Source: Rhodothermia bacterium (lineage in GTDB: Bacteria; Bacteroidota; Rhodothermia; Balneolales; Balneolaceae). Taken from it: a stretch of 64,000 bases of DNA. The stretch covers positions 372,001-436,000 of the forward strand of contig JAUICM010000001.1 in assembly GCA_030427885.1 (NCBI GenBank), given 5' to 3'. Below are positions 1 to 64,000 of the stretch, in pieces. The position numbers and the translations under genes are program-made. Below the pieces are notes generated by a model that saw only the letters and a list, made by a program, of their open reading frames with translations, had not been told where the DNA came from and made no database searches. Each line of letters begins with the position of its first letter. The first letter of the stretch is position 1.

Positions 1-940
1 CAAACACAGGTTCAGCAGCTTTAAGGGCTTTATCCAGATCTTTTCTGAATGAAGCGTCAATTTCCTTTCTTATGGCTTCGAACTCCTTCTGAGTATGCAT
101 ATGATGGGATTCCAAATACTGCTCAAATCGAAGGATAGGGTCTTTTTCAGCCCAGTCCTTAAACAGGATGTCCGGTACATAATGTGTTCCGGAAGCCTCT
201 TCGTGTCCCCGCATTCTGAATGTCATTGCCTCGATAAGAACCGGTTTGCCTTCCAGGGCTAACTTTCTGGCCTCTGTAATAGTGTTCATTACTTCCATCA
301 CATCATTACCATCAATTTTGAAACCCTCAATTCCATAACCTTTGGCACGGTCGGCTAATGACTCACAGGCAAATTGTTCTGAAGAGGGAGTGGAGAGTCC
401 ATATCCGTTATTTTCGATGATAAATACCACAGGTAGATTCCAGACAGCTGCAAGATTCAATGCCTCATGGAAATCACCTTCACTGGTGGCACCATCACCA
501 CAAAATGAAAAAGCAACAGCATCTTCTTTCTTTAATTTCTTCGCCAGTGCAAGACCATCTGCAACAGGCATCATTGCCGCGAGGTGTGAGATCATGCCTA
601 CAATATTATGTTCCATGATCCCGAAATGAAAGGAACGCTCCCGTCCCTTACTGAATCCATCTGCTTTACCAAAAAGCTGGCAGAAAAGAGGATAGAAGGG
701 GACATTACGGGTGGTAAATACTCCCAGGTTCCGGTGCATGGGAAGAATGTAATCCTCTTCTTTGCTCGCGAGAGTTACTCCAACAGCCACTGCTTCCTGA
801 CCAATTCCTGAAAACCATTTACTGATCTTATTCTGACGAAGCAGTTTAAGCATCCGTTCTTCTATCCTGCGGGGTAGAAGCAGCGCTTTATAGATATCCA
901 GCGCTTTAGTCTTGGGAAGTTTTTCTTTGATTTTTATCAC
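1..940 (-). CDS. 2-oxoacid dehydrogenase E1 component (alpha part), 3' end outside window
   Basis: Thiamine-diphosphate-dependent E1 subunit of a pyruvate/branched-chain 2-oxoacid dehydrogenase complex, which decarboxylates the 2-oxoacid and passes the acyl group to E2 lipoate. 313 codons are visible. The ThDP-binding motif is clear: GDG at residues 148-150 and the closing NN at 177-178. The MRGHEEASGTHYVP stretch is typical of Bacteroidota E1 proteins that are alpha-beta fusions of about 650-700 residues, so this may be the N-terminal half of a fusion; that cannot be decided here. I chose the GTG at 940: the only upstream in-frame sequence runs to a TAG near 1000 with no ATG, and the protein then begins VIKIKEKLPKTKAL. 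No strong Shine-Dalgarno is visible. The family call is firm; the natural substrate is not. Confidence 0.88.
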   Translation of the reverse strand, partial: MIKIKEKLPKTKALDIYKALLLPRRIEERMLKLLRQNKISKWFSGIGQEAVAVGVTLASKEEDYILPMHRNLGVFTTRNVPFYPLFCQLFGKADGFSKGRERSFHFGIMEHNIVGMISHLAAMMPVADGLALAKKLKKEDAVAFSFCGDGATSEGDFHEALNLAAVWNLPVVFIIENNGYGLSTPSSEQFACESLADRAKGYGIEGFKIDGNDVMEVMNTITEARKLALEGKPVLIEAMTFRMRGHEEASGTHYVPDILFKDWAEKDPILRFEQYLESHHMHTQKEFEAIRKEIDASFRKDLDKALKAAEPVF

Positions 941-1055
941 GTTCCAAAATCTTTTACACCCCTGAATGCCCTTACAAGAGGGGACTTCTGGTGCTAACTA
1001 AAATTGATACGATGGGTGGTAGTGAATGGTGAATTATTCAAAATTTATAATTTCA

Positions 1056-2036
1056 TCACCATCCCAATAGGTACGCAAAAATCAGCGGAGCAACAATAGT
1101 TGCATCAGATTCAATGATGAATTTAGGGGTGTCTATACCCAGTTTTCCCCAGGTAATCTTCTCATTAGGTACAGCTCCTGAGTATGAACCATAACTGGTG
1201 GTTGAATCACTGATCTGGCAAAAATAAGACCAAAGAGGTGCATCAATTCCAAGATCCTGATCCAGCATTGGAACCACACATATAGGGAAGTCACCTGCTA
1301 TACCACCACCGATCTGGAAGAAACCGATCCCATTTTGAGAATTCTTTTGGTACCAGTCCGCCAGGAACATCATGTATTCTATCCCGGATTTCATAGCAAT
1401 AGGCTTTGTACGGCCTTCAATACAGTGAGAGGCAAAGAAATTACCACAGGTTGAATCTTCCCAGCCGGGTACAATGATCGGGATATTCTTTTCAGCAGCA
1501 GCTAACAGCCAGGAGTGTTTTGGATCGATCTGGTAGTTGTCTTTAAGATCACCACTTAACAGGATATCGTAAAAATACTCATGAGGAAAATACCGTTCGC
1601 CTGATTCGGTAGCAGCAACCCAACGTTTTACCAGATGATCTTCAATGGCACGCATGGCCTGCTCCTCAGGAATACAAGTATCGGTTACACGGTTAAAGTG
1701 ACCATCCAGAAGTTCCTGCTCATCTTCAGGACTAAGATCACGGTAATTAGGGATCCTTTTGTAGTGGTCGTGAGCTACCAGATTAAAAACATCTTCCTCC
1801 AGATTGGCTCCGGTACAGGTAATAATCTGAACTTTATCATGACGGATCATCTCCGCTAATGAGATACCAAGTTCAGCAGTACTCATAGCTCCCGCCATGG
1901 TGATCATCATCCTGGCGCCAGAGTTTAACTGATCTTCGTAAGCCTTTGCTGCATCGACCAGTGAGGCTGCATTAAAATGACGATAATGATGTAGAATGAA
2001 ATTTGAAACAGGTCCTTTATTAGTCATTGTATCCAA
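1056..2036 (-). CDS. deoxyhypusine synthase-like protein
   Basis: 326 aa, a bacterial member of the deoxyhypusine synthase/homospermidine synthase fold (NAD-dependent aminobutyl transfer). Bacteria have no eIF5A, so the true substrate is probably a free polyamine. The lysine that forms the enzyme-imine intermediate in human DHS (WGK, K329) is present as K298 in TWGK, and the neighbouring glutamate (human E323) is E292. Two other pocket residues differ: the human GSDSGA aspartate (D316) is Y285 in GSYSGA, and the human K287-H288 pair after GGG is G248-D249. The start ATG lies inside the end of the arginine-decarboxylase-like gene (17-base overlap), so the two are probably translationally coupled and act in one polyamine pathway. 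Homospermidine synthesis is one possibility; the reaction is not established. Confidence 0.85.
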   Translation of the reverse strand: MDTMTNKGPVSNFILHHYRHFNAASLVDAAKAYEDQLNSGARMMITMAGAMSTAELGISLAEMIRHDKVQIITCTGANLEEDVFNLVAHDHYKRIPNYRDLSPEDEQELLDGHFNRVTDTCIPEEQAMRAIEDHLVKRWVAATESGERYFPHEYFYDILLSGDLKDNYQIDPKHSWLLAAAEKNIPIIVPGWEDSTCGNFFASHCIEGRTKPIAMKSGIEYMMFLADWYQKNSQNGIGFFQIGGGIAGDFPICVVPMLDQDLGIDAPLWSYFCQISDSTTSYGSYSGAVPNEKITWGKLGIDTPKFIIESDATIVAPLIFAYLLGW

Positions 2037-3426
2037 GAATATTTAACATGTTATCAACGGTCTGCTCGTCACGGTACACCTTATCTACAAGGTTACCATT
2101 CTCGTCCATATCCACAACTACTTGTCGTGGAGAAGGGATCAGGCAGTGTTTGATTCCGCCATATCCACTGATGGAGTCCTGATAAGCACCCGTATGGAAG
2201 AACCCAATATAAAGCGGTTCTTCATCTTTATCAGAATAGCCGGGGAGCAGTATCTGCTGGTTCAATTGTTCAGAGTTGTAATAATCGGAATGGTCACAGC
2301 TAATTCCTCCGATGTTCACCCGTTTAAACATATTCTCCCATTTATTGAGAGGAAGGAGGATGAATTTCTCATTAATGGACCAGGCGTCGGGGATCGTATT
2401 CATCAAACTGTTATCGATGATATACCACATTTCAGCATCGTTTTGCTGCTTTTGCTCTAACACCTGGAATATAACAGCTCCGCTTTCACCAACAGTGTAT
2501 TTACCAAATTCAGTATACAGATCGGGTTCTTCAACACCGGCTTCATTACAGGTTTCTTTGACGTTCCTTACGATCTCATTGATGATGTACTGGTAATCAT
2601 ATTCAAACCCGAGACTGTTTCGGATCGGGAAACCACCACCAATATTAAGTGAATTCAGGCCTGGAACCAGCTTCTTGATCTGTGTGTAAAGTGATAAGCC
2701 TTTCTGAAACTCTCCCCAGTAGTAAAGATTATCGTTGATACCTGAATCAACGAAAAAATGAACCATGACTAGCTCAAACTTAGGATTTCCTATAATCTTT
2801 TCTTTAACAAGATCGAGTATCTCGCGTTTGTTGATCCCAAGCCTGGAGGTGTAATAAGCTGCCTGTGGTTCTTCCTCAATGGAAATACGAAGTCCTATTT
2901 TAATAGGACCTTCAACATCCAGTGCCTCCAGTTTTGGTAATTCCAGGGCACTATCCAGTACAGTTATAGAATTTTTGAAGCCTGCTTTATGGAGCCTTCC
3001 GATTTTTTGAATGTAGTTATCGGTCTTATAGCCGTTATGAACGATAACTTTATCATTAGAGAATCGTTCGTTTTCATATAAACGTTCAATAAGATCAATA
3101 TCGAAGGAGGAAGAGGTTTCAAGAGAAACATTTTCTTTAAGTGCCGTTCTTACAACATGGCTGAAGTGACAGCATTTAGTGCAATAACAAAATTCATACT
3201 TTCCTTTATAGTTGTACTCTTCGATTGCTTTACTAAAATATGTACGGGCTTTTTTTATCTGAGAGCGGATCTTAGGGAGATAAGTAAGCCTGAAAGGGGT
3301 GCCGTATTTCTTTATAAGTCCGGCAAGATCAACATTGTTAAATTCGAGGTATCCGTCTTTAAGATCGAAACCATCCTGGGGGAAGTAATACGTTTGTTCT
3401 ATTAACTCGCGATAGGTGTTTTTCAT
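2020..3426 (-). CDS. arginine decarboxylase-like PLP enzyme (alanine-racemase fold)
   Basis: 468 aa fold-III PLP decarboxylase, most like biosynthetic arginine decarboxylase (arginine to agmatine), though much shorter than the 658-residue E. coli SpeA, as is common for Bacteroidota homologues. Visible features: the likely PLP lysine K84 in CYCTKCC, the phosphate-binding glycine run NIGGGFP in the middle of the barrel, and a C-terminal SCDHSDYY segment that matches the position of the active-site Cys-Asp motif of this family. It is first in a two-gene unit with the DHS-like gene. Other basic amino-acid decarboxylases (lysine, ornithine, carboxynorspermidine) share the fold, so substrate is inferred. 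A candidate -7 box lies upstream on the minus strand. Confidence 0.8.
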   Translation of the reverse strand: MKNTYRELIEQTYYFPQDGFDLKDGYLEFNNVDLAGLIKKYGTPFRLTYLPKIRSQIKKARTYFSKAIEEYNYKGKYEFCYCTKCCHFSHVVRTALKENVSLETSSSFDIDLIERLYENERFSNDKVIVHNGYKTDNYIQKIGRLHKAGFKNSITVLDSALELPKLEALDVEGPIKIGLRISIEEEPQAAYYTSRLGINKREILDLVKEKIIGNPKFELVMVHFFVDSGINDNLYYWGEFQKGLSLYTQIKKLVPGLNSLNIGGGFPIRNSLGFEYDYQYIINEIVRNVKETCNEAGVEEPDLYTEFGKYTVGESGAVIFQVLEQKQQNDAEMWYIIDNSLMNTIPDAWSINEKFILLPLNKWENMFKRVNIGGISCDHSDYYNSEQLNQQILLPGYSDKDEEPLYIGFFHTGAYQDSISGYGGIKHCLIPSPRQVVVDMDENGNLVDKVYRDEQTVDNMLNILGYND

Positions 3427-3459
3427 TCCTTGGTTTGATTAGCAGAAAAAATAATTGTG

Positions 3460-3467
3460 CAAATTTA
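3460..3467 (-). promoter_or_regulatory. candidate -7 promoter box (TAAATTTG)
   Basis: Read on the minus strand this is TAAATTTG, a perfect match to the Bacteroidota -7 consensus TAnnTTTG, about 33 bases before the arginine-decarboxylase-like start. The matching -33 TTG is weak (TTT at the expected distance), so confidence is moderate. Confidence 0.35.
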
Positions 3468-3515
3468 TTCAGTTTGTTGATTAATAAAAATGAGTGTAAT
3501 GGTTATTATTCAGTA

Positions 3516-5189
3516 ATGAAAATCAGATTCCGATCGTCATTATTTATTCGACTGGACCTCACTATTATTGCGATGTTATTGGTATCCTTACCTGCACTAT
3601 CACAATCAGTTAGGGTGATCAGTGAACATGGCGAAAACATAGAAATACCAAAAGAATTAGCCAGGGATCTGATAAGTGAACCTGATAATGGACGTGTTAT
3701 AATTTCCACCTGGTTTGTTTCCAGAGGTTTTTTAGATGCTCAGGTTGAGAACATTGGCCCCTATGAATTCAGATTGTCTCGAGGATGCCTGTATGAATTA
3801 TCAGCCATAAACCTTGATCCCCGGGAATGGAATTCAAAAAGTCTGAGTCCGGATGTTCCATTCAGTAGTATGGTTCTTGAAGAATATATTCAGAAGATCT
3901 TATATGGTTTTGAGCAGAAGGGTTACCCTTTTGCGAAAGCAGAGATTGATAGTCTGGTTCGGGACCAGGAGGGATGCAAAGTAGAAGCTAAAATCAATAT
4001 TGATCCCGGAGAACTTTTATACAGTGAAGAGGTATTTTTCTCAGGTGCTAAAACTAACAGTCAGCAATTTCTAAGAAAGATTTCCGGTTATCGGGATTCT
4101 GTATTAGTAACATCTCAGTTTCTTGCAGGCATCAGGTTAAATTTGCTGGATAGTGAGCTTTTTGAGGAAGTCGGTGAGGCCAGTATCGTTTCACAGGAAG
4201 GGAAGTATGTGATCGTTTATCCTTTGACAGAACGCAGTTTGAACCATTTTGATGGATTATTGGGCTATGTACCTGATCAAAACGGGAACGGGCAGATCGT
4301 GGGAGAACTTGAGCTTTCTTTATGGAATGTACTGAATGAAGGAAATGGGGTAGAACTGGAATATCAACGATTGAGACCGGAAACAAGTCGGTTAAATATT
4401 GCTGTGAGGCAAGAGTGGATAGGTGCTCTGCCGGTTGGTATCGGGGCTGATTTTCGATTCTATCAGAATGATACAACCTATCAAATCCGGGAACTGAGTA
4501 TGAATAGTTATTACAGAGTTTCCAGGGGGCTCAGGCTAATTGGAGAAGTTGGACTTATTTCGTCTTCATCAGGCAAAGATTCCGGAGTCGAAATCGAACC
4601 TGATGGAAGTAAACGATATGCAGAGCTTGGATTCAGGTATTCAACTACAAATAGTTTTGAGGTTCCGACATCAGGTATTCGATTAGGTGTAACTCTGGGT
4701 GTGACAAACAAAGATCTGAGGATTGATTCTTTGCGGGCTTACAATCAGCAGTATGTGCAGGCTGACGGTTCCTTGTTTTTCCCGGTTTCTTCGAAACAGG
4801 TATTTGCACTGGGAATTCACGGGTTCTATCTGAGTTCATCAAAAATAACGATCAGTGACCTTGCTGAACTGGGTGGTGCTAATTCAATGCGTGGATATGC
4901 GGAAGACCAATTCAGGGCCTCGAAAATGGCATGGGCGGATCTTGAATACCGCTTTATGATGAACAGAAATTCTTACCTATTTGTATTTGGTGCAGCCGGA
5001 AGCTATGAGCGGCCAAAGTTATTGACGGAAACAGATGATTCTTTCTCAACAAGTTCAATGCTTTACTCAACAGGTTTTGGAATTAGCTACAAGATCAGGA
5101 TAGGCCGGTTGAAGTTTACCTATGCCATCTCACCACAGGAAAGCATTGGGAATGGGAAGGTTCATCTGGGGATAAGGACCTCTCTGTAG
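3516..5189 (+). CDS. Omp85/TamA-like outer-membrane barrel protein
   Basis: 557 aa. Starts with a signal peptide (MKIRFRSSLF then a hydrophobic run ending near SLPALSQS), followed by POTRA-like segments (about residues 60-230) and a C-terminal surface-antigen beta barrel. The conserved GG-x2-S-x-RGY barrel motif is at residues 453-461 (GGANSMRGY). Length is close to TamA (577 in E. coli) and shorter than BamA, so a role in outer-membrane protein or lipid insertion other than the core BAM complex is likely. A longer reading frame begins at 3435, but I chose the ATG at 3516 because it puts the signal peptide at the N-terminus and leaves room for the divergent promoter. It stands alone between the polyamine genes and the metH operon. 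Confidence 0.8.
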   Translation: MKIRFRSSLFIRLDLTIIAMLLVSLPALSQSVRVISEHGENIEIPKELARDLISEPDNGRVIISTWFVSRGFLDAQVENIGPYEFRLSRGCLYELSAINLDPREWNSKSLSPDVPFSSMVLEEYIQKILYGFEQKGYPFAKAEIDSLVRDQEGCKVEAKINIDPGELLYSEEVFFSGAKTNSQQFLRKISGYRDSVLVTSQFLAGIRLNLLDSELFEEVGEASIVSQEGKYVIVYPLTERSLNHFDGLLGYVPDQNGNGQIVGELELSLWNVLNEGNGVELEYQRLRPETSRLNIAVRQEWIGALPVGIGADFRFYQNDTTYQIRELSMNSYYRVSRGLRLIGEVGLISSSSGKDSGVEIEPDGSKRYAELGFRYSTTNSFEVPTSGIRLGVTLGVTNKDLRIDSLRAYNQQYVQADGSLFFPVSSKQVFALGIHGFYLSSSKITISDLAELGGANSMRGYAEDQFRASKMAWADLEYRFMMNRNSYLFVFGAAGSYERPKLLTETDDSFSTSSMLYSTGFGISYKIRIGRLKFTYAISPQESIGNGKVHLGIRTSL

Positions 5190-5249
5190 TACTAAATAAT
5201 ATCTGGTTCAAACTCATTGCAGACTTCTGTCATCAATCAGCGTTAGTCA

Positions 5250-5280
5250 TTGTCACTGTAATAAAATCCTCTTATCTTCG
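5250..5280 (+). promoter_or_regulatory. candidate promoter of the metH-metF operon
   Basis: TTG at 5250-5252 and TATCTTCG at 5273-5280, separated by 20 bases. This is close to the Bacteroidota -33/-7 pattern (TTTG ... TAnnTTTG). The predicted start of transcription, about 5284-5287, lies just before the first base of the riboswitch P1 stem, which supports the assignment. The same TTG-N20-TAnnTTCG layout recurs upstream of the trp leader and the lipoprotein gene at 14326-14859. Confidence 0.5.
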
Positions 5281-5294
5281 TGCACATTTTAATG

Positions 5295-5404
5295 CTTATT
5301 AAGAAAGACTGAGGGAATGGGCCCGTTGAAGTCTTGGCAACCACTCCAATTCCTGTTGGAAGAAGGTGCCAAATCCCACTCAGTACAATACTGAGAAAAA
5401 TAAG
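5295..5404 (+). ncRNA. SAM-I (S-box) riboswitch
   Basis: Aptamer core matches the SAM-I consensus: GAGGGAATGGGCCC at 5311-5324, TGAAG, then GGCAACC at 5336-5342 and GGTGCCAA at 5365-5372. P1 is CTTATT (5295-5300) with AATAAG (5399-5404). P3 is GGC-ACC with GGT-GCC, capped by TCCAA (5345-5349) with TTGGA (5356-5360). P4 is CTCAGTA (5379-5385) with TACTGAG (5389-5395). It lies directly before the split metH genes, which make methionine, the precursor of SAM, so it should switch the operon off when SAM is plentiful. There is no T-run after the aptamer, which points to control of translation rather than transcription termination. Confidence 0.93.
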
Positions 5405-5458
5405 TGAACTTTTCCTTTCACTCTTTGTTAATAGGCTAATCAATTTCTACAGAGTGGA
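5403..5458 (+). promoter_or_regulatory. proposed translational expression platform of the SAM riboswitch
   Basis: TTCACTCT at 5417-5424 can pair with AGAGTGGA at 5451-5458 (one G-U pair), burying the GTG start codon at 5454. The same segment (TTCACT, 5417-5422) can instead pair with AGTGAA at 5403-5408, whose first two bases belong to the 3' strand of P1. With SAM bound, P1 holds 5403-5404 and the start-codon hairpin is free to form (off); without SAM the alternative pairing opens the start (on). The stems are short (6-8 pairs), so this is an inference from complementarity only. Confidence 0.45.
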
Positions 5459-6458
5459 CATACGCAAAGAATTAGAAAAAAGAATACTGGTACTGGACGG
5501 TGCAATGGGTACTATGATCCAGCGCTATGGACTTACTGAAGACGATTTCAGAGGAGAAGTATTCAAAAATTCAAAGATCGATCTTAAAGGTAACAATGAT
5601 TTATTATGCCTTACTCGTCCTGATATCATTCAGGAGATTCATGAGCATTACCTGGAAGTTGGAGCTGATATCATCGAGACCAATACCTTTAGTGGTACCA
5701 CAATTGCACAGACAGACTATCATACCCAGGATTGTGTATATGAATTGAATAAAGCTGCCGCTGAGATCGCACGCAAAGCCGCTGATAAATACACTGCCCA
5801 AAACCCTGATAAGCCAAGATTTGTGGCGGGAGCAATGGGTCCAACCAACAAGACGGCTTCATTGTCTCCTGATGTCTCAGACCCGGGATACCGGGCAGTT
5901 ACCTTTGATGAACTGGCCTCAGCATTCAAGGAACAGGCCAGAGGTCTCATGGATGGCGGGGCAGATGTACTTCTTTGCGAGACTATAATTGATACACTGA
6001 ATGCAAAAGCAGCTATTTACGGTATTCTTGAGTTGTTTGAGGAAAAGGAAACAGAATTGCCGATCATGATATCGGGTACCATTACTGATGCCAGTGGCAG
6101 AACGCTTTCAGGGCAGACAGTAGAAGCTTTTTTGATTTCATTATCACATGCTCCACTTTTGAGTATTGGCCTGAACTGCGCTCTGGGAGCCAAACAGTTA
6201 AGGCCCTATGTGAAATCACTTTCTGAACACTCACCGTACTTTATAAGTGCCTATCCTAATGCAGGGCTTCCTAACGAATTTGGAGAGTATGACCAGGGAC
6301 CGGAAGCGATGGCCAATGAAATACGATCGTATCTGGATGATAAACTGGTAAACATACTCGGTGGTTGTTGTGGTACAACACCGGATCATATCAAAGAAAT
6401 GGCCGAACTTGCTCAAAACTATTCGCCAAGAACACTTAATGAGGAAGTAGCAGCCTGA
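5454..6458 (+). CDS. metH: methionine synthase, homocysteine-binding module (split MetH, part 1)
   Basis: 334 aa zinc-dependent homocysteine S-methyltransferase domain, equal to the N-terminal module of cobalamin-dependent methionine synthase. It begins [23 protein letters not shown], matching the start of E. coli MetH. The three zinc cysteines are C242 and C305-C306 (GGCCGTTP), with the same 63-residue spacing as in E. coli. An open frame runs back to 5334, but that would lie inside the riboswitch; GTG 5454 gives the family N-terminus. It stops one base before the gene for the remaining MetH modules, so the two chains are made together and must associate. Confidence 0.9.
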
Positions 6459-6459
6459 T

Positions 6460-9153
6460 ATGAAACCACTTCCTTTAAAACTAAGCGGACTTGAGCCACT
6501 TATAATTACGCCGGATTCAAATTTTGTTAATGTTGGTGAGCGTACTAATGTTACTGGTTCTAAACGATTTCTAAACCTGATAAAATCTCAGGATTATCAA
6601 ACTGCCCTGGAAGTTGCTCTGGATCAGGTTAGAGGTGGAGCACAGATCCTTGATGTGAACATGGACGAAGGTATGCTTGATAGTGCTAAGGAAATGACCA
6701 CCTTCCTGAATCTGATCGCCTCTGAGCCCGATATCGCACGGATCCCTATTATGGTAGATTCCTCTAAATGGGAAGTCATTGTAGCCGGACTTAAAACGAT
6801 TCAGGGTAAAGGAGTGGTTAATTCGATCAGTCTGAAAGATGGGGAAGAGGAATTCCTCAGAAGAGCTAAGATCGTAAAGAGATTCGGGGCTGCCGTGATT
6901 TCCATGGCTTTTGATGAAGATGGCCAGGCGGATAACCTGGAACGCAGAAAGGAAATATGTGAGCGCTCCTATAAACTATTGACTGAGAAAGTAGGTTTTG
7001 ATCCATCTGATATTATTCTTGATCCAAATATTTTCCCGGTTGCTACGGGGATGGATGAGCACAGAAGAAATGCGCTGGACTATTTTCTGGCTGCTAAGTG
7101 GATCAGAGAGCACCTCCCCGGAGCACACATTATTGGCGGAGTAAGTAATGTCTCGTTTTCATTCAGAGGAAATAATCCCGTTCGTGAGGCGATGCATTCA
7201 GCTTTCTTATACCACGCCATTCAGCATGGAATGGATATGGGGATCGTGAATCCTACTCAATTGGAAGTGTATGACGAGATCCCAAAGGAACTACTTGAAC
7301 GGGTTGAGGATGTACTTCTGGACCGAAGGGAGGACGCAACTGAACGCTTGCTGGAGATAGCCGATAACTACCGTGATTCTGGTGAAAAGAAAGAGAAGGA
7401 AACAGAAGCCTGGAGATCAGGTACAGTAGAAGAACGTCTGAGCCATGCATTGATCAAAGGCATTACTGATCATATTGAAGCCGATACTGAAGAAGCAAGG
7501 CTCAAATATCAGAGTCCACTTACCGTGATCGAAGGTCCGCTTATGGATGGCATGAATATCGTTGGGGATCTGTTTGGAGCAGGTAAGATGTTTCTGCCTC
7601 AGGTAGTAAAGAGTGCCCGGGTGATGAAACAGTCGGTTGCCTATTTAACTCCATTTCTTGAAGAGGAAAAGAAAAAGAATCCTTCGACCAAAGAACGTGC
7701 TAAAGTACTTCTCGCTACGGTAAAAGGCGACGTTCATGATATCGGGAAGAATATTGTTGGAGTGGTTCTGGCTTGCAATAACTTTGATATTGTTGATCTT
7801 GGAGTGATGGTTCCGGTCGATAGGATCCTGGATGAAGCTGTAAATCAGAAAGTGGATATTATTGGCCTCAGTGGGTTAATAACACCTTCGCTGGATGAGA
7901 TGGTAGGAGTAGCCCGAGAGATGCAAAAACGACAAATGAAAACTCCTTTACTGATCGGAGGGGCTACCACATCCCGGATACATACCGCTGTTAAGATCGA
8001 TCCGAACTACGAATCTTCAGTGGTCCATGTATTGGATGCTTCCAAATCTGTAACTATTTGTAGTGAACTTCTCAAAGAATCTGGAAAGGACGCATTTGTC
8101 AATTCGGTAAAAGGTGAGTATAAAACTCTACGGGAGGACCATGAAAGAAGAACAGGTTCTAAGAAGTTACTTCCAATAGATAAAGCCAATGCCAATCAAA
8201 CCAGAATCGACTGGGATAAAGCTAATATCCATAAACCAAACTTTACCGGTACTAAAGTATTTGAGGATGTGGATCTGAAAGAACTGAAAGACTTCATCGA
8301 TTGGTCTCCATTTTTTAAGACCTGGATGCTTACTGGTAAATATCCAGCTATTCTTGAAGATGAGATTGTTGGCGAGCAGGCCCGTGAGCTTTTTAGTGAT
8401 GCTACAGAAATGCTGAACGAGATCATAGCTGGAAAACTATTAAAAGCTAAATCAGTTATAGGTATCTATCCGGCAAACAGTTACGGCAATGATGTGATTA
8501 TCTTTCAAGATGATTCAAGGACAGATCAAAAAGCTAAGTTTCACTTTTTAAGACAGCAATCGGAGAAGAGAAGTAACCAGCCAAACTCCTCGCTTTCAGA
8601 TTATATAGCTCCATGGGATACTGCGCGCAAAGATTACATGGGGTTCTTTGCTGTTACTTCAGGGCTTGGTATCGAGACCTTATTAAAGGAATATGAAGCT
8701 AAACACGATGATTATAAGTCTATCATGGTTAAAGCGCTGGCAGACCGCTTAGCGGAAGCCCATGCTGAGTATATGCACCACAAGGTTAGAACAAAACTTT
8801 GGGGCTATTCCAAAGACGAAAATTTCGATAATGAAGACCTGATCGCAGAGAAATATACCGGAATCCGCCCGGCACCGGGTTACCCTGCATGTCCCGATCA
8901 CACAGAGAAAAGAACTCTTTTTGATCTGCTGGAAGTGGAAAAGAATACAGGTATTAGCCTAACCGATTCATACGCAATGTATCCGGCGTCATCGGTAAGT
9001 GGATTTTATTTCTCCAATCCACAGTCTCGCTATTTTGGTGTTGGAAAGATCGACAAAGATCAGGTGATCAAGTATGCTGATCGTAAAGGGACAACTGTAG
9101 AAGAAATTGAAAAATGGTTAGCCCCAAATCTGGGCTATCAACCGAAGAACTAA
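6460..9153 (+). CDS. metH: methionine synthase, folate/cobalamin/activation modules (split MetH, part 2)
   Basis: 897 aa, equal to E. coli MetH without its first module. In order: a pterin-binding methyl-tetrahydrofolate barrel (about 1-290, [11 protein letters not shown] near the N-terminus), a cobalamin-binding cap and Rossmann domain with the DxHxxG motif at 424-429 (H426 is the lower cobalt ligand), and a C-terminal AdoMet reactivation domain with [12 protein letters not shown]. It transfers the methyl group of 5-methyl-THF through cobalamin to homocysteine held by the preceding protein. Start ATG lies one base after the stop of part 1. Both depend on the upstream SAM-I riboswitch. Confidence 0.95.
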
Positions 9154-9157
9154 TTGA

Positions 9158-10114
9158 ATGAAAGTAACAGACTATTTTAATCAGGCAGACGGTAAAACTT
9201 TATTCACTTTTGAAGTGTTGCCACCACTGAAAGGGCAGAATATCAGAACGCTGTTTGATCATATTGATCCACTGATGGAATTTAATCCTCCATTTATAGA
9301 TGTAACTTATCATCGGGAAGAATATGTTTATAAAACCAGGGAAAATGGCCTGCTTGAACGGAAAACAGTGAGAAAACGACCCGGTACTGTCGGGATGTGT
9401 GCTGCCATCCAGAACCATTATAAAGTTGATGCCGTGCCGCATATCATTTGCGGAGGATTCAGTAAAGAGGAAACTGAAAACGCACTTATTGATCTGAATT
9501 TCCTGGGAATTGATAACGTACTGGTTCTTCAGGGGGATGTGAGAAAACCCGACAGGGATTTTGTGCCTGAGCCAGACGGACATGCCTATGCTTCGGAATT
9601 ACTTGAACAAGTGGTAGAGTTGAACAACGGGGTTTTCCTGGATGAGGATATCGAAAATGCCACACCCTCAGATTTCTGTATCGGTGTTGCCGGTTATCCT
9701 GAAAAACATGTCACAGCCCCAAATATGGAAACCGACCTTCGGTACCTGAAGATGAAAGTGGATAAAGGTGCTGACTATATCGTGACTCAGATGTTCTTCG
9801 ATAATCAAAAGTATTTCGAATTCGTTAACAATTGCAGGGAAGTAGGGATCACCGTTCCCATAGTGCCGGGACTGAAGCCACTGACCACTAAAAAACAGGT
9901 TACATTACTGCCTCAGTTGTTTCATATCGATATCCCTGAAGAACTTTCAAAAGAGGTTGAGAAGTGCAAAGATAATACCGCAGCACGACAAGTAGGCGTG
10001 GAATGGGCAGTTAAACAATCCAAAGAACTGGTGGATTTCGGAGTACCAACGCTGCATTATTATTCTATGGGGAAAGCAACTTCAGTGTATGAAGTAGCAA
10101 AGGAGATCTTTTAA
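9158..10114 (+). CDS. metF: methylenetetrahydrofolate reductase
   Basis: 318 aa flavoprotein of the MetF family that reduces 5,10-methylene-THF to 5-methyl-THF, the methyl donor for methionine synthase. Visible family features: FEVLPPLKG near the N-terminus, LVLQGDVRKP in the middle (the GD region of the folate/FAD site), CIGVAGYPEKH, and the DYIVTQMFFD strand. It begins 4 bases after metH part 2, making the operon metH1-metH2-metF under one riboswitch. It ends 11 bases before the convergent oxidoreductase gene; I saw no clear terminator. Confidence 0.95.
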   Translation: MKVTDYFNQADGKTLFTFEVLPPLKGQNIRTLFDHIDPLMEFNPPFIDVTYHREEYVYKTRENGLLERKTVRKRPGTVGMCAAIQNHYKVDAVPHIICGGFSKEETENALIDLNFLGIDNVLVLQGDVRKPDRDFVPEPDGHAYASELLEQVVELNNGVFLDEDIENATPSDFCIGVAGYPEKHVTAPNMETDLRYLKMKVDKGADYIVTQMFFDNQKYFEFVNNCREVGITVPIVPGLKPLTTKKQVTLLPQLFHIDIPEELSKEVEKCKDNTAARQVGVEWAVKQSKELVDFGVPTLHYYSMGKATSVYEVAKEIF

Positions 10115-10125
10115 GGACTGCTTAA

Positions 10126-11460
10126 TCAGGAAAGAACATAGGGTTCGCGGTATTCTTTACCTCTTAATTCATTTGCTTCCAGATCATTTTTAAACTCTTC
10201 CTTAACGGGATCCCAGTTCAGTGTTCTTCCGAGCTGGTAGGTAATGTTTGCAATATTACATACTGAAGCTGTTCTGTGCCCGATCTCAACATCAGCGACA
10301 GGTTTCTTCCGGCTTTTGATACAATCAATGAAATCCTGATAGTGATTATCTGAATAATATAATTTTGTGTCACTACTGCTTAACTCTTTATCAACCAGGC
10401 TTGGGTCAGAAGTCTCAAAAAAGTCGCGGCTGATATCAAGAGTTCCTTCAGTCCCATGAAACCGAACGGCAAAGCCCCGTCCGAAATCTTCGTGAGTTAC
10501 TTCAATACCGTTGTCATATATAAACTTCAGACCACGGTCAGATCCCTTGGTTGAAGGAGGAATGAAAGTTACAGGGCCGGAATCATCTTTTCCAAGTGCC
10601 CACTGCACTATATCGAACATGTGAGCACCCCAGTCGGTTACACCTCCGCCACCGAATTCTGTATAATTTCTCCATCGTGGCCAGATCTCAATTGGATAGG
10701 GCGGAGACAGGATGTCGTGATATCCTCTGTAAGGCGCCGGACCTATCCATTTATCCCAGTTGATCGTATCTGGAATTGCCTGATCTGGGAGGTCACACGG
10801 AATCGGCGGTCCTCCGACATTAACCTGAACAGTTTTTACCTCACCGATATAGCCGTTTCGAACGAGTTCACAGGCTTTCCGGAAGTTACCCCATGAGCGC
10901 TGCATACTACCTGTCTGAAAAACTCTTTTATTACTTCTGGTGGCATTTACCATAGCCCGACCTTCCTCAATGGTGTGGGAAAGAGGTTTCTCGCAATACA
11001 CATCTTTTCCTAGCTTCAGGGCCTGAACTGCTGGAATGGCATGCCAGTGATCAGGCAGACAAATGATCACAGCATCAATATCATCACGGGCAATCAGATC
11101 ATTGTATTCTGAATAAACCTCACAGGAATCATAAGACGGATTTTCAGTGACCTCAGCATAATGTTTATTAACCATTTCTTTGAATTTTCCAACTTTGACG
11201 GAGTCGACATCACATGCAGCGATCATTTTAATGTCATCTAAATTCAGGAATGAACTTCCCAGCCCAAAGGATTGCTTTCCCGTACCAATGAAACCCATGG
11301 TTATTTTATCACTGGGCGCTTTTCCACAGGCACCACCTAACACGTAGCTTGGAACAATTGATATTGATGCCAGCCCAAGAAATGATTGTTTAATAAATTC
11401 GCGACGGGTCGACTTATTCTGTGTTACAGTGTCCCCGGATTTAGTAGTTTTATCCCGCAT
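10126..11460 (-). CDS. Gfo/Idh/MocA-family oxidoreductase, Tat-exported
   Basis: 444 aa. Twin-arginine signal STRREFIKQSFLGLA near residues 18-32, so the folded NAD(P)-dependent enzyme is probably sent to the periplasm or anchored there. The Rossmann motif GFIGTGKQS follows, then the family signature CEKPLSHT (catalytic lysine in EKP) and a C-terminal domain with GGGGVTDWGAHMFD. These enzymes act on sugars or inositols; the substrate is unknown. Secreted Gfo/Idh/MocA proteins are common in Bacteroidota. Its ribosome-binding GGAG lies inside an inverted repeat (see that entry). Upstream on the same strand is the cupin gene, 88 bases away. Confidence 0.9.
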   Translation of the reverse strand: MRDKTTKSGDTVTQNKSTRREFIKQSFLGLASISIVPSYVLGGACGKAPSDKITMGFIGTGKQSFGLGSSFLNLDDIKMIAACDVDSVKVGKFKEMVNKHYAEVTENPSYDSCEVYSEYNDLIARDDIDAVIICLPDHWHAIPAVQALKLGKDVYCEKPLSHTIEEGRAMVNATRSNKRVFQTGSMQRSWGNFRKACELVRNGYIGEVKTVQVNVGGPPIPCDLPDQAIPDTINWDKWIGPAPYRGYHDILSPPYPIEIWPRWRNYTEFGGGGVTDWGAHMFDIVQWALGKDDSGPVTFIPPSTKGSDRGLKFIYDNGIEVTHEDFGRGFAVRFHGTEGTLDISRDFFETSDPSLVDKELSSSDTKLYYSDNHYQDFIDCIKSRKKPVADVEIGHRTASVCNIANITYQLGRTLNWDPVKEEFKNDLEANELRGKEYREPYVLS

Positions 11461-11464
11461 GTAT

Positions 11465-11504
11465 ACTCCGTTTTGTTGTAGTTTGAATGTTATAAAAACG
11501 GAGT
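11465..11504 (-). promoter_or_regulatory. 10-bp inverted repeat holding the RBS of the oxidoreductase gene
   Basis: ACTCCGTTTT (11465-11474) and AAAACGGAGT (11495-11504) are perfect inverted repeats around a 20-base loop. On the minus-strand mRNA the second arm contains the CGGAG ribosome-binding site just before the ATG at 11460. A second perfect repeat, TAGACTT/AAGTCTA (11504-11510, 11513-11519), sits next to it. Could be an RNA hairpin limiting translation or a protein operator. Confidence 0.45.
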
Positions 11505-11548
11505 AGACTTCAAAGTCTAAAAACTTTGGTATCTAAAACATTAAAAGC

Positions 11549-11917
11549 CTAAATCCAATTCTGGTCTGATTCCTCAACGGTACCTTCAAAGACATTATCG
11601 CCGGTGTGTTTGGTACCCTTGGGTTCTATCAAAAGTACCCAGCATTCTCCATCGGCAACAGGAAGATGTTCTTCGCCTTTTGGAACTACATAAAGTTCGC
11701 CCTCATTAAGATGAACATCCCGGTCTCTGAACTTCAATAATAGCTTACCTTTCACTATATAAAATAATTCGTCCTCATCAGCATGACTATGCCAGATAAA
11801 TTCACCTTCGATCTTAGCAAGTTTCACCAATTGGCCATTGGTTTCTGCAATGATCTTTGGACTCCATTGATCCGTGAATAGCCCAAATTTCTCGATCAGG
11901 TTAACTGCATCAGTCAT
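11549..11917 (-). CDS. cupin-domain protein
   Basis: 122 aa single-domain cupin. Motif 1 is visible as WHSHADEDELFYIVKGKL (metal-binding His-x-His and Glu), and motif 2 as GELYVVPKGEEHLPVA. Small cupins of this shape bind a divalent metal and act as isomerases, dioxygenases or sensors; no specific function can be assigned. The start overlaps the end of the RDD gene by 8 bases, so it is the last gene of a unit with the RDD and membrane-protein genes. Confidence 0.85.
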   Translation of the reverse strand: MTDAVNLIEKFGLFTDQWSPKIIAETNGQLVKLAKIEGEFIWHSHADEDELFYIVKGKLLLKFRDRDVHLNEGELYVVPKGEEHLPVADGECWVLLIEPKGTKHTGDNVFEGTVEESDQNWI

Positions 11918-13028
11918 TTGCTTCCTTATTCTTTGTGCTTTCGGTTTGAAGTAATTCCTCCCTTAAAGAAGTGAATTTCTTAATTCGTTTTTCTCTGGTG
12001 TCCAGCACAACGGTGCCAGCTATTTTATCGTGAATAGCTTGTCGGTTGGGATCCCAATATATCTGGAAAAAACCGAGTAAACCCGTAGCAACACCAGCAG
12101 CATATCCTCCAAATCGTTCAAAAGAATACCAAATTCCAATGGGCTTATTATTCAATCGCACTACTTTTAGTTTGAGCAGTTTTTTTCCAAGGGTACTTCC
12201 ACTGAAAAGAGCCATAGTGATCACAAAATACACCCCGATCCAACCAAAGGTTAGCCCAAAATCTTCTGCAGTTGCTTTTACAGAACGAAGGAAACTTGGA
12301 TTTTCAACCTTTTCCTTTAGTTCTTTATTCTCATCCTTCAGGGCATCCTTTTCATCGTCTAATTCATCAACTTCCTGTTCCAGTGCCGCAAGTTCAGAGA
12401 AGGCTACTATTTCAGATAATTGAATTCGGAGACTATCGGCTGCCAACGAATCATTAGCCTGAAGAGCCCGACTAAGTTTTGTTAATCCTGTCCAGGTTTC
12501 TTCTGTGAATAACAAAGGAGAAGTCTCAGGGATTGATCCCTTATTTTGATAGGCATTTTCAAGCTCGCGGGCGATATCTTTCCAGGCTTCTTCTGCATCG
12601 GATGAATCAGAATAATCTATTGCCAATGCTTTTTTAGTGAAGCTACCCCAATCCACATCGCTGGACTTTGGAGTAGCTATCAAATCACCATTTTGATTGA
12701 TATTGACTTGGACACTGTCATCTTCATCAGATTTCGTGGAGCTATATGAGACAGCAAATACCAGAATTGAAGCAAAAGCTGCTATTCCATACCGGATCAG
12801 ATTTTTCCACCATACAAGGCCTTTAGTTCTTACCGCAATCCAGAAAAATAAGCCCGTAGCACAAAAAGCGAGTATAAGAGCACCTAATTTTGTTAAAACC
12901 GCGGCAATGATCAGATCTACTAACAGGGCAAAGAGCCTTCTTTTGGGAGTAGCAAGAGGGAGGCCCAGTAAAGCATTATCAACATGGAACGCATACGGTG
13001 TTACAATTTCTTTTGGGTCATTGATCAT
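11910..13028 (-). CDS. RDD-family membrane protein with coiled-coil insertion
   Basis: 372 aa. The N-terminal ATPKRRLFALLVDLIIA carries the RDD Arg/Asp pattern in the first membrane helix and the C-terminal part (LGKKLLKLKVVR, then ERFGGYAAG and the QAIHDKIAGTVVL end) is the second half of the domain. Between the two halves, about residues 100-260 form a non-membrane insertion, including an acidic heptad-like coiled coil (LEQEVDELDDEKDALKDENK) near residues 200-240. Such an insert is not part of the ordinary compact RDD domain. RDD proteins are thought to be transporters, some Na+/H+ antiporters. It overlaps both neighbours slightly (11 and 8 bases). Confidence 0.75.
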   Translation of the reverse strand: MINDPKEIVTPYAFHVDNALLGLPLATPKRRLFALLVDLIIAAVLTKLGALILAFCATGLFFWIAVRTKGLVWWKNLIRYGIAAFASILVFAVSYSSTKSDEDDSVQVNINQNGDLIATPKSSDVDWGSFTKKALAIDYSDSSDAEEAWKDIARELENAYQNKGSIPETSPLLFTEETWTGLTKLSRALQANDSLAADSLRIQLSEIVAFSELAALEQEVDELDDEKDALKDENKELKEKVENPSFLRSVKATAEDFGLTFGWIGVYFVITMALFSGSTLGKKLLKLKVVRLNNKPIGIWYSFERFGGYAAGVATGLLGFFQIYWDPNRQAIHDKIAGTVVLDTREKRIKKFTSLREELLQTESTKNKEAND

Positions 13029-14235
13029 GGGATTCAGCAGCTTTATTGTAGTCTAGTTCATCACAGAAATAAGAGGTTTCTTCTCTGTTTCCTGTGAGAA
13101 TATTCGGTCTTGAGTGTGTTATAAGAGCAAATTCATTTTCAAATTCGGGATAGTTCTCACAGAATCTTCTAAATACCTCTAAATGTATTTCAGCATCGGG
13201 GTACATTGCAACACTGAGTTCAGCTTGTGTCCAGTTGTTAAGTACAATACTGTTTTTTGACTCATCAATATTCGCTTTTAGTATTTCAGGAAGTGATTCA
13301 GAGAATTTATCGGGTAAATAAATCTCAGACTTAACTTTGTTTCCAGAATAAAGTGCAGACGAGAAATACATCGGCCAGAGACCAAAAAAGCTTAATGCCG
13401 GAAGTACACCAAAGAGAATGATAATGGTTGAAGTAAATGGTTTTCTGTAATCTTTGAATACCATAGATAATGAAAACTCCGAATTCTCATCATTGAACAG
13501 CATCCATAGGAGAATCATAAAAGAGATGTTCCATGGCCAGATTATGATATTGATAGCCTTTCCTAAAGGACCAAGCATCATTAGTATGAAGAAATGAACC
13601 AGTGTTAAAATGATAATACCTGAAAGCCTTGTTCTTTTCCAAAAAAGTGCAACACCTCCAAATAATTCAGCAAGAGGACCAATTATTCCAAGCTTGAGTA
13701 GTACTGTATTCAGTACATCGGGAAGGTGATTTGTCAGAGGTTCAATAAGGTCCGGGTATGTACTGAAAAGAAAGCTGTAGTTTAATTTCTGAATCCCACT
13801 CCAAATGTAAATACTAGCCATCATAAGCCTGATGAGCGTCAATGTTCTTGTGCCCGTTGGTTCTTTATAGTCAACGGCAAAACAAAGGATCATGAAAAAG
13901 TAGTAATAGCTCCAGGGCTGAATTCTCAGATAATCTATACTGCTGGAAAGAGCGTAGAAGAAGCAGAACAGGAATAGAAATAGTTGTGGTTTATACTTCC
14001 TGGAATAAGCTATTATTAATGATAAAATGAACAGTAGAGACAAAACTACGATGAGCAAAAGGGGTAAATCCTGAAAGAAATGGAATACAGGCACAGACGG
14101 GAAGATCTTATTGAATGGGAACCAAAGATCAGATGAGATCGCAATTGAAATAAGTAGACTAGCCTGAATTACGGTCAGTATAATATGGGAGCGATCACCG
14201 GAAATACTCTTGTCTTTTTTCAGTTCTGATACCAT
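13018..14235 (-). CDS. polytopic membrane protein of unknown function
   Basis: 405 aa from the ATG at 14235. About eight or nine hydrophobic helices, with a C-terminal soluble tail of roughly 100 residues (after about 300). The helical part, with conserved-looking YIWSGIQKLN and LAELFGGVALFW segments, loosely resembles DoxX/MauE/HTTM-type proteins, but I would not assign a family. The frame is open to 14274, but MVSELKKDKS at 14235 gives a short basic N-terminus before the first helix and is preferred. It is first in a unit with the RDD and cupin genes. Confidence 0.65.
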   Translation of the reverse strand: MVSELKKDKSISGDRSHIILTVIQASLLISIAISSDLWFPFNKIFPSVPVFHFFQDLPLLLIVVLSLLFILSLIIAYSRKYKPQLFLFLFCFFYALSSSIDYLRIQPWSYYYFFMILCFAVDYKEPTGTRTLTLIRLMMASIYIWSGIQKLNYSFLFSTYPDLIEPLTNHLPDVLNTVLLKLGIIGPLAELFGGVALFWKRTRLSGIIILTLVHFFILMMLGPLGKAINIIIWPWNISFMILLWMLFNDENSEFSLSMVFKDYRKPFTSTIIILFGVLPALSFFGLWPMYFSSALYSGNKVKSEIYLPDKFSESLPEILKANIDESKNSIVLNNWTQAELSVAMYPDAEIHLEVFRRFCENYPEFENEFALITHSRPNILTGNREETSYFCDELDYNKAAESHDQ

Positions 14236-14271
14236 GTCTAAGAATAGGAAATCTATCCGATAAGATATCAA

Positions 14272-14299
14272 CAAAAAAGAGCCGCATTATTAATACGGC
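14272..14299 (-). terminator. rho-independent terminator after the lipoprotein gene
   Basis: On the minus strand GCCGTATT and AATGCGGC form an 8-pair stem (one G-U) with a 3-base loop, followed by CTCTTTTTTG. It lies 27 bases beyond the stop of the lipoprotein gene and separates it from the next unit. Confidence 0.75.
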
Positions 14300-14325
14300 C
14301 CCTGGTCATCTATGTGTTTGTACTA

Positions 14326-14859
14326 CTATTGTTCGTTTCTCAGAAGCCCGTAAGCCTTTGCGACTTCTTCATAATTACTGTAATCGATCACTTTTCCCTT
14401 CAATAGCATTCCTGGAGGAATGGCCACAATTCTTATGGTATCACCATTGAAAAGCTCTTCATTCACATTATTATTTCCGGCAACTTCTCCTTCAATGATC
14501 AGATCAAAATTATCAATATCAAATGAATATCGAAGTACAACCAGGTCATTCTCGTAAGGTACTGACATAGGAAGTGCATGCCAGTTGGTTGTGCCATCAA
14601 ATCGCAGGTAGGCTAATACAACTCCGTAATCAACGGTTTCTTCGTCCAGAATATTCCAGCCATAGGAAGCTACTGATACATATTCATCTATAACTTCAAA
14701 ATCCTGGTCTGCATCAATATCGATCGAGGCTGAATAGATCTCAACAATTCCGTCTTCACCGTCTCGTCCGGGAGGCCCCTCAGGTCCCGTAGTACTTATA
14801 CATGAAACAGTTGCGATCCCTACTAAACCTATTGTAAAAATCCTGATGAACGCTTTCAT
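14326..14859 (-). CDS. lipoprotein with short collagen-like Gly-X-Y stretch
   Basis: 177 aa. Lipoprotein signal MKAFIRIFTIGLVGIATVSC with lipobox cysteine C20, then a GPEGPPGRDGEDG collagen-like segment (residues about 25-37), then a beta-rich domain of unknown function. The start at ATG 14859 is supported by a GGAG ribosome-binding site and by a promoter whose -7 box ends at 14887; the longer open frame to 14967 would begin upstream of that promoter. Short Gly-Pro-rich linkers after the lipid anchor are seen in many Bacteroidota surface lipoproteins. It is a single-gene unit with its own terminator. Confidence 0.75.
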   Translation of the reverse strand: MKAFIRIFTIGLVGIATVSCISTTGPEGPPGRDGEDGIVEIYSASIDIDADQDFEVIDEYVSVASYGWNILDEETVDYGVVLAYLRFDGTTNWHALPMSVPYENDLVVLRYSFDIDNFDLIIEGEVAGNNNVNEELFNGDTIRIVAIPPGMLLKGKVIDYSNYEEVAKAYGLLRNEQ

Positions 14860-14886
14860 GATTTGCTCCATTAGTTTTGGTTTGTC

Positions 14887-14917
14887 CGAATCTAATATGC
14901 GGAAAAGCTTCAACCAA
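14887..14917 (-). promoter_or_regulatory. promoter of the lipoprotein gene (TTG-N20-TAGATTCG)
   Basis: On the minus strand TTG (14917-14915), exactly 20 bases, then TAGATTCG (14894-14887). The predicted transcript start near 14883 leaves a short 5' leader of about 24 bases that holds the GGAG site. Same geometry as the metH and trp promoters. Confidence 0.5.
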
Positions 14918-15066
14918 TAACATGAACAGGCTAGGCAATTGATGCGATACGATCGGGTTGTAATCAATTTTAACTATGAGGAGTATTTGTAGGTCAATAC
15001 GGTTTAAGACTTAGATAAATTTCACTACATTCAACAAGAAAAATTCCAAGCAAAGAAGGGAACACT

Positions 15067-15648
15067 TTGAGTAAAGTTTTGATGGAAATTCTGGGGCTTT
15101 CGACCAGTCCAAGCAGTGGAGGGGCTTATGCTTTAATTCTCTCTGAAGCTACCGGATCCAGAAGGCTGCCTATTATTATTGGATCATTTGAGGCACAAGC
15201 CATTGCTTTGGAACTGGAAAATATAAAGCCTCCACGCCCAATGACTCACGATCTGATGAAGAATATCGTGTATATATTCGATTCGTCCATCAAGTATGTT
15301 CTGATCAATGATTTGTCGGAAGGAACTTTTTATGCAAAGATTATTTTCGAAAGAGGCGATCAGCTTTTTGAAGTTGATGCCCGTCCCAGTGACGCTATTG
15401 CACTTGCGGTTAGGTTTGGAACTAAAATATATGTTAATGAGCAAGTGCTTCAGGAAGCCGGCATAAGCACTGAACCAGAAGCTCAGACCCTGGATGAAGC
15501 TCTGGCTTCAACAAAAACAGAAGCGGCTGGGGAAAAAGAATTATCAAAGCTCGAGAAGTTGGAGATCGAGCTTCATACTGCTATAGAAACGGAGAATTAT
15601 GAAAAAGCAGCAAAACTCCGTGACCAAATTTCAAAAATGAAAGGTTGA
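15067..15648 (+). CDS. bifunctional nuclease (BFN) domain protein with UVR motif
   Basis: 193 aa. The N-terminal 1-140 is the DUF151/bifunctional-nuclease domain (SGGAYALILSEATGSRRLPI, RPMTHDLMKNI, DARPSDAIALAVR). The last 40 residues (LEKLEIELHTAIETENYEKA) form a UvrB/UvrC-type helical hairpin that usually mediates protein contacts. The start is TTG at 15067 with a good AAGGGA ribosome-binding site 7 bases upstream. It is 3 bases before bshC and likely in the same operon. Biochemical role in bacteria is not clear; plant members have nuclease activity. Confidence 0.88.
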   Translation: MSKVLMEILGLSTSPSSGGAYALILSEATGSRRLPIIIGSFEAQAIALELENIKPPRPMTHDLMKNIVYIFDSSIKYVLINDLSEGTFYAKIIFERGDQLFEVDARPSDAIALAVRFGTKIYVNEQVLQEAGISTEPEAQTLDEALASTKTEAAGEKELSKLEKLEIELHTAIETENYEKAAKLRDQISKMKG

Positions 15649-15651
15649 TAA

Positions 15652-17262
15652 GTGACCAAAGAAGAGTGTTCGTTTCAGCAACTTCCATTTTCAAAGTTGT
15701 TTAATACATATGTATCAGATTATGACAAGCTATCTGATTTCTATTCTGCTAATCCATTTAACGATGTAGAAGTCAGGGAACGCATTGATCGTATTGGTGA
15801 ATTTAAGAACCGGTCTTCAATAGCGGATGCATTCCAGGAGTATCACGCATATCTGGGAATTGAATTGTCTCAGTCTTCTCAATTAGAAAAATTCCGAAAC
15901 GAGGATGCCCTGGTGTTTGTTACTGGTCAGCAGTTGGGAGTATATGGAGGCCCGCTTTTCACTATATATAAGACAATAACCTCGATCTTACTTGCAAGGA
16001 AATGGGAAAAAGATCTTGGAAAGCCTGTTGTTCCTGTTTTCTGGCTTGCTGATGAGGATCATGATTTCGAAGAAATTTCTTCCATTGGTATCCCGGAGAG
16101 CGATTCATTTTCCAAACCGAGGTTGAATGAATCAGGGGATGGAAAGCCTGTGTCAGTTCAGTCGATAACGGATTCAATAACTGAATTCAGGGAATCTTTA
16201 AAAGAACTCATATTTGATACCGATTTTTCAGAAGAGCTATGGGCCAAATTAGATGAATGTTATCAGCCAGGAAAAACTCATGTTCAGGCTTTTGCTCAAC
16301 TTATGGATTTTCTTTTTGCAGGTGAAGGCTTGCTCATAGTTGGAAGTAATACCAATTCCTTAAAAGAAATAGCCAAACACGTTTTTGTAAAATCTATTAC
16401 AGAAGCTGAGAAAGTTCATGAATCTCTGGAATCTCAGAGTGCTCTTTTGGAAAAAGATTTTCATCGTCAGGTAGTGGTTGGGGATTCAAATTTGTTTTAC
16501 CTGGATGCAGAAGAAGGAAGGCTGAAGCTTGAGCGCTCTGGTTCTGAATGGAAAGCAGGCTCCATCACACTTAGTGAAGAAAAGTTGGTAAAGCTGATTG
16601 AAGCGAACCCGGGTAAGTTTTCTCCGAATGTATTTCTTCGTCCGGTGGTACAAGACGTTCTTTTACCAACAATAGGATATGTAGCCGGACCCGGAGAATT
16701 GGCTTATTATGGACAGATGAAGGAATTGTACCCCTTATTCGATCTTGAAATGCCGGTCATATATCCAAGGTTAAGCGCTACACTTATTGAAAGTGGAATA
16801 GAGAGGATCATGGAAAAGATCCCGTTTGAATTCAGTTTTTATAATCAAAGAATTGAAGATCTGGAAGCTGCTTATGTGGATCACGCCAAGACAAAAGACG
16901 TGGAAAAGATGTTTTCAATCTGGAAAGATGAAATATCGGATTCCTCAGATTACCCGGTTTCATTTATCAAAGAGATCGACCCAACCCTGGAAGGTACCGT
17001 TGGGAAGGTGGTTGCTGGATTTTCAAATGAACTCGACAAGCTAAAGGGTAGGGTATACCGCTCGATCAAACAACAGGAGCAAACTCAGTTAACTAGGATT
17101 CACAGGATCAAAACCCAGTTATTCCCGGATGGGTTGCAGGAGCGCTCTGTATCTCCGGTTTATTTTATGAATAAATATGGAATATCAATCTGGAATGAAC
17201 TTCTTCAGGAACTAGGTTCAGAAGATCTTAAGCTGAATACCCATCATATAATTAAAATTTGA
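15652..17262 (+). CDS. bshC: bacillithiol biosynthesis cysteine-adding enzyme
   Basis: 536 aa BshC, which joins cysteine to glucosaminyl-malate to make bacillithiol, the low-molecular-weight thiol of Firmicutes and many Bacteroidota. Family motifs are clear: VTGQQLGVYGGPLFTIYKT near residues 90-108, PVVPVFWLADEDHDFEEI near 123-140, and PRLSATLIE later. Full family length (about 530-540). GTG start 3 bases after the preceding stop. Ends by sharing TGATG with the next gene. bshA and bshB are not in this window. Confidence 0.95.
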   Translation: MTKEECSFQQLPFSKLFNTYVSDYDKLSDFYSANPFNDVEVRERIDRIGEFKNRSSIADAFQEYHAYLGIELSQSSQLEKFRNEDALVFVTGQQLGVYGGPLFTIYKTITSILLARKWEKDLGKPVVPVFWLADEDHDFEEISSIGIPESDSFSKPRLNESGDGKPVSVQSITDSITEFRESLKELIFDTDFSEELWAKLDECYQPGKTHVQAFAQLMDFLFAGEGLLIVGSNTNSLKEIAKHVFVKSITEAEKVHESLESQSALLEKDFHRQVVVGDSNLFYLDAEEGRLKLERSGSEWKAGSITLSEEKLVKLIEANPGKFSPNVFLRPVVQDVLLPTIGYVAGPGELAYYGQMKELYPLFDLEMPVIYPRLSATLIESGIERIMEKIPFEFSFYNQRIEDLEAAYVDHAKTKDVEKMFSIWKDEISDSSDYPVSFIKEIDPTLEGTVGKVVAGFSNELDKLKGRVYRSIKQQEQTQLTRIHRIKTQLFPDGLQERSVSPVYFMNKYGISIWNELLQELGSEDLKLNTHHIIKI

Positions 17263-17837
17263 TGGATTCGGTCCGGAGTCAAAAATCAAAGCTCAGAAAA
17301 CTGCTTATTCAGAAGCGAAATGAAATGAGTCATGATTCCTGGATTGAAAAGAGCAGATTGATTGAAAGCCATTTATTAGCATCAGGGAGATACCAGAACG
17401 CAAAAGTAGTACATACTTTCATTTCAATGAATGATAGGTTTGAACCTGATACGTCTAGGATACTGGATCATGCTTTAAAAGATGGCAAAAAGGTGGTTGT
17501 ACCTGTAACCAACTTTAATGATGCTACCCTTACTCATACTTTGCTAACGGATAAAACCTCTTTAAAAGAAAATAAATGGGGTGTAATGGAGCCTACAACT
17601 GTAGAACCTGTTTCAGCGGATTTTCCGGATTTGATATTGGTTCCTTTGCTGGCAGCAGATCGTTCCGGAAACAGATTAGGATATGGAAAGGGATTTTATG
17701 ATGGATTTCTTTCAAAGGCCACGGGGTACAAATTAGGAGTCGTATTCGATGATTTTATTATTGATAAAGTTCCTGTTGAGGCTTTTGATATAAAACTGAA
17801 TGGGTTAATTTCCGAAACGGGTTTAATACAAGTGTAA
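17262..17837 (+). CDS. 5-formyltetrahydrofolate cyclo-ligase
   Basis: 191 aa, converts 5-formyl-THF to 5,10-methenyl-THF with ATP, recycling folate. Signature LAADRSGNRLGYGKGFYDGFL near residues 128-148 (phosphate and folate binding), and the N-terminal KSKLRKLLIQKRNEM helix is typical. ATG 17262 overlaps the bshC stop (TGATG); a TTG just before it would add one residue and is less likely. Confidence 0.93.
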   Translation: MDSVRSQKSKLRKLLIQKRNEMSHDSWIEKSRLIESHLLASGRYQNAKVVHTFISMNDRFEPDTSRILDHALKDGKKVVVPVTNFNDATLTHTLLTDKTSLKENKWGVMEPTTVEPVSADFPDLILVPLLAADRSGNRLGYGKGFYDGFLSKATGYKLGVVFDDFIIDKVPVEAFDIKLNGLISETGLIQV

Positions 17838-17851
17838 CAATAGAATAAAGG

Positions 17852-17871
17852 CTCCGTAACAGCGCACGGAG
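17852..17871 (+). promoter_or_regulatory. hairpin covering the RBS of the PspC-domain gene
   Basis: CTCCGT (17852-17857) and ACGGAG (17866-17871) pair perfectly around an 8-base loop; the second arm is the Shine-Dalgarno GGAG that lies 9 bases before ATG 17880. This could lower or regulate translation, for example with temperature or stress. Seen directly; function inferred. Confidence 0.45.
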
Positions 17872-17879
17872 GAAAAAAG

Positions 17880-18614
17880 ATGACAGAGAAAGCAAAAACG
17901 AAAACTTATTCCAAAACGGGCGCATCAACTCTTGAGTTTGATGATTTTGAACTGCAGGCAACGATGCAGAATTTTCTTCAGGAAGAAGAAAAAGAGACAG
18001 GAAAGGGCATTTGGAACTTCGCTACACTATCAGGAATGTTCATGTTGTTTACAGGTTTTATGTTTGCTCTGCAATGGATTGGATTACCGATAGGAAGTTT
18101 TCTTACTGATTTCTCAACCGGTTTGATATCGGCTTTACCATTGATCGGTGGTGCCTTGGTTACACTTATCGGATTTGGCTTTTTTGTAGGGGATAGAAGG
18201 AGAGAGAAGAAAGCTGAACGTTTAAAGAAAAGACAGCAGAAAGCAGCCCGAAAGGTGAGAAAGCGTATGGATGATGTTCATGGTGCTGAAACAACATCTT
18301 CATTTGGTAAGCTAAAGAACAATCTTTCAGGGGATTTCGAAGCAAGTGCACAAAGTTCATCATATGATGATTTTGGAGTTGATTCATTTGGATATCGACA
18401 TGTTAAGCGTCTTATGAAATCAAGAACCGATAAAAAAATTGCAGGTGTTTGCGGTGGTATCGCAAAATATTTTGGTATCAGTTCTACAGTAACCAGATTT
18501 CTGTTTTTATTTCTCACTCCGGTAATGAGCGGAATGAACATTCTCATTTATTTTATTTTAGCGCTTGCAATGCCGAAGGAGCCTATCGAACTTATGGATG
18601 ATTTCGATTTTTAA
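17880..18614 (+). CDS. PspC-domain membrane protein
   Basis: 244 aa. An N-terminal cytosolic segment, two membrane helices (about residues 43-65 and 75-100), a highly basic linker (RREKKAERLKKRQQKAARK), and a C-terminal PspC domain (SRTDKKIAGVCGGIAKYFGI, residues about 180-235) with its own hydrophobic helix. PspC proteins sense or respond to envelope stress. The ribosome-binding site is strong (GGAGG) but held in a hairpin. Gap of 42 bases after the cyclo-ligase gene. Confidence 0.85.
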   Translation: MTEKAKTKTYSKTGASTLEFDDFELQATMQNFLQEEEKETGKGIWNFATLSGMFMLFTGFMFALQWIGLPIGSFLTDFSTGLISALPLIGGALVTLIGFGFFVGDRRREKKAERLKKRQQKAARKVRKRMDDVHGAETTSSFGKLKNNLSGDFEASAQSSSYDDFGVDSFGYRHVKRLMKSRTDKKIAGVCGGIAKYFGISSTVTRFLFLFLTPVMSGMNILIYFILALAMPKEPIELMDDFDF

Positions 18615-18634
18615 TTCATCCATTGCAATAATAC

Positions 18635-19237
18635 ATGCTCATTACTTTTGAGGGAATTGATGGAAGTGGTAAATCTACTCAGATTGCGCTTCTTCAGGAA
18701 AAACTAGCTAATACAGGCCGACCAGTTAATGTATTCAGAGAACCAGGAGGTACCGATGTCTCCGAGTTGATCAGGGGAATGCTTTTAAACCCTGAAATTG
18801 AGATCAATGAAATAACTGAATTGCTTTTGTTTTCGTCGGCAAGATCTCAACTTGTTGGTGAAAAGGTGATCCCGGCCTTACAGGCAGGTGGAATTGTTAT
18901 CCTTGATCGATTTTATGATTCAACAGTTGCCTATCAGGGGTACGGCAGGGGAAGCCTGTCGCTTGAACAGATTGATCAGATTAACGTAATTGCCTCTCAT
19001 AATATCATCCCGGACTTTACTTTTTACTTACGTCTTGATCTCGATGAATCTGCAAAAAGAACCGCTCACATGAGTAAAGACAGAATGGAACAGTCTGGGG
19101 AAGAGTTTTTTAAAAGGGTATTGGCAGGATTTGATGAATTGGCCGAAAAGAACGAAAGGTTCATTACTATCGACGCTACCCAGTTAATTGAAGATATTCA
19201 CCAGGAAATAATGCAGCACCTGCGTTCAGAACTTTAA
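18635..19237 (+). CDS. tmk: thymidylate kinase
   Basis: 200 aa, phosphorylates dTMP to dTDP. P-loop FEGIDGSGKSTQ at residues 4-15, the DRFYDSTVAYQGYGRG dTMP-binding segment near 90-105, and the NVFREPGGT loop. Usual family length. Begins 20 bases after the PspC gene and probably shares its transcript. Confidence 0.96.
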   Translation: MLITFEGIDGSGKSTQIALLQEKLANTGRPVNVFREPGGTDVSELIRGMLLNPEIEINEITELLLFSSARSQLVGEKVIPALQAGGIVILDRFYDSTVAYQGYGRGSLSLEQIDQINVIASHNIIPDFTFYLRLDLDESAKRTAHMSKDRMEQSGEEFFKRVLAGFDELAEKNERFITIDATQLIEDIHQEIMQHLRSEL

Positions 19238-19326
19238 GTGCTATTACCTAAGTACTTATATCTTTTATTTTAGCAGAAAGACAGAGCCCCGGTAAAAAGT
19301 TTTCAAATTTTTGTTCTATAAAGTCA

Positions 19327-19357
19327 TTGAGGCTTAACCATATTATCCGTAAATTTA
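19327..19357 (+). promoter_or_regulatory. candidate promoter of the SRPBCC gene
   Basis: TTG (19327-19329), 20 bases, TAAATTTA (19350-19357): the same spacing as the other promoters in this window, with TTTA in place of TTTG/TTCG. It would give a 5' leader of about 85 bases. The rest of 19238-19446 shows no gene I can support. Confidence 0.35.
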
Positions 19358-19446
19358 GAACAATATGGATGAATCCTTCCTGTTTCCAAGAAATTTGGTT
19401 CATCACTACAAAATCCAAACGATTATAACCATCCAAGAAATCTATT

Positions 19447-19911
19447 ATGGCGCACGAAAGAATCGAGATTGATTTGCCTCTTGCTAAAGTTTACGAATTG
19501 CTAAGTAACCCCGTTGACTTCCCTAAGTTCCTGGAGCGCATTGACTCAGTAGAAAGAATTAACTCTCAGACTTTTGAGTATAAAACAAAAATCGGAGCTG
19601 ATGAGTTTACCTGGACTACTAACCTGATCGATAATCTCAGAAACACTCGATTTGCATGGATTACTATTAATGGTAACCTGAATCAAACCGGTACTATTCG
19701 TTTTACTCCTCTGGATAACGGCAGCCGTACCCGCGTTGAGTTTTCTCTAGATTACCGCACTTTCTTTGGCGACCCTTCAGATGAACTCGCAAAATTCATT
19801 GAAGATTCTCCAGAGCAACTGGCAAACGATCTGCAAAAATTCAAAAAACTTGCAGAGTCTGATACTTTCAAAGAAGATCAGTTAGAGCCTTCTGAAGAAG
19901 TAACAGCGTAA
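19447..19911 (+). CDS. SRPBCC (START/Bet v1-like) family protein
   Basis: 154 aa polyketide-cyclase/dehydrase-like small-molecule-binding fold: N-terminal strand IEIDLPLAKVYELLSNPVDFPKFLERI, then a curved sheet with TRVEFSLDYRT and a long C-terminal helix (AKFIEDSPEQLANDLQKFKK). Ligand unknown. It has its own candidate promoter and a strong terminator, so it is probably expressed as a single gene. Confidence 0.82.
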   Translation: MAHERIEIDLPLAKVYELLSNPVDFPKFLERIDSVERINSQTFEYKTKIGADEFTWTTNLIDNLRNTRFAWITINGNLNQTGTIRFTPLDNGSRTRVEFSLDYRTFFGDPSDELAKFIEDSPEQLANDLQKFKKLAESDTFKEDQLEPSEEVTA

Positions 19912-19940
19912 GTTTTACTAAATTTTTTTACTTACTTATA

Positions 19941-19970
19941 ATGCGCATCTTTCCGGTGCGCATTTTTTTT
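19941..19970 (+). terminator. rho-independent terminator
   Basis: ATGCGCA (19941-19947) and TGCGCAT (19957-19963) form a 7-pair stem followed by eight T. It ends the SRPBCC transcript. Confidence 0.9.
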
Positions 19971-19988
19971 GTCTGATAATTTTGAACT

Positions 19989-20840
19989 ATGAAATTCAGC
20001 GACTTCAAAGACTCTGAGGAAGCGGCTAAACCTCATTATTTACTTATTGGGAACCCGGTTAGCCACAGTGTCTCTCCATTGATGCATAACACAGCTCTCG
20101 ATCATTATGGGCTAGCTGCTACATATCATGCCGTTGAGGTTCATGAAAGTGATTTGAATTCACTAATTGCTCACTTAAATAAGTCACAGTTCCTGGGGGC
20201 TAATATCACTATTCCTCATAAACTTACTTTTCTGAATGTTGTTGATGAACTCAGTGCTGAGGCAAATGAGATCGGTGCAGTAAATACAATTGTCAAGATA
20301 GACGGGAAACTTATTGGTCATAATACTGATAGTTATGGGTTTCAGGTTCCTTTAGATGATTACGAAGATGATATGGAACCGGAGAGGGCCATTATTTTTG
20401 GTACAGGTGGAGCGACAAAAGCTATTTTGTATTCTCTCCAAGCTATGGGATTTGAAGAAATTGTGATGGTTTCCAGAAAACCGGAAACTATACAGCCGCA
20501 AAATGGTGTTAACCTGTGTAGCTATGACAGTTGGATTGAGTTTGCTGAAGACGCAAACCTGATCATTAATGCAACGCCCTTAGGTATGACACCGAATACA
20601 GGAACATCCCCGGTGGATGAAAGTTTTGCCGATCTTTTAAATGGGAAAATATGTTACGACATCGTGTACAATCCACGTAAGACAAAATTTCTCAGACAAG
20701 CGGAACAAAATGGAGGCTATATCATCGGTGGATTAGATATGTTGATCCATCAGGGGGCTAATGCATTTAAGTTGTGGACTGGTAAAGAATTTCCGATTGG
20801 ACTTATAAAAATGAAACTTGATGAATTATTCCCAAATTGA
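19989..20840 (+). CDS. aroE: shikimate dehydrogenase
   Basis: 283 aa, reduces 3-dehydroshikimate to shikimate with NADPH in the chorismate pathway, which feeds the trp genes further along. Motifs: GNPVSHSVSPLMHN (shikimate binding), ANITIPHKL with the catalytic Lys, GAVNTI, the Rossmann FGTGGATKAI, and NATPLGM. Overlaps the next gene by about 20 bases. Confidence 0.95.
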   Translation: MKFSDFKDSEEAAKPHYLLIGNPVSHSVSPLMHNTALDHYGLAATYHAVEVHESDLNSLIAHLNKSQFLGANITIPHKLTFLNVVDELSAEANEIGAVNTIVKIDGKLIGHNTDSYGFQVPLDDYEDDMEPERAIIFGTGGATKAILYSLQAMGFEEIVMVSRKPETIQPQNGVNLCSYDSWIEFAEDANLIINATPLGMTPNTGTSPVDESFADLLNGKICYDIVYNPRKTKFLRQAEQNGGYIIGGLDMLIHQGANAFKLWTGKEFPIGLIKMKLDELFPN

Positions 20841-21588
20841 ATTCCTGCGGCCAGAGAATTTAAACGGACCGCATATTGTTTCCTGGTTTTCATTGAAAAA
20901 TGCTCATCTGAATGAATATGAAAGACAAATTCCGGGATTAAATATTGGTTTCAACTCCAAAGAAAGACAGGATGTGATCCTGCATAATCTGAATATTTTA
21001 TCTGCGGAGATAAACACTCCAATGAAGAATATTGCACTGGCGAATCAGATTCATTCATCAAATATAAAAGTGATCAATGAGGGCGGTATTTATCCTGATA
21101 CAGATGCTTTTGTAACTATAAAACCCGGATTAGCTTTAGTTATTCAAGTTGCAGATTGTGGAGCCGTATTATTTGGTGACCCAAAGAGTAAAGTGATCGG
21201 GATAGCTCATGCCGGATGGAGAGGGGCTGTGGGTAATATAGTTCCTAAAACAATTGAAAAAATGATCGGGTTGGGAGCAAAGGCAGATCAAATCAGAGTA
21301 TTTACAAGTCCATGCCTGGCAAAGCATAATTTTGAAGTAGGAGATGAAGTCGCAGATCAATTCCCGGATAAACTGGTCGATCGTGAGTCATACGCAAAAC
21401 CTCATGTTGATCTTAAAGGACTGATTTATGATCAACTTTTGAGTTCTGGTATTCTAGAAAAGAATGTGTTTGTGGATGAAAGGTGTACAATTGATCACGA
21501 TAGTATGTTCTATTCATACAGAAGAGAAAAAGAAAAAAGTGGAAGAATGGCGGGGATCATTAAGCTTAATAAATTGACAACAGGTTGA
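20821..21588 (+). CDS. YfiH/LACC1-family protein (multicopper polyphenol oxidase/purine nucleoside phosphorylase family)
   Basis: 255 aa. Family signature IAHAGWRGAVGNIV with the metal ligand His, IQVADCGAVLFGD with the Cys ligand, and ANQIHSSNIKV upstream. Homologues were named polyphenol oxidases, but characterised LACC1/YfiH proteins act on purine nucleosides. I took ATG 20821; a TTG directly before it is also open. The start lies within the end of aroE. Confidence 0.9.
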   Translation: MNYSQIEFLRPENLNGPHIVSWFSLKNAHLNEYERQIPGLNIGFNSKERQDVILHNLNILSAEINTPMKNIALANQIHSSNIKVINEGGIYPDTDAFVTIKPGLALVIQVADCGAVLFGDPKSKVIGIAHAGWRGAVGNIVPKTIEKMIGLGAKADQIRVFTSPCLAKHNFEVGDEVADQFPDKLVDRESYAKPHVDLKGLIYDQLLSSGILEKNVFVDERCTIDHDSMFYSYRREKEKSGRMAGIIKLNKLTTG

Positions 21589-21657
21589 GGCCAAAACTTT
21601 ACAATTCTTTTTGAGATTTAAGAGTTCATACTTCATATAATGGCACTCTCATAAAAC

Positions 21658-22812
21658 GTGATTTTGAAGAAACAAAGACTGGCAATATTAGGATCTACAG
21701 GGTCCATAGGTACACAAACACTGGAGATAGTTCGTCAGCATCCTGATAAGTTTGAGGTTGTTGTACTCACAGCCAACACAAATGTGAATCTTCTGGCACA
21801 ACAGATAAATGAGTTTAAACCCAAACACGGACTCATTTGTAAAGACATTCTGTTCAAAAATCTAAAAGATCAGGTTTCCACAGGAACTCAGCTGCATTCC
21901 GGAAAGGAAAAGATCTCAGAGCTGGCATGTTTCGATGAAGTTGATATAGTTCTGAACAGTCTGGTAGGATTCGCCGGGTTTGAGCCAACATATGCTGCCA
22001 TTACAGCCGGGAAAAAGATAGCCCTTGCCAATAAAGAATCTCTGGTTGTAGGAGGGGAGCTCATCAGGGAAGCATTGAGAGAATCAACTTCTGAATTAAT
22101 TCCGGTAGATTCTGAACACAGTGCTATGTTGCAGTGCATTGTTGGAGAACCAAAGGATAAGATCGAGAAGATCATAATTACTGCAAGTGGAGGACCATTT
22201 CGGGATTTCAGTACCGAGCAAATGCAAAAGGTCACAGTAGAACAGGCTTTGAATCACCCAAACTGGAATATGGGCGCCAAGATCACTATTGACTCTTCAA
22301 CTATGATGAATAAAGGTCTGGAGATCATTGAAGCTCATTGGTTATTTGACCTTCCTGTTGAAAAGATCGAACCGGTAATACACCCACAAAGTATTATACA
22401 TTCAATTGTAACCTATGTTGATGGTTCAAGTAAAGCGCAACTGGGACCTCCTGATATGAAGGTTCCGATAATCTATGCGTTAAGTTATCCCGACAGACTG
22501 CCATTACAGACACAAAGAATGGATTGGAGTATAACACACGAACTTACATTTAAGCCCGTTAATTACGCACAATTTCCATGCGTTAAATTAGCCATGGATT
22601 CTATTGAAGCAGGAAATGTAGCTCCAGCTATTTTAAATGCGGCGAATGAAGTGGCAGTACAGCGCTTTTTGAATAAAGAAATTAGTTATATTGACATCCC
22701 AAAAATTGTCGATAAGAGTTTAACTAAACTGTCGAACGGGCATAAAATTAGTATTGAGACGTTACAGGAAATAGACGCGGAAACAAGAGTTTACGCATCA
22801 ACAATTATTTAG
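21658..22812 (+). CDS. dxr: 1-deoxy-D-xylulose 5-phosphate reductoisomerase
   Basis: 384 aa, second step of the MEP isoprenoid pathway. NADPH motif LGSTGSIGTQTLEIV at the N-terminus, ALANKESLVVGGELI, the metal/substrate loop VDSEHSAMLQC, and SGGPFRDF. Full length. The start is GTG 21658 (IKKQRLAIL-type N-terminus); the nearby ATG at 21640 is in a frame that stops at once. Followed 3 bases later by rseP. Confidence 0.95.
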   Translation: MILKKQRLAILGSTGSIGTQTLEIVRQHPDKFEVVVLTANTNVNLLAQQINEFKPKHGLICKDILFKNLKDQVSTGTQLHSGKEKISELACFDEVDIVLNSLVGFAGFEPTYAAITAGKKIALANKESLVVGGELIREALRESTSELIPVDSEHSAMLQCIVGEPKDKIEKIIITASGGPFRDFSTEQMQKVTVEQALNHPNWNMGAKITIDSSTMMNKGLEIIEAHWLFDLPVEKIEPVIHPQSIIHSIVTYVDGSSKAQLGPPDMKVPIIYALSYPDRLPLQTQRMDWSITHELTFKPVNYAQFPCVKLAMDSIEAGNVAPAILNAANEVAVQRFLNKEISYIDIPKIVDKSLTKLSNGHKISIETLQEIDAETRVYASTII

Positions 22813-22815
22813 AGA

Positions 22816-24150
22816 ATGGAAATTTTAGACATTTTAAAAACTATTGGGATCTTTGTCGGAGCATTGATGATCCTCGTATTTATTCACGAGCTTGGTCATT
22901 TTCTCGCAGCAAAATTGTTCGGGATGAGAGTCGAAAGATTCTCAGTAGGATTTCCACCAAGGATCTGGGGATTTAAAAAAGGGGATACTGATTACTGTAT
23001 CGGAGCTACTCCACTTGGTGGATATGTAAAAATATCCGGAATGGTAGATGAAAGTATGGATACTGAATTCCTGAATCAGGAACCCCAACCATGGGAATAT
23101 CGCAGTAAACCTGTCTGGCAACGAATGATAGTGATCACTGCAGGGGTAATATTTAATATGATCCTCGCATTCTTCATTTTTACAGGAATGACCCTGAATA
23201 ATGGTAAACTCACTTTACCTGTTGAGAATGTGGAAGGTATCTATGTACCAGAATCTACTTTATTGTATGAAATTGGATTCAGGACTGATGATAAGATTGT
23301 TGGAGTTAATGGAGACAAAGTCACTGCATTTGAAGATCTGGTTTCACCAGCCTATTTGACATCAAGTGACCTTAATTATCAGGTGATTAGAAACGGACAA
23401 GAGATCGATATTCCGGTTCCATCAAATTTTCTGGACAGTCTGCAAACCAGAGGGTTTATAAATCAGATCTTCACACTTCCAAGTAGTATTTCTAGTGTTT
23501 CGTTAGGTACACCCGCTGAAAAAGCCGGTCTACTTGCTGGTGATAAGATCATTGCCGCAGATAGTGTAGAGGTAAAATACTGGATTCAACTTACCAGTTT
23601 GATCTCTGAAGCTAAAGGTAAGCCTATCGACTTTAAAGTGCTTCGAGGTGATTCTGTACTTGATATAACAATTGCACCTGATGCTGAAACGAATATGTTA
23701 GGTATTGCTTCTCCCAATTTAGCAATGGCTGGCGGTGTGCATGTAGAGCTTGGCTTTTTTGAATCCATACAGGAAGGCTGGAACCAAACCTGGGATCAAA
23801 CAACAGGAATTATTGGTGGTTTTGCCCGAATGATCTCTGGTGATATCTCAGTGAGACAAAATCTGGGCGGTCCAATTGCAATTGCGAGTATTACTCGTCA
23901 GGCTACTGATCAGGCTGGATGGGATGGCTTCTGGCAGATCACTGCACTACTGAGTATCACACTTGCCATCATGAACATCCTGCCTATTCCAGCCCTTGAC
24001 GGAGGACACCTTGTTTTCCTGATCTATGAAGGTATTGCCAGAAAAGAGCCATCTGAAAAAGTGAAAGTGGTAGCTCAGAATATTGGCTTTTTCGTACTTC
24101 TTACACTTATGGTGTTTGTTATCTTCAACGACGTACTTAAGTACTTCTAA
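22816..24150 (+). CDS. rseP: site-2 intramembrane zinc metalloprotease RseP
   Basis: 444 aa. HELGH zinc site at residues 24-28 in the first membrane helix, a downstream PDZ pair (about 120-310, with SLGTPAEKAGLLAGDKI), and the third catalytic ligand in NILPIPALDGGHLVF. It cleaves membrane-bound regulators such as anti-sigma factors in the second step of envelope stress signalling. Usual length. The dxr-rseP order is widely conserved in bacteria. Confidence 0.95.
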   Translation: MEILDILKTIGIFVGALMILVFIHELGHFLAAKLFGMRVERFSVGFPPRIWGFKKGDTDYCIGATPLGGYVKISGMVDESMDTEFLNQEPQPWEYRSKPVWQRMIVITAGVIFNMILAFFIFTGMTLNNGKLTLPVENVEGIYVPESTLLYEIGFRTDDKIVGVNGDKVTAFEDLVSPAYLTSSDLNYQVIRNGQEIDIPVPSNFLDSLQTRGFINQIFTLPSSISSVSLGTPAEKAGLLAGDKIIAADSVEVKYWIQLTSLISEAKGKPIDFKVLRGDSVLDITIAPDAETNMLGIASPNLAMAGGVHVELGFFESIQEGWNQTWDQTTGIIGGFARMISGDISVRQNLGGPIAIASITRQATDQAGWDGFWQITALLSITLAIMNILPIPALDGGHLVFLIYEGIARKEPSEKVKVVAQNIGFFVLLTLMVFVIFNDVLKYF

Positions 24151-24160
24151 TCCATTTAAC

Positions 24161-24811
24161 ATGTTTGCTCGAGACGGTTATCCAACAATGACACTGGCAA
24201 CAGTAGTTACTGCCGGTGTATTTTACTTAACCTATACATTTCTGGATCACTGGTTTTCGTATGTGATCTACACCATCTTTGCCATACTCTGGGGTATAGT
24301 TATATATTTTTTCAGGGATCCTGAACGTACAGCTCCCTCAGGACAGAACCTTATAATTTCACCAGCAGATGGTAAAGTTGTATTGGTTAAAGAAATAGAG
24401 GAGGAGGTGTATCTGAAAGACAAAGCCACACAGATAAGTATCTTCCTTTCACCATTAAATGTACACGTGAACAGGAATCCTGTTTCTGGTAAACTTGAGT
24501 ATCTGAAATATCATCCCGGTAAATACCTCATGGCCTGGGATCCGAATGCTTCCGTGGAAAATGAGCGTGCCGACTTTGGAGTGTTGCATCCTTCAGGAAC
24601 TAAATTCTTTTTTAAGCAGATCACCGGTTTTTTAGCTCGTCGTATTGTATATCATATAAAAGAAGGAGATGAGCTTGTAGCAGGAGAACGGTTCGGTATG
24701 ATGAAATTTGGAAGCCGAATGGATATAATTGTGCCAGGAAATGTTGAAATTCATGTTAAAGAAGGCGATCGTACGTGGGCAGGTCAATCGGTACTTGGCG
24801 AGATAAAATAG
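24161..24811 (+). CDS. psd: phosphatidylserine decarboxylase (short, self-cleaving type)
   Basis: 216 aa proenzyme that makes phosphatidylethanolamine. Two N-terminal membrane helices, then the catalytic domain with ISPADGKV, FLSPLNVHVNR and the autocleavage site GS in MKFGSRMD (pyruvoyl-forming Ser is S185). The open frame goes back to 24083 inside rseP, but MFARDGYPTMT at 24161 gives the family start. Its partner pssA follows after one base. Confidence 0.93.
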   Translation: MFARDGYPTMTLATVVTAGVFYLTYTFLDHWFSYVIYTIFAILWGIVIYFFRDPERTAPSGQNLIISPADGKVVLVKEIEEEVYLKDKATQISIFLSPLNVHVNRNPVSGKLEYLKYHPGKYLMAWDPNASVENERADFGVLHPSGTKFFFKQITGFLARRIVYHIKEGDELVAGERFGMMKFGSRMDIIVPGNVEIHVKEGDRTWAGQSVLGEIK

Positions 24812-24812
24812 T

Positions 24813-25640
24813 ATGAAATACCCAGTTCAGAACAAATACAAGAACTTCAGACAGAAAAGAAAACGGATCCGTGAAAATAAACCTCCGGTTAACCGAAGAA
24901 TAGCTGTTCCCAGTTTCTTTACCCTGATGAATTTGTTCTCTGGATTTCTTGCTATAATATCTATAGCTGATGGAAATTTGTACCTCGGTGCATGGTTGAT
25001 CGTTGCTGCAGGTTTATTTGATGTATTTGATGGATTGATGGCTCGTTTGGCTAACGCTACCAGTGATTTTGGTGTGGAACTCGATTCTTTGAGTGATATG
25101 GTTTCTTTTGGTGTAGCCCCCGGATTTCTGATCTATTCCTTTTCACTAAGCGGCCTTGGAAATCTGGGTATTCTTATTAGCGCAATTCCGCCACTTTGTG
25201 GAGCCGTGAGGCTGGCCCGTTTCAATGTAAATGCCCGGCTCGCTCCAACGGTAGATAACTTCGTAGGATTACCAATTCCTTCCCAGGCTCTCATAATTTC
25301 TGCCTTTTATCTCACATTCAGAAATGATCTGGATATATTCGATTTCTTCCAGAATGGAGTGAATTCAGTATTGGTTCCGCTTGTTGTTTCTGCTTCATTT
25401 TTAATGGTAAGTACTATCCCATTCGATAAGATTCCGCGCTTCGATAAAAGATCGATCAAGAATAAGAAATGGACCTTTTATACTTTTTTCCTATATCTGC
25501 TGCTTATCATATTCCTTAGAGAATATGGAATAATGGCTGTGATCATTATTTATATGGCTAAGGGGGTAATTTCCGGTGCCGTTAAATTCCTTAAAGAAGA
25601 TTATACCGGAGAAGAGAAACCGTTTCAGGATTTCAGCTAA
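24813..25640 (+). CDS. pssA: CDP-diacylglycerol-serine O-phosphatidyltransferase
   Basis: 275 aa polytopic enzyme making phosphatidylserine for the neighbouring decarboxylase. CDP-alcohol phosphatidyltransferase motif DG-x2-AR-x8-G-x3-D-x3-D is visible as DGLMARLANATSDFGVELDS (catalytic Asp next in DSLSD). Basic N-terminal tail before the first helix. Its end overlaps the end of the convergent glycosyltransferase gene by 8 bases; no terminator is visible between them. Confidence 0.95.
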   Translation: MKYPVQNKYKNFRQKRKRIRENKPPVNRRIAVPSFFTLMNLFSGFLAIISIADGNLYLGAWLIVAAGLFDVFDGLMARLANATSDFGVELDSLSDMVSFGVAPGFLIYSFSLSGLGNLGILISAIPPLCGAVRLARFNVNARLAPTVDNFVGLPIPSQALIISAFYLTFRNDLDIFDFFQNGVNSVLVPLVVSASFLMVSTIPFDKIPRFDKRSIKNKKWTFYTFFLYLLLIIFLREYGIMAVIIIYMAKGVISGAVKFLKEDYTGEEKPFQDFS

Positions 25641-26658
25641 GCACTTCTTTGTAGATATTGAAGGTCATCTCACTAACCTTATCCCAAGTATAATTATCCA
25701 GAATATGTTCTTTAAGAACATTGGACTTTGGTTTAATCAAAGAACTATTGATTGCTTTTGTTATAGAATCAACAGAGCGAGGATCAATATACTCTGCCAT
25801 AGTTTTGAAGTAATCTTTAGTGCCACCATGTTGTGTGATCACAATATTTGCACCTGCCAAAGCTGCTTCCATGGCCGCAATACCGGGTGTTTCATACATG
25901 GAAGGAAGTATAAAAGTATTACACGCAGCATAAGCTGAAGCCAGTAGATCTGATTCATGATCAAGGGAATCAATGAGAGTCACATTTTTGGATAATTCAG
26001 CGATGCGTTTACATTTTTGCCCGTACTGATCATCATAAAAAGATCCGATTATAACAATATCAGAATTGATTCCTGGGGCTGCTTCCAGAAGCTTGATCAC
26101 ATTCTTACGCGGGGCACCAGCCTGACCCACAAAGAGCACAAAATCTTTTATATCATATTTCTCAAAGAAAATATCAGCGCTTGCTGATGCGAAACGGTTT
26201 TCTACACCATTTGGAATAACTGTGACTTTCTCCGGAACTATTCCTAATCCATTTACGATAAGATCCAGCTCTTCTGAAGTGTTAGGAAGCACCTTATTTG
26301 CTATCTCACAGGCCTCTTTTTTTATTCCAAAATCTGAACGTACTCCTGATCCAATCTTACCAATAACTTTCTCTGCTTTAAGAGTTTTAGAAATAGTAGC
26401 AGCAGAGCGATTGGAAAAGAAAACAGGCGAGAGTACGATTTTTATACCGAGATCAGATGCCTTTTGAATAATAGCCAGGGTTTCAGGTCCTGCTGAAAAA
26501 ACGTGTATCAAATCGACATCAAGCTCTTCCTGCCATGGATTGATATAAGAGACATGGACCTCATTCTTATCGAAATGTTCAGCCGTTTTAAGTGCTTGAG
26601 TACGAACGCCTCCATTTACCGCTGCAATACTCAAAGGAGCAACAAATCCAACTTTCAT
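25633..26658 (-). CDS. family 4-type glycosyltransferase
   Basis: 341 aa GT-B fold. N-terminal Rossmann with NGGVRTQALKTA, and the C-terminal donor site with GAPRKNVIKLLEA and the E-x7-E motif in MYETPGIAAMEA. Transfers a sugar from a nucleotide donor during assembly of a surface polysaccharide or glycolipid. Last gene of the minus-strand glycan operon; its ATG overlaps the stop of the deacetylase gene by 4 bases. Confidence 0.88.
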   Translation of the reverse strand: MKVGFVAPLSIAAVNGGVRTQALKTAEHFDKNEVHVSYINPWQEELDVDLIHVFSAGPETLAIIQKASDLGIKIVLSPVFFSNRSAATISKTLKAEKVIGKIGSGVRSDFGIKKEACEIANKVLPNTSEELDLIVNGLGIVPEKVTVIPNGVENRFASASADIFFEKYDIKDFVLFVGQAGAPRKNVIKLLEAAPGINSDIVIIGSFYDDQYGQKCKRIAELSKNVTLIDSLDHESDLLASAYAACNTFILPSMYETPGIAAMEAALAGANIVITQHGGTKDYFKTMAEYIDPRSVDSITKAINSSLIKPKSNVLKEHILDNYTWDKVSEMTFNIYKEVLS

Positions 26659-28199
26659 AAATGATTCCTGTTTTTCCAGTCCAGCAGTGAAGTTTTAAGC
26701 AAACTGAATGAGTCCGAATGCATTATTTCTATTTCCTCTTTATCCGGAAGGCGTTGTTCACCAAAAGTAAAAGTCTCGTTGGACTCAAGTTTTTTTAACC
26801 GGACACCTGATTGAGTAAAATATCCTGACTTATGATCATAAGAAACAAACAAAGGAATAGAATAGTGAAAGCAATTTGTTTTCAGTTCCTGCTTCTCCGA
26901 ATCGTAGAATGCTTCAAAATGCGCCCCGTTTCTACGCTTCCAGAATGAAGTGAAATCGTTGAAGGTCATTTTAGTTAGACCTTTTTCATTTACAGTTTTA
27001 AAGATCTCTTCAAGAACTTCTAAGCCAGGTTGTAATGGGTGATGGTAAAATATAACGGGTTCATTTCTGGCAAATTTATTCTGCATAACCCTATTGAAAT
27101 AATTAAACATCTCAGATTCAGGCACTCTTTTTCTACTCAAACTACCTGTACATATGGGGTGAATAGGAATTTGCAAAGGTAAAGGTTCATCTTCTTCATT
27201 TACAGGAACGATCGGTAGACCATCGTGACAGAATGTAAACTCCGAAGTATATCGAAATGCAAATTTCTTGAGTACATCAGATAAAGTGTTATTCCAGATC
27301 CCATATGGGGCACAAAAACCTGGTGGGTTTAAATTTTCAAACTTCAGAAGCTGAAGGCCTTTTTCAATATTATGGAATACAGTCTCATACGAAGTTGATG
27401 TGCCATGCTCATAACCATGCAGCGCGATTTCCTGATCCGAAAAAGTAGAGAAAACACTCAACCAGTTTTCATGGGCTTCTACATGGAGAAACCAGGTAGC
27501 AGGGATCTTATATTTATTGCAAAGTTGATATAGTCGTTCAACGGATTCTTTATCTCCGTAATCACTATCAATTCTGAAACAAAACACTGGCTTCTCTTCC
27601 GGTGTGTCCGATTTTTTGATGAATGGCAGATCTTGAAGGAAATGAAGCTCTTTTAGCACAGCAATTAGTATCTCAGTGAGTTCGTACTTAGAAACACGGC
27701 TTACTATCTCATCAGGATCATTTTTTCCGTTATAAAAGAATCGTTTTCGGGTGTAATGGGTATCGTGGATCAGTTCTTCGAAATCAAGTCCAACCAAACA
27801 TGAGTAACCGTCATAGATACTATCGAAATGAACAAGTCCATTTAGCAAGCCACCCTTGCTGTGAAACTCTACCGGACAATGAAGATCCAGATAGGGAATA
27901 TGACTTAAAAATGAGTTTCTGTCTTCATTTATTGCTGTATTAGTTTTTTTAGAAACTACGGAATCACGTTCATAATACAGATGACCATTCGGGAATTCAA
28001 TTACAGCACCGCCTGAACGAATATATTCCATCAAGCGTCCCTTAATTAATGGGGCAGCCTGTTCATTTGATATAATAACGGAATAGCTTTTTAGAAGATT
28101 AGATTCAGGGTCTATCTGTTCGTACCAGATACCGGTCTGGTCGAGTATAGATCTTAAACGTTGTGTCAAATGTACTATTCCAACACAAAGGCGCTTCAT
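26655..28199 (-). CDS. polysaccharide deacetylase (NodB homology) protein with N-terminal extension
   Basis: 514 aa. Residues about 210-400 hold a NodB deacetylase domain: metal Asp in FCFRIDSDYGD, the HxxxH pair in ALHGYEHGT, and the APYG and FYHHPLQ motifs that contribute the catalytic residues. The first 200 residues, beginning KRLCVGIVHLTQRL and containing AVIEFPNGHLYYE, look like a flavodoxin- or amidotransferase-like fold, and the last 100 are beta-rich. No signal peptide, so it probably acts in the cytoplasm or at the membrane face on a lipid-linked sugar. Starts one base before the flippase stop. Confidence 0.8.
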   Translation of the reverse strand: MKRLCVGIVHLTQRLRSILDQTGIWYEQIDPESNLLKSYSVIISNEQAAPLIKGRLMEYIRSGGAVIEFPNGHLYYERDSVVSKKTNTAINEDRNSFLSHIPYLDLHCPVEFHSKGGLLNGLVHFDSIYDGYSCLVGLDFEELIHDTHYTRKRFFYNGKNDPDEIVSRVSKYELTEILIAVLKELHFLQDLPFIKKSDTPEEKPVFCFRIDSDYGDKESVERLYQLCNKYKIPATWFLHVEAHENWLSVFSTFSDQEIALHGYEHGTSTSYETVFHNIEKGLQLLKFENLNPPGFCAPYGIWNNTLSDVLKKFAFRYTSEFTFCHDGLPIVPVNEEDEPLPLQIPIHPICTGSLSRKRVPESEMFNYFNRVMQNKFARNEPVIFYHHPLQPGLEVLEEIFKTVNEKGLTKMTFNDFTSFWKRRNGAHFEAFYDSEKQELKTNCFHYSIPLFVSYDHKSGYFTQSGVRLKKLESNETFTFGEQRLPDKEEIEIMHSDSFSLLKTSLLDWKNRNHL

Positions 28200-29600
28200 T
28201 TATATCACCCTATCCTTCATCCATTTTATCTGATCCCTGTTTACAACTCCAACTGCAAAGAGTAAGGGTAGTAATATAATAACTGAGAGGCTTGCTTCAA
28301 CAAACGGATTGAGATTAATGAAACTGCTTCCAATAAAGATGATTGCAGCGATAATAATGCTAACTATGAAAGGTATTGCTACCTTTATTTTTATAAATCT
28401 GGAGAACCAGGTAAATGCGAATAACATAATGATCAATTCGCTTAAAGTAACTCCTGCGGCTGCAAAAGGTGCATCACCAAAATATGCTGTAAGTGTGATT
28501 AAAATTGCAGCAATGACACCACCAGCTAGTTTTGAATGGAAGAATTCTTTGTCTTTATTGATTGCAACCAATCCGAATGAAAAAATACTATTCATAAAGG
28601 TTAGCACTATATAAAGTGAGAGTGCTGTTAAGATAGGTCCGGCAGGAGCGTATTCCTCCCCAAAAACTACACTCAGAATTTCAGTTGAGGCAATACTCAC
28701 AAACAATGATAAAGCTGTTCCCATTACTATCATTATTCTTATCACATAGTCAAGGTTCTGAATAGCGAGATCCTTTTTTGTGGTCCAAAGCGAAGAGATA
28801 TTAGGCAGATAAAGCCGGTAGAATATTTTATCAAGCAACAAAACTATGATAATAACCCTGATGGAAGCTCCATACCAACCGGCATGAAGATTTGATTGAA
28901 AAAGCCCAATGGCTATAGGAGGGTAGAGTATCATCAGCTGACCAAAGAAAGTGCCCAGCCCAATGGTAGATGCGGATTGAAAAAGGTCTTTGAATACTCC
29001 CCATCCTCTTGATGGCAAAGCAAAAGGTTTATTAAACAAGGCAAATATTCCAAGTACCAAAGTAGATGAGATAATCCCGATGGTATATAATCCAGGCACT
29101 TTTTCAATATCATCAGAAGAATGGACAAACAGTAAAACAAGAGCGAAATACACCCCACCATTTACAATCCGGGCAAGAGCTACTTTTCCAAAATGCTGAC
29201 GACCATTGTAGTACCACTCCATGAACAAGGCATAAGGAATGAGTGAAAAACTAAACCCAAGGATCAGTTTTCTTTGCAGTTCAGGCATATTTAGTGTTGG
29301 AACTATAAAATAGCAGAGTGTAAAAACAGTCAGCCCCAACCACAGCTTAACAATGAAGATCTCTTTTGCCCGAAATACCCGTTTCTCAGGTTCCTTGGCG
29401 ATCTCCCTTGTTCCGATATTCATCAAACCTAATTCTGATACCCAAACAAAATAGCCGAGCCAGGAGAGGGCCACTATAATCAATCCATAGGAATCAGCTC
29501 CAAGCATACGTGCCAGGTAAACAGAGGTAAAGAATCCCAGACCACGGCCTACAATATCACCGAATGCAATACTCGCTATTTTGTCGCGGACCTTAGCCAT
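28200..29600 (-). CDS. oligosaccharide flippase (Wzx/MATE-like)
   Basis: 466 aa with about 12-14 membrane helices and the N-terminal GRGLGFFTSVYLARMLGADSYG segment typical of polysaccharide-transport (PST/Wzx) flippases. It would move a lipid-linked glycan to the outer face of the inner membrane. Overlaps the upstream glycosyltransferase by 8 bases and abuts the deacetylase gene. Confidence 0.9.
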   Translation of the reverse strand: MAKVRDKIASIAFGDIVGRGLGFFTSVYLARMLGADSYGLIIVALSWLGYFVWVSELGLMNIGTREIAKEPEKRVFRAKEIFIVKLWLGLTVFTLCYFIVPTLNMPELQRKLILGFSFSLIPYALFMEWYYNGRQHFGKVALARIVNGGVYFALVLLFVHSSDDIEKVPGLYTIGIISSTLVLGIFALFNKPFALPSRGWGVFKDLFQSASTIGLGTFFGQLMILYPPIAIGLFQSNLHAGWYGASIRVIIIVLLLDKIFYRLYLPNISSLWTTKKDLAIQNLDYVIRIMIVMGTALSLFVSIASTEILSVVFGEEYAPAGPILTALSLYIVLTFMNSIFSFGLVAINKDKEFFHSKLAGGVIAAILITLTAYFGDAPFAAAGVTLSELIIMLFAFTWFSRFIKIKVAIPFIVSIIIAAIIFIGSSFINLNPFVEASLSVIILLPLLFAVGVVNRDQIKWMKDRVI

Positions 29601-30603
29601 TCAGATAGGACTCAAGTAGTGAATTGAGTTCTTCGGGTGAATTGAACAGTGAAATATTTTCTTCGTTGCGATATTCCAGTAACCCACCCATTGCCGGTGC
29701 AATGATCTTCTTCTGATAGGATCGGGCCATTTCTACTCCGCCGGATGTAAGAATCTCATCATAATTAAATACACAAACATCGGTTAAGCCAAAAAGGTAG
29801 GGCAGGTCTTTCTCTGGGATAAAAGTGTTTATATATACAAAACGCTCGTCTTCAATGGTCTGGTCAACTATGAAGCGATGGAGATCTTCTTGTTTCTTTT
29901 TGATATATCCCGCAATGATAAAGGTGAAGGAAGCATCTTTTTCTTTAAGCAAGTTAATGATCTCTCTCAGGCCTTTGTATTCACTCACTGCTCCGAAATT
30001 AAGTAAAACCGGTGCATCAGGATCAAAAGTGTGATATCCATATCTATCGAGAAATTTGGCCGGAGATTCATTATCAGGTAATTCCTCAGCAGGAAAGGTG
30101 GGATGTTTCAGAATAACTATCTTAGATGTATCAAGAGAGAGGAAATCAGTAACGATTGTAGCGGCAGTCTCAGAATGCACATGAATGAGGTCAGCTTTTG
30201 CTCCCATCCATTTATGTATTCGATGATGCAGTTTCAGGAAGTTTTTATCATGAGGAATGCGGTTGTGAACCGTCCAAACCAGAGTACCACCAAATAATTT
30301 ATACAGGAAAATGCAAAGCAGTTTGTACGGCATAGCTGAAAGGGAGCGAAGATCCTGAAATTCTACCCAATGATAATGAAGTACAGTTCTGCGGCTTAAT
30401 AATGCTCCCAAAACAAACCTATAGTGCCCAAAAACGCTAATGCTTTCTACAATGGGTTTCTTTGTGCTTTCGATGAGGTCTTTATATAAAAGATATAGAT
30501 AATCTGTTTTTTTGAAGCCATACCGAATAAGGGGAACAACAAATACTTTATCAAAAGGCTTATCCAGCCTCTGGTAGAGTTCTGTAAGAGTTGAAACCTC
30601 CAT
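29593..30603 (-). CDS. glycosyltransferase (GT-B type)
   Basis: 336 aa. GT-B architecture: acceptor half with VWTVHNRIPHD, donor half with LLNFGAVSEYKGLREIINLL and a terminal SGGVEMARSYQKKIIAPAMGGL. Closest to WcaI/GumH-like or beta-glucuronosyl-type GT families; exact family unclear. It lies 14 bases downstream of the PorQ-like gene and begins the sugar half of the operon. Confidence 0.83.
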   Translation of the reverse strand: MEVSTLTELYQRLDKPFDKVFVVPLIRYGFKKTDYLYLLYKDLIESTKKPIVESISVFGHYRFVLGALLSRRTVLHYHWVEFQDLRSLSAMPYKLLCIFLYKLFGGTLVWTVHNRIPHDKNFLKLHHRIHKWMGAKADLIHVHSETAATIVTDFLSLDTSKIVILKHPTFPAEELPDNESPAKFLDRYGYHTFDPDAPVLLNFGAVSEYKGLREIINLLKEKDASFTFIIAGYIKKKQEDLHRFIVDQTIEDERFVYINTFIPEKDLPYLFGLTDVCVFNYDEILTSGGVEMARSYQKKIIAPAMGGLLEYRNEENISLFNSPEELNSLLESYLNG

Positions 30604-30617
30604 AGAAAAATAAATCC

Positions 30618-31562
30618 CTACAATTGATATTGAATGCCAATTGAATGTACAGTTCCATATCCTGTATTAAAAGGGATAAGTGCGTAGTTGAAAGCAAATT
30701 TATTAGCAAGAAAGCCAGCTCCGAAAGAAATCGGACGGGTGTTGTCTCCGGTTTTATATCCAGCACTAAGTTGTACAGTCTCAGCGATTTTAAAAGCTAT
30801 GCCGAGATTGAAGAAACTATTTTCTGGGTTGTAGTCAGGACTGGAAGTTGAAGTCTCATTATCAAAAGGAACCACAAAGTCAGCTAGCACGGTTATCAGT
30901 ATGGGGAGCTCACGGTTTTTATTGTGAGTGAGCTCGATAACATCTGCAGCAATCCCGAAAGAATAGTTGGAAGGGAGTTTTGTAGGGACCGAATTCAGCT
31001 TCTCCATCTTTCCCTTATTTGAAAGCGCAGTTCCGACCCGAATGCGATTATTCAGAAATCCCGAAGCCAGTCCCACATTAAAAGCATATCCCGAAGCTCT
31101 GTATGGATAGATCTCTTCATTCAGATAATGAAAAGATGCACCTGCCGCGAAATATTTAAAGTCATGTGCATAGGCGCCTGAAATTGCCAGGTAATCAATA
31201 GAAAATTCCCCTTCAGGGTCACCTGGTTGATTGCGTTGTTCAAATCCTGTGACACCAGTAGTATAGAACGAAAAAGCTACTGCCCGGTTGTTTTTTCGGA
31301 GATTCAATCCCCCGAACAGATTGTTTGAATCCGACACCCAATTGGTGTACCCAAGGTCGATCGAAGACGCACCATCGAGTGCAAGTAAGGCTGGATTGGA
31401 ATGGATGGAGGAAGATCCGTTTGGCGAAGCCACTGAAGCCTCAGATACAGATAATTCAAATGGTGTGGGGGCTATTTCAAGAAGTTTTAGTCCTCGACCT
31501 TGTTGTGCATGCACTGTGGCAGTGATAAAAAGAAATGCTATAACTGAGATGATATTTTTCAT
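30618..31562 (-). CDS. PorV/PorQ-family outer-membrane protein (PorQ-like)
   Basis: 314 aa. Signal peptide MKNIISVIAFLFITATVHAQ, then a FadL-like beta-barrel pattern with the SSSIHSNPALLALDGAS motif seen in PorV/PorQ proteins of the type IX secretion system. PorV and PorQ collect T9SS cargo at the outer membrane. Overlaps the upstream paralogue by 4 bases. Family membership is good; a T9SS role is inferred. Confidence 0.75.
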   Translation of the reverse strand: MKNIISVIAFLFITATVHAQQGRGLKLLEIAPTPFELSVSEASVASPNGSSSIHSNPALLALDGASSIDLGYTNWVSDSNNLFGGLNLRKNNRAVAFSFYTTGVTGFEQRNQPGDPEGEFSIDYLAISGAYAHDFKYFAAGASFHYLNEEIYPYRASGYAFNVGLASGFLNNRIRVGTALSNKGKMEKLNSVPTKLPSNYSFGIAADVIELTHNKNRELPILITVLADFVVPFDNETSTSSPDYNPENSFFNLGIAFKIAETVQLSAGYKTGDNTRPISFGAGFLANKFAFNYALIPFNTGYGTVHSIGIQYQL

Positions 31563-32596
31563 ATATGTAAACGTAGTGCTAAAATATGCATACTTGCAAC
31601 GTTGTAAGGCTCAATAATAAATGCATAATCAATAGATGGAGCTAATGCATCAAAAGGCAGGTTCACAGAAAAGCCTGTACTGAATGATCCACTTCCGCTT
31701 CTTGAGGTATCTGTAATACGGTAGCCACCTCTCAATGTAAACCGTTCATGAGCATTCCAGGCACCACCAATTCTGAATATCCCTGTACTGGTATGAACTT
31801 CCTCAAAACCTTCGATCACGGTAGGAGGGCCAGATCCATCAATAAATAATTCTCTGGTTCTGCTTTCTGAGATATAAGATTGTATTTCAAACTCACTGGA
31901 AATAGTGAATTTTGGTTTTTGATAAGCAACTCCGAGTTTATATCTGATCGGGAAGTTATTGATCACATTTCTGGATTGATCCAAGCCATACAGATCTTTT
32001 GAGTCCCACCGGTAATTTGCGAACATATCCTGAATAGTAAGGCCGATATTAAATGAAGAAGTAGGTTTATAGAGTAGCCCTATATCCACTCCCACAGCAA
32101 TTGCACCAGGTAGGTCGGGATGGTAATTGGCGAAGTTGATCTTGAAGTTGATGCCGGCATTCATTTTTTCACTGACCCTCAATCCAAATGAAGTCAGAAC
32201 CTGATATTCACTGGCATCAAAAGTACCAAGAGGATATCCACTTAAAGAACGCTCATCGATATCTTTTACTCCGGTACGCATCAATCCAATATACAGGCCT
32301 GCGGTAGGTGGGAGCTGAAATTTCGCACCCAGTGTTTGAAATACCCGGTCAAATTTTAGTGATGATGCGGTCATATCAAGCTGAATGTGATCCAGTTTTT
32401 CAGCGGTAAGGGCTGGATTGTAATAGGAGTATATACCTTCAGATGTCACAGCAGTGAATGCATTTGACATGGCCATTGCCCTGGGACCATATCCCAGTCT
32501 GGTTGGGGCACCGGCATATCCTCCAGATTGTGCCTGAATCATTGCAGGCAGCATAAGGATCATGATCATCGATATAATTCTTGCTGATACTTTCAT
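31559..32596 (-). CDS. PorV/PorQ-family outer-membrane protein (PorV-like)
   Basis: 345 aa. Signal peptide ending near MLPAMIQAQ, then GYAGAPTRLGYGPRAMAMSNAF and YSYYNPAL, the N-terminal signature of the PorV/PorQ (UPF0164) barrel family, and beta strands to the C-terminus. Paralogue of the next gene. It directly abuts (one base shared) the stop of the BNR-repeat protein gene, which carries a probable T9SS tail, so the pair may handle that cargo. Confidence 0.78.
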   Translation of the reverse strand: MKVSARIISMIMILMLPAMIQAQSGGYAGAPTRLGYGPRAMAMSNAFTAVTSEGIYSYYNPALTAEKLDHIQLDMTASSLKFDRVFQTLGAKFQLPPTAGLYIGLMRTGVKDIDERSLSGYPLGTFDASEYQVLTSFGLRVSEKMNAGINFKINFANYHPDLPGAIAVGVDIGLLYKPTSSFNIGLTIQDMFANYRWDSKDLYGLDQSRNVINNFPIRYKLGVAYQKPKFTISSEFEIQSYISESRTRELFIDGSGPPTVIEGFEEVHTSTGIFRIGGAWNAHERFTLRGGYRITDTSRSGSGSFSTGFSVNLPFDALAPSIDYAFIIEPYNVASMHILALRLHI

Positions 32597-34188
32597 TAGT
32601 CTACCACCAGAATTTTACCGTTCACTGTTTTACCGGAACTCTCAACGATGTAAAAATAGGTGCCATTGGCTACTTTCCTGCTATGGTCATCATATCCGTC
32701 CCAGATCGCTTCGTAATCACCCGAAGTAAGACTTTTGCTATCCAGTTCCCGTATAAGATTCATTCCAAAATCAAATACCCTCACCTTAACATTTCCAGGG
32801 TCACTTACTTTGAATCTGATGCGGACAATGTCATGTTCATAGGGTGAAAATGGATTGGGGTATGCATATGCATCAACTGTTTTAGCCTCAGGGTCAAAAG
32901 TATTTCCCCCCGAAAGCGGAAAATTCAATCTTGTTATTTCCCAGGTGTTTCCAAGGTCATCAGTTGAGATAATACCGTCGGTAGTTCCAATCCATACACG
33001 CTCGGTTCCGGCTCCGGCTCCTTCAAATTGTACCGATTCTCTTAACACCTGGTTTGGTGTTTTGATGCGAGGTGATTTAATCCAGCTATCACCTCCATCC
33101 CTGGAAATAAACAGGCCACTTTCACCTGCCGCAAATACATAGCCATCTTTGAATGTAAGGGCATTGATCTTTTCACCAATAAGTCTTTGTTCAAAAGTCT
33201 GACCACCATCCTCTGTGAATACCAGTCCATAACTATCCTGACCTGCATACACTGAGTTTGAACTTTCAGCCAGCCAGTTTGTCATCCAGACCCTGTTGGT
33301 TGTGGTATCCTCGTCAATCTCAATGATCCAGCGGGCCAGAAGGCCGTTTGGGTCGGCACTAAAGTTTACATTTCTCCATTCAATACTGTCGATGGGAGCT
33401 GTCAATGCATTCTCGGAGATATTGATGCCGCCGGCACTTCCGAACCAAACCCTGTCTTTGGAGTCTACAAACACCGCAAAACCTTTCAGGTTATCATCTT
33501 CCACGCTGTCATACACATTCTCATCCTCAACACAGCTGCCATTTTCAACCTCAATGCAATTGATCCAGTAGTAATCATTCCGGCTTGGGGTTAGAAGGGA
33601 TTCACCGAATGGAGGAAGTACCACACGTTCCCAGGTTTGACCCAGATCGGTACTTCGGAGGAGTCCGGATGCCCAATTTGCAGAAAACAAAACCTCACCC
33701 CTGAAGGCGACAGAATAGGGAGGAGATTGCTCCGGTACAATGATTCGTTTGCGGTTATAAGTTGTTCCACCATAAACAAAAGTTGTGTCTTCATCTATGC
33801 GGTTATCCAGGAGGAAATCGCTGAAATACCAATTATCACCGCCATCGGTAGAGATATAATAGCCATATGCTGCGGGAACGGAGCCGGCCACTTCGGATAC
33901 CGAACTAAAACCAAGCCCTGCAAAAACGGTATCGTTATTCACAGCGATTGAAAATGCTCTTCCTACGCCATTATCAATGCTATCCAGACCGGAAGGGTAG
34001 ATCCAGTCGGGGCTGTTGTCAATATTTCTGTTCAAAGAGGGACTGATCCAAACCGTATCACCTGTTACTGCTACCGTAGAAACCCCATTCTGGCGGATGC
34101 TGTTAAACCGTGATTCTATGGGACCAACGACCTGGGCAGAAACTGTTCCTGTAATAAAAATGATAGTCAGAAGTACTTTTTTCATCAA
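32596..34188 (-). CDS. secreted BNR-repeat protein with T9SS-type C-terminal domain
   Basis: 530 aa. Signal peptide MMKKVLLTIIFITGTVSAQ. Five BNR/sialidase-like Asp boxes are visible (STDGGDNWYF, STDLGQTWER, TEDGGQTFEQ, SRDGGDSWIK, TDDLGNTWEI), indicating a beta-propeller. The last 90 residues (YPNPFSPYEHDIVR to VNGKILVVD) form a FlgD-Ig/T9SS type A sorting-like domain, the usual tag for export and surface attachment through PorV. Start overlaps the upstream lipoprotein stop by 4 bases. Confidence 0.85.
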   Translation of the reverse strand: MMKKVLLTIIFITGTVSAQVVGPIESRFNSIRQNGVSTVAVTGDTVWISPSLNRNIDNSPDWIYPSGLDSIDNGVGRAFSIAVNNDTVFAGLGFSSVSEVAGSVPAAYGYYISTDGGDNWYFSDFLLDNRIDEDTTFVYGGTTYNRKRIIVPEQSPPYSVAFRGEVLFSANWASGLLRSTDLGQTWERVVLPPFGESLLTPSRNDYYWINCIEVENGSCVEDENVYDSVEDDNLKGFAVFVDSKDRVWFGSAGGINISENALTAPIDSIEWRNVNFSADPNGLLARWIIEIDEDTTTNRVWMTNWLAESSNSVYAGQDSYGLVFTEDGGQTFEQRLIGEKINALTFKDGYVFAAGESGLFISRDGGDSWIKSPRIKTPNQVLRESVQFEGAGAGTERVWIGTTDGIISTDDLGNTWEITRLNFPLSGGNTFDPEAKTVDAYAYPNPFSPYEHDIVRIRFKVSDPGNVKVRVFDFGMNLIRELDSKSLTSGDYEAIWDGYDDHSRKVANGTYFYIVESSGKTVNGKILVVD

Positions 34189-34988
34189 TTACCCCGGATA
34201 TGAAATGTAGTTCTGAGAGTATCACTGTAGAGTCCACCCTTATCCAGTGCGAAAAATTCGATATCGTAATCTCTATCTATAATTCCACTATCCGGATTTC
34301 CAGGTACCCCATAAGACCAGGTGTAAATCTGATCATCTGCAGTTTCGTCTCCTAACGAAGAGCCATTATCTGACATTAAGAATGGTGACCCTTCAACTTC
34401 CCCAGAAGTTTGGTCTATAATTCTCAGAAATACTCGATCAATAGTGTTATCTCCGTCTGCATCTGTTACTGTTGCTGTAAACACAGCAAGCGTCTCGCCA
34501 GATGAAGGTCGGATAATAGTTCCCGGACTGGTAGTATCTGTAATTACTGGTCTATTATTTGATAATCCTTTTATAGAGATGGAGGTCTGGTAATAATTGC
34601 CTTGTGCTTCTTCGTCATACACATAGATTTCAACAAAATAGTCTTCGTATGATGTCGTAGTTGTCGATATCTGAAAATTACCAATATGTCCGAAATCTGT
34701 ATAAGTAAGAATATCCTCGGTTAGTATCATTTTTGTTTCCTTATTTCTAACCACAAAACGAGGTATATGCTCACCAAGATTATTGAACAGGGCAATTATA
34801 GAGAAATTAAGGGTGGTGTCCCGGAATCCGTCCGATGATTGAAATTCAACTGAGCCCGGAGATATAAGAGCTGTCTGAACCGATGGAATATCATCAGTCA
34901 GGTCTTTGGGAGAAGTAGTGGGGTCACAGCCTCCGATGAATACATATACTCCCAATACCAGGATGGGATAAAAGTGCTTACTAAACAA
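34185..34988 (-). CDS. lipoprotein with immunoglobulin-like domain
   Basis: 267 aa. Lipobox in VFIGGC (C21). An N-terminal beta domain and a C-terminal Ig/cadherin-like domain (TATVTDADGDNTIDRVFLRI; SDNGSSLGDETADD looks like a calcium-binding loop). The start is TTG 34988 with an AAGAAGG ribosome-binding site 8 bases upstream; no ATG is available in frame that keeps the signal peptide. First gene of the glycan/PorV-PorQ operon. Function unknown. Confidence 0.72.
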   Translation of the reverse strand: MFSKHFYPILVLGVYVFIGGCDPTTSPKDLTDDIPSVQTALISPGSVEFQSSDGFRDTTLNFSIIALFNNLGEHIPRFVVRNKETKMILTEDILTYTDFGHIGNFQISTTTTSYEDYFVEIYVYDEEAQGNYYQTSISIKGLSNNRPVITDTTSPGTIIRPSSGETLAVFTATVTDADGDNTIDRVFLRIIDQTSGEVEGSPFLMSDNGSSLGDETADDQIYTWSYGVPGNPDSGIIDRDYDIEFFALDKGGLYSDTLRTTFHIRGN

Positions 34989-35159
34989 AAAATACCTTCT
35001 TAAAGATGAACGGTTGTGTTAGTAACGTTGGAGTATAGGCGTGAAATTGTTTGGATTATCAACGAAATGAAAATACAAAAAATGAGCTGAATTAAACAAA
35101 CACTTAGTCATTTAAGTAAGATCCTTAGTATAAAAAATCAGCTTTTATCAAATCTGCCA

Positions 35160-35190
35160 TTGCTTTTAGAAAAGTGCCCGCCTATATTCG
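35160..35190 (+). promoter_or_regulatory. trp operon promoter (TTG-N20-TATATTCG)
   Basis: TTG at 35160-35162 and TATATTCG at 35183-35190 with 20 bases between them. The expected transcript start (about 35194) lies only a few bases before the leader-peptide ATG at 35198. The rest of 34989-35159 shows no gene and no other structure I can support. Confidence 0.5.
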
Positions 35191-35197
35191 ACCCGTT

Positions 35198-35251
35198 ATG
35201 AAAAACGCAACTCTACATACAAACAATTGGTGGTGGCCCCGGCTGACATAG
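35198..35251 (+). CDS. trpL: trp operon leader peptide
   Basis: A 17-residue open frame, MKNATLHTNNWWWPRLT, with three consecutive TGG (Trp) codons at 35228-35236 and a TAG stop, just before an attenuator hairpin and trpE. The position, size and Trp run are those of a ribosome-stalling leader peptide: low charged tRNA-Trp stalls the ribosome and favours readthrough. It has no visible ribosome-binding site and would start within about 5 bases of the predicted transcript start, so it may be translated as a leaderless message. Confidence 0.9.
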   Translation: MKNATLHTNNWWWPRLT

Positions 35252-35336
35252 CAGTGGGTTTTTTGCGTTCATATATGACATAATACACGACTTTTACACA
35301 TACCCACTGTTCCTACGGAAGAGTGGGTTTTTTTTT
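35237..35336 (+). promoter_or_regulatory. trp attenuator (antiterminator/terminator switch)
   Basis: Segment 2, CAGTGGGT (35252-35259), pairs with segment 3, ACCCACTG (35302-35309), as antiterminator. Segment 3 instead pairs with segment 4, AGTGGGT (35322-35328), as terminator. A weaker segment 1 (CCC 35237-35239 and CTG 35243-35245) could pair with segment 2 (GGG and CAG). A ribosome stalled on the Trp codons would cover segment 1 and let 2:3 form; one reaching the TAG covers 1 and 2 and lets 3:4 form. Confidence 0.85.
35302..35336 (+). terminator. trp attenuator terminator hairpin
   Basis: ACCCACT pairs with AGTGGGT, with an inner TTCC/GGAA stem and TAC loop, followed by nine T (35328-35336). 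It lies 22 bases before trpE. Confidence 0.92.
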
Positions 35337-35358
35337 GAAATGAATTTCAACAAACCTG

Positions 35359-36819
35359 ATGGATAAGAATCAGTTTTTAGAACTTAGTAAAAAGTACACG
35401 GCTGTCCCTGTTTACAGGAGATTACTCGCTGATGTCCTTACGCCAGTATCTTTGTTCCTGAATATTCGAGAAGAGGCAGAATACCCATTTCTTCTGGAAT
35501 CGGTGGAGGGTGGAGAGCAGCTTGCCAGGTATTCTTTTATCGGCAGAAATCCATACCAAAGGCTGATCTTTGATGGTAAACAAACCACACTTGAAAAAGA
35601 CGGAGCCTCTGATACAATTAGTGTTCCATATTTCGAGGAGCTTAAGAAACTTACCACGGCGTATTCAGAACCTTTTATCCCGGATCTGCCAAGATTAACT
35701 GGGGGAGCGGTTGGATTTTCAGCCTACGACACTTTCCGGTTGGTAGAGCATCTGCCGGATGTTCCTGAAGATGACCTGAATCTCCCGGAAGCGATCTGGG
35801 CTTTCTATGATGAGATCTTTGCTTTCGATCATGTAAAGCATCAGGTGGTATTGATCAAGACGGTATTTGTTGAAGAAGAGGAAGATCTTGAAGAGGCGTA
35901 TTCAAAAGTTCAGGATTCATTAGATGAAATGGAAGCAGCGGTCACCCGGACTGATTTCACCAAACGCGATTTCCAGATACACCCTGAATCACTCAAAAGT
36001 AATATGAAACAGGAGTACTTTGAAGAGATCGTTAAGAAGGGAAAAGATTACATTTACGAAGGGGATATTTTCCAGGTAGTATTGTCCCAACGCTTTGAGG
36101 CGGACATGGAGGGAGACTCTTTTATGTTGTATCGGGCACTGCGAATGGTGAATCCATCCCCATATCTTTTCTATCTGGATTTTTATGGGTTTACTATTGT
36201 TGGTTCATCGCCGGAAGTACTTGTGAGCGTTCAGAATAAGGAAGTCAGAGTATTGCCGATTGCAGGGACCAGACCTCGTGGAAAAACTCATGAGGAAGAC
36301 CTCGAATTAGAAGAAGATCTGAAGGCAGATCCCAAAGAAGTTGCAGAGCATATCATGCTGGTTGACCTGGGCCGGAATGATCTTTCCAGAGTTTGTAAGG
36401 CAGGAACTGTAAAGCTGGAACGAAACCAGGTGATAGAACGATATTCGCATGTGATGCACATTGTAAGCGATGTGGTCGGGCATCTGTCAGATGACCAAAC
36501 TTCCGTGGATGCTTTGATGCAATGTTTCCCTGCCGGAACAGTAAGTGGTGCCCCCAAGATCAGAGCCATGGAGATCATTGATGAGATGGAACCGACCAAG
36601 CGGGGTATCTATGCAGGAGCTGTTGGATATTTCGATTTTTCAGGAAATATGGATACCTGTATTGCCATCAGAACGATGGTTGTTACGGGGAATAAGGTGT
36701 ACATTCAGGCCGGTGCCGGAATAGTGGCGGACAGTGATCCAAAAAAAGAATTTGAAGAAACTCAAAATAAAGCCGGGGCCCTGGTTCAGGCATTAAGCAT
36801 AGCACTAGACATCAAATGA
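35359..36819 (+). CDS. trpE: anthranilate synthase component I
   Basis: 486 aa chorismate-utilising enzyme that makes anthranilate with TrpG. The LLESVEGGEQLARYSFIG segment near residue 30-50 contains the LLES tryptophan feedback site, and the C-terminal catalytic domain shows IAGTRPRGKT, LVDLGRNDLSRVC and FPAGTVSGAPKIRAMEII. Full length. First structural gene after the attenuator. Its stop overlaps trpS by 4 bases (ATGA). Confidence 0.96.
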   Translation: MDKNQFLELSKKYTAVPVYRRLLADVLTPVSLFLNIREEAEYPFLLESVEGGEQLARYSFIGRNPYQRLIFDGKQTTLEKDGASDTISVPYFEELKKLTTAYSEPFIPDLPRLTGGAVGFSAYDTFRLVEHLPDVPEDDLNLPEAIWAFYDEIFAFDHVKHQVVLIKTVFVEEEEDLEEAYSKVQDSLDEMEAAVTRTDFTKRDFQIHPESLKSNMKQEYFEEIVKKGKDYIYEGDIFQVVLSQRFEADMEGDSFMLYRALRMVNPSPYLFYLDFYGFTIVGSSPEVLVSVQNKEVRVLPIAGTRPRGKTHEEDLELEEDLKADPKEVAEHIMLVDLGRNDLSRVCKAGTVKLERNQVIERYSHVMHIVSDVVGHLSDDQTSVDALMQCFPAGTVSGAPKIRAMEIIDEMEPTKRGIYAGAVGYFDFSGNMDTCIAIRTMVVTGNKVYIQAGAGIVADSDPKKEFEETQNKAGALVQALSIALDIK

Positions 36820-37805
36820 CGACTAAGAAAAAAACGATACTATCAGGGATACAACCTTCCGGTAAGCTGCATATTGGGAATTATTTCGGAGCCATGAGGC
36901 AGCATATCGAGATGCAGGAAATGGGCGATTCCTTTTATTTTATTGCGAATTATCATTCCCTAACCTCTCTGAATGATGGGGAGACCTTATACCAGAACAC
37001 TATTGATATAACTTTGGATTACCTGGCACTGGGATTGGATCCTGATAAAGCTACCTTTTTTGCTCAGTCTGATGTGCCACAGGTTACAGAGTTAGCATGG
37101 ATGCTGGGAACTCTTGCCCCGGTGAGTATGATGGAAAAGGGTGTCTCTTATAAGGATAAGATCGCTGCGGGACTGAGTCCAAATATTGGATTATTCACTT
37201 ATCCGATCTTACAGGCTGCAGACATCCTTATATACCATTCAGATCTGGTTCCAGTTGGAGAAGACCAGAAGCAAAACATAGAAATTTGTCGTGATCTGGC
37301 TGGAAAATTTAACCGCGCTTTTGATGGTGAATACCTCAAAATACCGGAGGACTACATTGTGAAATCAGTTGCTGTAGTTCCGGGGACAGATGGAAGAAAA
37401 ATGAGTAAAAGCTATCAGAATACAATTCCGATCTTCGGAGAAGGAAAACCATTGAAAAAGACTGTGATGTCTATCCAAACGGATTCAACTCCACTCGAAG
37501 ATCCTAAAGACCCGGATACCGATAATGTCTTCGCATTGATCAAACTTTTTGCCGACAAAGAAACCCAGGATGAGATTGCAGCAAAATACAGAGCTGGTGG
37601 TTATGGCTATGGTCATGCGAAGAATGAATTACTGGGTCTGATCAAAGAATATTTTGGTGAGGCACTTGAAAAGAGAAAAGAACTCGAGAAAAACATCGAC
37701 TATGTGAAAGATGTTTTAAAGGAAGGTGGTAAGAAAGCCCGCGAACGTGCTGAATCAGTGATGGTACCTATCAGAGAAGTAACCGGAATATTCAGGAGTT
37801 TCTGA
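36816..37805 (+). CDS. trpS: tryptophanyl-tRNA synthetase
   Basis: 329 aa class I aminoacyl-tRNA synthetase that charges tRNA-Trp. HIGH motif as LHIGNYFGAMR at the N-terminus, KMSKS as GRKMSKSYQNT near residue 195. Its place inside the trp operon, between trpE and trpG with a 4-base overlap upstream and one base gap downstream, is unusual and puts the enzyme that sets the attenuator signal (charged tRNA-Trp) under the same control. Confidence 0.96.
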   Translation: MTTKKKTILSGIQPSGKLHIGNYFGAMRQHIEMQEMGDSFYFIANYHSLTSLNDGETLYQNTIDITLDYLALGLDPDKATFFAQSDVPQVTELAWMLGTLAPVSMMEKGVSYKDKIAAGLSPNIGLFTYPILQAADILIYHSDLVPVGEDQKQNIEICRDLAGKFNRAFDGEYLKIPEDYIVKSVAVVPGTDGRKMSKSYQNTIPIFGEGKPLKKTVMSIQTDSTPLEDPKDPDTDNVFALIKLFADKETQDEIAAKYRAGGYGYGHAKNELLGLIKEYFGEALEKRKELEKNIDYVKDVLKEGGKKARERAESVMVPIREVTGIFRSF

Positions 37806-37806
37806 T

Positions 37807-38367
37807 ATGGTTCTTATTATCGATAACTACGATTCCTTCACTTATAATCTTGTTCATTTGATTGCGGTGGAGACAGATGATTATAAAGTGATCAGAAATG
37901 ATGCGATGACGGTGGATGAGATCCGGGCGTTAAATCCTGATAAGATCCTTATTTCACCAGGTCCTGGTCGCCCGGTTGATGCAGGAGTTACGGAGGATGT
38001 AATCAGAGAATTAGGTTCTGAAATCCCGATTCTCGGGGTTTGTCTGGGTCACCAGGCAATTGGTGAAGTATTTGGGGCAGAAGTGGTTTACGCTCCCAGC
38101 TTAATGCATGGTAAGGTGTCTCAGGTTGAGCATGATGGTCGTTCAATTTTCAAAAATGTGGAACCGAATTTTACAGCAACCCGCTACCACTCACTAGTTC
38201 TTTCACCGGAAACGATACCTGAAGACCTTGAAATTACAGCCAGAACAGGAGAGGTGATAATGGGTGTGAGACATAAAAAATATCCGATAGAAGGTATTCA
38301 GTTTCACCCCGAGAGTATACTTACGGTGGAAGGACCTAAAATGATAACCAACTGGTTAAGGAAATAA
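37807..38367 (+). CDS. trpG: anthranilate synthase component II (glutamine amidotransferase)
   Basis: 186 aa class I glutaminase that supplies ammonia to TrpE. IDNYDSFTYNLVH at the start, the nucleophile elbow GVCLGHQAIGE, and the His-x-Glu pair in IQFHPESI. It could also serve aminodeoxychorismate synthase in folate synthesis, as single TrpG/PabA proteins do. Stop shares one base with trpD start (TAATG). Confidence 0.95.
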   Translation: MVLIIDNYDSFTYNLVHLIAVETDDYKVIRNDAMTVDEIRALNPDKILISPGPGRPVDAGVTEDVIRELGSEIPILGVCLGHQAIGEVFGAEVVYAPSLMHGKVSQVEHDGRSIFKNVEPNFTATRYHSLVLSPETIPEDLEITARTGEVIMGVRHKKYPIEGIQFHPESILTVEGPKMITNWLRK

Positions 38368-39395
38368 TGGATTTTAAAGACATTCTTGAAAAACTATCCT
38401 TTTCAGAAAATTTGTCAATGTCGGAGGCTGAAGCTTCTATGTTCATGATCATGAACGGTGAAGTGGGATCTGAACAGGTGGCCGGATTTCTCACTGCAAT
38501 GAGAATGAAAGGAGAAACGATCGAAGAACTCACCGGATTTGTGAAAGTAATGAGATCAAAGTCGGTGAAAGTTAATGTTGATGTATCAGGTGCTATTGAT
38601 CTGGTGGGTACAGGTGGAGATAAATCCGGTACTTTTAACATATCCACGGTTTCTTCTTTTGTGGTTGCCGGAGCAGGAGTTCCTGTTATCAAGCACGGAA
38701 ACAGAAGTGCCTCCAGCAAATGTGGTAGTGCAGATGTACTGGCCGAACTTGGTGCTAAGATCGAGCTGGACAATAAAGCAGTTGAGAAGGTGTACAATGA
38801 CGTTGGAATGGCCTTTATGTTTGCTCCTATGTTTCATCCGGCTATGAAATATGTAATGCCAGCCAGACGAGCACTTGCATTCAGGACCTTCTTCAATATC
38901 CTGGGACCAATGTGTAATCCGGCTGGTGTAAAACGATACGTTATCGGTGCTTTCAGTAAAGATGTTGCAAAGAAAATGATCAAGATATTAGCAAATCTGG
39001 ATACGGAGTTTGCTTATACGTTCAATTCTCTGGATGGGCTTGATGAGGTAAGCCTTACCGCTGATGCTGAGATCTTTGAATTGCGGGAAAGCCTGGTTTC
39101 TACTGCATTCACTTTTGCACCGGAAAGTCTTGGATTTGAACGTGTGAACATGGATGAACTCATGGGAGGAGATGCCGCCGAAAATGCAGGTATTCTCACT
39201 AATATCCTTGATAACAAAGCTACTGAAGCACAAAAGAATATCATTTTACTGAATACCAGTTTCGCAATTCAGGCTTCAGGAAAAGTGGATACTTTGAAAG
39301 AAGCCAGGAATATGGCAGTTGAAAGTATCGAGTCTGGGAAAGCAAGAAAAGTATTCGATAACTTTGTGGAAGCAACTAACAGTGTCGGAGCCTGA
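38367..39395 (+). CDS. trpD: anthranilate phosphoribosyltransferase
   Basis: 342 aa, joins anthranilate to PRPP. GTGGDKSGTFNIST (PRPP site), KHGNRSASSKCGSADVLAELG, and the hinge-domain VKRYVIGAFS. Full family length. Four bases before trpC. Confidence 0.95.
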   Translation: MDFKDILEKLSFSENLSMSEAEASMFMIMNGEVGSEQVAGFLTAMRMKGETIEELTGFVKVMRSKSVKVNVDVSGAIDLVGTGGDKSGTFNISTVSSFVVAGAGVPVIKHGNRSASSKCGSADVLAELGAKIELDNKAVEKVYNDVGMAFMFAPMFHPAMKYVMPARRALAFRTFFNILGPMCNPAGVKRYVIGAFSKDVAKKMIKILANLDTEFAYTFNSLDGLDEVSLTADAEIFELRESLVSTAFTFAPESLGFERVNMDELMGGDAAENAGILTNILDNKATEAQKNIILLNTSFAIQASGKVDTLKEARNMAVESIESGKARKVFDNFVEATNSVGA

Positions 39396-39398
39396 GGG

Positions 39399-40214
39399 AT
39401 GAGTACCATTCTGGATAAAATAGTGGTTCAGACTTCAGAAGATCTCTCTAAAAGAAAAAAAGAGATATCCTTCAACGACCTGCATTCACTGGAAGGATTT
39501 GAAAAGGAAAGGATCAATTTCAAAAAAGCCCTGCAGACTGAAAGGGTTTCAATTATTGCCGAAGTAAAGAAAGCGTCTCCATCCAAAGGGATCATCAGAC
39601 CCGATTTTGATCCTGTTGATATAGCATTACGTTATGAAGACGGCGGAGCTTCGGCCATATCGGTTCTCACGGATAAACCGTTCTTCAAGGGTGATCTGGA
39701 ATATTTGTCGGGGGTATCTAAAAGAGTGCAGGTGCCGGTGTTGAGAAAAGATTTCATTATTGATCCGTTTCAAATCAAAGAAGCCCGCGCATACGGTGCT
39801 GATGCCGTTCTGATCATTGTGGCGATCACTGATGGTTCCCAAATAAATGAATTACTTGCTGCAGCAAAAGAGTTTGAACTCACAGCGCTTGTTGAATGTT
39901 ATGGTCAGGAAGATTTTGACCGCATCGACTTCAGTAAAGTGGATGTTCTGGGAGTTAATAACAGAGATCTGAGGAATTTTGAAGTAGATGTACATCGCGG
40001 AGTTTCAATTTTGAAACAGGCACCTGATGAAACGGTTTTGGTTTCAGAAAGTGGATTATCCTCTGGTGAGGACATAGCCTTATTACGAAGAAAAGGAATA
40101 CACTCAGCTCTGATAGGTGAATACTTTATGAGACAATCCGACCCGGGAAAGGCGGTATCAGAGTTGTTGGAACAGGGAGAAGAAGCATTTGAAAGGAGTT
40201 TAGCCAATGAATGA
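39399..40214 (+). CDS. trpC: indole-3-glycerol phosphate synthase
   Basis: 271 aa (beta/alpha)8 enzyme. IIAEVKKASPSKGIIRPDFDP holds the catalytic Lys and substrate loop; VLRKDFIIDPFQI and GVNNRDLRNFEVD are the other active-site strands; VSESGLSSGEDI binds phosphate. Not fused to TrpF, which overlaps it by 8 bases. Confidence 0.96.
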   Translation: MSTILDKIVVQTSEDLSKRKKEISFNDLHSLEGFEKERINFKKALQTERVSIIAEVKKASPSKGIIRPDFDPVDIALRYEDGGASAISVLTDKPFFKGDLEYLSGVSKRVQVPVLRKDFIIDPFQIKEARAYGADAVLIIVAITDGSQINELLAAAKEFELTALVECYGQEDFDRIDFSKVDVLGVNNRDLRNFEVDVHRGVSILKQAPDETVLVSESGLSSGEDIALLRRKGIHSALIGEYFMRQSDPGKAVSELLEQGEEAFERSLANE

Positions 40215-40851
40215 TTATACAAAAGTAAAGATCTGTGGAATAACCAATCTTGGCGACGCCCGTTTTGCAGCTGGCGCTATGGCTGACTACCTGGGATTCA
40301 TTTTTTATGATAAAAGTCCAAGATATATCGATCCGGCTGAAGCGGGAGCAATGATAAACTGGATCGAAGGACCTGAGAAAGTGGGTGTTTTTGTAAACCA
40401 ACCACTTGACGACGTTAATCGAATTGCAAAAGAAACCGGTCTGGATATTGTTCAACTACACGGGGATGAAACACCTGAATACTGCCAACTAGTGGATAAG
40501 CGGGTCATTAAAGTAATTCACATAACTCCGGACACAACAGCTGATGAACTGAAAACAAAGATCAACCTGTATGATGAAGTTGCCGATTTCCTGCTTTTTG
40601 ATACAAAGATAGATGGACTTTGGGGTGGGACCGGGGAGACATTCGACTGGAATTTGTTGAAAGATATCACCGGAGACACTCCATTTTTTCTTTCTGGAGG
40701 TTTGAATCCCAATAATGTAAAAGAGGCCATTGAAACCGTTCAACCGTATGCTGTTGATCTTTCCAGTGGCCTGGAAGAAAAACCGGGACTCAAAGATTTT
40801 GGTAAAATCGAACTCCTGATGGAAGCAATGAGAGCTGTTAATGACTATTAA
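40207..40851 (+). CDS. trpF: phosphoribosylanthranilate isomerase
   Basis: 214 aa. VKICGITN with the catalytic Cys at the N-terminus, ADYLGFIFYDKSPRYI, GVFVNQ, VQLHGDE, LFDTKIDGLWGGTGETFDW (catalytic Asp and phosphate strand), LSGGLNPNNVKEAI and VDLSSGLE. Typical length. Followed by a 102-base gap with a palindromic repeat before trpB. Confidence 0.96.
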   Translation: MNDYTKVKICGITNLGDARFAAGAMADYLGFIFYDKSPRYIDPAEAGAMINWIEGPEKVGVFVNQPLDDVNRIAKETGLDIVQLHGDETPEYCQLVDKRVIKVIHITPDTTADELKTKINLYDEVADFLLFDTKIDGLWGGTGETFDWNLLKDITGDTPFFLSGGLNPNNVKEAIETVQPYAVDLSSGLEEKPGLKDFGKIELLMEAMRAVNDY

Positions 40852-40863
40852 ATAAATTTCAAT

Positions 40864-40941
40864 GTCATTCTGAGTGAAAACGAAGAAACTTATCGTTGAA
40901 CCGATTAGGTCTTTCTCCGCCAGTTGGCGGATCAGGATAAC
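40864..40941 (+). repeat. imperfect palindromic intergenic repeat, copy 1
   Basis: GTCATTCTGAG (40864-40874) and the mirrored ATCAGGATAAC (40931-40941) bracket a region with an inner perfect hairpin TCCGCCA/TGGCGGA (40916-40922, 40925-40931). It is related to copy 2 after trpB, where the outer arms are intact. REP-like element; lies between trpF and trpB. Confidence 0.7.
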
Positions 40942-40953
40942 AAATTATGAATC

Positions 40954-42153
40954 ATGAATACTGAACTAAAAACAACATACGACCAACCCAATGCCCGGGG
41001 CTACTTCGGTAAGTACGGAGGAAAGTTCGTTCCGGAGATCCTGATACCTGTTATTTCAGCCTTGGAAGAGGAATACAATACAGCCAAAGATGATCCGGAG
41101 TTTGTGGCAGAGTACCACCAACTACTTGAAGAGTATGTGGGGCGGCCTACAAAACTTACCTTTGCAGATAAACTCACAGCTCATTACGGTAAAGCTAAGA
41201 TCTATCTGAAAAGAGAAGATCTTTGTCATACCGGAGCGCATAAGATCAATAACGCGATTGGTCAGATTCTGTTGGCCAGAAGAATGGGTAAGACCAGAAT
41301 CATAGCAGAGACAGGTGCAGGTCAGCATGGTGTAGCTACAGCTACAGCTTGCGCTAAATTTGGTTTGAAATGTATTGTATATATGGGTGCTGAAGATATG
41401 GAGCGCCAAAAGTTGAATGTGGATCGTATGCACCTTCTTGGGGCTGAAGTAAGAAGTGTGGAAAGTGGTTCCAAAACACTGAAGGATGCAACGAACGAAG
41501 CGATCAGAGACTGGGTGAGTAATCCCGACGACACTTTTTATATCATTGGATCGGTAGTAGGTCCACATCCGTACCCGATGATGGTTCGTAATTTTCACCG
41601 TGTAATTGGAGATGAAGCAAAGAAACAGATATTGGAAGCTGAAGGCCGGCTACCAGATTATCTGCTTGCTTGTGTAGGCGGTGGGTCTAATGCAATGGGG
41701 CTTTTTTATCCGTTCATGGATGATGATGTGAAGATCATTGGAATTGAAGCTGCCGGTTTCGGGGTAGATTCTGGTAAGACTGCCGCAACCATCACAAAAG
41801 GTACTCCGGGAATTCTGCATGGCTCGATGAGTTATCTGCTGCATGACCAAAATGGCCAGATCGAACTGGCTCATTCTATTAGCGCCGGGCTGGATTATCC
41901 GGGCATTGGTCCTGAGCATTCGTTTCTGCATGATTCAAAACGGGTAGAATATTATGCTGTGACCGATGATGAAGCGATGGAGGCATTGAAGCTTCTGTCG
42001 AAGAAAGAAGGAATTATTCCGGCTTTGGAATCCGCACATGCTTTTGCCTGGTTGGAAAATCTTATGCCTCAAACCAAGGAAGGAGAGATAATTATTGTGA
42101 ATCTTTCCGGACGTGGCGATAAGGATATGAAGACGATCTCGGAGAATTTATAA
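40954..42153 (+). CDS. trpB: tryptophan synthase beta chain
   Basis: 399 aa PLP enzyme that joins indole and serine. PLP lysine K97 in [24 protein letters not shown], and the phosphate loop GGGSNAMG. A standard TrpB1, which fits a nearby trpA. It is bounded on both sides by palindromic intergenic repeats, unlike any other gene in the cluster. Confidence 0.97.
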
Positions 42154-42162
42154 TCCCTTAAG

Positions 42163-42235
42163 GTCATCCTGAGCGGTTAGCGAAGGAACTAGTTGGCTAA
42201 ACGACAAGGTCCTTCGGCAGTGGCCTCAGGATGAC
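42163..42235 (+). repeat. imperfect palindromic intergenic repeat, copy 2
   Basis: Perfect outer inverted repeat GTCATCCTGAG (42163-42173) and CTCAGGATGAC (42225-42235), with inner CGAAGGA (42181-42187) and TCCTTCG (42210-42216). The GTCATCCTGAG ... CTCAGGATGAC design is a common dispersed intergenic element in many bacterial genomes. It lies between trpB and trpA and could make an RNA hairpin in the transcript. Confidence 0.85.
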
Positions 42236-42259
42236 AATTTTAGTTTTGATTTATTAAAA

Positions 42260-43057
42260 ATGAACAGAATAACACAGAAATTCAGAGATAAGGCTCCTGA
42301 CGAAAAACTAATGAGCCTCTTTTTAACAGCCGGTTTCCCTGATCTCGACTCAACGGTAGATCTTGTATTGGGTTTTGAGAAAAACGGAGCAGATCTCATC
42401 GAGCTAGGAATTCCATTCAGCGACCCTTTGGCTGACGGGCCAACGATCCAATACTCCAGCGATATCGCAATCAGTAATGGAATTACCATGGATAAGATCT
42501 TTGAGATGGTAGCTGGTATCAGAGAAAAATCTGAGATTCCGATCATATTAATGGGATATATGAATCCGGTGCTGAGATATGGAGTAGAGGCTTTTTGTAA
42601 GAAGGCTGCTGCCGTGGGAGTTGACGGCCTGATACTGCCTGATATCCCGGTTGAAGAAAGTGCATTGATCGATGAATTTGCATCCGAGGCGGGACTTTCA
42701 ATGGTGTATCTGGTAGCTCCGAATACGGCTGATGAACGAATGCAGCTTGCTGATCAGAAATCGGGTGGCTTTGTGTACTGTGTTTCAGTGACAGGAGTAA
42801 CCGGAGCCCGTTCAGGAGATGAGGTATCGAGCTCTGTTTCGAAGTTCATTCAGCGAGTCCGTACCAACGTAACAATAAATCCGGTGATGGTTGGTTTTGG
42901 AATCAGGTCGCACGAGGACGCTCAGGATATCGCATCAAATGCCGATGGTTTTATCGTTGGAAGTGCCTTAATTGATGTGATGAAAAATTCATATCCGGAA
43001 GAAGGCTGGAAACAGGCAGTTTTTTCTTTCGTACATTCATTGAAATTTGGAAAATAA
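42260..43057 (+). CDS. trpA: tryptophan synthase alpha chain
   Basis: 265 aa (beta/alpha)8 subunit that releases indole from indole-3-glycerol phosphate. Catalytic Glu in DLIELGIPFSDPLADGPTIQ, catalytic Asp in VDGLILPDIPVEE, and YCVSVTGVTGAR plus VGFGIRSHEDA phosphate strands. Full length. Next gene follows after 7 bases. Confidence 0.96.
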   Translation: MNRITQKFRDKAPDEKLMSLFLTAGFPDLDSTVDLVLGFEKNGADLIELGIPFSDPLADGPTIQYSSDIAISNGITMDKIFEMVAGIREKSEIPIILMGYMNPVLRYGVEAFCKKAAAVGVDGLILPDIPVEESALIDEFASEAGLSMVYLVAPNTADERMQLADQKSGGFVYCVSVTGVTGARSGDEVSSSVSKFIQRVRTNVTINPVMVGFGIRSHEDAQDIASNADGFIVGSALIDVMKNSYPEEGWKQAVFSFVHSLKFGK

Positions 43058-43064
43058 CGTAACT

Positions 43065-44153
43065 ATGGGATACCGATACTTACTTACTTTTTTATTTGTA
43101 GCATCGCTGGCAATTGGGACTGCCTGTGAAGGCGATTTCAGGGAGAGAGCTAAAGGAAATATCCGTGAAGTGATGGTGGTGATGGATTCTACCGAATGGG
43201 ATGGAGAAACAGCTGAAGCTATTAAATCAACTTTCGGGAAACACATTACTACTTTGCCCGGACTTCAGTACAATCCGAATTACGACCTCATTTTTGTTGA
43301 CCTAAGGTCTAAAGGTCAGCTAGAAAGAATACGCAGTATGAAGAATGTGATCTTTGCTGCACCTATTGATGATGACTCGAATGTAGGAGCTCAGATCAGG
43401 GCATTCCTGGATGATGGGGTTGAGCAACGTGTTCGTTCCGGTGAGAGTTTTGCTTTTCCTATTCAGGATCAATGGTATAAAGATCAGTATGTGTTGATCC
43501 TGTCTTCATATTCAGACTCAGCTCTTGCACAAAAGATCCTTAATTCAGAGCAGGCACTGTTAAGCAGCATGCTTGATAAAGAGCTTAATCGGTGGACCGA
43601 ATATGTGTATGAAAAGAAAGAACAGACCCAGTATTCTGATTCATTATGGAATCTTCATGGATTTAAAGTCCGTTTTCAGCACGATTACCGAAAAGGTGTA
43701 GATACCCTGAATTTTGTCAGCTACCGTCGAGAGCTACCTAATAATGATCGCTGGATGTGGGTCTGGTGGAAAGACAATGTTACCGATATCGGGTTTCTTG
43801 ATGATGACTGGATCAACAAAACCAGGGATTCACTTTCACAGCAATACATCAAAGGAAGTAAAGACTCATCTTTTGTATCAACGGAGTACAGAAGGGATGT
43901 GGTAACGAAAACATTTCAGAAGGGACGATTACTTGGATATGAGACACTTGGAACCTGGCAAATGATAAATGGAGCAATGGGAGGTCCTTTTGTGAACTTC
44001 ACCTATTTCGACCCATCAACCAGTCGATTGTTTATGATCGAATATGCTCAATTTGCACCATCTGTTAAAAAGAAGCTTCCGTTCGTTCGACAATTCAGGG
44101 CAATGGGAAGAACTTTTGAGAGTGACTCAACCTGGAATAACCCCGGATCCTGA
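43065..44153 (+). CDS. DUF4837-family lipoprotein
   Basis: 362 aa. Lipoprotein signal MGYRYLLTFLFVASLAIGTAC with lipobox cysteine C21, then a beta-rich body matching DUF4837, a family known almost only from Bacteroidota and relatives. No function is known. The frame is open to 43047, but ATG 43065 gives the lipid signal. It lies 7 bases after trpA and 8 bases before bioF, bridging the tryptophan and biotin genes. Confidence 0.85.
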   Translation: MGYRYLLTFLFVASLAIGTACEGDFRERAKGNIREVMVVMDSTEWDGETAEAIKSTFGKHITTLPGLQYNPNYDLIFVDLRSKGQLERIRSMKNVIFAAPIDDDSNVGAQIRAFLDDGVEQRVRSGESFAFPIQDQWYKDQYVLILSSYSDSALAQKILNSEQALLSSMLDKELNRWTEYVYEKKEQTQYSDSLWNLHGFKVRFQHDYRKGVDTLNFVSYRRELPNNDRWMWVWWKDNVTDIGFLDDDWINKTRDSLSQQYIKGSKDSSFVSTEYRRDVVTKTFQKGRLLGYETLGTWQMINGAMGGPFVNFTYFDPSTSRLFMIEYAQFAPSVKKKLPFVRQFRAMGRTFESDSTWNNPGS

Positions 44154-44161
44154 TCCAATAA

Positions 44162-45337
44162 GTGAGCGGCGACAAAGATAAATTCAAATTCATCGGCGAT
44201 GCGTTATCAAAACGCAGAAGTAATCTTAAGTACAGAGAACTTAAATCTGTACAACCTGAATTTGGAACTCCATATGTGATCAAAGAAGGGAAGAAACTCA
44301 TTAACTTCTGTTCTAATGATTATCTGGGATTGTGCAGCCATCCAAAAGTAATAGAGCGTTCAGTCGAATTCACAAAGAAATACGGTGCCGGGTCCGGTGC
44401 ATCCAGATTGGTATCTGGTTCTTTAAATATCCATCAGGAACTGGAACAAAAACTAGCCCGAACATTTGGTGCTGAAGCTGCATTGGTGTTTAATTCAGGA
44501 TTTCAGGCCAACACTACCTTGCTTTCCACACTGGCAGATAGACATTCCCTTATCATCATGGATAAAAAATGCCATAACAGTTTGATTCAGGGAGCGATCC
44601 TGAGCAGAGCTGTGATGAAAAGATACAACCATAATGATTTGTCCGATCTGGAGGAGTTACTTAACGAGAACCAGGAAAAAGGATTTAACAGAATTTGGGT
44701 AGTCACAGAAACGATCTTTAGCATGGACGGGGACAGGTCTGATCTTTCGGAGATCGCCAGTCTGTGTTCAAAATACGGAGCGCTGCTTTATTCAGATGAT
44801 GCACATGCAATGGGAGTTCTGGGTGAGATCGGTCTTGGTTTGAATTATGGAATGGCAGGAGTTGACCTGAGTTTAGGAACTTTCGGGAAAGCTTTTGGTG
44901 GATTCGGGGCCTTTGTTGCATGCTCCTCAGAAATGAAGGATTATCTGATCAATTTTTGTCCCGGGTTTATTTATACCACCGCATTGCCACCCTCGGTGAT
45001 CGGGGCTATTGATGCGGCTCTTGAACTCATTCCCCAGCTCGAAACGGAACGTGCTTTGTTAATGGCCTATGTATTTAAAGTAAAAGAAGAGTTGATACAA
45101 ATGGGCTATGATCCGGGGAAATCAGAATCACAGATTATCCCGGTTATTATTGGAAGTGAAAAAGAAACCCTTGAATTGTCTGAATTCCTTGAAGAATCAG
45201 GGATATTTGCATCGGCAATACGTCCACCGACTATAGAAGAGGGCGCTTCCCGTATCAGGCTTACAATAACAGCTCATCATTCAGAGGTGGATATCAATAA
45301 GCTTATAGATGTATTCTGGAGATGGAAGAACAGGTAG
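44162..45337 (+). CDS. bioF: 8-amino-7-oxononanoate synthase
   Basis: 391 aa alpha-oxoamine synthase making KAPA from pimeloyl-ACP and alanine. INFCSNDYLGLCSHP, GSGASRLVSGSLNIH, DDAHAMGVLGEIG and PLP lysine K243 in TFGKAFGGFG. A related KBL/serine palmitoyltransferase role is possible by family alone, but the biotin neighbours decide for BioF. GTG start at 44162; its end overlaps the next gene by 16 bases. Confidence 0.93.
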   Translation: MSGDKDKFKFIGDALSKRRSNLKYRELKSVQPEFGTPYVIKEGKKLINFCSNDYLGLCSHPKVIERSVEFTKKYGAGSGASRLVSGSLNIHQELEQKLARTFGAEAALVFNSGFQANTTLLSTLADRHSLIIMDKKCHNSLIQGAILSRAVMKRYNHNDLSDLEELLNENQEKGFNRIWVVTETIFSMDGDRSDLSEIASLCSKYGALLYSDDAHAMGVLGEIGLGLNYGMAGVDLSLGTFGKAFGGFGAFVACSSEMKDYLINFCPGFIYTTALPPSVIGAIDAALELIPQLETERALLMAYVFKVKEELIQMGYDPGKSESQIIPVIIGSEKETLELSEFLEESGIFASAIRPPTIEEGASRIRLTITAHHSEVDINKLIDVFWRWKNR

Positions 45338-46014
45338 AGATTCATGCATATCATGGTTGGGGATTCGATGCTTTATTCTGGTCAGATCTAAAAAAACTGA
45401 TGCCCGGGAATATTCTTATGAAAGCTGCTGACCGGGGATATTTTGGAGGAACTTTCCTTCCTGAGTATTCTGACCAATCCAAAGTAAAGGTCTTGTTTCT
45501 GCATTCGTTTGGAGTGCATTGGTGTCCAAAAGAGGAGTTTGACCAGGCTAATCAAATAGTGGTCTTTAATGGATTTGATACATTTCACCCTAAGGAATGG
45601 AAGGCAAGGTCACGTTCGAAAAAAATACTTAAGTCAATGATCAAAGAGTTTAAAAAGGACTCTGAAAAAGTGTTGAATAGCTTTTATAAAAATTGCTTCC
45701 ATCCGGGAAAAAGAGAAATACAGGGGTTAAACTGGATGAATAATTCGCGCTTGCTAAACGATCTTATCCTGATGAATAAATCGAAATTGAAATTGCCTAA
45801 CTCTAAAGCTCAGTTAATTGTGATCGATTCTGGAAAAGACCGGATCATTCCCGGAAAAAGAGGCAGTGAAATTACAGAATTGGCAACTTCGGGAGTGTAT
45901 AAAGTGTTTGAAAGGGCGGGGCATGGGTTACCTGTGCTAAATTCATCAGATTGCTGGTCGTATCTGTGCGAAGTGATCCCTATTTTTAAGAAATATGAAT
46001 ACAGTCACAAATAA
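45322..46014 (+). CDS. probable pimeloyl-ACP methyl ester esterase (BioG/BioH-like alpha/beta hydrolase)
   Basis: 230 aa. Begins with an oxyanion-type YHGWGFDALFW segment; the likely nucleophile is the Ser in FLHSFGVHW, with Asp in IDSGKDRIIP and His in ERAGHGLPV. It lies between bioF and bioC, where other bacteria place bioH or bioG, the esterase that frees pimeloyl-ACP from its methyl ester. The nucleophile motif is HSFG rather than G-x-S-x-G, so it is divergent and could be a distinct replacement. Function inferred mainly from position. Confidence 0.7.
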   Translation: MEEQVEIHAYHGWGFDALFWSDLKKLMPGNILMKAADRGYFGGTFLPEYSDQSKVKVLFLHSFGVHWCPKEEFDQANQIVVFNGFDTFHPKEWKARSRSKKILKSMIKEFKKDSEKVLNSFYKNCFHPGKREIQGLNWMNNSRLLNDLILMNKSKLKLPNSKAQLIVIDSGKDRIIPGKRGSEITELATSGVYKVFERAGHGLPVLNSSDCWSYLCEVIPIFKKYEYSHK

Positions 46015-46798
46015 AGAATCCCTTTCAGCGGATATCATTAAAAATTTTGGGCGATCAGCCCGGGTCTATCATCAAGAAGCAGAAATACAAAAGAAAGTAG
46101 CGAATGGATTAGTTTCATCGCTTCGACCTTGGAAAGATATAATTCCACTGGGACCGGTACTCGAAGTGGGTTGTGGAACCGGCTTTCTTACAGAATTGAT
46201 GATCAGTGAATTTCCTACCAAAGACATAGTGATCACCGATGCCTCAGAAGATATGTTGAACTTCACTAAAGAGCGGCTGGGAGAGGCTTCTAATCGTAGC
46301 TATGAAGTTCTTAATGTGAATGAGATAGAGGAGTTCGAAGAAAAGTACTCCATCATTGTATGTAACTTTGCAGCTCAATGGTTTTCAGATACTGCCATGG
46401 GACTGGAGAAGCTGAGCAAATTACTGCTGCCCGGTGGATTATTACTCACCGCATTTCCCGGGAATCAAAGCTTTATGAATTGGTATGAGTGTTGTCTGGA
46501 ACTTGGACTTCCTTTCACAGCCAATGCATTACCGGATGTGGAAGATGTTGTCATAAAGCTATCACTTGGGCCGCTTCAAATTGACTATTATGAGAATGAT
46601 CTGCATCAGGAATTTGAATCTTCATTAGACTTTTTCAAACACCTGAAGAGTATTGGAGTATCAAAATCAAAAACCGGTAAGCAACTGAGCTCTAAACAAA
46701 TGAAGCTATTAACTAAGTTCTGGGATGAAAAGACCGGTAACAAGGTAAAGGTGAAATGGCATATTGTTTATCTGGCTGCTAAAAAAGATATGCAATGA
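45995..46798 (+). CDS. bioC: malonyl-ACP O-methyltransferase
   Basis: 267 aa SAM-dependent methyltransferase that caps malonyl-ACP to start pimelate synthesis. Motif I is LEVGCGTGFLTELM near residue 54; DASEDMLNFTKERL is motif II; the N-terminal FGRSARVYHQEAEIQKKVA is typical of BioC. Overlaps its neighbours by 20 and 4 bases. Confidence 0.92.
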   Translation: MNTVTNKESLSADIIKNFGRSARVYHQEAEIQKKVANGLVSSLRPWKDIIPLGPVLEVGCGTGFLTELMISEFPTKDIVITDASEDMLNFTKERLGEASNRSYEVLNVNEIEEFEEKYSIIVCNFAAQWFSDTAMGLEKLSKLLLPGGLLLTAFPGNQSFMNWYECCLELGLPFTANALPDVEDVVIKLSLGPLQIDYYENDLHQEFESSLDFFKHLKSIGVSKSKTGKQLSSKQMKLLTKFWDEKTGNKVKVKWHIVYLAAKKDMQ

Positions 46799-47421
46799 TC
46801 GATTTTCCTGAAAAGCTCTTTGTTACCGGAACGGATACCAATGTCGGTAAAACCGTTGTTTCCGCAATATTAATGTCAGGTTTGGAAGCAACCTACTGGA
46901 AACCAATTCAGGCCGGACTTGATGAAGAAACGGACACAGAGTTTGTACAGAGAGTTTCTGAAGCCGGACATTCAAGCATTATCCCGGAGAGATACCGTCT
47001 CAAAACACCCATGAGTCCGCACGCGGCTGCAGATATTGATGGAATTGTGATCTCATTGTCAGATTTTCAGCTACCTGAATTTTATACCAAACACTTGATC
47101 ATTGAAGGTGCAGGTGGATTGATCGTTCCAATTAACTGGAAAGACTCAGTTTTGGATCTTATTAAGCATCTTGATATTCCGGTTCTGTTGGTTTCACGTA
47201 GTACTCTCGGAACTTTAAATCATACTTTACTTTCTCTTCAGGCATTGAGAGAAAAAGGAATCGATGTTTTTGGAGTAGTGCTAAACGGCCCCAAACATCA
47301 AAGCAACAAAGAAACGATCGAGCATTTTGGAAAGGTCTCAGTTTTTGAACTAGAGACTTTGAATACATTAAGCAAAAAGTCTTTATCGGCTGGTTACAAA
47401 GGCGCTTTTAATTCAAAATGA
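46795..47421 (+). CDS. bioD: dethiobiotin synthase
   Basis: 208 aa ATP-dependent enzyme closing the ureido ring. P-loop VTGTDTNVGKTVVSA at residues 9-23, YWKPIQAG substrate loop, and IEGAGGLIVPI. ATG overlaps the bioC stop by 4 bases. A long AT-rich inverted repeat begins just after its stop. Confidence 0.94.
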   Translation: MIDFPEKLFVTGTDTNVGKTVVSAILMSGLEATYWKPIQAGLDEETDTEFVQRVSEAGHSSIIPERYRLKTPMSPHAAADIDGIVISLSDFQLPEFYTKHLIIEGAGGLIVPINWKDSVLDLIKHLDIPVLLVSRSTLGTLNHTLLSLQALREKGIDVFGVVLNGPKHQSNKETIEHFGKVSVFELETLNTLSKKSLSAGYKGAFNSK

Positions 47422-47425
47422 AAGA

Positions 47426-47466
47426 TTTAAAATGAAAAATAAGCTCCCTGTTATTTTCATTTTAAA
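47426..47466 (+). repeat. AT-rich inverted repeat between bioD and bioA
   Basis: TTTAAAATGAAAAATAA (47426-47442) and TTATTTTCATTTTAAA (47451-47466) are inverted copies (one extra A) around the 8-base loop GCTCCCTG. Flanking ATTCAAAAT/ATTTTGAAT continue the symmetry in part. Could be a hairpin in the mRNA, a weak terminator or a dispersed repeat. Confidence 0.6.
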
Positions 47467-47487
47467 TTTTGAATTTTTAATTCTGAC

Positions 47488-48768
47488 ATGACTAAAAATA
47501 TCTGGCATCCGTTTACGATCATAAAAGGAAATCCTGAACCGCTGAAGGTTATAAGCGGAGATGGGGCTTATCTGAATCTTGAGGATGGAAAAAGAGTGAT
47601 GGATTGCATCTCCAGCTGGTGGGTGAATATACATGGACATTCTCATCCCGAAATCGCAAAGGCCATTTATGAGCAAGCTCAGACTTTAGAACATGTGATC
47701 TTTGCTGGTTTTACACATGATCCGGCAGAGCAATTGGCTGAGCTCATAACTTCAAAACTTCCAAGAAATCTCAATAAGTTTTTCTTTTCAGACAATGGTT
47801 CCACAGCTGTTGAAGTAGGAATGAAGATGGCATATCAGTATTGGAAAAACCTTGGTGAAGACCGCAAAACCTTTATTTGCTTTGATGGTGCCTATCACGG
47901 AGATACCCTTGGTGCTATGTCGGTTGGAGAGCGATCGCTGTTCACAGAGGTGTTTAAAGAGCTTATGTTTGATGTTGAAGTGGTTCCTTTCCCTGAAACC
48001 TGGATTGGAGATACTGAAAGAGCACTAAAAGAAGATGCCGTTATTGAGCGAATAGAAAACCTGTTGGACCAGCATCCGGATAAATACGCAGGAATACTCA
48101 TTGAACCACTGATACAAGGAGCAGGTGGAATGAGAATGTGCTCGGAGGAGTTCCTTCAGAAATTACATTGGGTAAACAGACAGTTTGATGCCTTGTTGAT
48201 CTTTGATGAAGTGATGACTGGCTTTGGCAGGACAGGCGACTACTTCGCTTGTTTGAAAGCCCAGGTTGAACCGGATATTATTTGTTTGAGTAAAGGAATA
48301 ACAGGTGGATTTATGCCTTTGGCTGCAACAGTTTGCAGCGATGATATATATGAAGTATTTAACTCATCAGAAGCCATAAAAACATTCTGGCATGGCCATA
48401 GTTATACCGGGAACCCACTGGGTTGTGCCGCAGGTATCGCATCATGGAAATTACTAGTAGAAAATGAATCGGCGTTTAAAAATATGGAAGCGATTCATCT
48501 TAAAAACTTCGAACGCCTGAAGAATCATCCCAGAATTAAAAACCTGAGGGTAAAAGGTACAATCGCAGCCATGGATATAACAAATGGAGGTGACGCAGGC
48601 TGGGAAGAAGGATATTTGAATCCGGTTTCACAGGAAATCAGGAAAATAGCTCTGGATCTTGGATATCTGCTCCGTCCACTGGGAAATGTACTTTATTTGA
48701 TGCCGCCATACTGTGTGACTGAAGAAGACATCAATGGTATCTATGATGCTATTCTGGAAATGATTTAA
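47488..48768 (+). CDS. bioA: adenosylmethionine-8-amino-7-oxononanoate aminotransferase
   Basis: 426 aa class III PLP aminotransferase making DAPA with SAM as amino donor. WWVNIHGHSHPEI at the N-terminus, DGAYHGDTLGAMSVG, IFDEVMTGFGRTG, and PLP lysine K269 in LSKGITGG. Last of the biotin set here; bioB is not in the window. Its tail overlaps the end of the convergent DUF4260 gene by 4 bases. Confidence 0.95.
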   Translation: MTKNIWHPFTIIKGNPEPLKVISGDGAYLNLEDGKRVMDCISSWWVNIHGHSHPEIAKAIYEQAQTLEHVIFAGFTHDPAEQLAELITSKLPRNLNKFFFSDNGSTAVEVGMKMAYQYWKNLGEDRKTFICFDGAYHGDTLGAMSVGERSLFTEVFKELMFDVEVVPFPETWIGDTERALKEDAVIERIENLLDQHPDKYAGILIEPLIQGAGGMRMCSEEFLQKLHWVNRQFDALLIFDEVMTGFGRTGDYFACLKAQVEPDIICLSKGITGGFMPLAATVCSDDIYEVFNSSEAIKTFWHGHSYTGNPLGCAAGIASWKLLVENESAFKNMEAIHLKNFERLKNHPRIKNLRVKGTIAAMDITNGGDAGWEEGYLNPVSQEIRKIALDLGYLLRPLGNVLYLMPPYCVTEEDINGIYDAILEMI

Positions 48769-49127
48769 GCTTCCTTATCCTTGTTCAGCCATCCAAGGTG
48801 CGTGTGTTTGAAGTTATCATCAAATTTAAGTCCATAGCCAAATATTCTGTCCATGGACGCATGCCCGAACAGAATGATACCTGCAAATACGATCCATTCA
48901 TTTGAGTTATAATAGCCTAAAACTAATATTACTAAAGCTATTCCCTCGTGGTGGAGTAAGTTATAGCTTAAGGCCCCGATCTTTGTATTTATAAGATATC
49001 CGATCATTCCAATATCAGGGAGCAGCAGAAATAACGGAAAATACCACCATGCGAATTCGATCTGGTTGAACAAAAAGATCGAAAGGCAGAACATAGCAAA
49101 TTCTTCGAGTTTTAAAGTACGGTCCAT
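48765..49127 (-). CDS. DUF4260 membrane protein
   Basis: 120 aa with four predicted membrane helices and the family features FLLLPDIGMIGYL, YNLLHHEGIAL, LFGHASMDRIFGYGLKF and the C-terminal HTHLGWL. Function unknown. It starts 2 bases after the amidase stop and is probably co-transcribed with it. Confidence 0.88.
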   Translation of the reverse strand: MDRTLKLEEFAMFCLSIFLFNQIEFAWWYFPLFLLLPDIGMIGYLINTKIGALSYNLLHHEGIALVILVLGYYNSNEWIVFAGIILFGHASMDRIFGYGLKFDDNFKHTHLGWLNKDKEA

Positions 49128-49129
49128 AT

Positions 49130-50704
49130 CTAGTGAATTTGTGTCTTGAATTGGGGAACAATACGAGCCTTGGTTTTTTGCTCGAAGGCATAAGCAATAG
49201 AGATCAGAACCGGTTCACTCCATGCCCGGCCAAAGAAGGAAATGCCTACAGGTAAACCATCGATATTACCCATTGGAACCGTGATATTAGGATAACCGGC
49301 TCTTGCGGATGGTGAACTTGATCCGATACCGAAATTATCGCCGTTGGTCAGGTCTGTTTTCCATGCCGGACCACCTGTTGGAGCGATGATGGCATCAAGC
49401 TGGTGCTCATCCATTACTTTATCAATGCCTTCATCACGGGTGATTCTCAGTAGCTTTTCCAAAGCGTCCTTATATTCCTGACTATTAAGATCACCTTTTT
49501 TATTTGCTGAAATAAGAAGGTCATGATCGAAATATTTCATCTCAACTGAATCAGCCAGGGTTTGTGCGATCAGATCATCCAGATCTTTAACCGGAGAATC
49601 CGGGCCAAGCGATTCGAAATATTTATTCAGTCCATCTTTGAATTCATATAAAAGAACATTGAAAGAAGCACTTCCCGGACTTTCTTCGGAAATCTCATCC
49701 AGTTCAATAATGGTCACCCCGTTATCTTTCAGAAAACGTACAGTTTGATTGAATAAAGTATCTACTCTCCACATTCCACCTAAAGGGGCTTTATAAACCC
49801 CGATGCGTTTACCAGATAAAGCATCAGGATCAAGAAATTGAGTATAATCGGTGTAAGAATGACCAACACTGGCCTGAGTTTTTGAATCGGAATCGTCAAC
49901 TCCCACCATAGCTCCAAGTGAGATGGCAGCATCTTTTACCGTGCGTGTCATTGGTCCCGGAGTATCTTGTGTGAAGGAGATGGGAATGATCCCTGAACGG
50001 CTCAACAGGCCAACAGTTGGTTTGATACCGACTATCCCGTTGTTATTGGATGGACAAACAATAGAGCCGTTCGTTTCAGTGCCGATGGCTAAAATGGTTA
50101 GATTGGCGGATACAGCAACACCTGAGCCGGCACTGGATCCACATGGGTTCCTGGTGATATCATATGGATTTCTGGTTTGTCCGCCCATGCCACTCCAGCC
50201 ACTGGAGGAGAAGCTGCTATGGAAATTAGCCCATTCACTTAAATTAGCTTTACCGAGTATAACAGCACCGCTTTCTCTTAACTTGGTTACGATATAACTA
50301 TCCTGAAGAGGTTTGGAGCCTTTTAGGGCGATTGCTCCTGCCGTTGTGGACATCTTATCATGAGTATCAATATTGTCTTTTAATATAACCGGAACCCCGT
50401 GCATTGGGCCACGGGTTATACCTTCTTTTAATTCCTGATCTAATTGTTGAGCTATACTTACAGCGTCCGGATTCAATTCAAGTATTGAATTTAATGCAGG
50501 CCCATTATTATCTATCGCTTCTATTCGTTCGAGATAGGCTTCGGTGACTTCAGTTATGGTATAGGATCCTGATTGAAATCCCTGTTGTAATTCATCAATG
50601 GTAATTTCCTCTAATCCCAATCTGTCAAATTCAGAGACAGGATTTTGGGAACATGAGGTGAATAGAATGAGACATATGAGAACAGATAAATAGCGGGCTT
50701 TCAT
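49130..50704 (-). CDS. amidase-signature-family lipoprotein
   Basis: 524 aa. Lipoprotein signal MKARYLSVLICLILFTSC (C18), then a full amidase-signature domain: catalytic Lys K109 in VPVILKDNID, the Gly-Ser-rich loop CGSSAGSGVAVSANLT and the nucleophile region GTETNGSIVCP. Family members hydrolyse amides and include GatA; the lipid anchor shows this one works outside the cytoplasm. The frame is open to 50761 but ATG 50704 begins the signal peptide. Confidence 0.92.
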   Translation of the reverse strand: MKARYLSVLICLILFTSCSQNPVSEFDRLGLEEITIDELQQGFQSGSYTITEVTEAYLERIEAIDNNGPALNSILELNPDAVSIAQQLDQELKEGITRGPMHGVPVILKDNIDTHDKMSTTAGAIALKGSKPLQDSYIVTKLRESGAVILGKANLSEWANFHSSFSSSGWSGMGGQTRNPYDITRNPCGSSAGSGVAVSANLTILAIGTETNGSIVCPSNNNGIVGIKPTVGLLSRSGIIPISFTQDTPGPMTRTVKDAAISLGAMVGVDDSDSKTQASVGHSYTDYTQFLDPDALSGKRIGVYKAPLGGMWRVDTLFNQTVRFLKDNGVTIIELDEISEESPGSASFNVLLYEFKDGLNKYFESLGPDSPVKDLDDLIAQTLADSVEMKYFDHDLLISANKKGDLNSQEYKDALEKLLRITRDEGIDKVMDEHQLDAIIAPTGGPAWKTDLTNGDNFGIGSSSPSARAGYPNITVPMGNIDGLPVGISFFGRAWSEPVLISIAYAFEQKTKARIVPQFKTQIH

Positions 50705-50873
50705 GTGAGCTGAATTAGTTTTTTGGATTAAGACCGAATTAACTAATGAATACAATAGCAATCAATTTTTCTAAATCGTATTCTGAAGTTATTGAAATTA
50801 TGAACATTAGATTTTTATTCAGAATTCTGAATTGATGTGACGACCCTATATATTAACCGAAATTAGTTCGGGT

Positions 50874-53084
50874 ATGAAGGAAAATAAGGAACAGTTAACG
50901 TACAGGATAGGCAGGCTTCTGAATGAAGCATATGATGTACGTATCAATAATCTAAAGGAGAGTGTCCGGTTAGCTGAAGAAGCCTTGATGTTGAGTAAAA
51001 GCCTTCCTGATGATGCTCTTATCGCAAAATCCTTAAGTTCTTTATCGCTTTTTCATATGATCATGGCTGACTATGATGAGTCGATGAAATTATCAGAAAA
51101 AGCCATTGAACTGTTCGAAAAGCTTGGTGATGACAAAGGGGTAGCTGATGCCAAGTATAATATAGCGGGTATCTATTACAAGACGGATGACCTTCACCTG
51201 GGACTAATGTACCTGATCGATTGCCTTGTGGTATATCGCAAGTATAAGAACTACCACCAGATGTCAAGAACGCTGAAGTCATTGGGCACTATCTATGAGT
51301 ATTTTGGCGATGAAAAAAGAGCGATTAGTACCTATATGGAAGCTATTGAAGCAGCCAGAAAAACAAAGGATAAGAACCTGGAATCGAATGCTATGAACCC
51401 GTTGTCTGGTATTTATCTTAACAAGGGTGAAATTGAGAAAGCAATGAAAGTGATCGAGAAGTCGATCGAAATGAAAAAAGAGACTCAGGATATCAGAGGG
51501 CTGGCTTTTGCGCTTTACGGCAGGGGAAAAGTATTTACTTCAAAAGGTGAGTTTGAAAAAGCTGAAGCTGATCTGTTCCGAGCTAATGCGATACATGAGG
51601 AAATGGGGGAAAAGCTCGGAAGAGGTATGGGTTATCACAAGCTTGGTTACCTGTACATGCGATGGGGAAAGCTGGAAGAAGCCAAGAAATACCTGGAGAT
51701 GGGAGCTGATTTTGGAGAGGAATACAGTATTGCACTCATTAAGTTCAAGTGTAATTATTTTCTTTATAAGATATACAAGCAAGAGGGAGATACTGATAAA
51801 GCGCTTAAATATCTGGAAGTATATCTGAAAGAAAAAGAGATGGTGATCAATGCACAGACCATGAAAGTGATTGAAAATTATGAATTGATCACAAAGATGG
51901 ACAGTCTTGAAAAAGAAGCCGAACTCCGCCGGGAAAAACAGAAGATCATTGAAAAGAAAAACATTGCTGAGCAAAAGGCGATGGTCAAACAGGAGTTCCT
52001 TTCCACCATGAGTCATGAGATCAGAACACCATTGAATGCGGTTATTACCATCTCATCCATGCTAAGTAACAGGGAAGATGAAGAAGAACAGCAATTGCTC
52101 GATTCGCTTAATTTTTCAGCAAAAAATCTGTTGTATATCATAAATGATATTCTTGATTTCACTAAACTGGATTCTGGAAAAGTAAGCTTAGATAACCGCC
52201 CGGTTGACTTCATTGCTCTATTAAAAAATATAACCCAGACCTATGATAGTCTGGCCAGGGAAAAAGGGATTAAACTCAATCTTAAAGTTTCTGAAGAAAT
52301 AAACCCTTCCTATAAAACAGATGAGACCAAACTGGCTCAGATCGTGGGAAATCTGATCAGTAACGCAATAAAATTCACAGACTCTGGTAGTGTTAGTTTA
52401 ATAGTTGAAAAGATCTCAACATATAAAAAACTCGATAAACTACATTTTTTAGTTGAAGATACCGGGGAAGGTATTGATAAGAATTTCCTGCCACAGATAT
52501 TTGATAGTTTCTCACAGCCTAAGATGATCAAGACAAGGAAACACGGAGGTTCTGGCCTTGGATTGGCGATTGTAAAGAAGTTGGTAAACTTATTTGGCAG
52601 TGAGATCTATGTTGAAAGTGAAGTAGGTAACGGATCAAGATTTTATTTCGATCTTATATTAGAGCATTCCGATCTGCCGGATAAAGTTCCTGGAAATTTC
52701 TCTGAAGAATTAAATGGTAAGTGTATTCTTCTGGCCGAAGACAACCGGATAAATGCCATGGTTTTGGGCAAAGTGCTCAATAAATGGGGGATTATTCAGG
52801 ATGTTGCGGAAAATGGCAGAATAGCTCTTGAAATGGCTAAAATGAAGAACTACGATTTTATATTAATGGATATCCATATGCCGGAAATGGATGGTTTTGA
52901 GGCTACTAAAAAGCTGCGTTCAGAGGCTGGTTTAAATAGTGAAACACCGGTGTTCGCCTTAACCGCTGATATCACTGCAGAACAACAAAGTGAATTTGAT
53001 TTCTACTTTGACGGATTTCTTCTTAAGCCAATAGAGAAAGAAAAACTATACGAAGCATTACTGGCAAAACATTCTAAGAGCTGA
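50874..53084 (+). CDS. cytosolic TPR hybrid histidine kinase
   Basis: 736 aa. Residues about 1-320 are tandem tetratricopeptide repeats (for example AEEALMLSKSL, SEKAIELFEKLGD, YMEAIEAARKT, VIEKSIEMKKE, EMGEKLGRGMGYHKLG). A coiled-coil linker (340-375) leads to the HisKA box with H381 in TMSHEIRTPLNA, an HATPase domain with NLISNAIKF, DTGEGI and GSGLGLAIVK, and a C-terminal receiver domain with phospho-acceptor D666 in ILMDIHMPEMDG. No signal peptide or membrane helix, so it senses an internal or protein-borne signal. No output gene is adjacent. Confidence 0.93.
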   Translation: MKENKEQLTYRIGRLLNEAYDVRINNLKESVRLAEEALMLSKSLPDDALIAKSLSSLSLFHMIMADYDESMKLSEKAIELFEKLGDDKGVADAKYNIAGIYYKTDDLHLGLMYLIDCLVVYRKYKNYHQMSRTLKSLGTIYEYFGDEKRAISTYMEAIEAARKTKDKNLESNAMNPLSGIYLNKGEIEKAMKVIEKSIEMKKETQDIRGLAFALYGRGKVFTSKGEFEKAEADLFRANAIHEEMGEKLGRGMGYHKLGYLYMRWGKLEEAKKYLEMGADFGEEYSIALIKFKCNYFLYKIYKQEGDTDKALKYLEVYLKEKEMVINAQTMKVIENYELITKMDSLEKEAELRREKQKIIEKKNIAEQKAMVKQEFLSTMSHEIRTPLNAVITISSMLSNREDEEEQQLLDSLNFSAKNLLYIINDILDFTKLDSGKVSLDNRPVDFIALLKNITQTYDSLAREKGIKLNLKVSEEINPSYKTDETKLAQIVGNLISNAIKFTDSGSVSLIVEKISTYKKLDKLHFLVEDTGEGIDKNFLPQIFDSFSQPKMIKTRKHGGSGLGLAIVKKLVNLFGSEIYVESEVGNGSRFYFDLILEHSDLPDKVPGNFSEELNGKCILLAEDNRINAMVLGKVLNKWGIIQDVAENGRIALEMAKMKNYDFILMDIHMPEMDGFEATKKLRSEAGLNSETPVFALTADITAEQQSEFDFYFDGFLLKPIEKEKLYEALLAKHSKS

Positions 53085-53182
53085 TCTTGATGCTCATATT
53101 CAGATCGGTTCTCAAAAGAATTGATGGTTCTATAGCCTGGGTTCATTTGCCGCCTAAGGGTAAGACCAGATCTCAGGTTTTC

Positions 53183-54352
53183 TTAGTTTTCAGAGAGATT
53201 AAGATATAATAGCGGGGGTTCCTCTCCGGTTCTAAACGACGCAACAACAGCGCCCAGAGGACGAATCAGTAAACCTCTGGTTGTACCATCTAGTAATCTC
53301 TGAGTAACAGGCCTTGATAGGGTTACATAAGTTTTACCTCCGGGTTCCTCAGTTACTTCAGTATCAAAGATCATTTGTGTGTTGAACACTTCTTCATAGG
53401 AGGCGCCTTCGGTGAGATTTTGATAGCTGACTGTTTCTGATTTCCAGTCCTCATTACCACCAAGGATCTCAATTATTCGCACTTTTCCGAATTCTATTCC
53501 CAGGTCTTCCCCAAAAACATCAGTATAATTGCCTCCTTTCTGGAATGACTCAGTAGTTAGTTCCAGGATTGAAGGGCCTGCTGTTATCTTGGTTCCCAGC
53601 CCCGAAAGATTCCACTTCAGGATCACCCATTGGTCACTGGTAACCGTAAGGAGTTGTTCATCACCCATTGCCCAATTAAGGAAATTGAGTTCAGGGAAAT
53701 TTTTATTAACAGCCGAGGCTTCACTTGCAGATAGCTTATATTTAAAAGTAGATAGTGGTTCAACAGGAGGGTGGTACACCAACGGCTCACCAACATCATC
53801 TGATGCTTCATCTGTTTTAACAACGGTGGCTTTATAGTAATCAAGATCAACAAGGTAAATATCAGGACCCCAATCTGTTACACTCAACTGTACATTGAGA
53901 TCATCACCAGGTTTTACATCCAGGTTTTTCGTAGTCATGCTGATAATATACCACTCGTTGTTTGTGGCAATGTCGTACTCACGCAAGTGTTCATGAAAGT
54001 CGGTAGTTCGTTGGGTATTGATCATGAAATTCAATCTTTTTGGAGCGTTTCTGATCTTTACCCTGGCTTCCACTCGTAATTCATATCCTGGTTTAGAAAG
54101 CAACTCAAGATCAACATCTGGAGCAATATTACGTTTTATAATAGCCCACCAAACATTGAAGGGATCGTTTGTCGCATCTACTTTAATCTGTGCAATTCCA
54201 TCCCGGGTCGTAAACTCAATTTCTGCGAAGCCATCCCCGGTAAAATAATCCCAGGAATCATCTACATGGTCACCTTCAAATTGATCTGAAAATTGGGCAT
54301 TAATTGAAAGTGATGAAAGCATCACTAAACCAAGAGTTATAAATAATTTCAT
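53183..54352 (-). CDS. secreted beta-rich protein of unknown function
   Basis: 389 aa. Signal peptide MKLFITLGLVMLSSLSINAQ. The first 200 residues look like a carbohydrate-binding-type jelly roll (DDSWDYFTGDGFAEIEF; VKPGDDLNVQLSVTDWG); the rest is a DNRLRE-like wall-associated beta domain ending in LYLNLSEN. I do not recognise a catalytic motif. It lies 3 bases downstream of the DUF5060/DUF4038 gene, so it probably helps bind or process the same glycan. Confidence 0.65.
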   Translation of the reverse strand: MKLFITLGLVMLSSLSINAQFSDQFEGDHVDDSWDYFTGDGFAEIEFTTRDGIAQIKVDATNDPFNVWWAIIKRNIAPDVDLELLSKPGYELRVEARVKIRNAPKRLNFMINTQRTTDFHEHLREYDIATNNEWYIISMTTKNLDVKPGDDLNVQLSVTDWGPDIYLVDLDYYKATVVKTDEASDDVGEPLVYHPPVEPLSTFKYKLSASEASAVNKNFPELNFLNWAMGDEQLLTVTSDQWVILKWNLSGLGTKITAGPSILELTTESFQKGGNYTDVFGEDLGIEFGKVRIIEILGGNEDWKSETVSYQNLTEGASYEEVFNTQMIFDTEVTEEPGGKTYVTLSRPVTQRLLDGTTRGLLIRPLGAVVASFRTGEEPPLLYLNLSEN

Positions 54353-54355
54353 GTC

Positions 54356-56278
54356 TTACTTAAGAATTAATTTTGCTGCCCAATCTTTGGAGGATTGCTT
54401 TGATCCTCCCGGAAATGAAGGGAGTTGTAAGGTTCCGGAATCATCAGCTCTGAGGATAATCGGATCATGCCATTCTCCGGTTTCAGTATCAAACCAAACA
54501 AGCTCATACTCTTTTTCAGGACTGAAATTATTAAGGACAGGGAGCACTGATTTATTCTCAAAATAGAGCAGTGCCAATTTTTTGTCGGAGGTACGCATCA
54601 TATAGTTCCAACCATCCAGACCATTTGGCGGAGCATCCGGAGCTTTATTTGGAATCACATCAGTTCTGGCTAAAGTGAGTTCCTGATATTTATCACCCTC
54701 TGATAACATGAAATTCTCAAGATGTTGCATGTAGTTTGCTGATCGGTATTTCATTGCTTCCCAGATATGAGGCCGTGCACCTTCAGGTTCTCCGGTCGTG
54801 GTGATATCGTAAGAGGCTGTTCCATGCACATGTCCTGAAAGTCCACCCGAAAGCACCGAGCCATACATTTGTGCACGGGAAAAGTAATTGTCCCTGTCAG
54901 AGTTGGCTGGTGGTTCCTCACCAGCCGGTTTATTAATTTCGTGTAGCCATCCGGTGTAATAAGGTTCAAAGTTGATTGCAGGAAAGGGAGGTTCCAGATT
55001 GAAAATAATCTCAAGAGAGTCTGCAACTCTGTGATCTCTTGGTTTGTTACCAACGCTGTGCATGTTCAACCAGGGGACATCTTTATCGTGGCCAAATACG
55101 GAGTATGTAGAACTGCTTATCAATACAGTAACAGGCTGGCCAAAAGGCATTGGTCCGTATTTCTCAAGATGATAGCTCAGGGCTTCATTAAACTGATCTT
55201 CGGTAAGGCTGAAATCCTCGGGGATCCAATCCAAATGAATGCCGCTGAATATGAAGTTATGTGCCCCATATCTTGATATCAGATATTGAACGAATCGCGA
55301 GAAGCTCTCATTAAAGTCAAAATAAGCATTCCAGGAAGGCCCCACATCACGACGAACAGTTTCAAGTAACGGCACAAAACCTTGTTCAGCCAGATAGTCC
55401 ATCTTTTTATCCAGACTTTTGAAGTACCCGGGATTGATCCTGTTGAAATCAGAAACTCCCGGATGCTCTTCTGACATCTCAAAAGGCAGTCTACCGTATT
55501 CATCGCGCATATTTTTAGAGGTGAAACTTCCCCAATAACTCAATCCACCGGAGGCGTCAAAACCTTTTGCATCAGAGACATCGTAACCAAACTTTTCCCA
55601 GGCGTTTCTTAAAAATATTCCGTTCGAATCAGCAAAAGTACTGGGGTTGATGTCGGAATCCCAGTTTGGAAATGCAGCGATCATGCTTACCGAATTAAAA
55701 CCCTGTCTTTTTCTGTATATCACGGCGTCTTCAAAGCCAATTCCCGGGCCGGGCTCATATCCTTCTGGCGGTTCAGCTCCTCTGAATGGAAGTCGCCAGG
55801 TTGCGCCAGCCAGCCATGTATCGCCCACCATAAAGAACGGGGTTCCATCGGCATATTCCAGGGCATGACCGTTCCCGGTTGCTCTGATAAATCCTCGTCG
55901 GGTTGGATTTTCCTTTTTTTGAACTTCACTCCATTCAGAAGCGGTAAACGTTCCCTGATGGCCATTTAAACCTGAATCACCGGGTTGGTCAGAACCACTG
56001 GTCCAGCTCCATTTCCCCGGTTTAGTTGCTGTAAAACGAACCTTGAATTGATTGTCTCCATCCCAGAAACCATAAATTCTTTTAGAGAAACCGGGACCTT
56101 TAAGATCTATCCAGTTTAGTACTTCTGTGTAAGGATTATCGTACTTACCCGTCGCGGTAAAAGTAACTTCCTGCTGTTCCCAGATTTTGATTTGTTCCTG
56201 TGCTCGTAGATTGGAGAGCAGGATCAGCGTAACTGATAATGATAAAAACAGGTTTTTGATAAAAGGCTGTGATTTCAT
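54356..56278 (-). CDS. DUF5060/DUF4038 glycoside-hydrolase-like protein
   Basis: 640 aa. Signal peptide ending near LLSNLRAQ, a DUF5060 Ig-like domain (about 25-110), a DUF4038 TIM-barrel domain (about 115-530; FFMVGDTWLAGATW, GFNSVSMIAAFPNWD, NFEPYYTGW) of the apiosidase-like GH140-related group, and a C-terminal domain of the collagen-binding type (LLYFENKSVLPV; ELVWFDTETGEW). Probably a secreted glycosidase. The catalytic residues are not certain from sequence alone. Confidence 0.85.
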   Translation of the reverse strand: MKSQPFIKNLFLSLSVTLILLSNLRAQEQIKIWEQQEVTFTATGKYDNPYTEVLNWIDLKGPGFSKRIYGFWDGDNQFKVRFTATKPGKWSWTSGSDQPGDSGLNGHQGTFTASEWSEVQKKENPTRRGFIRATGNGHALEYADGTPFFMVGDTWLAGATWRLPFRGAEPPEGYEPGPGIGFEDAVIYRKRQGFNSVSMIAAFPNWDSDINPSTFADSNGIFLRNAWEKFGYDVSDAKGFDASGGLSYWGSFTSKNMRDEYGRLPFEMSEEHPGVSDFNRINPGYFKSLDKKMDYLAEQGFVPLLETVRRDVGPSWNAYFDFNESFSRFVQYLISRYGAHNFIFSGIHLDWIPEDFSLTEDQFNEALSYHLEKYGPMPFGQPVTVLISSSTYSVFGHDKDVPWLNMHSVGNKPRDHRVADSLEIIFNLEPPFPAINFEPYYTGWLHEINKPAGEEPPANSDRDNYFSRAQMYGSVLSGGLSGHVHGTASYDITTTGEPEGARPHIWEAMKYRSANYMQHLENFMLSEGDKYQELTLARTDVIPNKAPDAPPNGLDGWNYMMRTSDKKLALLYFENKSVLPVLNNFSPEKEYELVWFDTETGEWHDPIILRADDSGTLQLPSFPGGSKQSSKDWAAKLILK

Positions 56279-56336
56279 AACTCAAATTCTGAAAGTAGAG
56301 GACTTCAGTTAGTTGAAGGTTTTTAGATTCAGGTTA

Positions 56337-57323
56337 TCAGACAGACTCATAAGTGGCAATGATCTTATCCATCATAGCATTGGTTTTTGGGTTGACCACC
56401 ATTCGATTTTGATCCGCCTCAAACCAAGCTAATGTTCGTTTAATACCTTCCGAAAATGGAATAGTCGCCGTGAAGCCGGGGACAAGACTTTTGATCTTTG
56501 AATTATCAAAAACGGCACAATGCGATTTATCACCCCATAGTCCGTCTTTTTCGCCGGGAGCGACCTTGGTTATGAAATCGGAAGTAATATGTATTGCATT
56601 AAGTTCAGCTCCAGCGGCATTGGCTACAGATTCGTAGATCTGATTCCAGGTTAAGACTTCATCAGAGGTGATATGTATCGGGTGACCAATAGAACGTTGA
56701 TTTCCAAGTAAGCCATTAAATCCTTTAGCAAAGTCTTCGGCATGGGTGAGGGTCCAGAGGGAAGTGCCATCACCGTGAATAATCACTTTCTGACCTTTCT
56801 TCATTCGGTCAATGATAGTGTATTCGGTCCATCCGCCAATAGCTACAGGAATAGTGGTGTCATAAGTATGTGAAGGGCGGACGATAGTAACCGGAAAACC
56901 TTCCTGCTGGTAGGCCTTTACTAACACTTCTTCACATTCGATCTTATCACGTGAGTATTGCCAGAAAGGATTGCTAAGCGGAGTTGATTCGGTAATGACC
57001 GGAAAACTGGGTGGTTTTTGATATACTGATGCAGAACTGATGAATATGTATTGCCTGGTCTTACCTCTGAATAATTCCAGGTCGTTCTTCACATGTTCAG
57101 GAATGAATGCGATCCAGTTTACTACCACATCCCAGGTGTGATCATTAAGGATTTCTTTAACTGATTCTGTATCGTATATATTTCCTGTAATGGTCTTGGC
57201 ACCAGGGATTTCAACTTTTCGTTCACCTCTGTTTAACAAGTAAAGATCTATCCCCTGACTTACAGCAAGCTTACTTACACTTGTACTTATATTTCCTGTT
57301 CCACCAATAAATAATACTTTCAT
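56337..57323 (-). CDS. NAD-dependent epimerase/dehydratase family protein
   Basis: 328 aa extended short-chain dehydrogenase. NAD motif FIGGTGNISTSVSKLA at the N-terminus and the catalytic YxxxK in WQYSRDKIECE near residue 125; VTIVRPSHTY follows. Substrate is unknown, perhaps a nucleotide sugar or isoflavone-reductase-like compound. No signal peptide, so cytosolic. Confidence 0.88.
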   Translation of the reverse strand: MKVLFIGGTGNISTSVSKLAVSQGIDLYLLNRGERKVEIPGAKTITGNIYDTESVKEILNDHTWDVVVNWIAFIPEHVKNDLELFRGKTRQYIFISSASVYQKPPSFPVITESTPLSNPFWQYSRDKIECEEVLVKAYQQEGFPVTIVRPSHTYDTTIPVAIGGWTEYTIIDRMKKGQKVIIHGDGTSLWTLTHAEDFAKGFNGLLGNQRSIGHPIHITSDEVLTWNQIYESVANAAGAELNAIHITSDFITKVAPGEKDGLWGDKSHCAVFDNSKIKSLVPGFTATIPFSEGIKRTLAWFEADQNRMVVNPKTNAMMDKIIATYESV

Positions 57324-57343
57324 TCCTGCAACTATTCTTTATG

Positions 57344-58498
57344 TTAATTGATCAATTCTGAGAAAGGTATATCTAGTTTTTCGGCATACTTTTCAAACAT
57401 GTTCTTTTTGTAAGGAAGCAGGTTTTTGAAATTGCCATCCATGATCTCCCGCATGAAGCGATTTCCCAGGATATAGGTCTTGGTATGTTCTCCATATTCC
57501 TTTTCGATCTGATCCTGAATGGGCTTGAAGATGGTTTTCTTAAGCTTTTTAAACCGCTGCTCTTCCGCTTTATAATGCTGATATTCTTCCTTACTGAGGG
57601 TCAGTGCCGCTTTTTTAATGCGCGATAGATTGGATTCAGTTGCTTCTGATACTGCGTTATCCAGAACGGAAGATACTTTTGCAATAAAGGCATCAGACTT
57701 AAGCTTCTTATGATTTGAAGGAATACTTTTCCAATTGCGAATCTTTTTTGGATCTGATGCTATTGTTTTGAGGTAATTCTTATCTATCAAATGGTAGGTA
57801 GGGCGATTCATATCTTCAGCGATCTCTTCCCTGAGCTCCATAAGTTTTGAAAACACATGCCACTCAAATACCGACATGTCTCCTTTATCTTTTTCCTTTA
57901 AAAACTCATTGTGGTCTAAGTCTTCATAATTTTCAGATGCAAATAAATCATTTTCCTGTTGAATCCAGTCTGAGACACCTTTCTGCCGGGCCTGTTCTGA
58001 GAGAACTGTTTTAAGATCGTGGAGGTAGAGGACATCTTCAGCTGCATAATTCTTCTGATCTTCGGTAAGTGGCCGCTTGAACCAGTTACTTTGTTGTGAG
58101 GACTTTCCGGTCTCAACAGAAATCACCTCAGATAATAGATTGGTAAGTGATTGCGGTGGATAATTCAACAGGGAAGAGGCAATACTAAGATCATAGATAT
58201 TCTTTGGAAAACAACCCATTGAGTGCAATAAACGAATGTCTTCCCCAAAAGAAAAAACCACTTTACACACCTTAGTACTTTCCAGGACAGGGTAGATAAG
58301 GCTAATATCAATGCCATCCGAAAGAGGATCGATCAGATAGCATTGTTCACCATCAAAGATCTGCATCAGGCATAAATTGAATCCGTAGTGATATCTGTTT
58401 TTATCAAACTCAAGATCAACGGCAATTTCTTTTTTCTGGGATAGGGAAGAGTTAAGATCTGATAATGCCTGCGAAGTTGAAATGTAAGTAATAGCCAC
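57344..58498 (-). CDS. rnd: ribonuclease D
   Basis: 384 aa 3'-5' exoribonuclease of tRNA maturation. DEDD catalytic residues: D28 and E30 in AVDLEFDKN, Exo II in VCKVVFSFGEDIRLL, Exo III in YAAEDVLYLHDL. An HRDC domain follows (FSKLMELREEIAEDMNRP). Full length. The next gene upstream on this strand ends 53 bases away. Confidence 0.93.
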   Translation of the reverse strand: MAITYISTSQALSDLNSSLSQKKEIAVDLEFDKNRYHYGFNLCLMQIFDGEQCYLIDPLSDGIDISLIYPVLESTKVCKVVFSFGEDIRLLHSMGCFPKNIYDLSIASSLLNYPPQSLTNLLSEVISVETGKSSQQSNWFKRPLTEDQKNYAAEDVLYLHDLKTVLSEQARQKGVSDWIQQENDLFASENYEDLDHNEFLKEKDKGDMSVFEWHVFSKLMELREEIAEDMNRPTYHLIDKNYLKTIASDPKKIRNWKSIPSNHKKLKSDAFIAKVSSVLDNAVSEATESNLSRIKKAALTLSKEEYQHYKAEEQRFKKLKKTIFKPIQDQIEKEYGEHTKTYILGNRFMREIMDGNFKNLLPYKKNMFEKYAEKLDIPFSELIN

Positions 58499-58551
58499 TG
58501 ATAATTATTTCTGAGTTCTGAAGAACGGTTGTAGTATACAATTTTCCATTC

Positions 58552-59076
58552 TTATTTATTTCCCTCAAAAACGAAAGTAAATCGTAAGCCATAGGTACTA
58601 ACACGGGGATTTAAATTAAAGAAAGCGTCCAGTCCCAGACCTGTTTCTTTGAAAGGCGTGGCAATTAGTTGAGCATTGCCCACTATGCCAGTTGAGATAA
58701 AATTTGAAAAATTAGTGTCCTCTACCCAGCCCCAAACTAAACCAGGACCAGCAGACAATGAAATTCTTCCTATCCTGTTAACAATAGAAAATCCTCTTCC
58801 GTAATTTAATACATATATACTTTTGCGTTTAGAACAAGAGTCGGTACAAAAATCATAGCTCCCCTGAAATCCCAGTTGCCAGAAAAGTTTATCTCCAAAG
58901 TTTGCACTTGCTGTAACGCCAATATCAAATTCATCATCAAAGCCAAAACCGATCGACATCCAGCCACTGTCACAGGAAGAACTGGTCAAAAGATCATCAC
59001 ATGGTAAAGCTCTTGATTGAGCATTTGAAAGCATGGGGATAAATGAAAGAAATAGAATGATAGACCATTTATTCAT
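58552..59076 (-). CDS. small outer-membrane beta-barrel protein
   Basis: 174 aa. Signal peptide MNKWSIILFLSFIPMLSNAQ. Alternating hydrophobic strands and a C-terminal YGLRFTFVF-type end suggest an 8-stranded barrel. CDDLLTSSSCDSGW and YDFCTDSCSKRK provide two cysteine pairs, probably disulfides. Lies 16 bases after the aldo/keto reductase. Function unknown. Confidence 0.68.
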   Translation of the reverse strand: MNKWSIILFLSFIPMLSNAQSRALPCDDLLTSSSCDSGWMSIGFGFDDEFDIGVTASANFGDKLFWQLGFQGSYDFCTDSCSKRKSIYVLNYGRGFSIVNRIGRISLSAGPGLVWGWVEDTNFSNFISTGIVGNAQLIATPFKETGLGLDAFFNLNPRVSTYGLRFTFVFEGNK

Positions 59077-59092
59077 AACCTAACCGGCTGAT

Positions 59093-59974
59093 TTACCGAT
59101 GGTTAGTATAGTGATTATTTCTTAAAAATTGTCCCAATTCTTCCAGGTGAGTATTTGAAATATTATAAGTGTCCGCTCTGATTATCTCATCAAGTTGGTT
59201 TTTAGTTCTGATTCCGGTAACTGCTGAAGTTAATGCTGTATTATTCAGAACAAATTGGATGGAAGCAGCTAAAGGATTCCCGGTTTTGTTGAGCTCTTTC
59301 TTCAACTCAGTGACTTCGCTTTCAGAGTAGCCCAAATACTCTCTTGATGGTTTATCGATCAGGATTCCTTTCGCAAGACTGCCTCTTGCCAGTATACCGA
59401 TCTGATTTTCTTTCAGTAGTTCCAGACATTCTTCCTCGGGACGTCGGTCCAGTAAACTGTATTGCATCATTACACTATCCAAATTAGAACGATTAACCCA
59501 CTCACGAATAACATTTGGTCGGATAGAAGAGATACCGTAGGCCCGGATCTTTCCCTGTTGTTTTAAAAGCTCGAATGCCTCTATGGTTTCATCAATAGGA
59601 TCTTCGATCGTTCCGCCATGCAGCTGATAAAGATCTATGTAATCAGTTTGAAGGCGACCCAGGCTTTTATCTACTGCCTTAAGAATATATTCTTTAGTGG
59701 GATTCCAATCCCAGCCCGATCCATCTTCTTTCCATTGATTTCCAACTTTAGTGGCAAGTACGATTTCTTTTCTGAATGGTTTTACAGCTTTTCCAACTGA
59801 TTCTTCATTCCATCCTTTATCGTAGAGGTCGGCAGTATCAAAAAAGTTGATCCCTGAATCATAGGCCTGTCGTATGAGTTCAGAGTTTACTGCCTGATCC
59901 ATCCCAAGCGACATACAACCAAAGCTGATCTCACTTATCTCTAACGATGATTTGCCCAGGGTTCTGTAATTCAT
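59093..59974 (-). CDS. aldo/keto reductase
   Basis: 293 aa NADPH-dependent (beta/alpha)8 reductase. Catalytic tetrad: Asp and Tyr in FDTADLYDKG, Lys in LATKVGN, His in LYQLHGGTIED. The NADPH part shows RGSLAKGIL and SAVTGIRTKNQL. Substrate unknown. Its ATG overlaps the TGA of the small upstream YqaE gene (ATGA). Confidence 0.93.
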   Translation of the reverse strand: MNYRTLGKSSLEISEISFGCMSLGMDQAVNSELIRQAYDSGINFFDTADLYDKGWNEESVGKAVKPFRKEIVLATKVGNQWKEDGSGWDWNPTKEYILKAVDKSLGRLQTDYIDLYQLHGGTIEDPIDETIEAFELLKQQGKIRAYGISSIRPNVIREWVNRSNLDSVMMQYSLLDRRPEEECLELLKENQIGILARGSLAKGILIDKPSREYLGYSESEVTELKKELNKTGNPLAASIQFVLNNTALTSAVTGIRTKNQLDEIIRADTYNISNTHLEELGQFLRNNHYTNHR

Positions 59975-60135
59975 TTATCATGTTTTGCAATGATCCATAC
60001 TGCATGGATTATACCGGGAAGATATCCTAAAATGGTAAGCAGGATGTTAAGCCAGAAGGCTCCCCGAATACCTACCGTAAGAAATACTCCAACGGGAGGA
60101 AGGAAAATAGCGAATAGTAATCTGATAATGCTCAT
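59971..60135 (-). CDS. YqaE/Pmp3-family small membrane protein
   Basis: 54 aa, too short for most gene callers. Begins MSIIRLLFAIFLPPVGVFL and continues GAFWLNILLTILGYLPGII to HAVWIIAKHDK: two membrane helices with the conserved PPVGVF and LGYLPGIIHA motifs of the Pmp3/YqaE family, which is linked to membrane potential and stress tolerance. Translation coupling to the aldo/keto reductase through a shared ATGA suggests one transcript. Confidence 0.92.
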   Translation of the reverse strand: MSIIRLLFAIFLPPVGVFLTVGIRGAFWLNILLTILGYLPGIIHAVWIIAKHDK

Positions 60136-60202
60136 GATTGAAGATAGTTGTTATGGTTAACAAGATCAGGCTACGACTACAATTGGCAATGGATTTGTTG
60201 AT

Positions 60203-60607
60203 CTAGAAATTATTGTCAATAGATAAGGCTTCAAACAGGTAAGACCGAAGTATTGACGAGTCTAAATCCTCCAAAGAATAGTAGGTTTTAGAGTACACCT
60301 GTTTTCTGGTTCCTTTTTCGAGGTAGTTCAGGTCATCATTGAGCAGATATCCGGAAGTAAATCCAAACTGAACTCCATTCACTGGAACATTTCCCCACGG
60401 AACAGATGCAGGCCAGATAAAACAAATACGACGTTTTCGGGAGAAAAAGGGGACGTTATAGGAGAGTTTTTCTTTTATATCAGGAATGCTTTCATAAACG
60501 ATTCGTCTTAATTCTTCCACGATCTCTAATTCTGATTCCGGAAGATGATCCAGAAAGTTGCCAATGGAGCTAAATTTTATTGGTTGGAATTTGTTCATTT
60601 CAAACAC
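60203..60607 (-). CDS. DUF1801-domain protein (copy A)
   Basis: 134 aa YdhG/DUF1801 fold. SELEIVEELRRIVYESIPDIKEKLSYNVPFF and the RICFIWPAS and VQFGFTSGYLL strands fit the family. Function unknown. Overlaps the end of rlmG by 13 bases and is paralogous to the DUF1801 gene on the other side of rlmG. Confidence 0.82.
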   Translation of the reverse strand: MFEMNKFQPIKFSSIGNFLDHLPESELEIVEELRRIVYESIPDIKEKLSYNVPFFSRKRRICFIWPASVPWGNVPVNGVQFGFTSGYLLNDDLNYLEKGTRKQVYSKTYYSLEDLDSSILRSYLFEALSIDNNF

Positions 60608-61689
60608 TCATAAATTATAAACTTCCTGTTTTCAGCTAAAACACTAACTTGCCCGAACGTAGGGATAAGGTGTGTTTTATAATTCAAATGCTTATTAGCT
60701 ACCAAAGTGAATTTTCCACCCGGTTTCAATGATTTGTGAACCTCCTTAAATAGTTTTAACGACACTTCAATATTGGTCTCGTGTCCAAAATGGAATGGAG
60801 GGTTTGAAATAATTAAATCGAAATCCTGCTGATCCAGCTCGCTTATTGAATCGCAATAATGAAAATTAGCTTTCTCAGAGTTCAGATTTAGTTTTGATGA
60901 TTCCACGGCAAGGAAGGAATCATCCATCAGGTGTATCTCTGCTTCAGGGTTTAGTATCGATGCGGTAAGGGCAAGGATTCCATTCCCGGATGCAAGGTCG
61001 AGGATCTTATGTTCTGTTCCGGAAAGTTTCAAATGATCGATCAAAAAAAGAGTAGCCGGATCTATTCTGGCTGACGAAAACACACCCGGGTATTGTTGCA
61101 GTGATACTTTTCCTGTTTTAGGATGATCAAATTCTATGGTCTTCAAACCTGGGGTTGTTTCAACATCTTTGGGCTCTTTAAGGACAAGTAATCTCGATTT
61201 CTTCCATGCCTTACTTTGCTCTACATTATCAAAATAGCGTTCAGCAATATTGATCAGTTTAGGATTGAAATGACGGGTCATGAATCCACACAAAACAGTT
61301 CCATCAGTATTCAGACTTGCATTAATTTGCCGAAGGTGTAACTCGAAAAGTGCTTTTGATTTCGGGATCTTGATCAGCCCAAGATCGAATTTCCCGGGAA
61401 GACCCATCAGTGGATCAAAGTTCCGTTTTTTATCCAGGGTTATTGAATTCAATGCAGAATTCAACTCAAGGGCTTTCTCCTGACTTTTGTAGCTGATCAC
61501 CGAGCTTGTATCATATTCTGAAAGGGTACAGGTCAGATATCCGAAGCGGTCGTTGATGATAGCAATCTTGAGGTCTTTAAGATGTTCCTCAGCAAGATGT
61601 TTCAGCAGGTGTTCGTCGGCTGCATTCCAGGCCTGAAGAGATACATTCCGGGTAGCAGGATATCGTTCAAACTTTAAAGTTTCTTTCAA
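60595..61689 (-). CDS. rlmG: 23S rRNA (guanine-1835-N2)-methyltransferase-like protein
   Basis: 364 aa. The N-terminal FERYPATRNVSLQAWNAADE and the C-terminal NPPFHFGHETN plus KFTLVANKHLNYK and KFIIYECLK match E. coli RlmG, which methylates G1835 of 23S rRNA; RsmC is the other possibility. Motif I is LDLASGNGILALTA. The N-terminal half is the inactive duplicated methyltransferase domain. It lies between two DUF1801 genes. Confidence 0.85.
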   Translation of the reverse strand: MKETLKFERYPATRNVSLQAWNAADEHLLKHLAEEHLKDLKIAIINDRFGYLTCTLSEYDTSSVISYKSQEKALELNSALNSITLDKKRNFDPLMGLPGKFDLGLIKIPKSKALFELHLRQINASLNTDGTVLCGFMTRHFNPKLINIAERYFDNVEQSKAWKKSRLLVLKEPKDVETTPGLKTIEFDHPKTGKVSLQQYPGVFSSARIDPATLFLIDHLKLSGTEHKILDLASGNGILALTASILNPEAEIHLMDDSFLAVESSKLNLNSEKANFHYCDSISELDQQDFDLIISNPPFHFGHETNIEVSLKLFKEVHKSLKPGGKFTLVANKHLNYKTHLIPTFGQVSVLAENRKFIIYECLK

Positions 61690-61690
61690 T

Positions 61691-62044
61691 TTATATGGGG
61701 CTATATAGAGGTAATTGCAAATCTAAGATCTCATAGATGAGTGAAACCGGTATATCAGCATTCGGATCTATGGGCAGAGTTTTCATTCGCTTACGGGTTC
61801 CTGAAATAAGTAATGGATGGTCGATCTTGTTCCCCTCAACTATAAGTATGTAAGGATTGCCCGTTTCTTTTTCGTACCAGAGATAGCAAAAGTGTTTTTT
61901 AATATAGGTAAAACATGGCATACCATATTTCATTGTTTCAGAAAGATGTTCATCATAGTCGAGAATAATTTCTCGTAACGCATAAAAACAACTTCTGTTG
62001 GGCTCAGACTGTGAGGAATAAAAATCTTCTGCGGTTTTGGACAT
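61691..62044 (-). CDS. DUF1801-domain protein (copy B)
   Basis: 117 aa. AEDFYSSQSEPNRSCFYALREIIL, MKYGMPCFTYIKKHFCYLWYEK and KIDHPLLISGTRKRMK mark the DUF1801/YdhG-like fold. First gene of the DUF1801-rlmG-DUF1801 unit; one base separates it from rlmG. It is separated from dps by a terminator. Confidence 0.85.
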   Translation of the reverse strand: MSKTAEDFYSSQSEPNRSCFYALREIILDYDEHLSETMKYGMPCFTYIKKHFCYLWYEKETGNPYILIVEGNKIDHPLLISGTRKRMKTLPIDPNADIPVSLIYEILDLQLPLYSPI

Positions 62045-62049
62045 GTCTT

Positions 62050-62088
62050 AAAAATAAAAAATCCCGCCATCCAAAAGGAAGCGGGATT
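62050..62088 (-). terminator. rho-independent terminator of dps
   Basis: On the minus strand AATCCCGC and GCGGGATT form an 8-pair stem, followed by TTTTTTATTTTT. It lies 22 bases after the dps stop. Confidence 0.92.
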
Positions 62089-62109
62089 CGATCTTATTGG
62101 AAAAACAGA

Positions 62110-62616
62110 TCAGATATCAGGTTCTTTTAGAAAAGCAGAATACATCCATACCATTTTTTCCTGTTCACGAATATAATCACTCATTAAAGCGTTAGTTCCT
62201 TCATCGTCAATAAGGTCTGAGAGATTCAGGATCGTACGTTGTTTGCTCAGAAGGATCTTTAATGCACTCAGTATATCTTCCACACACCGGGTTCCTTCTT
62301 TGATCTCAAAACTTTCCGGAACTTCTGAATCGGAAAGGTATTTTGTGAAGTTATGATCCGGATTAAATCCAAGTGTAAGAATTCGTTCTGCGATCTCGTC
62401 AATTTTTATAAAGAGATCTTCATACAATTCTTCAAACTTCTCGTGTAGTGTAAAGAATTTATCTCCTTCAACATTCCAGTGGTATCCTCTCACATTTTGA
62501 TAAAACACGGAATAATTGGCCAGAAGATTATTCAGATGTTGAGCAAGTTCTTCTGTTTTCTCAACGTCTAATCCAATTCCATTCAGTTGTTCAATTTCTA
62601 ATTCAGCAGTACTCAT
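62110..62616 (-). CDS. dps: Dps-family ferritin-like DNA-protection protein
   Basis: 168 aa from ATG 62616 (a longer frame to 62655 lacks family-like sequence). Ferritin-like four-helix bundle with the Dps intersubunit ferroxidase site: GYHWNVEGDKFFTLHEKFEELYEDL region supplying His, Asp and Glu. It oxidises and stores iron and shields DNA in starvation and oxidative stress. A strong terminator follows. Confidence 0.93.
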   Translation of the reverse strand: MSTAELEIEQLNGIGLDVEKTEELAQHLNNLLANYSVFYQNVRGYHWNVEGDKFFTLHEKFEELYEDLFIKIDEIAERILTLGFNPDHNFTKYLSDSEVPESFEIKEGTRCVEDILSALKILLSKQRTILNLSDLIDDEGTNALMSDYIREQEKMVWMYSAFLKEPDI

Positions 62617-62721
62617 AATCTTTCTTTTTATTTTAAGTTCATTTAGTACTATCAACTGAATGTGAAGGAGAAATGTTCAGGTTTTTAACATTGCTTTAGT
62701 TTATAAACCCGATAAGCTGAA

Positions 62722-63636
62722 TCAATTCTCTGCTTTATTGATGGATAGAAACCAGTTATACAGGTCATCTCCGGCATACACTCTTTTCCAGGTATCGTGG
62801 GCCATATCTTCATGAACTGTAAACCGTACCTGTTTATGTCCCATACTTTCAAGAAGATTAAGGCCGTGGTAAAAGTATTTCTTTTCAACCGAAGTATCTT
62901 TACCTCCTGCAAACGCCCAGACCGGAATCTTGTGTTTTGCAATGGGCCCCATAAGGGAAGGATGTCCCCAGCCGACCACTGGGCTAATAGCGGTAAATCG
63001 GTCAGGATAATGACTTGCCATGAACCAGGTACCAAACCCTCCATAACTTAAACCGGTGAGAAACACCCGGCCATCAGTTTGGTAATGCTCATCCACATAG
63101 TCGAGCATCCCGATCAGATCATGTTGCACGCGATCCCAACCATATTGGCTCAAAGGCAGGCTTCCTGTAAACTCAGTAACAGCTGCTTCGCCATGCATCG
63201 GTGGTCCCGGATAATCGGGCTCACGTGGGGGTGTACCAATATCCAGTCGTTTGGGTACTTTCGTAATGTCTCTGTCTGTAAGGTAGTCTATCCCAACCGT
63301 ATCGAGACCAAACATTTGAAGTTGTGGAACGATCATGATGAAGGGGAGTTCTTTGCGTTGTGTCCACGCCTCAAAGAGAGGGCCATGTTTTAATACAAAA
63401 TCGAGTTCGTCTTTGCCATTGCCACGTTCTCCGTTTCCATGCAAGAACATAATAACGGGCCATTTTTTTCCTGGATAGGTGTCGTAGTTCACCGGGAGAT
63501 ATACATAGTAATCTCGTTCTAAACTATCGACTTCACTTACATATGAAACTCTTTCAAGCCGATCCGGTGTACAACCTAAACCGACCAGAACGATCATCAA
63601 TAAAAGGGATGACCGGGTTAATAATTCCGCTTTCAT
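62722..63636 (-). CDS. lipoprotein esterase of the dienelactone hydrolase/PHB depolymerase type
   Basis: 304 aa. Lipobox in VGLGC (C22), so membrane-anchored outside the cytoplasm. Alpha/beta hydrolase with VIMFLHGNGERGNG (oxyanion), nucleophile Ser in TGLSYGGFGTWFMA, Asp in VWAFAGGKDTSV and His in HEDMAHDTW. Acts on esters or peptides; substrate unknown. Eight bases after the VOC gene. Confidence 0.88.
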   Translation of the reverse strand: MKAELLTRSSLLLMIVLVGLGCTPDRLERVSYVSEVDSLERDYYVYLPVNYDTYPGKKWPVIMFLHGNGERGNGKDELDFVLKHGPLFEAWTQRKELPFIMIVPQLQMFGLDTVGIDYLTDRDITKVPKRLDIGTPPREPDYPGPPMHGEAAVTEFTGSLPLSQYGWDRVQHDLIGMLDYVDEHYQTDGRVFLTGLSYGGFGTWFMASHYPDRFTAISPVVGWGHPSLMGPIAKHKIPVWAFAGGKDTSVEKKYFYHGLNLLESMGHKQVRFTVHEDMAHDTWKRVYAGDDLYNWFLSINKAEN

Positions 63637-63644
63637 AAGAACTC

Positions 63645-64000
63645 CTATTCATTGTGGGCCTTTGCGTCATTTACTTCTATCCAATAACCATCGGGATCCT
63701 GAAGATATATCTGTTTGACACCATCGGGTCTGGAGTTTGTTGTGTTTTGTTCTCCGGGCCAGTTCTCGAACTGAACTTCCAATTCATTCAGGTGATCAAT
63801 AAATGCAGTCAGATTTTTCAGGGTTAGAGAGAGGTGAACCCCTTTCTGAAGTCTGAGATTATCAGTATCTGCTTCGATCACATGCAGCTCCAGATCTTTG
63901 CCAATACCAAACCATCGAATATTTGAATTCTGAGTTTGATTAGTGATCTGTTTAAGTCCCATTACGTTTTCGTAGAATTCAACGCTGGTTTGGAGATCAG
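63645..64000 (-). CDS. VOC (glyoxalase)-family protein, 5' end outside window
   Basis: The frame runs off the right edge: the residues before the internal Met at 63962 read DLQTSVEFYENV, which matches the N-terminal strand of vicinal-oxygen-chelate proteins, so the true start is beyond 64000. Metal-binding strands LELHVIEAD and HLSLTLKNL and the C-terminal YLQDPDGYWIEV with its Glu are visible. Possible lyase, dioxygenase or isomerase. Confidence 0.85.
   Translation of the reverse strand, partial: DLQTSVEFYENVMGLKQITNQTQNSNIRWFGIGKDLELHVIEADTDNLRLQKGVHLSLTLKNLTAFIDHLNELEVQFENWPGEQNTTNSRPDGVKQIYLQDPDGYWIEVNDAKAHNE

Follow-up and report, generated by a model that had tools for sequence, protein, structure and literature searches.

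The region preceding the tryptophan biosynthesis genes of this Balneolaceae genome is, at the level of its sequence, a ribosome-mediated trp attenuator, and its leader peptide TrpL is probably translated from a leaderless or near-leaderless transcript (5'UTR of 0-5 nt), a reading to which a probability of about 0.85 is assigned. Transcripts with 5'UTRs of up to 5 nt have been counted as leaderless in published dRNA-seq work (PMC5784534). The leader is real and well formed, and it represents a known mechanism that is newly found here and widely conserved in the order Balneolales. The DNA analysed (the window, 64,000 nucleotides) spans positions 372001-436000 of contig C2 in a 4.15 Mb genome, and the named relatives of its TrpE protein are from Balneolaceae (Gracilimonas, Balneola and related MAGs).

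All the elements described below are located on the forward strand. The trpL open reading frame (35198-35251; MKNATLHTNNWWWPRLT), recognised from the sequence and its homologues, starts with the ATG at 35198 and ends with a TAG stop codon at 35249-35251. Three tandem Trp codons, the control codons, occupy positions 35228-35236 (TGGTGGTGG), and this WWW or a WW is conserved in most Balneolales leaders. According to the folding prediction, segment 1 (35239-35249) can pair with strand 2 to form a protector 1:2 hairpin with a predicted energy of -8.3 kcal/mol. Strand 2 (35250-35259; AGCAGTGGGT), supported by covariation in 37 sequences, is the 5' half of the 2:3 antiterminator, strand 3 (35302-35313; ACCCACTGTTCC), also supported by covariation, is common to antiterminator and terminator, and strand 4 (35317-35328; GGAAGAGTGGGT), identified by both covariation and terminator prediction, is the 3' half of the 3:4 terminator, which is followed in the sequence by the U-tract of the intrinsic terminator (35328-35336). 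An earlier note on this DNA had placed the leader frame and both helices inside 35160-35336, with correct coordinates and frame. The leader RNA is predicted to fold into a more stable structure than its shuffled versions (z -2.8).

The upstream regions of trpE from Balneolales were compared, and most of them contain an open reading frame of 15-26 codons bearing WW or WWW, located 138-353 nt 5' of trpE. Covariation was analysed in an alignment of 37 distinct Balneolales leaders extending from the Trp codons through the U-tract. For the 2:3 antiterminator, 84.6% of the alignment cells were paired, six of the ten pairs had changed on both sides, and the covariation score was 0.352, versus at most 0.099 when the helix was slid along the alignment. 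The 3:4 terminator was paired in 91.9% of the cells, with a covariation score of 0.459 versus at most 0.149 in the slid versions. One alignment column carries A or G in strand 3, with the matching U or C in both strands 2 and 4. When compared to shuffled sequences, the 2:3 helix gave a median z of -4.2, and the 1:2 protector, which is weak in some species, a median z of -2.28, with values below -1 in 31 of the 37 leaders. Between the last Trp codon and strand 2 lie 8-18 nt, and the first base of the stop codon falls at -1 to +21 relative to the start of this strand, so that a ribosome stalled at the Trp codons would leave strand 2 free and a ribosome at the stop codon would cover it. Thus, a Trp-codon reading frame, mutually exclusive 2:3 and 3:4 helices, a spacing adjusted to the ribosome and a 1:2 protector, which define a ribosome-mediated attenuator, are found together in this region. 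The classic trp attenuator with a WWW leader described in the earlier note is therefore strongly supported, with covariation of both competing helices and a conserved geometry, and the alignment of related genomes that had been suggested as a check has revealed 37 homologues that keep the attenuator with compensatory changes.

A covariance model (R1) built from the 37-leader alignment found one strong match per genome, located immediately 5' of trpE. The search for a second trp-attenuated operon with this model yielded weak matches only (for example in G000:C4, 28.8 bits), which were taken as ordinary terminators.

A decaying or constitutive terminator accompanied by a chance small open reading frame, with no response to tryptophan, would find a precedent in one genus of the order (g5; L014, L016 and L022), which has promoter and terminator without Trp codons. 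Against this, the tandem Trp codons, the covariation of both competing helices and the fixed geometry are present here and in most of the order, and make such a reading extremely improbable for the window. In genus g5 itself, the promoter and the terminator hairpin are retained 5' of trpE but no leader with Trp codons can be recognised, and the Trp sensor seems to have been lost in nature.

In the mechanism proposed for the attenuator, RNA polymerase would start at, or a few bases from, the trpL AUG, and the ribosome would load directly on the 5' end of the leader RNA. When charged tRNA-Trp is scarce, the ribosome would stall on the WWW codons and mask segment 1, leaving strand 2 free to form the 2:3 antiterminator and allowing readthrough into trpE-trpS-trpGDCFBA. 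With plentiful charged tRNA-Trp, the ribosome would reach the stop codon and cover strand 2, so that the 3:4 hairpin would form and transcription would terminate. If the leader is not translated, the 1:2 and 3:4 hairpins would form, with termination as the expected outcome too. The response of the attenuator to tryptophan is likewise what its architecture predicts.

A promoter has been located immediately before the leader, with a -35 element TTGCTT at 35160-35165, whose TTG is conserved at N17 before TANNTT in the homologous leaders, and a -10 element TATATT at 35183-35188, which is separated by 9 nt from the leader ATG, within the spacing of 5-11 nt conserved in the homologues. The spacer between both elements is 17 nt, and the 9 nt between the -10 element and the ATG at 35198 are CGACCCGTT. 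The discriminator between the -10 element and position +1 usually comprises 6-8 nt, so the transcript is predicted to start at about 35194-35198, leaving a 5'UTR of 0-4 nt before the ATG. The next gene on the 5' side (34185-34988) points away from the trp operon, which makes read-in from upstream unlikely.

The leader could instead belong to a classical attenuator with a true promoter further upstream, translation being initiated on an AT-rich 5'UTR devoid of a Shine-Dalgarno (SD) sequence, as in most genes of Bacteroidota. Ordinary mRNAs of this phylum indeed lack an SD sequence and have median 5'UTR lengths of 24-32 nt (PMC7366714; PMC9723704; PMC3155529), and the promoter at 35160/35183 was not listed by a simple sigma-70 consensus scan. 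The hexamers are imperfect, which explains their omission by the scanner and means that the support for this promoter comes from its conservation. This conservation is what makes an upstream promoter unlikely, because the distance between the box and the start codon is fixed across deeply diverged genomes, and a promoter free to lie anywhere upstream would not keep a spacing of 5-11 nt. Of 38 distinct leaders, 36 carry the motif TTGNNN-N17-TANNTT with its 3' end 5-10 nt from the start codon that had been chosen, compared with about 0.03 such cases expected in total from the upstream background. None of these 38 leaders has anything resembling an SD sequence in the interval from -20 to -5 relative to the leader start. 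The start codons were also chosen independently by a rule that ignores the promoter (the closest ATG that is separated from the Trp run by seven codons or more, or GTG/TTG if there is no ATG), with spacers of 16-19 nt allowed in the promoter. With this rule, 52 of 60 Balneolales leaders carry a TTG-TANNTT box 5-11 nt 5' of the start, a background of 0.0016 per locus corresponding to about 0.1 expected in 60, and the remaining eight include five leaders (L127, L019, L029, L048 and L049) that fit with an earlier in-frame ATG. In 310 kb of the window's own genome, TTG-N17-TANNTT was found 5-9 nt before the first ATG in only one of 190 open reading frames, a background of low power given that just seven such promoters lie within 150 nt 5' of any reading frame. 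The leaderless reading of trpL, which had been put forward with a transcript start about 4 bases before the ATG, is thus strongly favoured by the comparative data, as the promoter-to-start spacing is conserved. The leader ATG of sister species is replaced by TTG in L002 and by GTG in L023, and at that position L097 has apparently GTC (no recognisable start).

Leaderless trp leader peptides have precedents in other phyla. In the alphaproteobacterium Sinorhizobium meliloti, the trpL RNA starts at the ATG and, as proposed here, a leaderless trp leader peptide located 5' of trpE mediates ribosome-dependent attenuation, although the target is trpE(G) and trans roles of both the RNA (rnTrpL) and the peptide have been reported there (PMC7298713). 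The released leader of the Balneolaceae genome might also act in trans, either through its peptide or as an RNA of about 140 nt produced by termination, similarly to the rnTrpL and peTrpL regulators of S. meliloti, whose anatomy, a leaderless trpL released by termination, is the same and for which such functions have been described (PMC7298713). However, the Balneolales leader peptide is poorly conserved in length and C-terminus outside the Trp run, so a conserved function of the peptide is unlikely, and a trans-acting role, which is considered improbable, would be compatible with attenuation rather than exclusive of it.

In Streptomyces lividans, TrpL1, TrpL2, LeuL and IlvL are leaderless attenuator peptides; the leaders of trpE (trpL1) and trpS (trpL2) resemble the one described here in combining a leaderless peptide, MFAHSTRNWWWTAHPAAH, containing WWW with a terminator, and trpS is also subjected to Trp attenuation (PMC8079986). 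In Corynebacterium diphtheriae, the transcription start site of the ilvB leader coincides with the start of the leader (PMC5784534). The documented cases of S. meliloti and S. lividans make leaderless attenuator peptides a known kind, and the suggestion in the earlier note that attenuation on such a peptide would be a distinct variant of the mechanism is therefore not supported. The Rfam family Trp_leader (RF00513) shares with this region a Trp leader peptide and alternative hairpins, and matched positions 35222-35336 with 20.2 bits (E 0.07), far below its gathering score of 41 bits. In this region the Rfam scan gave only sub-threshold matches, and a T-box, a TRAP-type leader or another known leader was accordingly discarded. 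Mycobacterial leaderless open reading frames with poly-Cys codons reportedly act as attenuators, in work from 2020 attributed to Canestrari; they are also leaderless amino-acid-sensing small reading frames placed 5' of an operon, but they sense cysteine. They are not known to work through a classic terminator switch of the 2:3/3:4 type.

Eight genes follow the attenuator in the order trpE-trpS-trpG-trpD-trpC-trpF-trpB-trpA, each one scoring over its own NCBIfam cut-off: trpE, encoding anthranilate synthase component I (35359-36819; TIGR00564, 568 bits), trpS, encoding tryptophanyl-tRNA synthetase (36816-37805; TIGR00233), trpG (37807-38367; TIGR00566), trpD (38367-39395; TIGR01245), trpC (39399-40214; NF001377), trpF (40207-40851; NF002298), trpB (40954-42153; TIGR00263) and trpA (42260-43057; TIGR00262). 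The trpS gene was the sole match found for a tryptophanyl-tRNA synthetase (TrpRS) gene in the window's own genome, and it is located directly 3' of trpE in most relatives too. Other weak trpS-like matches in the relatives (30-40% identity, E about 1e-6 or worse) were set aside as presumed TyrRS genes. Since the attenuator would sense the charging of tRNA-Trp, the location of trpS under its control would close a feedback loop, in which the sole TrpRS gene found is part of a circuit responding to what its enzyme makes, charged tRNA-Trp. S. lividans reaches this feedback by a second leader at trpS, its trpE and trpS genes being separate monocistronic units with their own leaders, whereas in the Balneolaceae genome trpS lies inside the operon and a single attenuator precedes trpE-trpS-trpGDCFBA.

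Leaders with runs of Trp codons and a matching promoter layout are not confined to Balneolales. Within the class, further orders have them (MRHVAYHSAHYFGWWWFSPAAVGRARA, with a gap of 10, is one such leader), and so do further classes of the phylum (MINSKKHGFNSIWFWWWSNP, with a gap of 6, is another); their U-tracts are placed 82-112 nt 3' of the Trp run. No Trp leader was found in 21 of the other-class genomes examined. Poly-His leaders are present 5' of hisG in Balneolales, and in 17 of 21 of them TANNTT ends 4-11 nt before the start codon, with 0.055 expected for each. The poly-His leader of the window's own genome, also 5' of hisG (L239, in G000:C10; VNLDNLHTAHHPHHGIHHGHHRVH), has a GTG start codon 6 nt 3' of TATATT; it is not followed by any evident strong intrinsic terminator, and Rho-dependent termination or translational regulation may therefore apply. 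In the upstream regions of pheA no consistent poly-Phe leader was found.

For attenuation to work, the emerging leader must be occupied by a ribosome by the time RNA polymerase gets to the terminator. In Bacteroidota SD-directed initiation is largely absent and leaderless mRNAs are rare (about 4-6%), yet the trp and his leaders start right behind the -10 box. The chances appear evenly balanced that, in Bacteroidota sensu GTDB (Balneolales together with other orders of its class and some of the other classes), the attenuator leaders, at least those of trp and his, are systematically leaderless while ordinary genes are not, and that leaderless initiation synchronises ribosome loading with the advance of RNA polymerase. 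These leaders would be a clear example, open to testing, of a specific role played by leaderless initiation in this phylum, in which 5'UTRs under 10 nt have been described for 3.7% of the mRNAs of Bacteroides thetaiotaomicron (PMC7366714) and 5.5% of the mRNAs of Flavobacterium psychrophilum are leaderless (PMC9723704). For F. psychrophilum, a member of Bacteroidetes, it has been proposed that amino acid operons are subject to attenuation (PMC9723704). The literature search retrieved no paper on attenuators in Balneola and no description of a leaderless design in Bacteroidota/Balneolota or of its spread over trp and his operons, which is weak evidence of novelty as subscription papers fell mostly outside the search. 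Elsewhere in the window, a SAM riboswitch was identified at positions 5293-5406 (RF00162, 87.6 bits).
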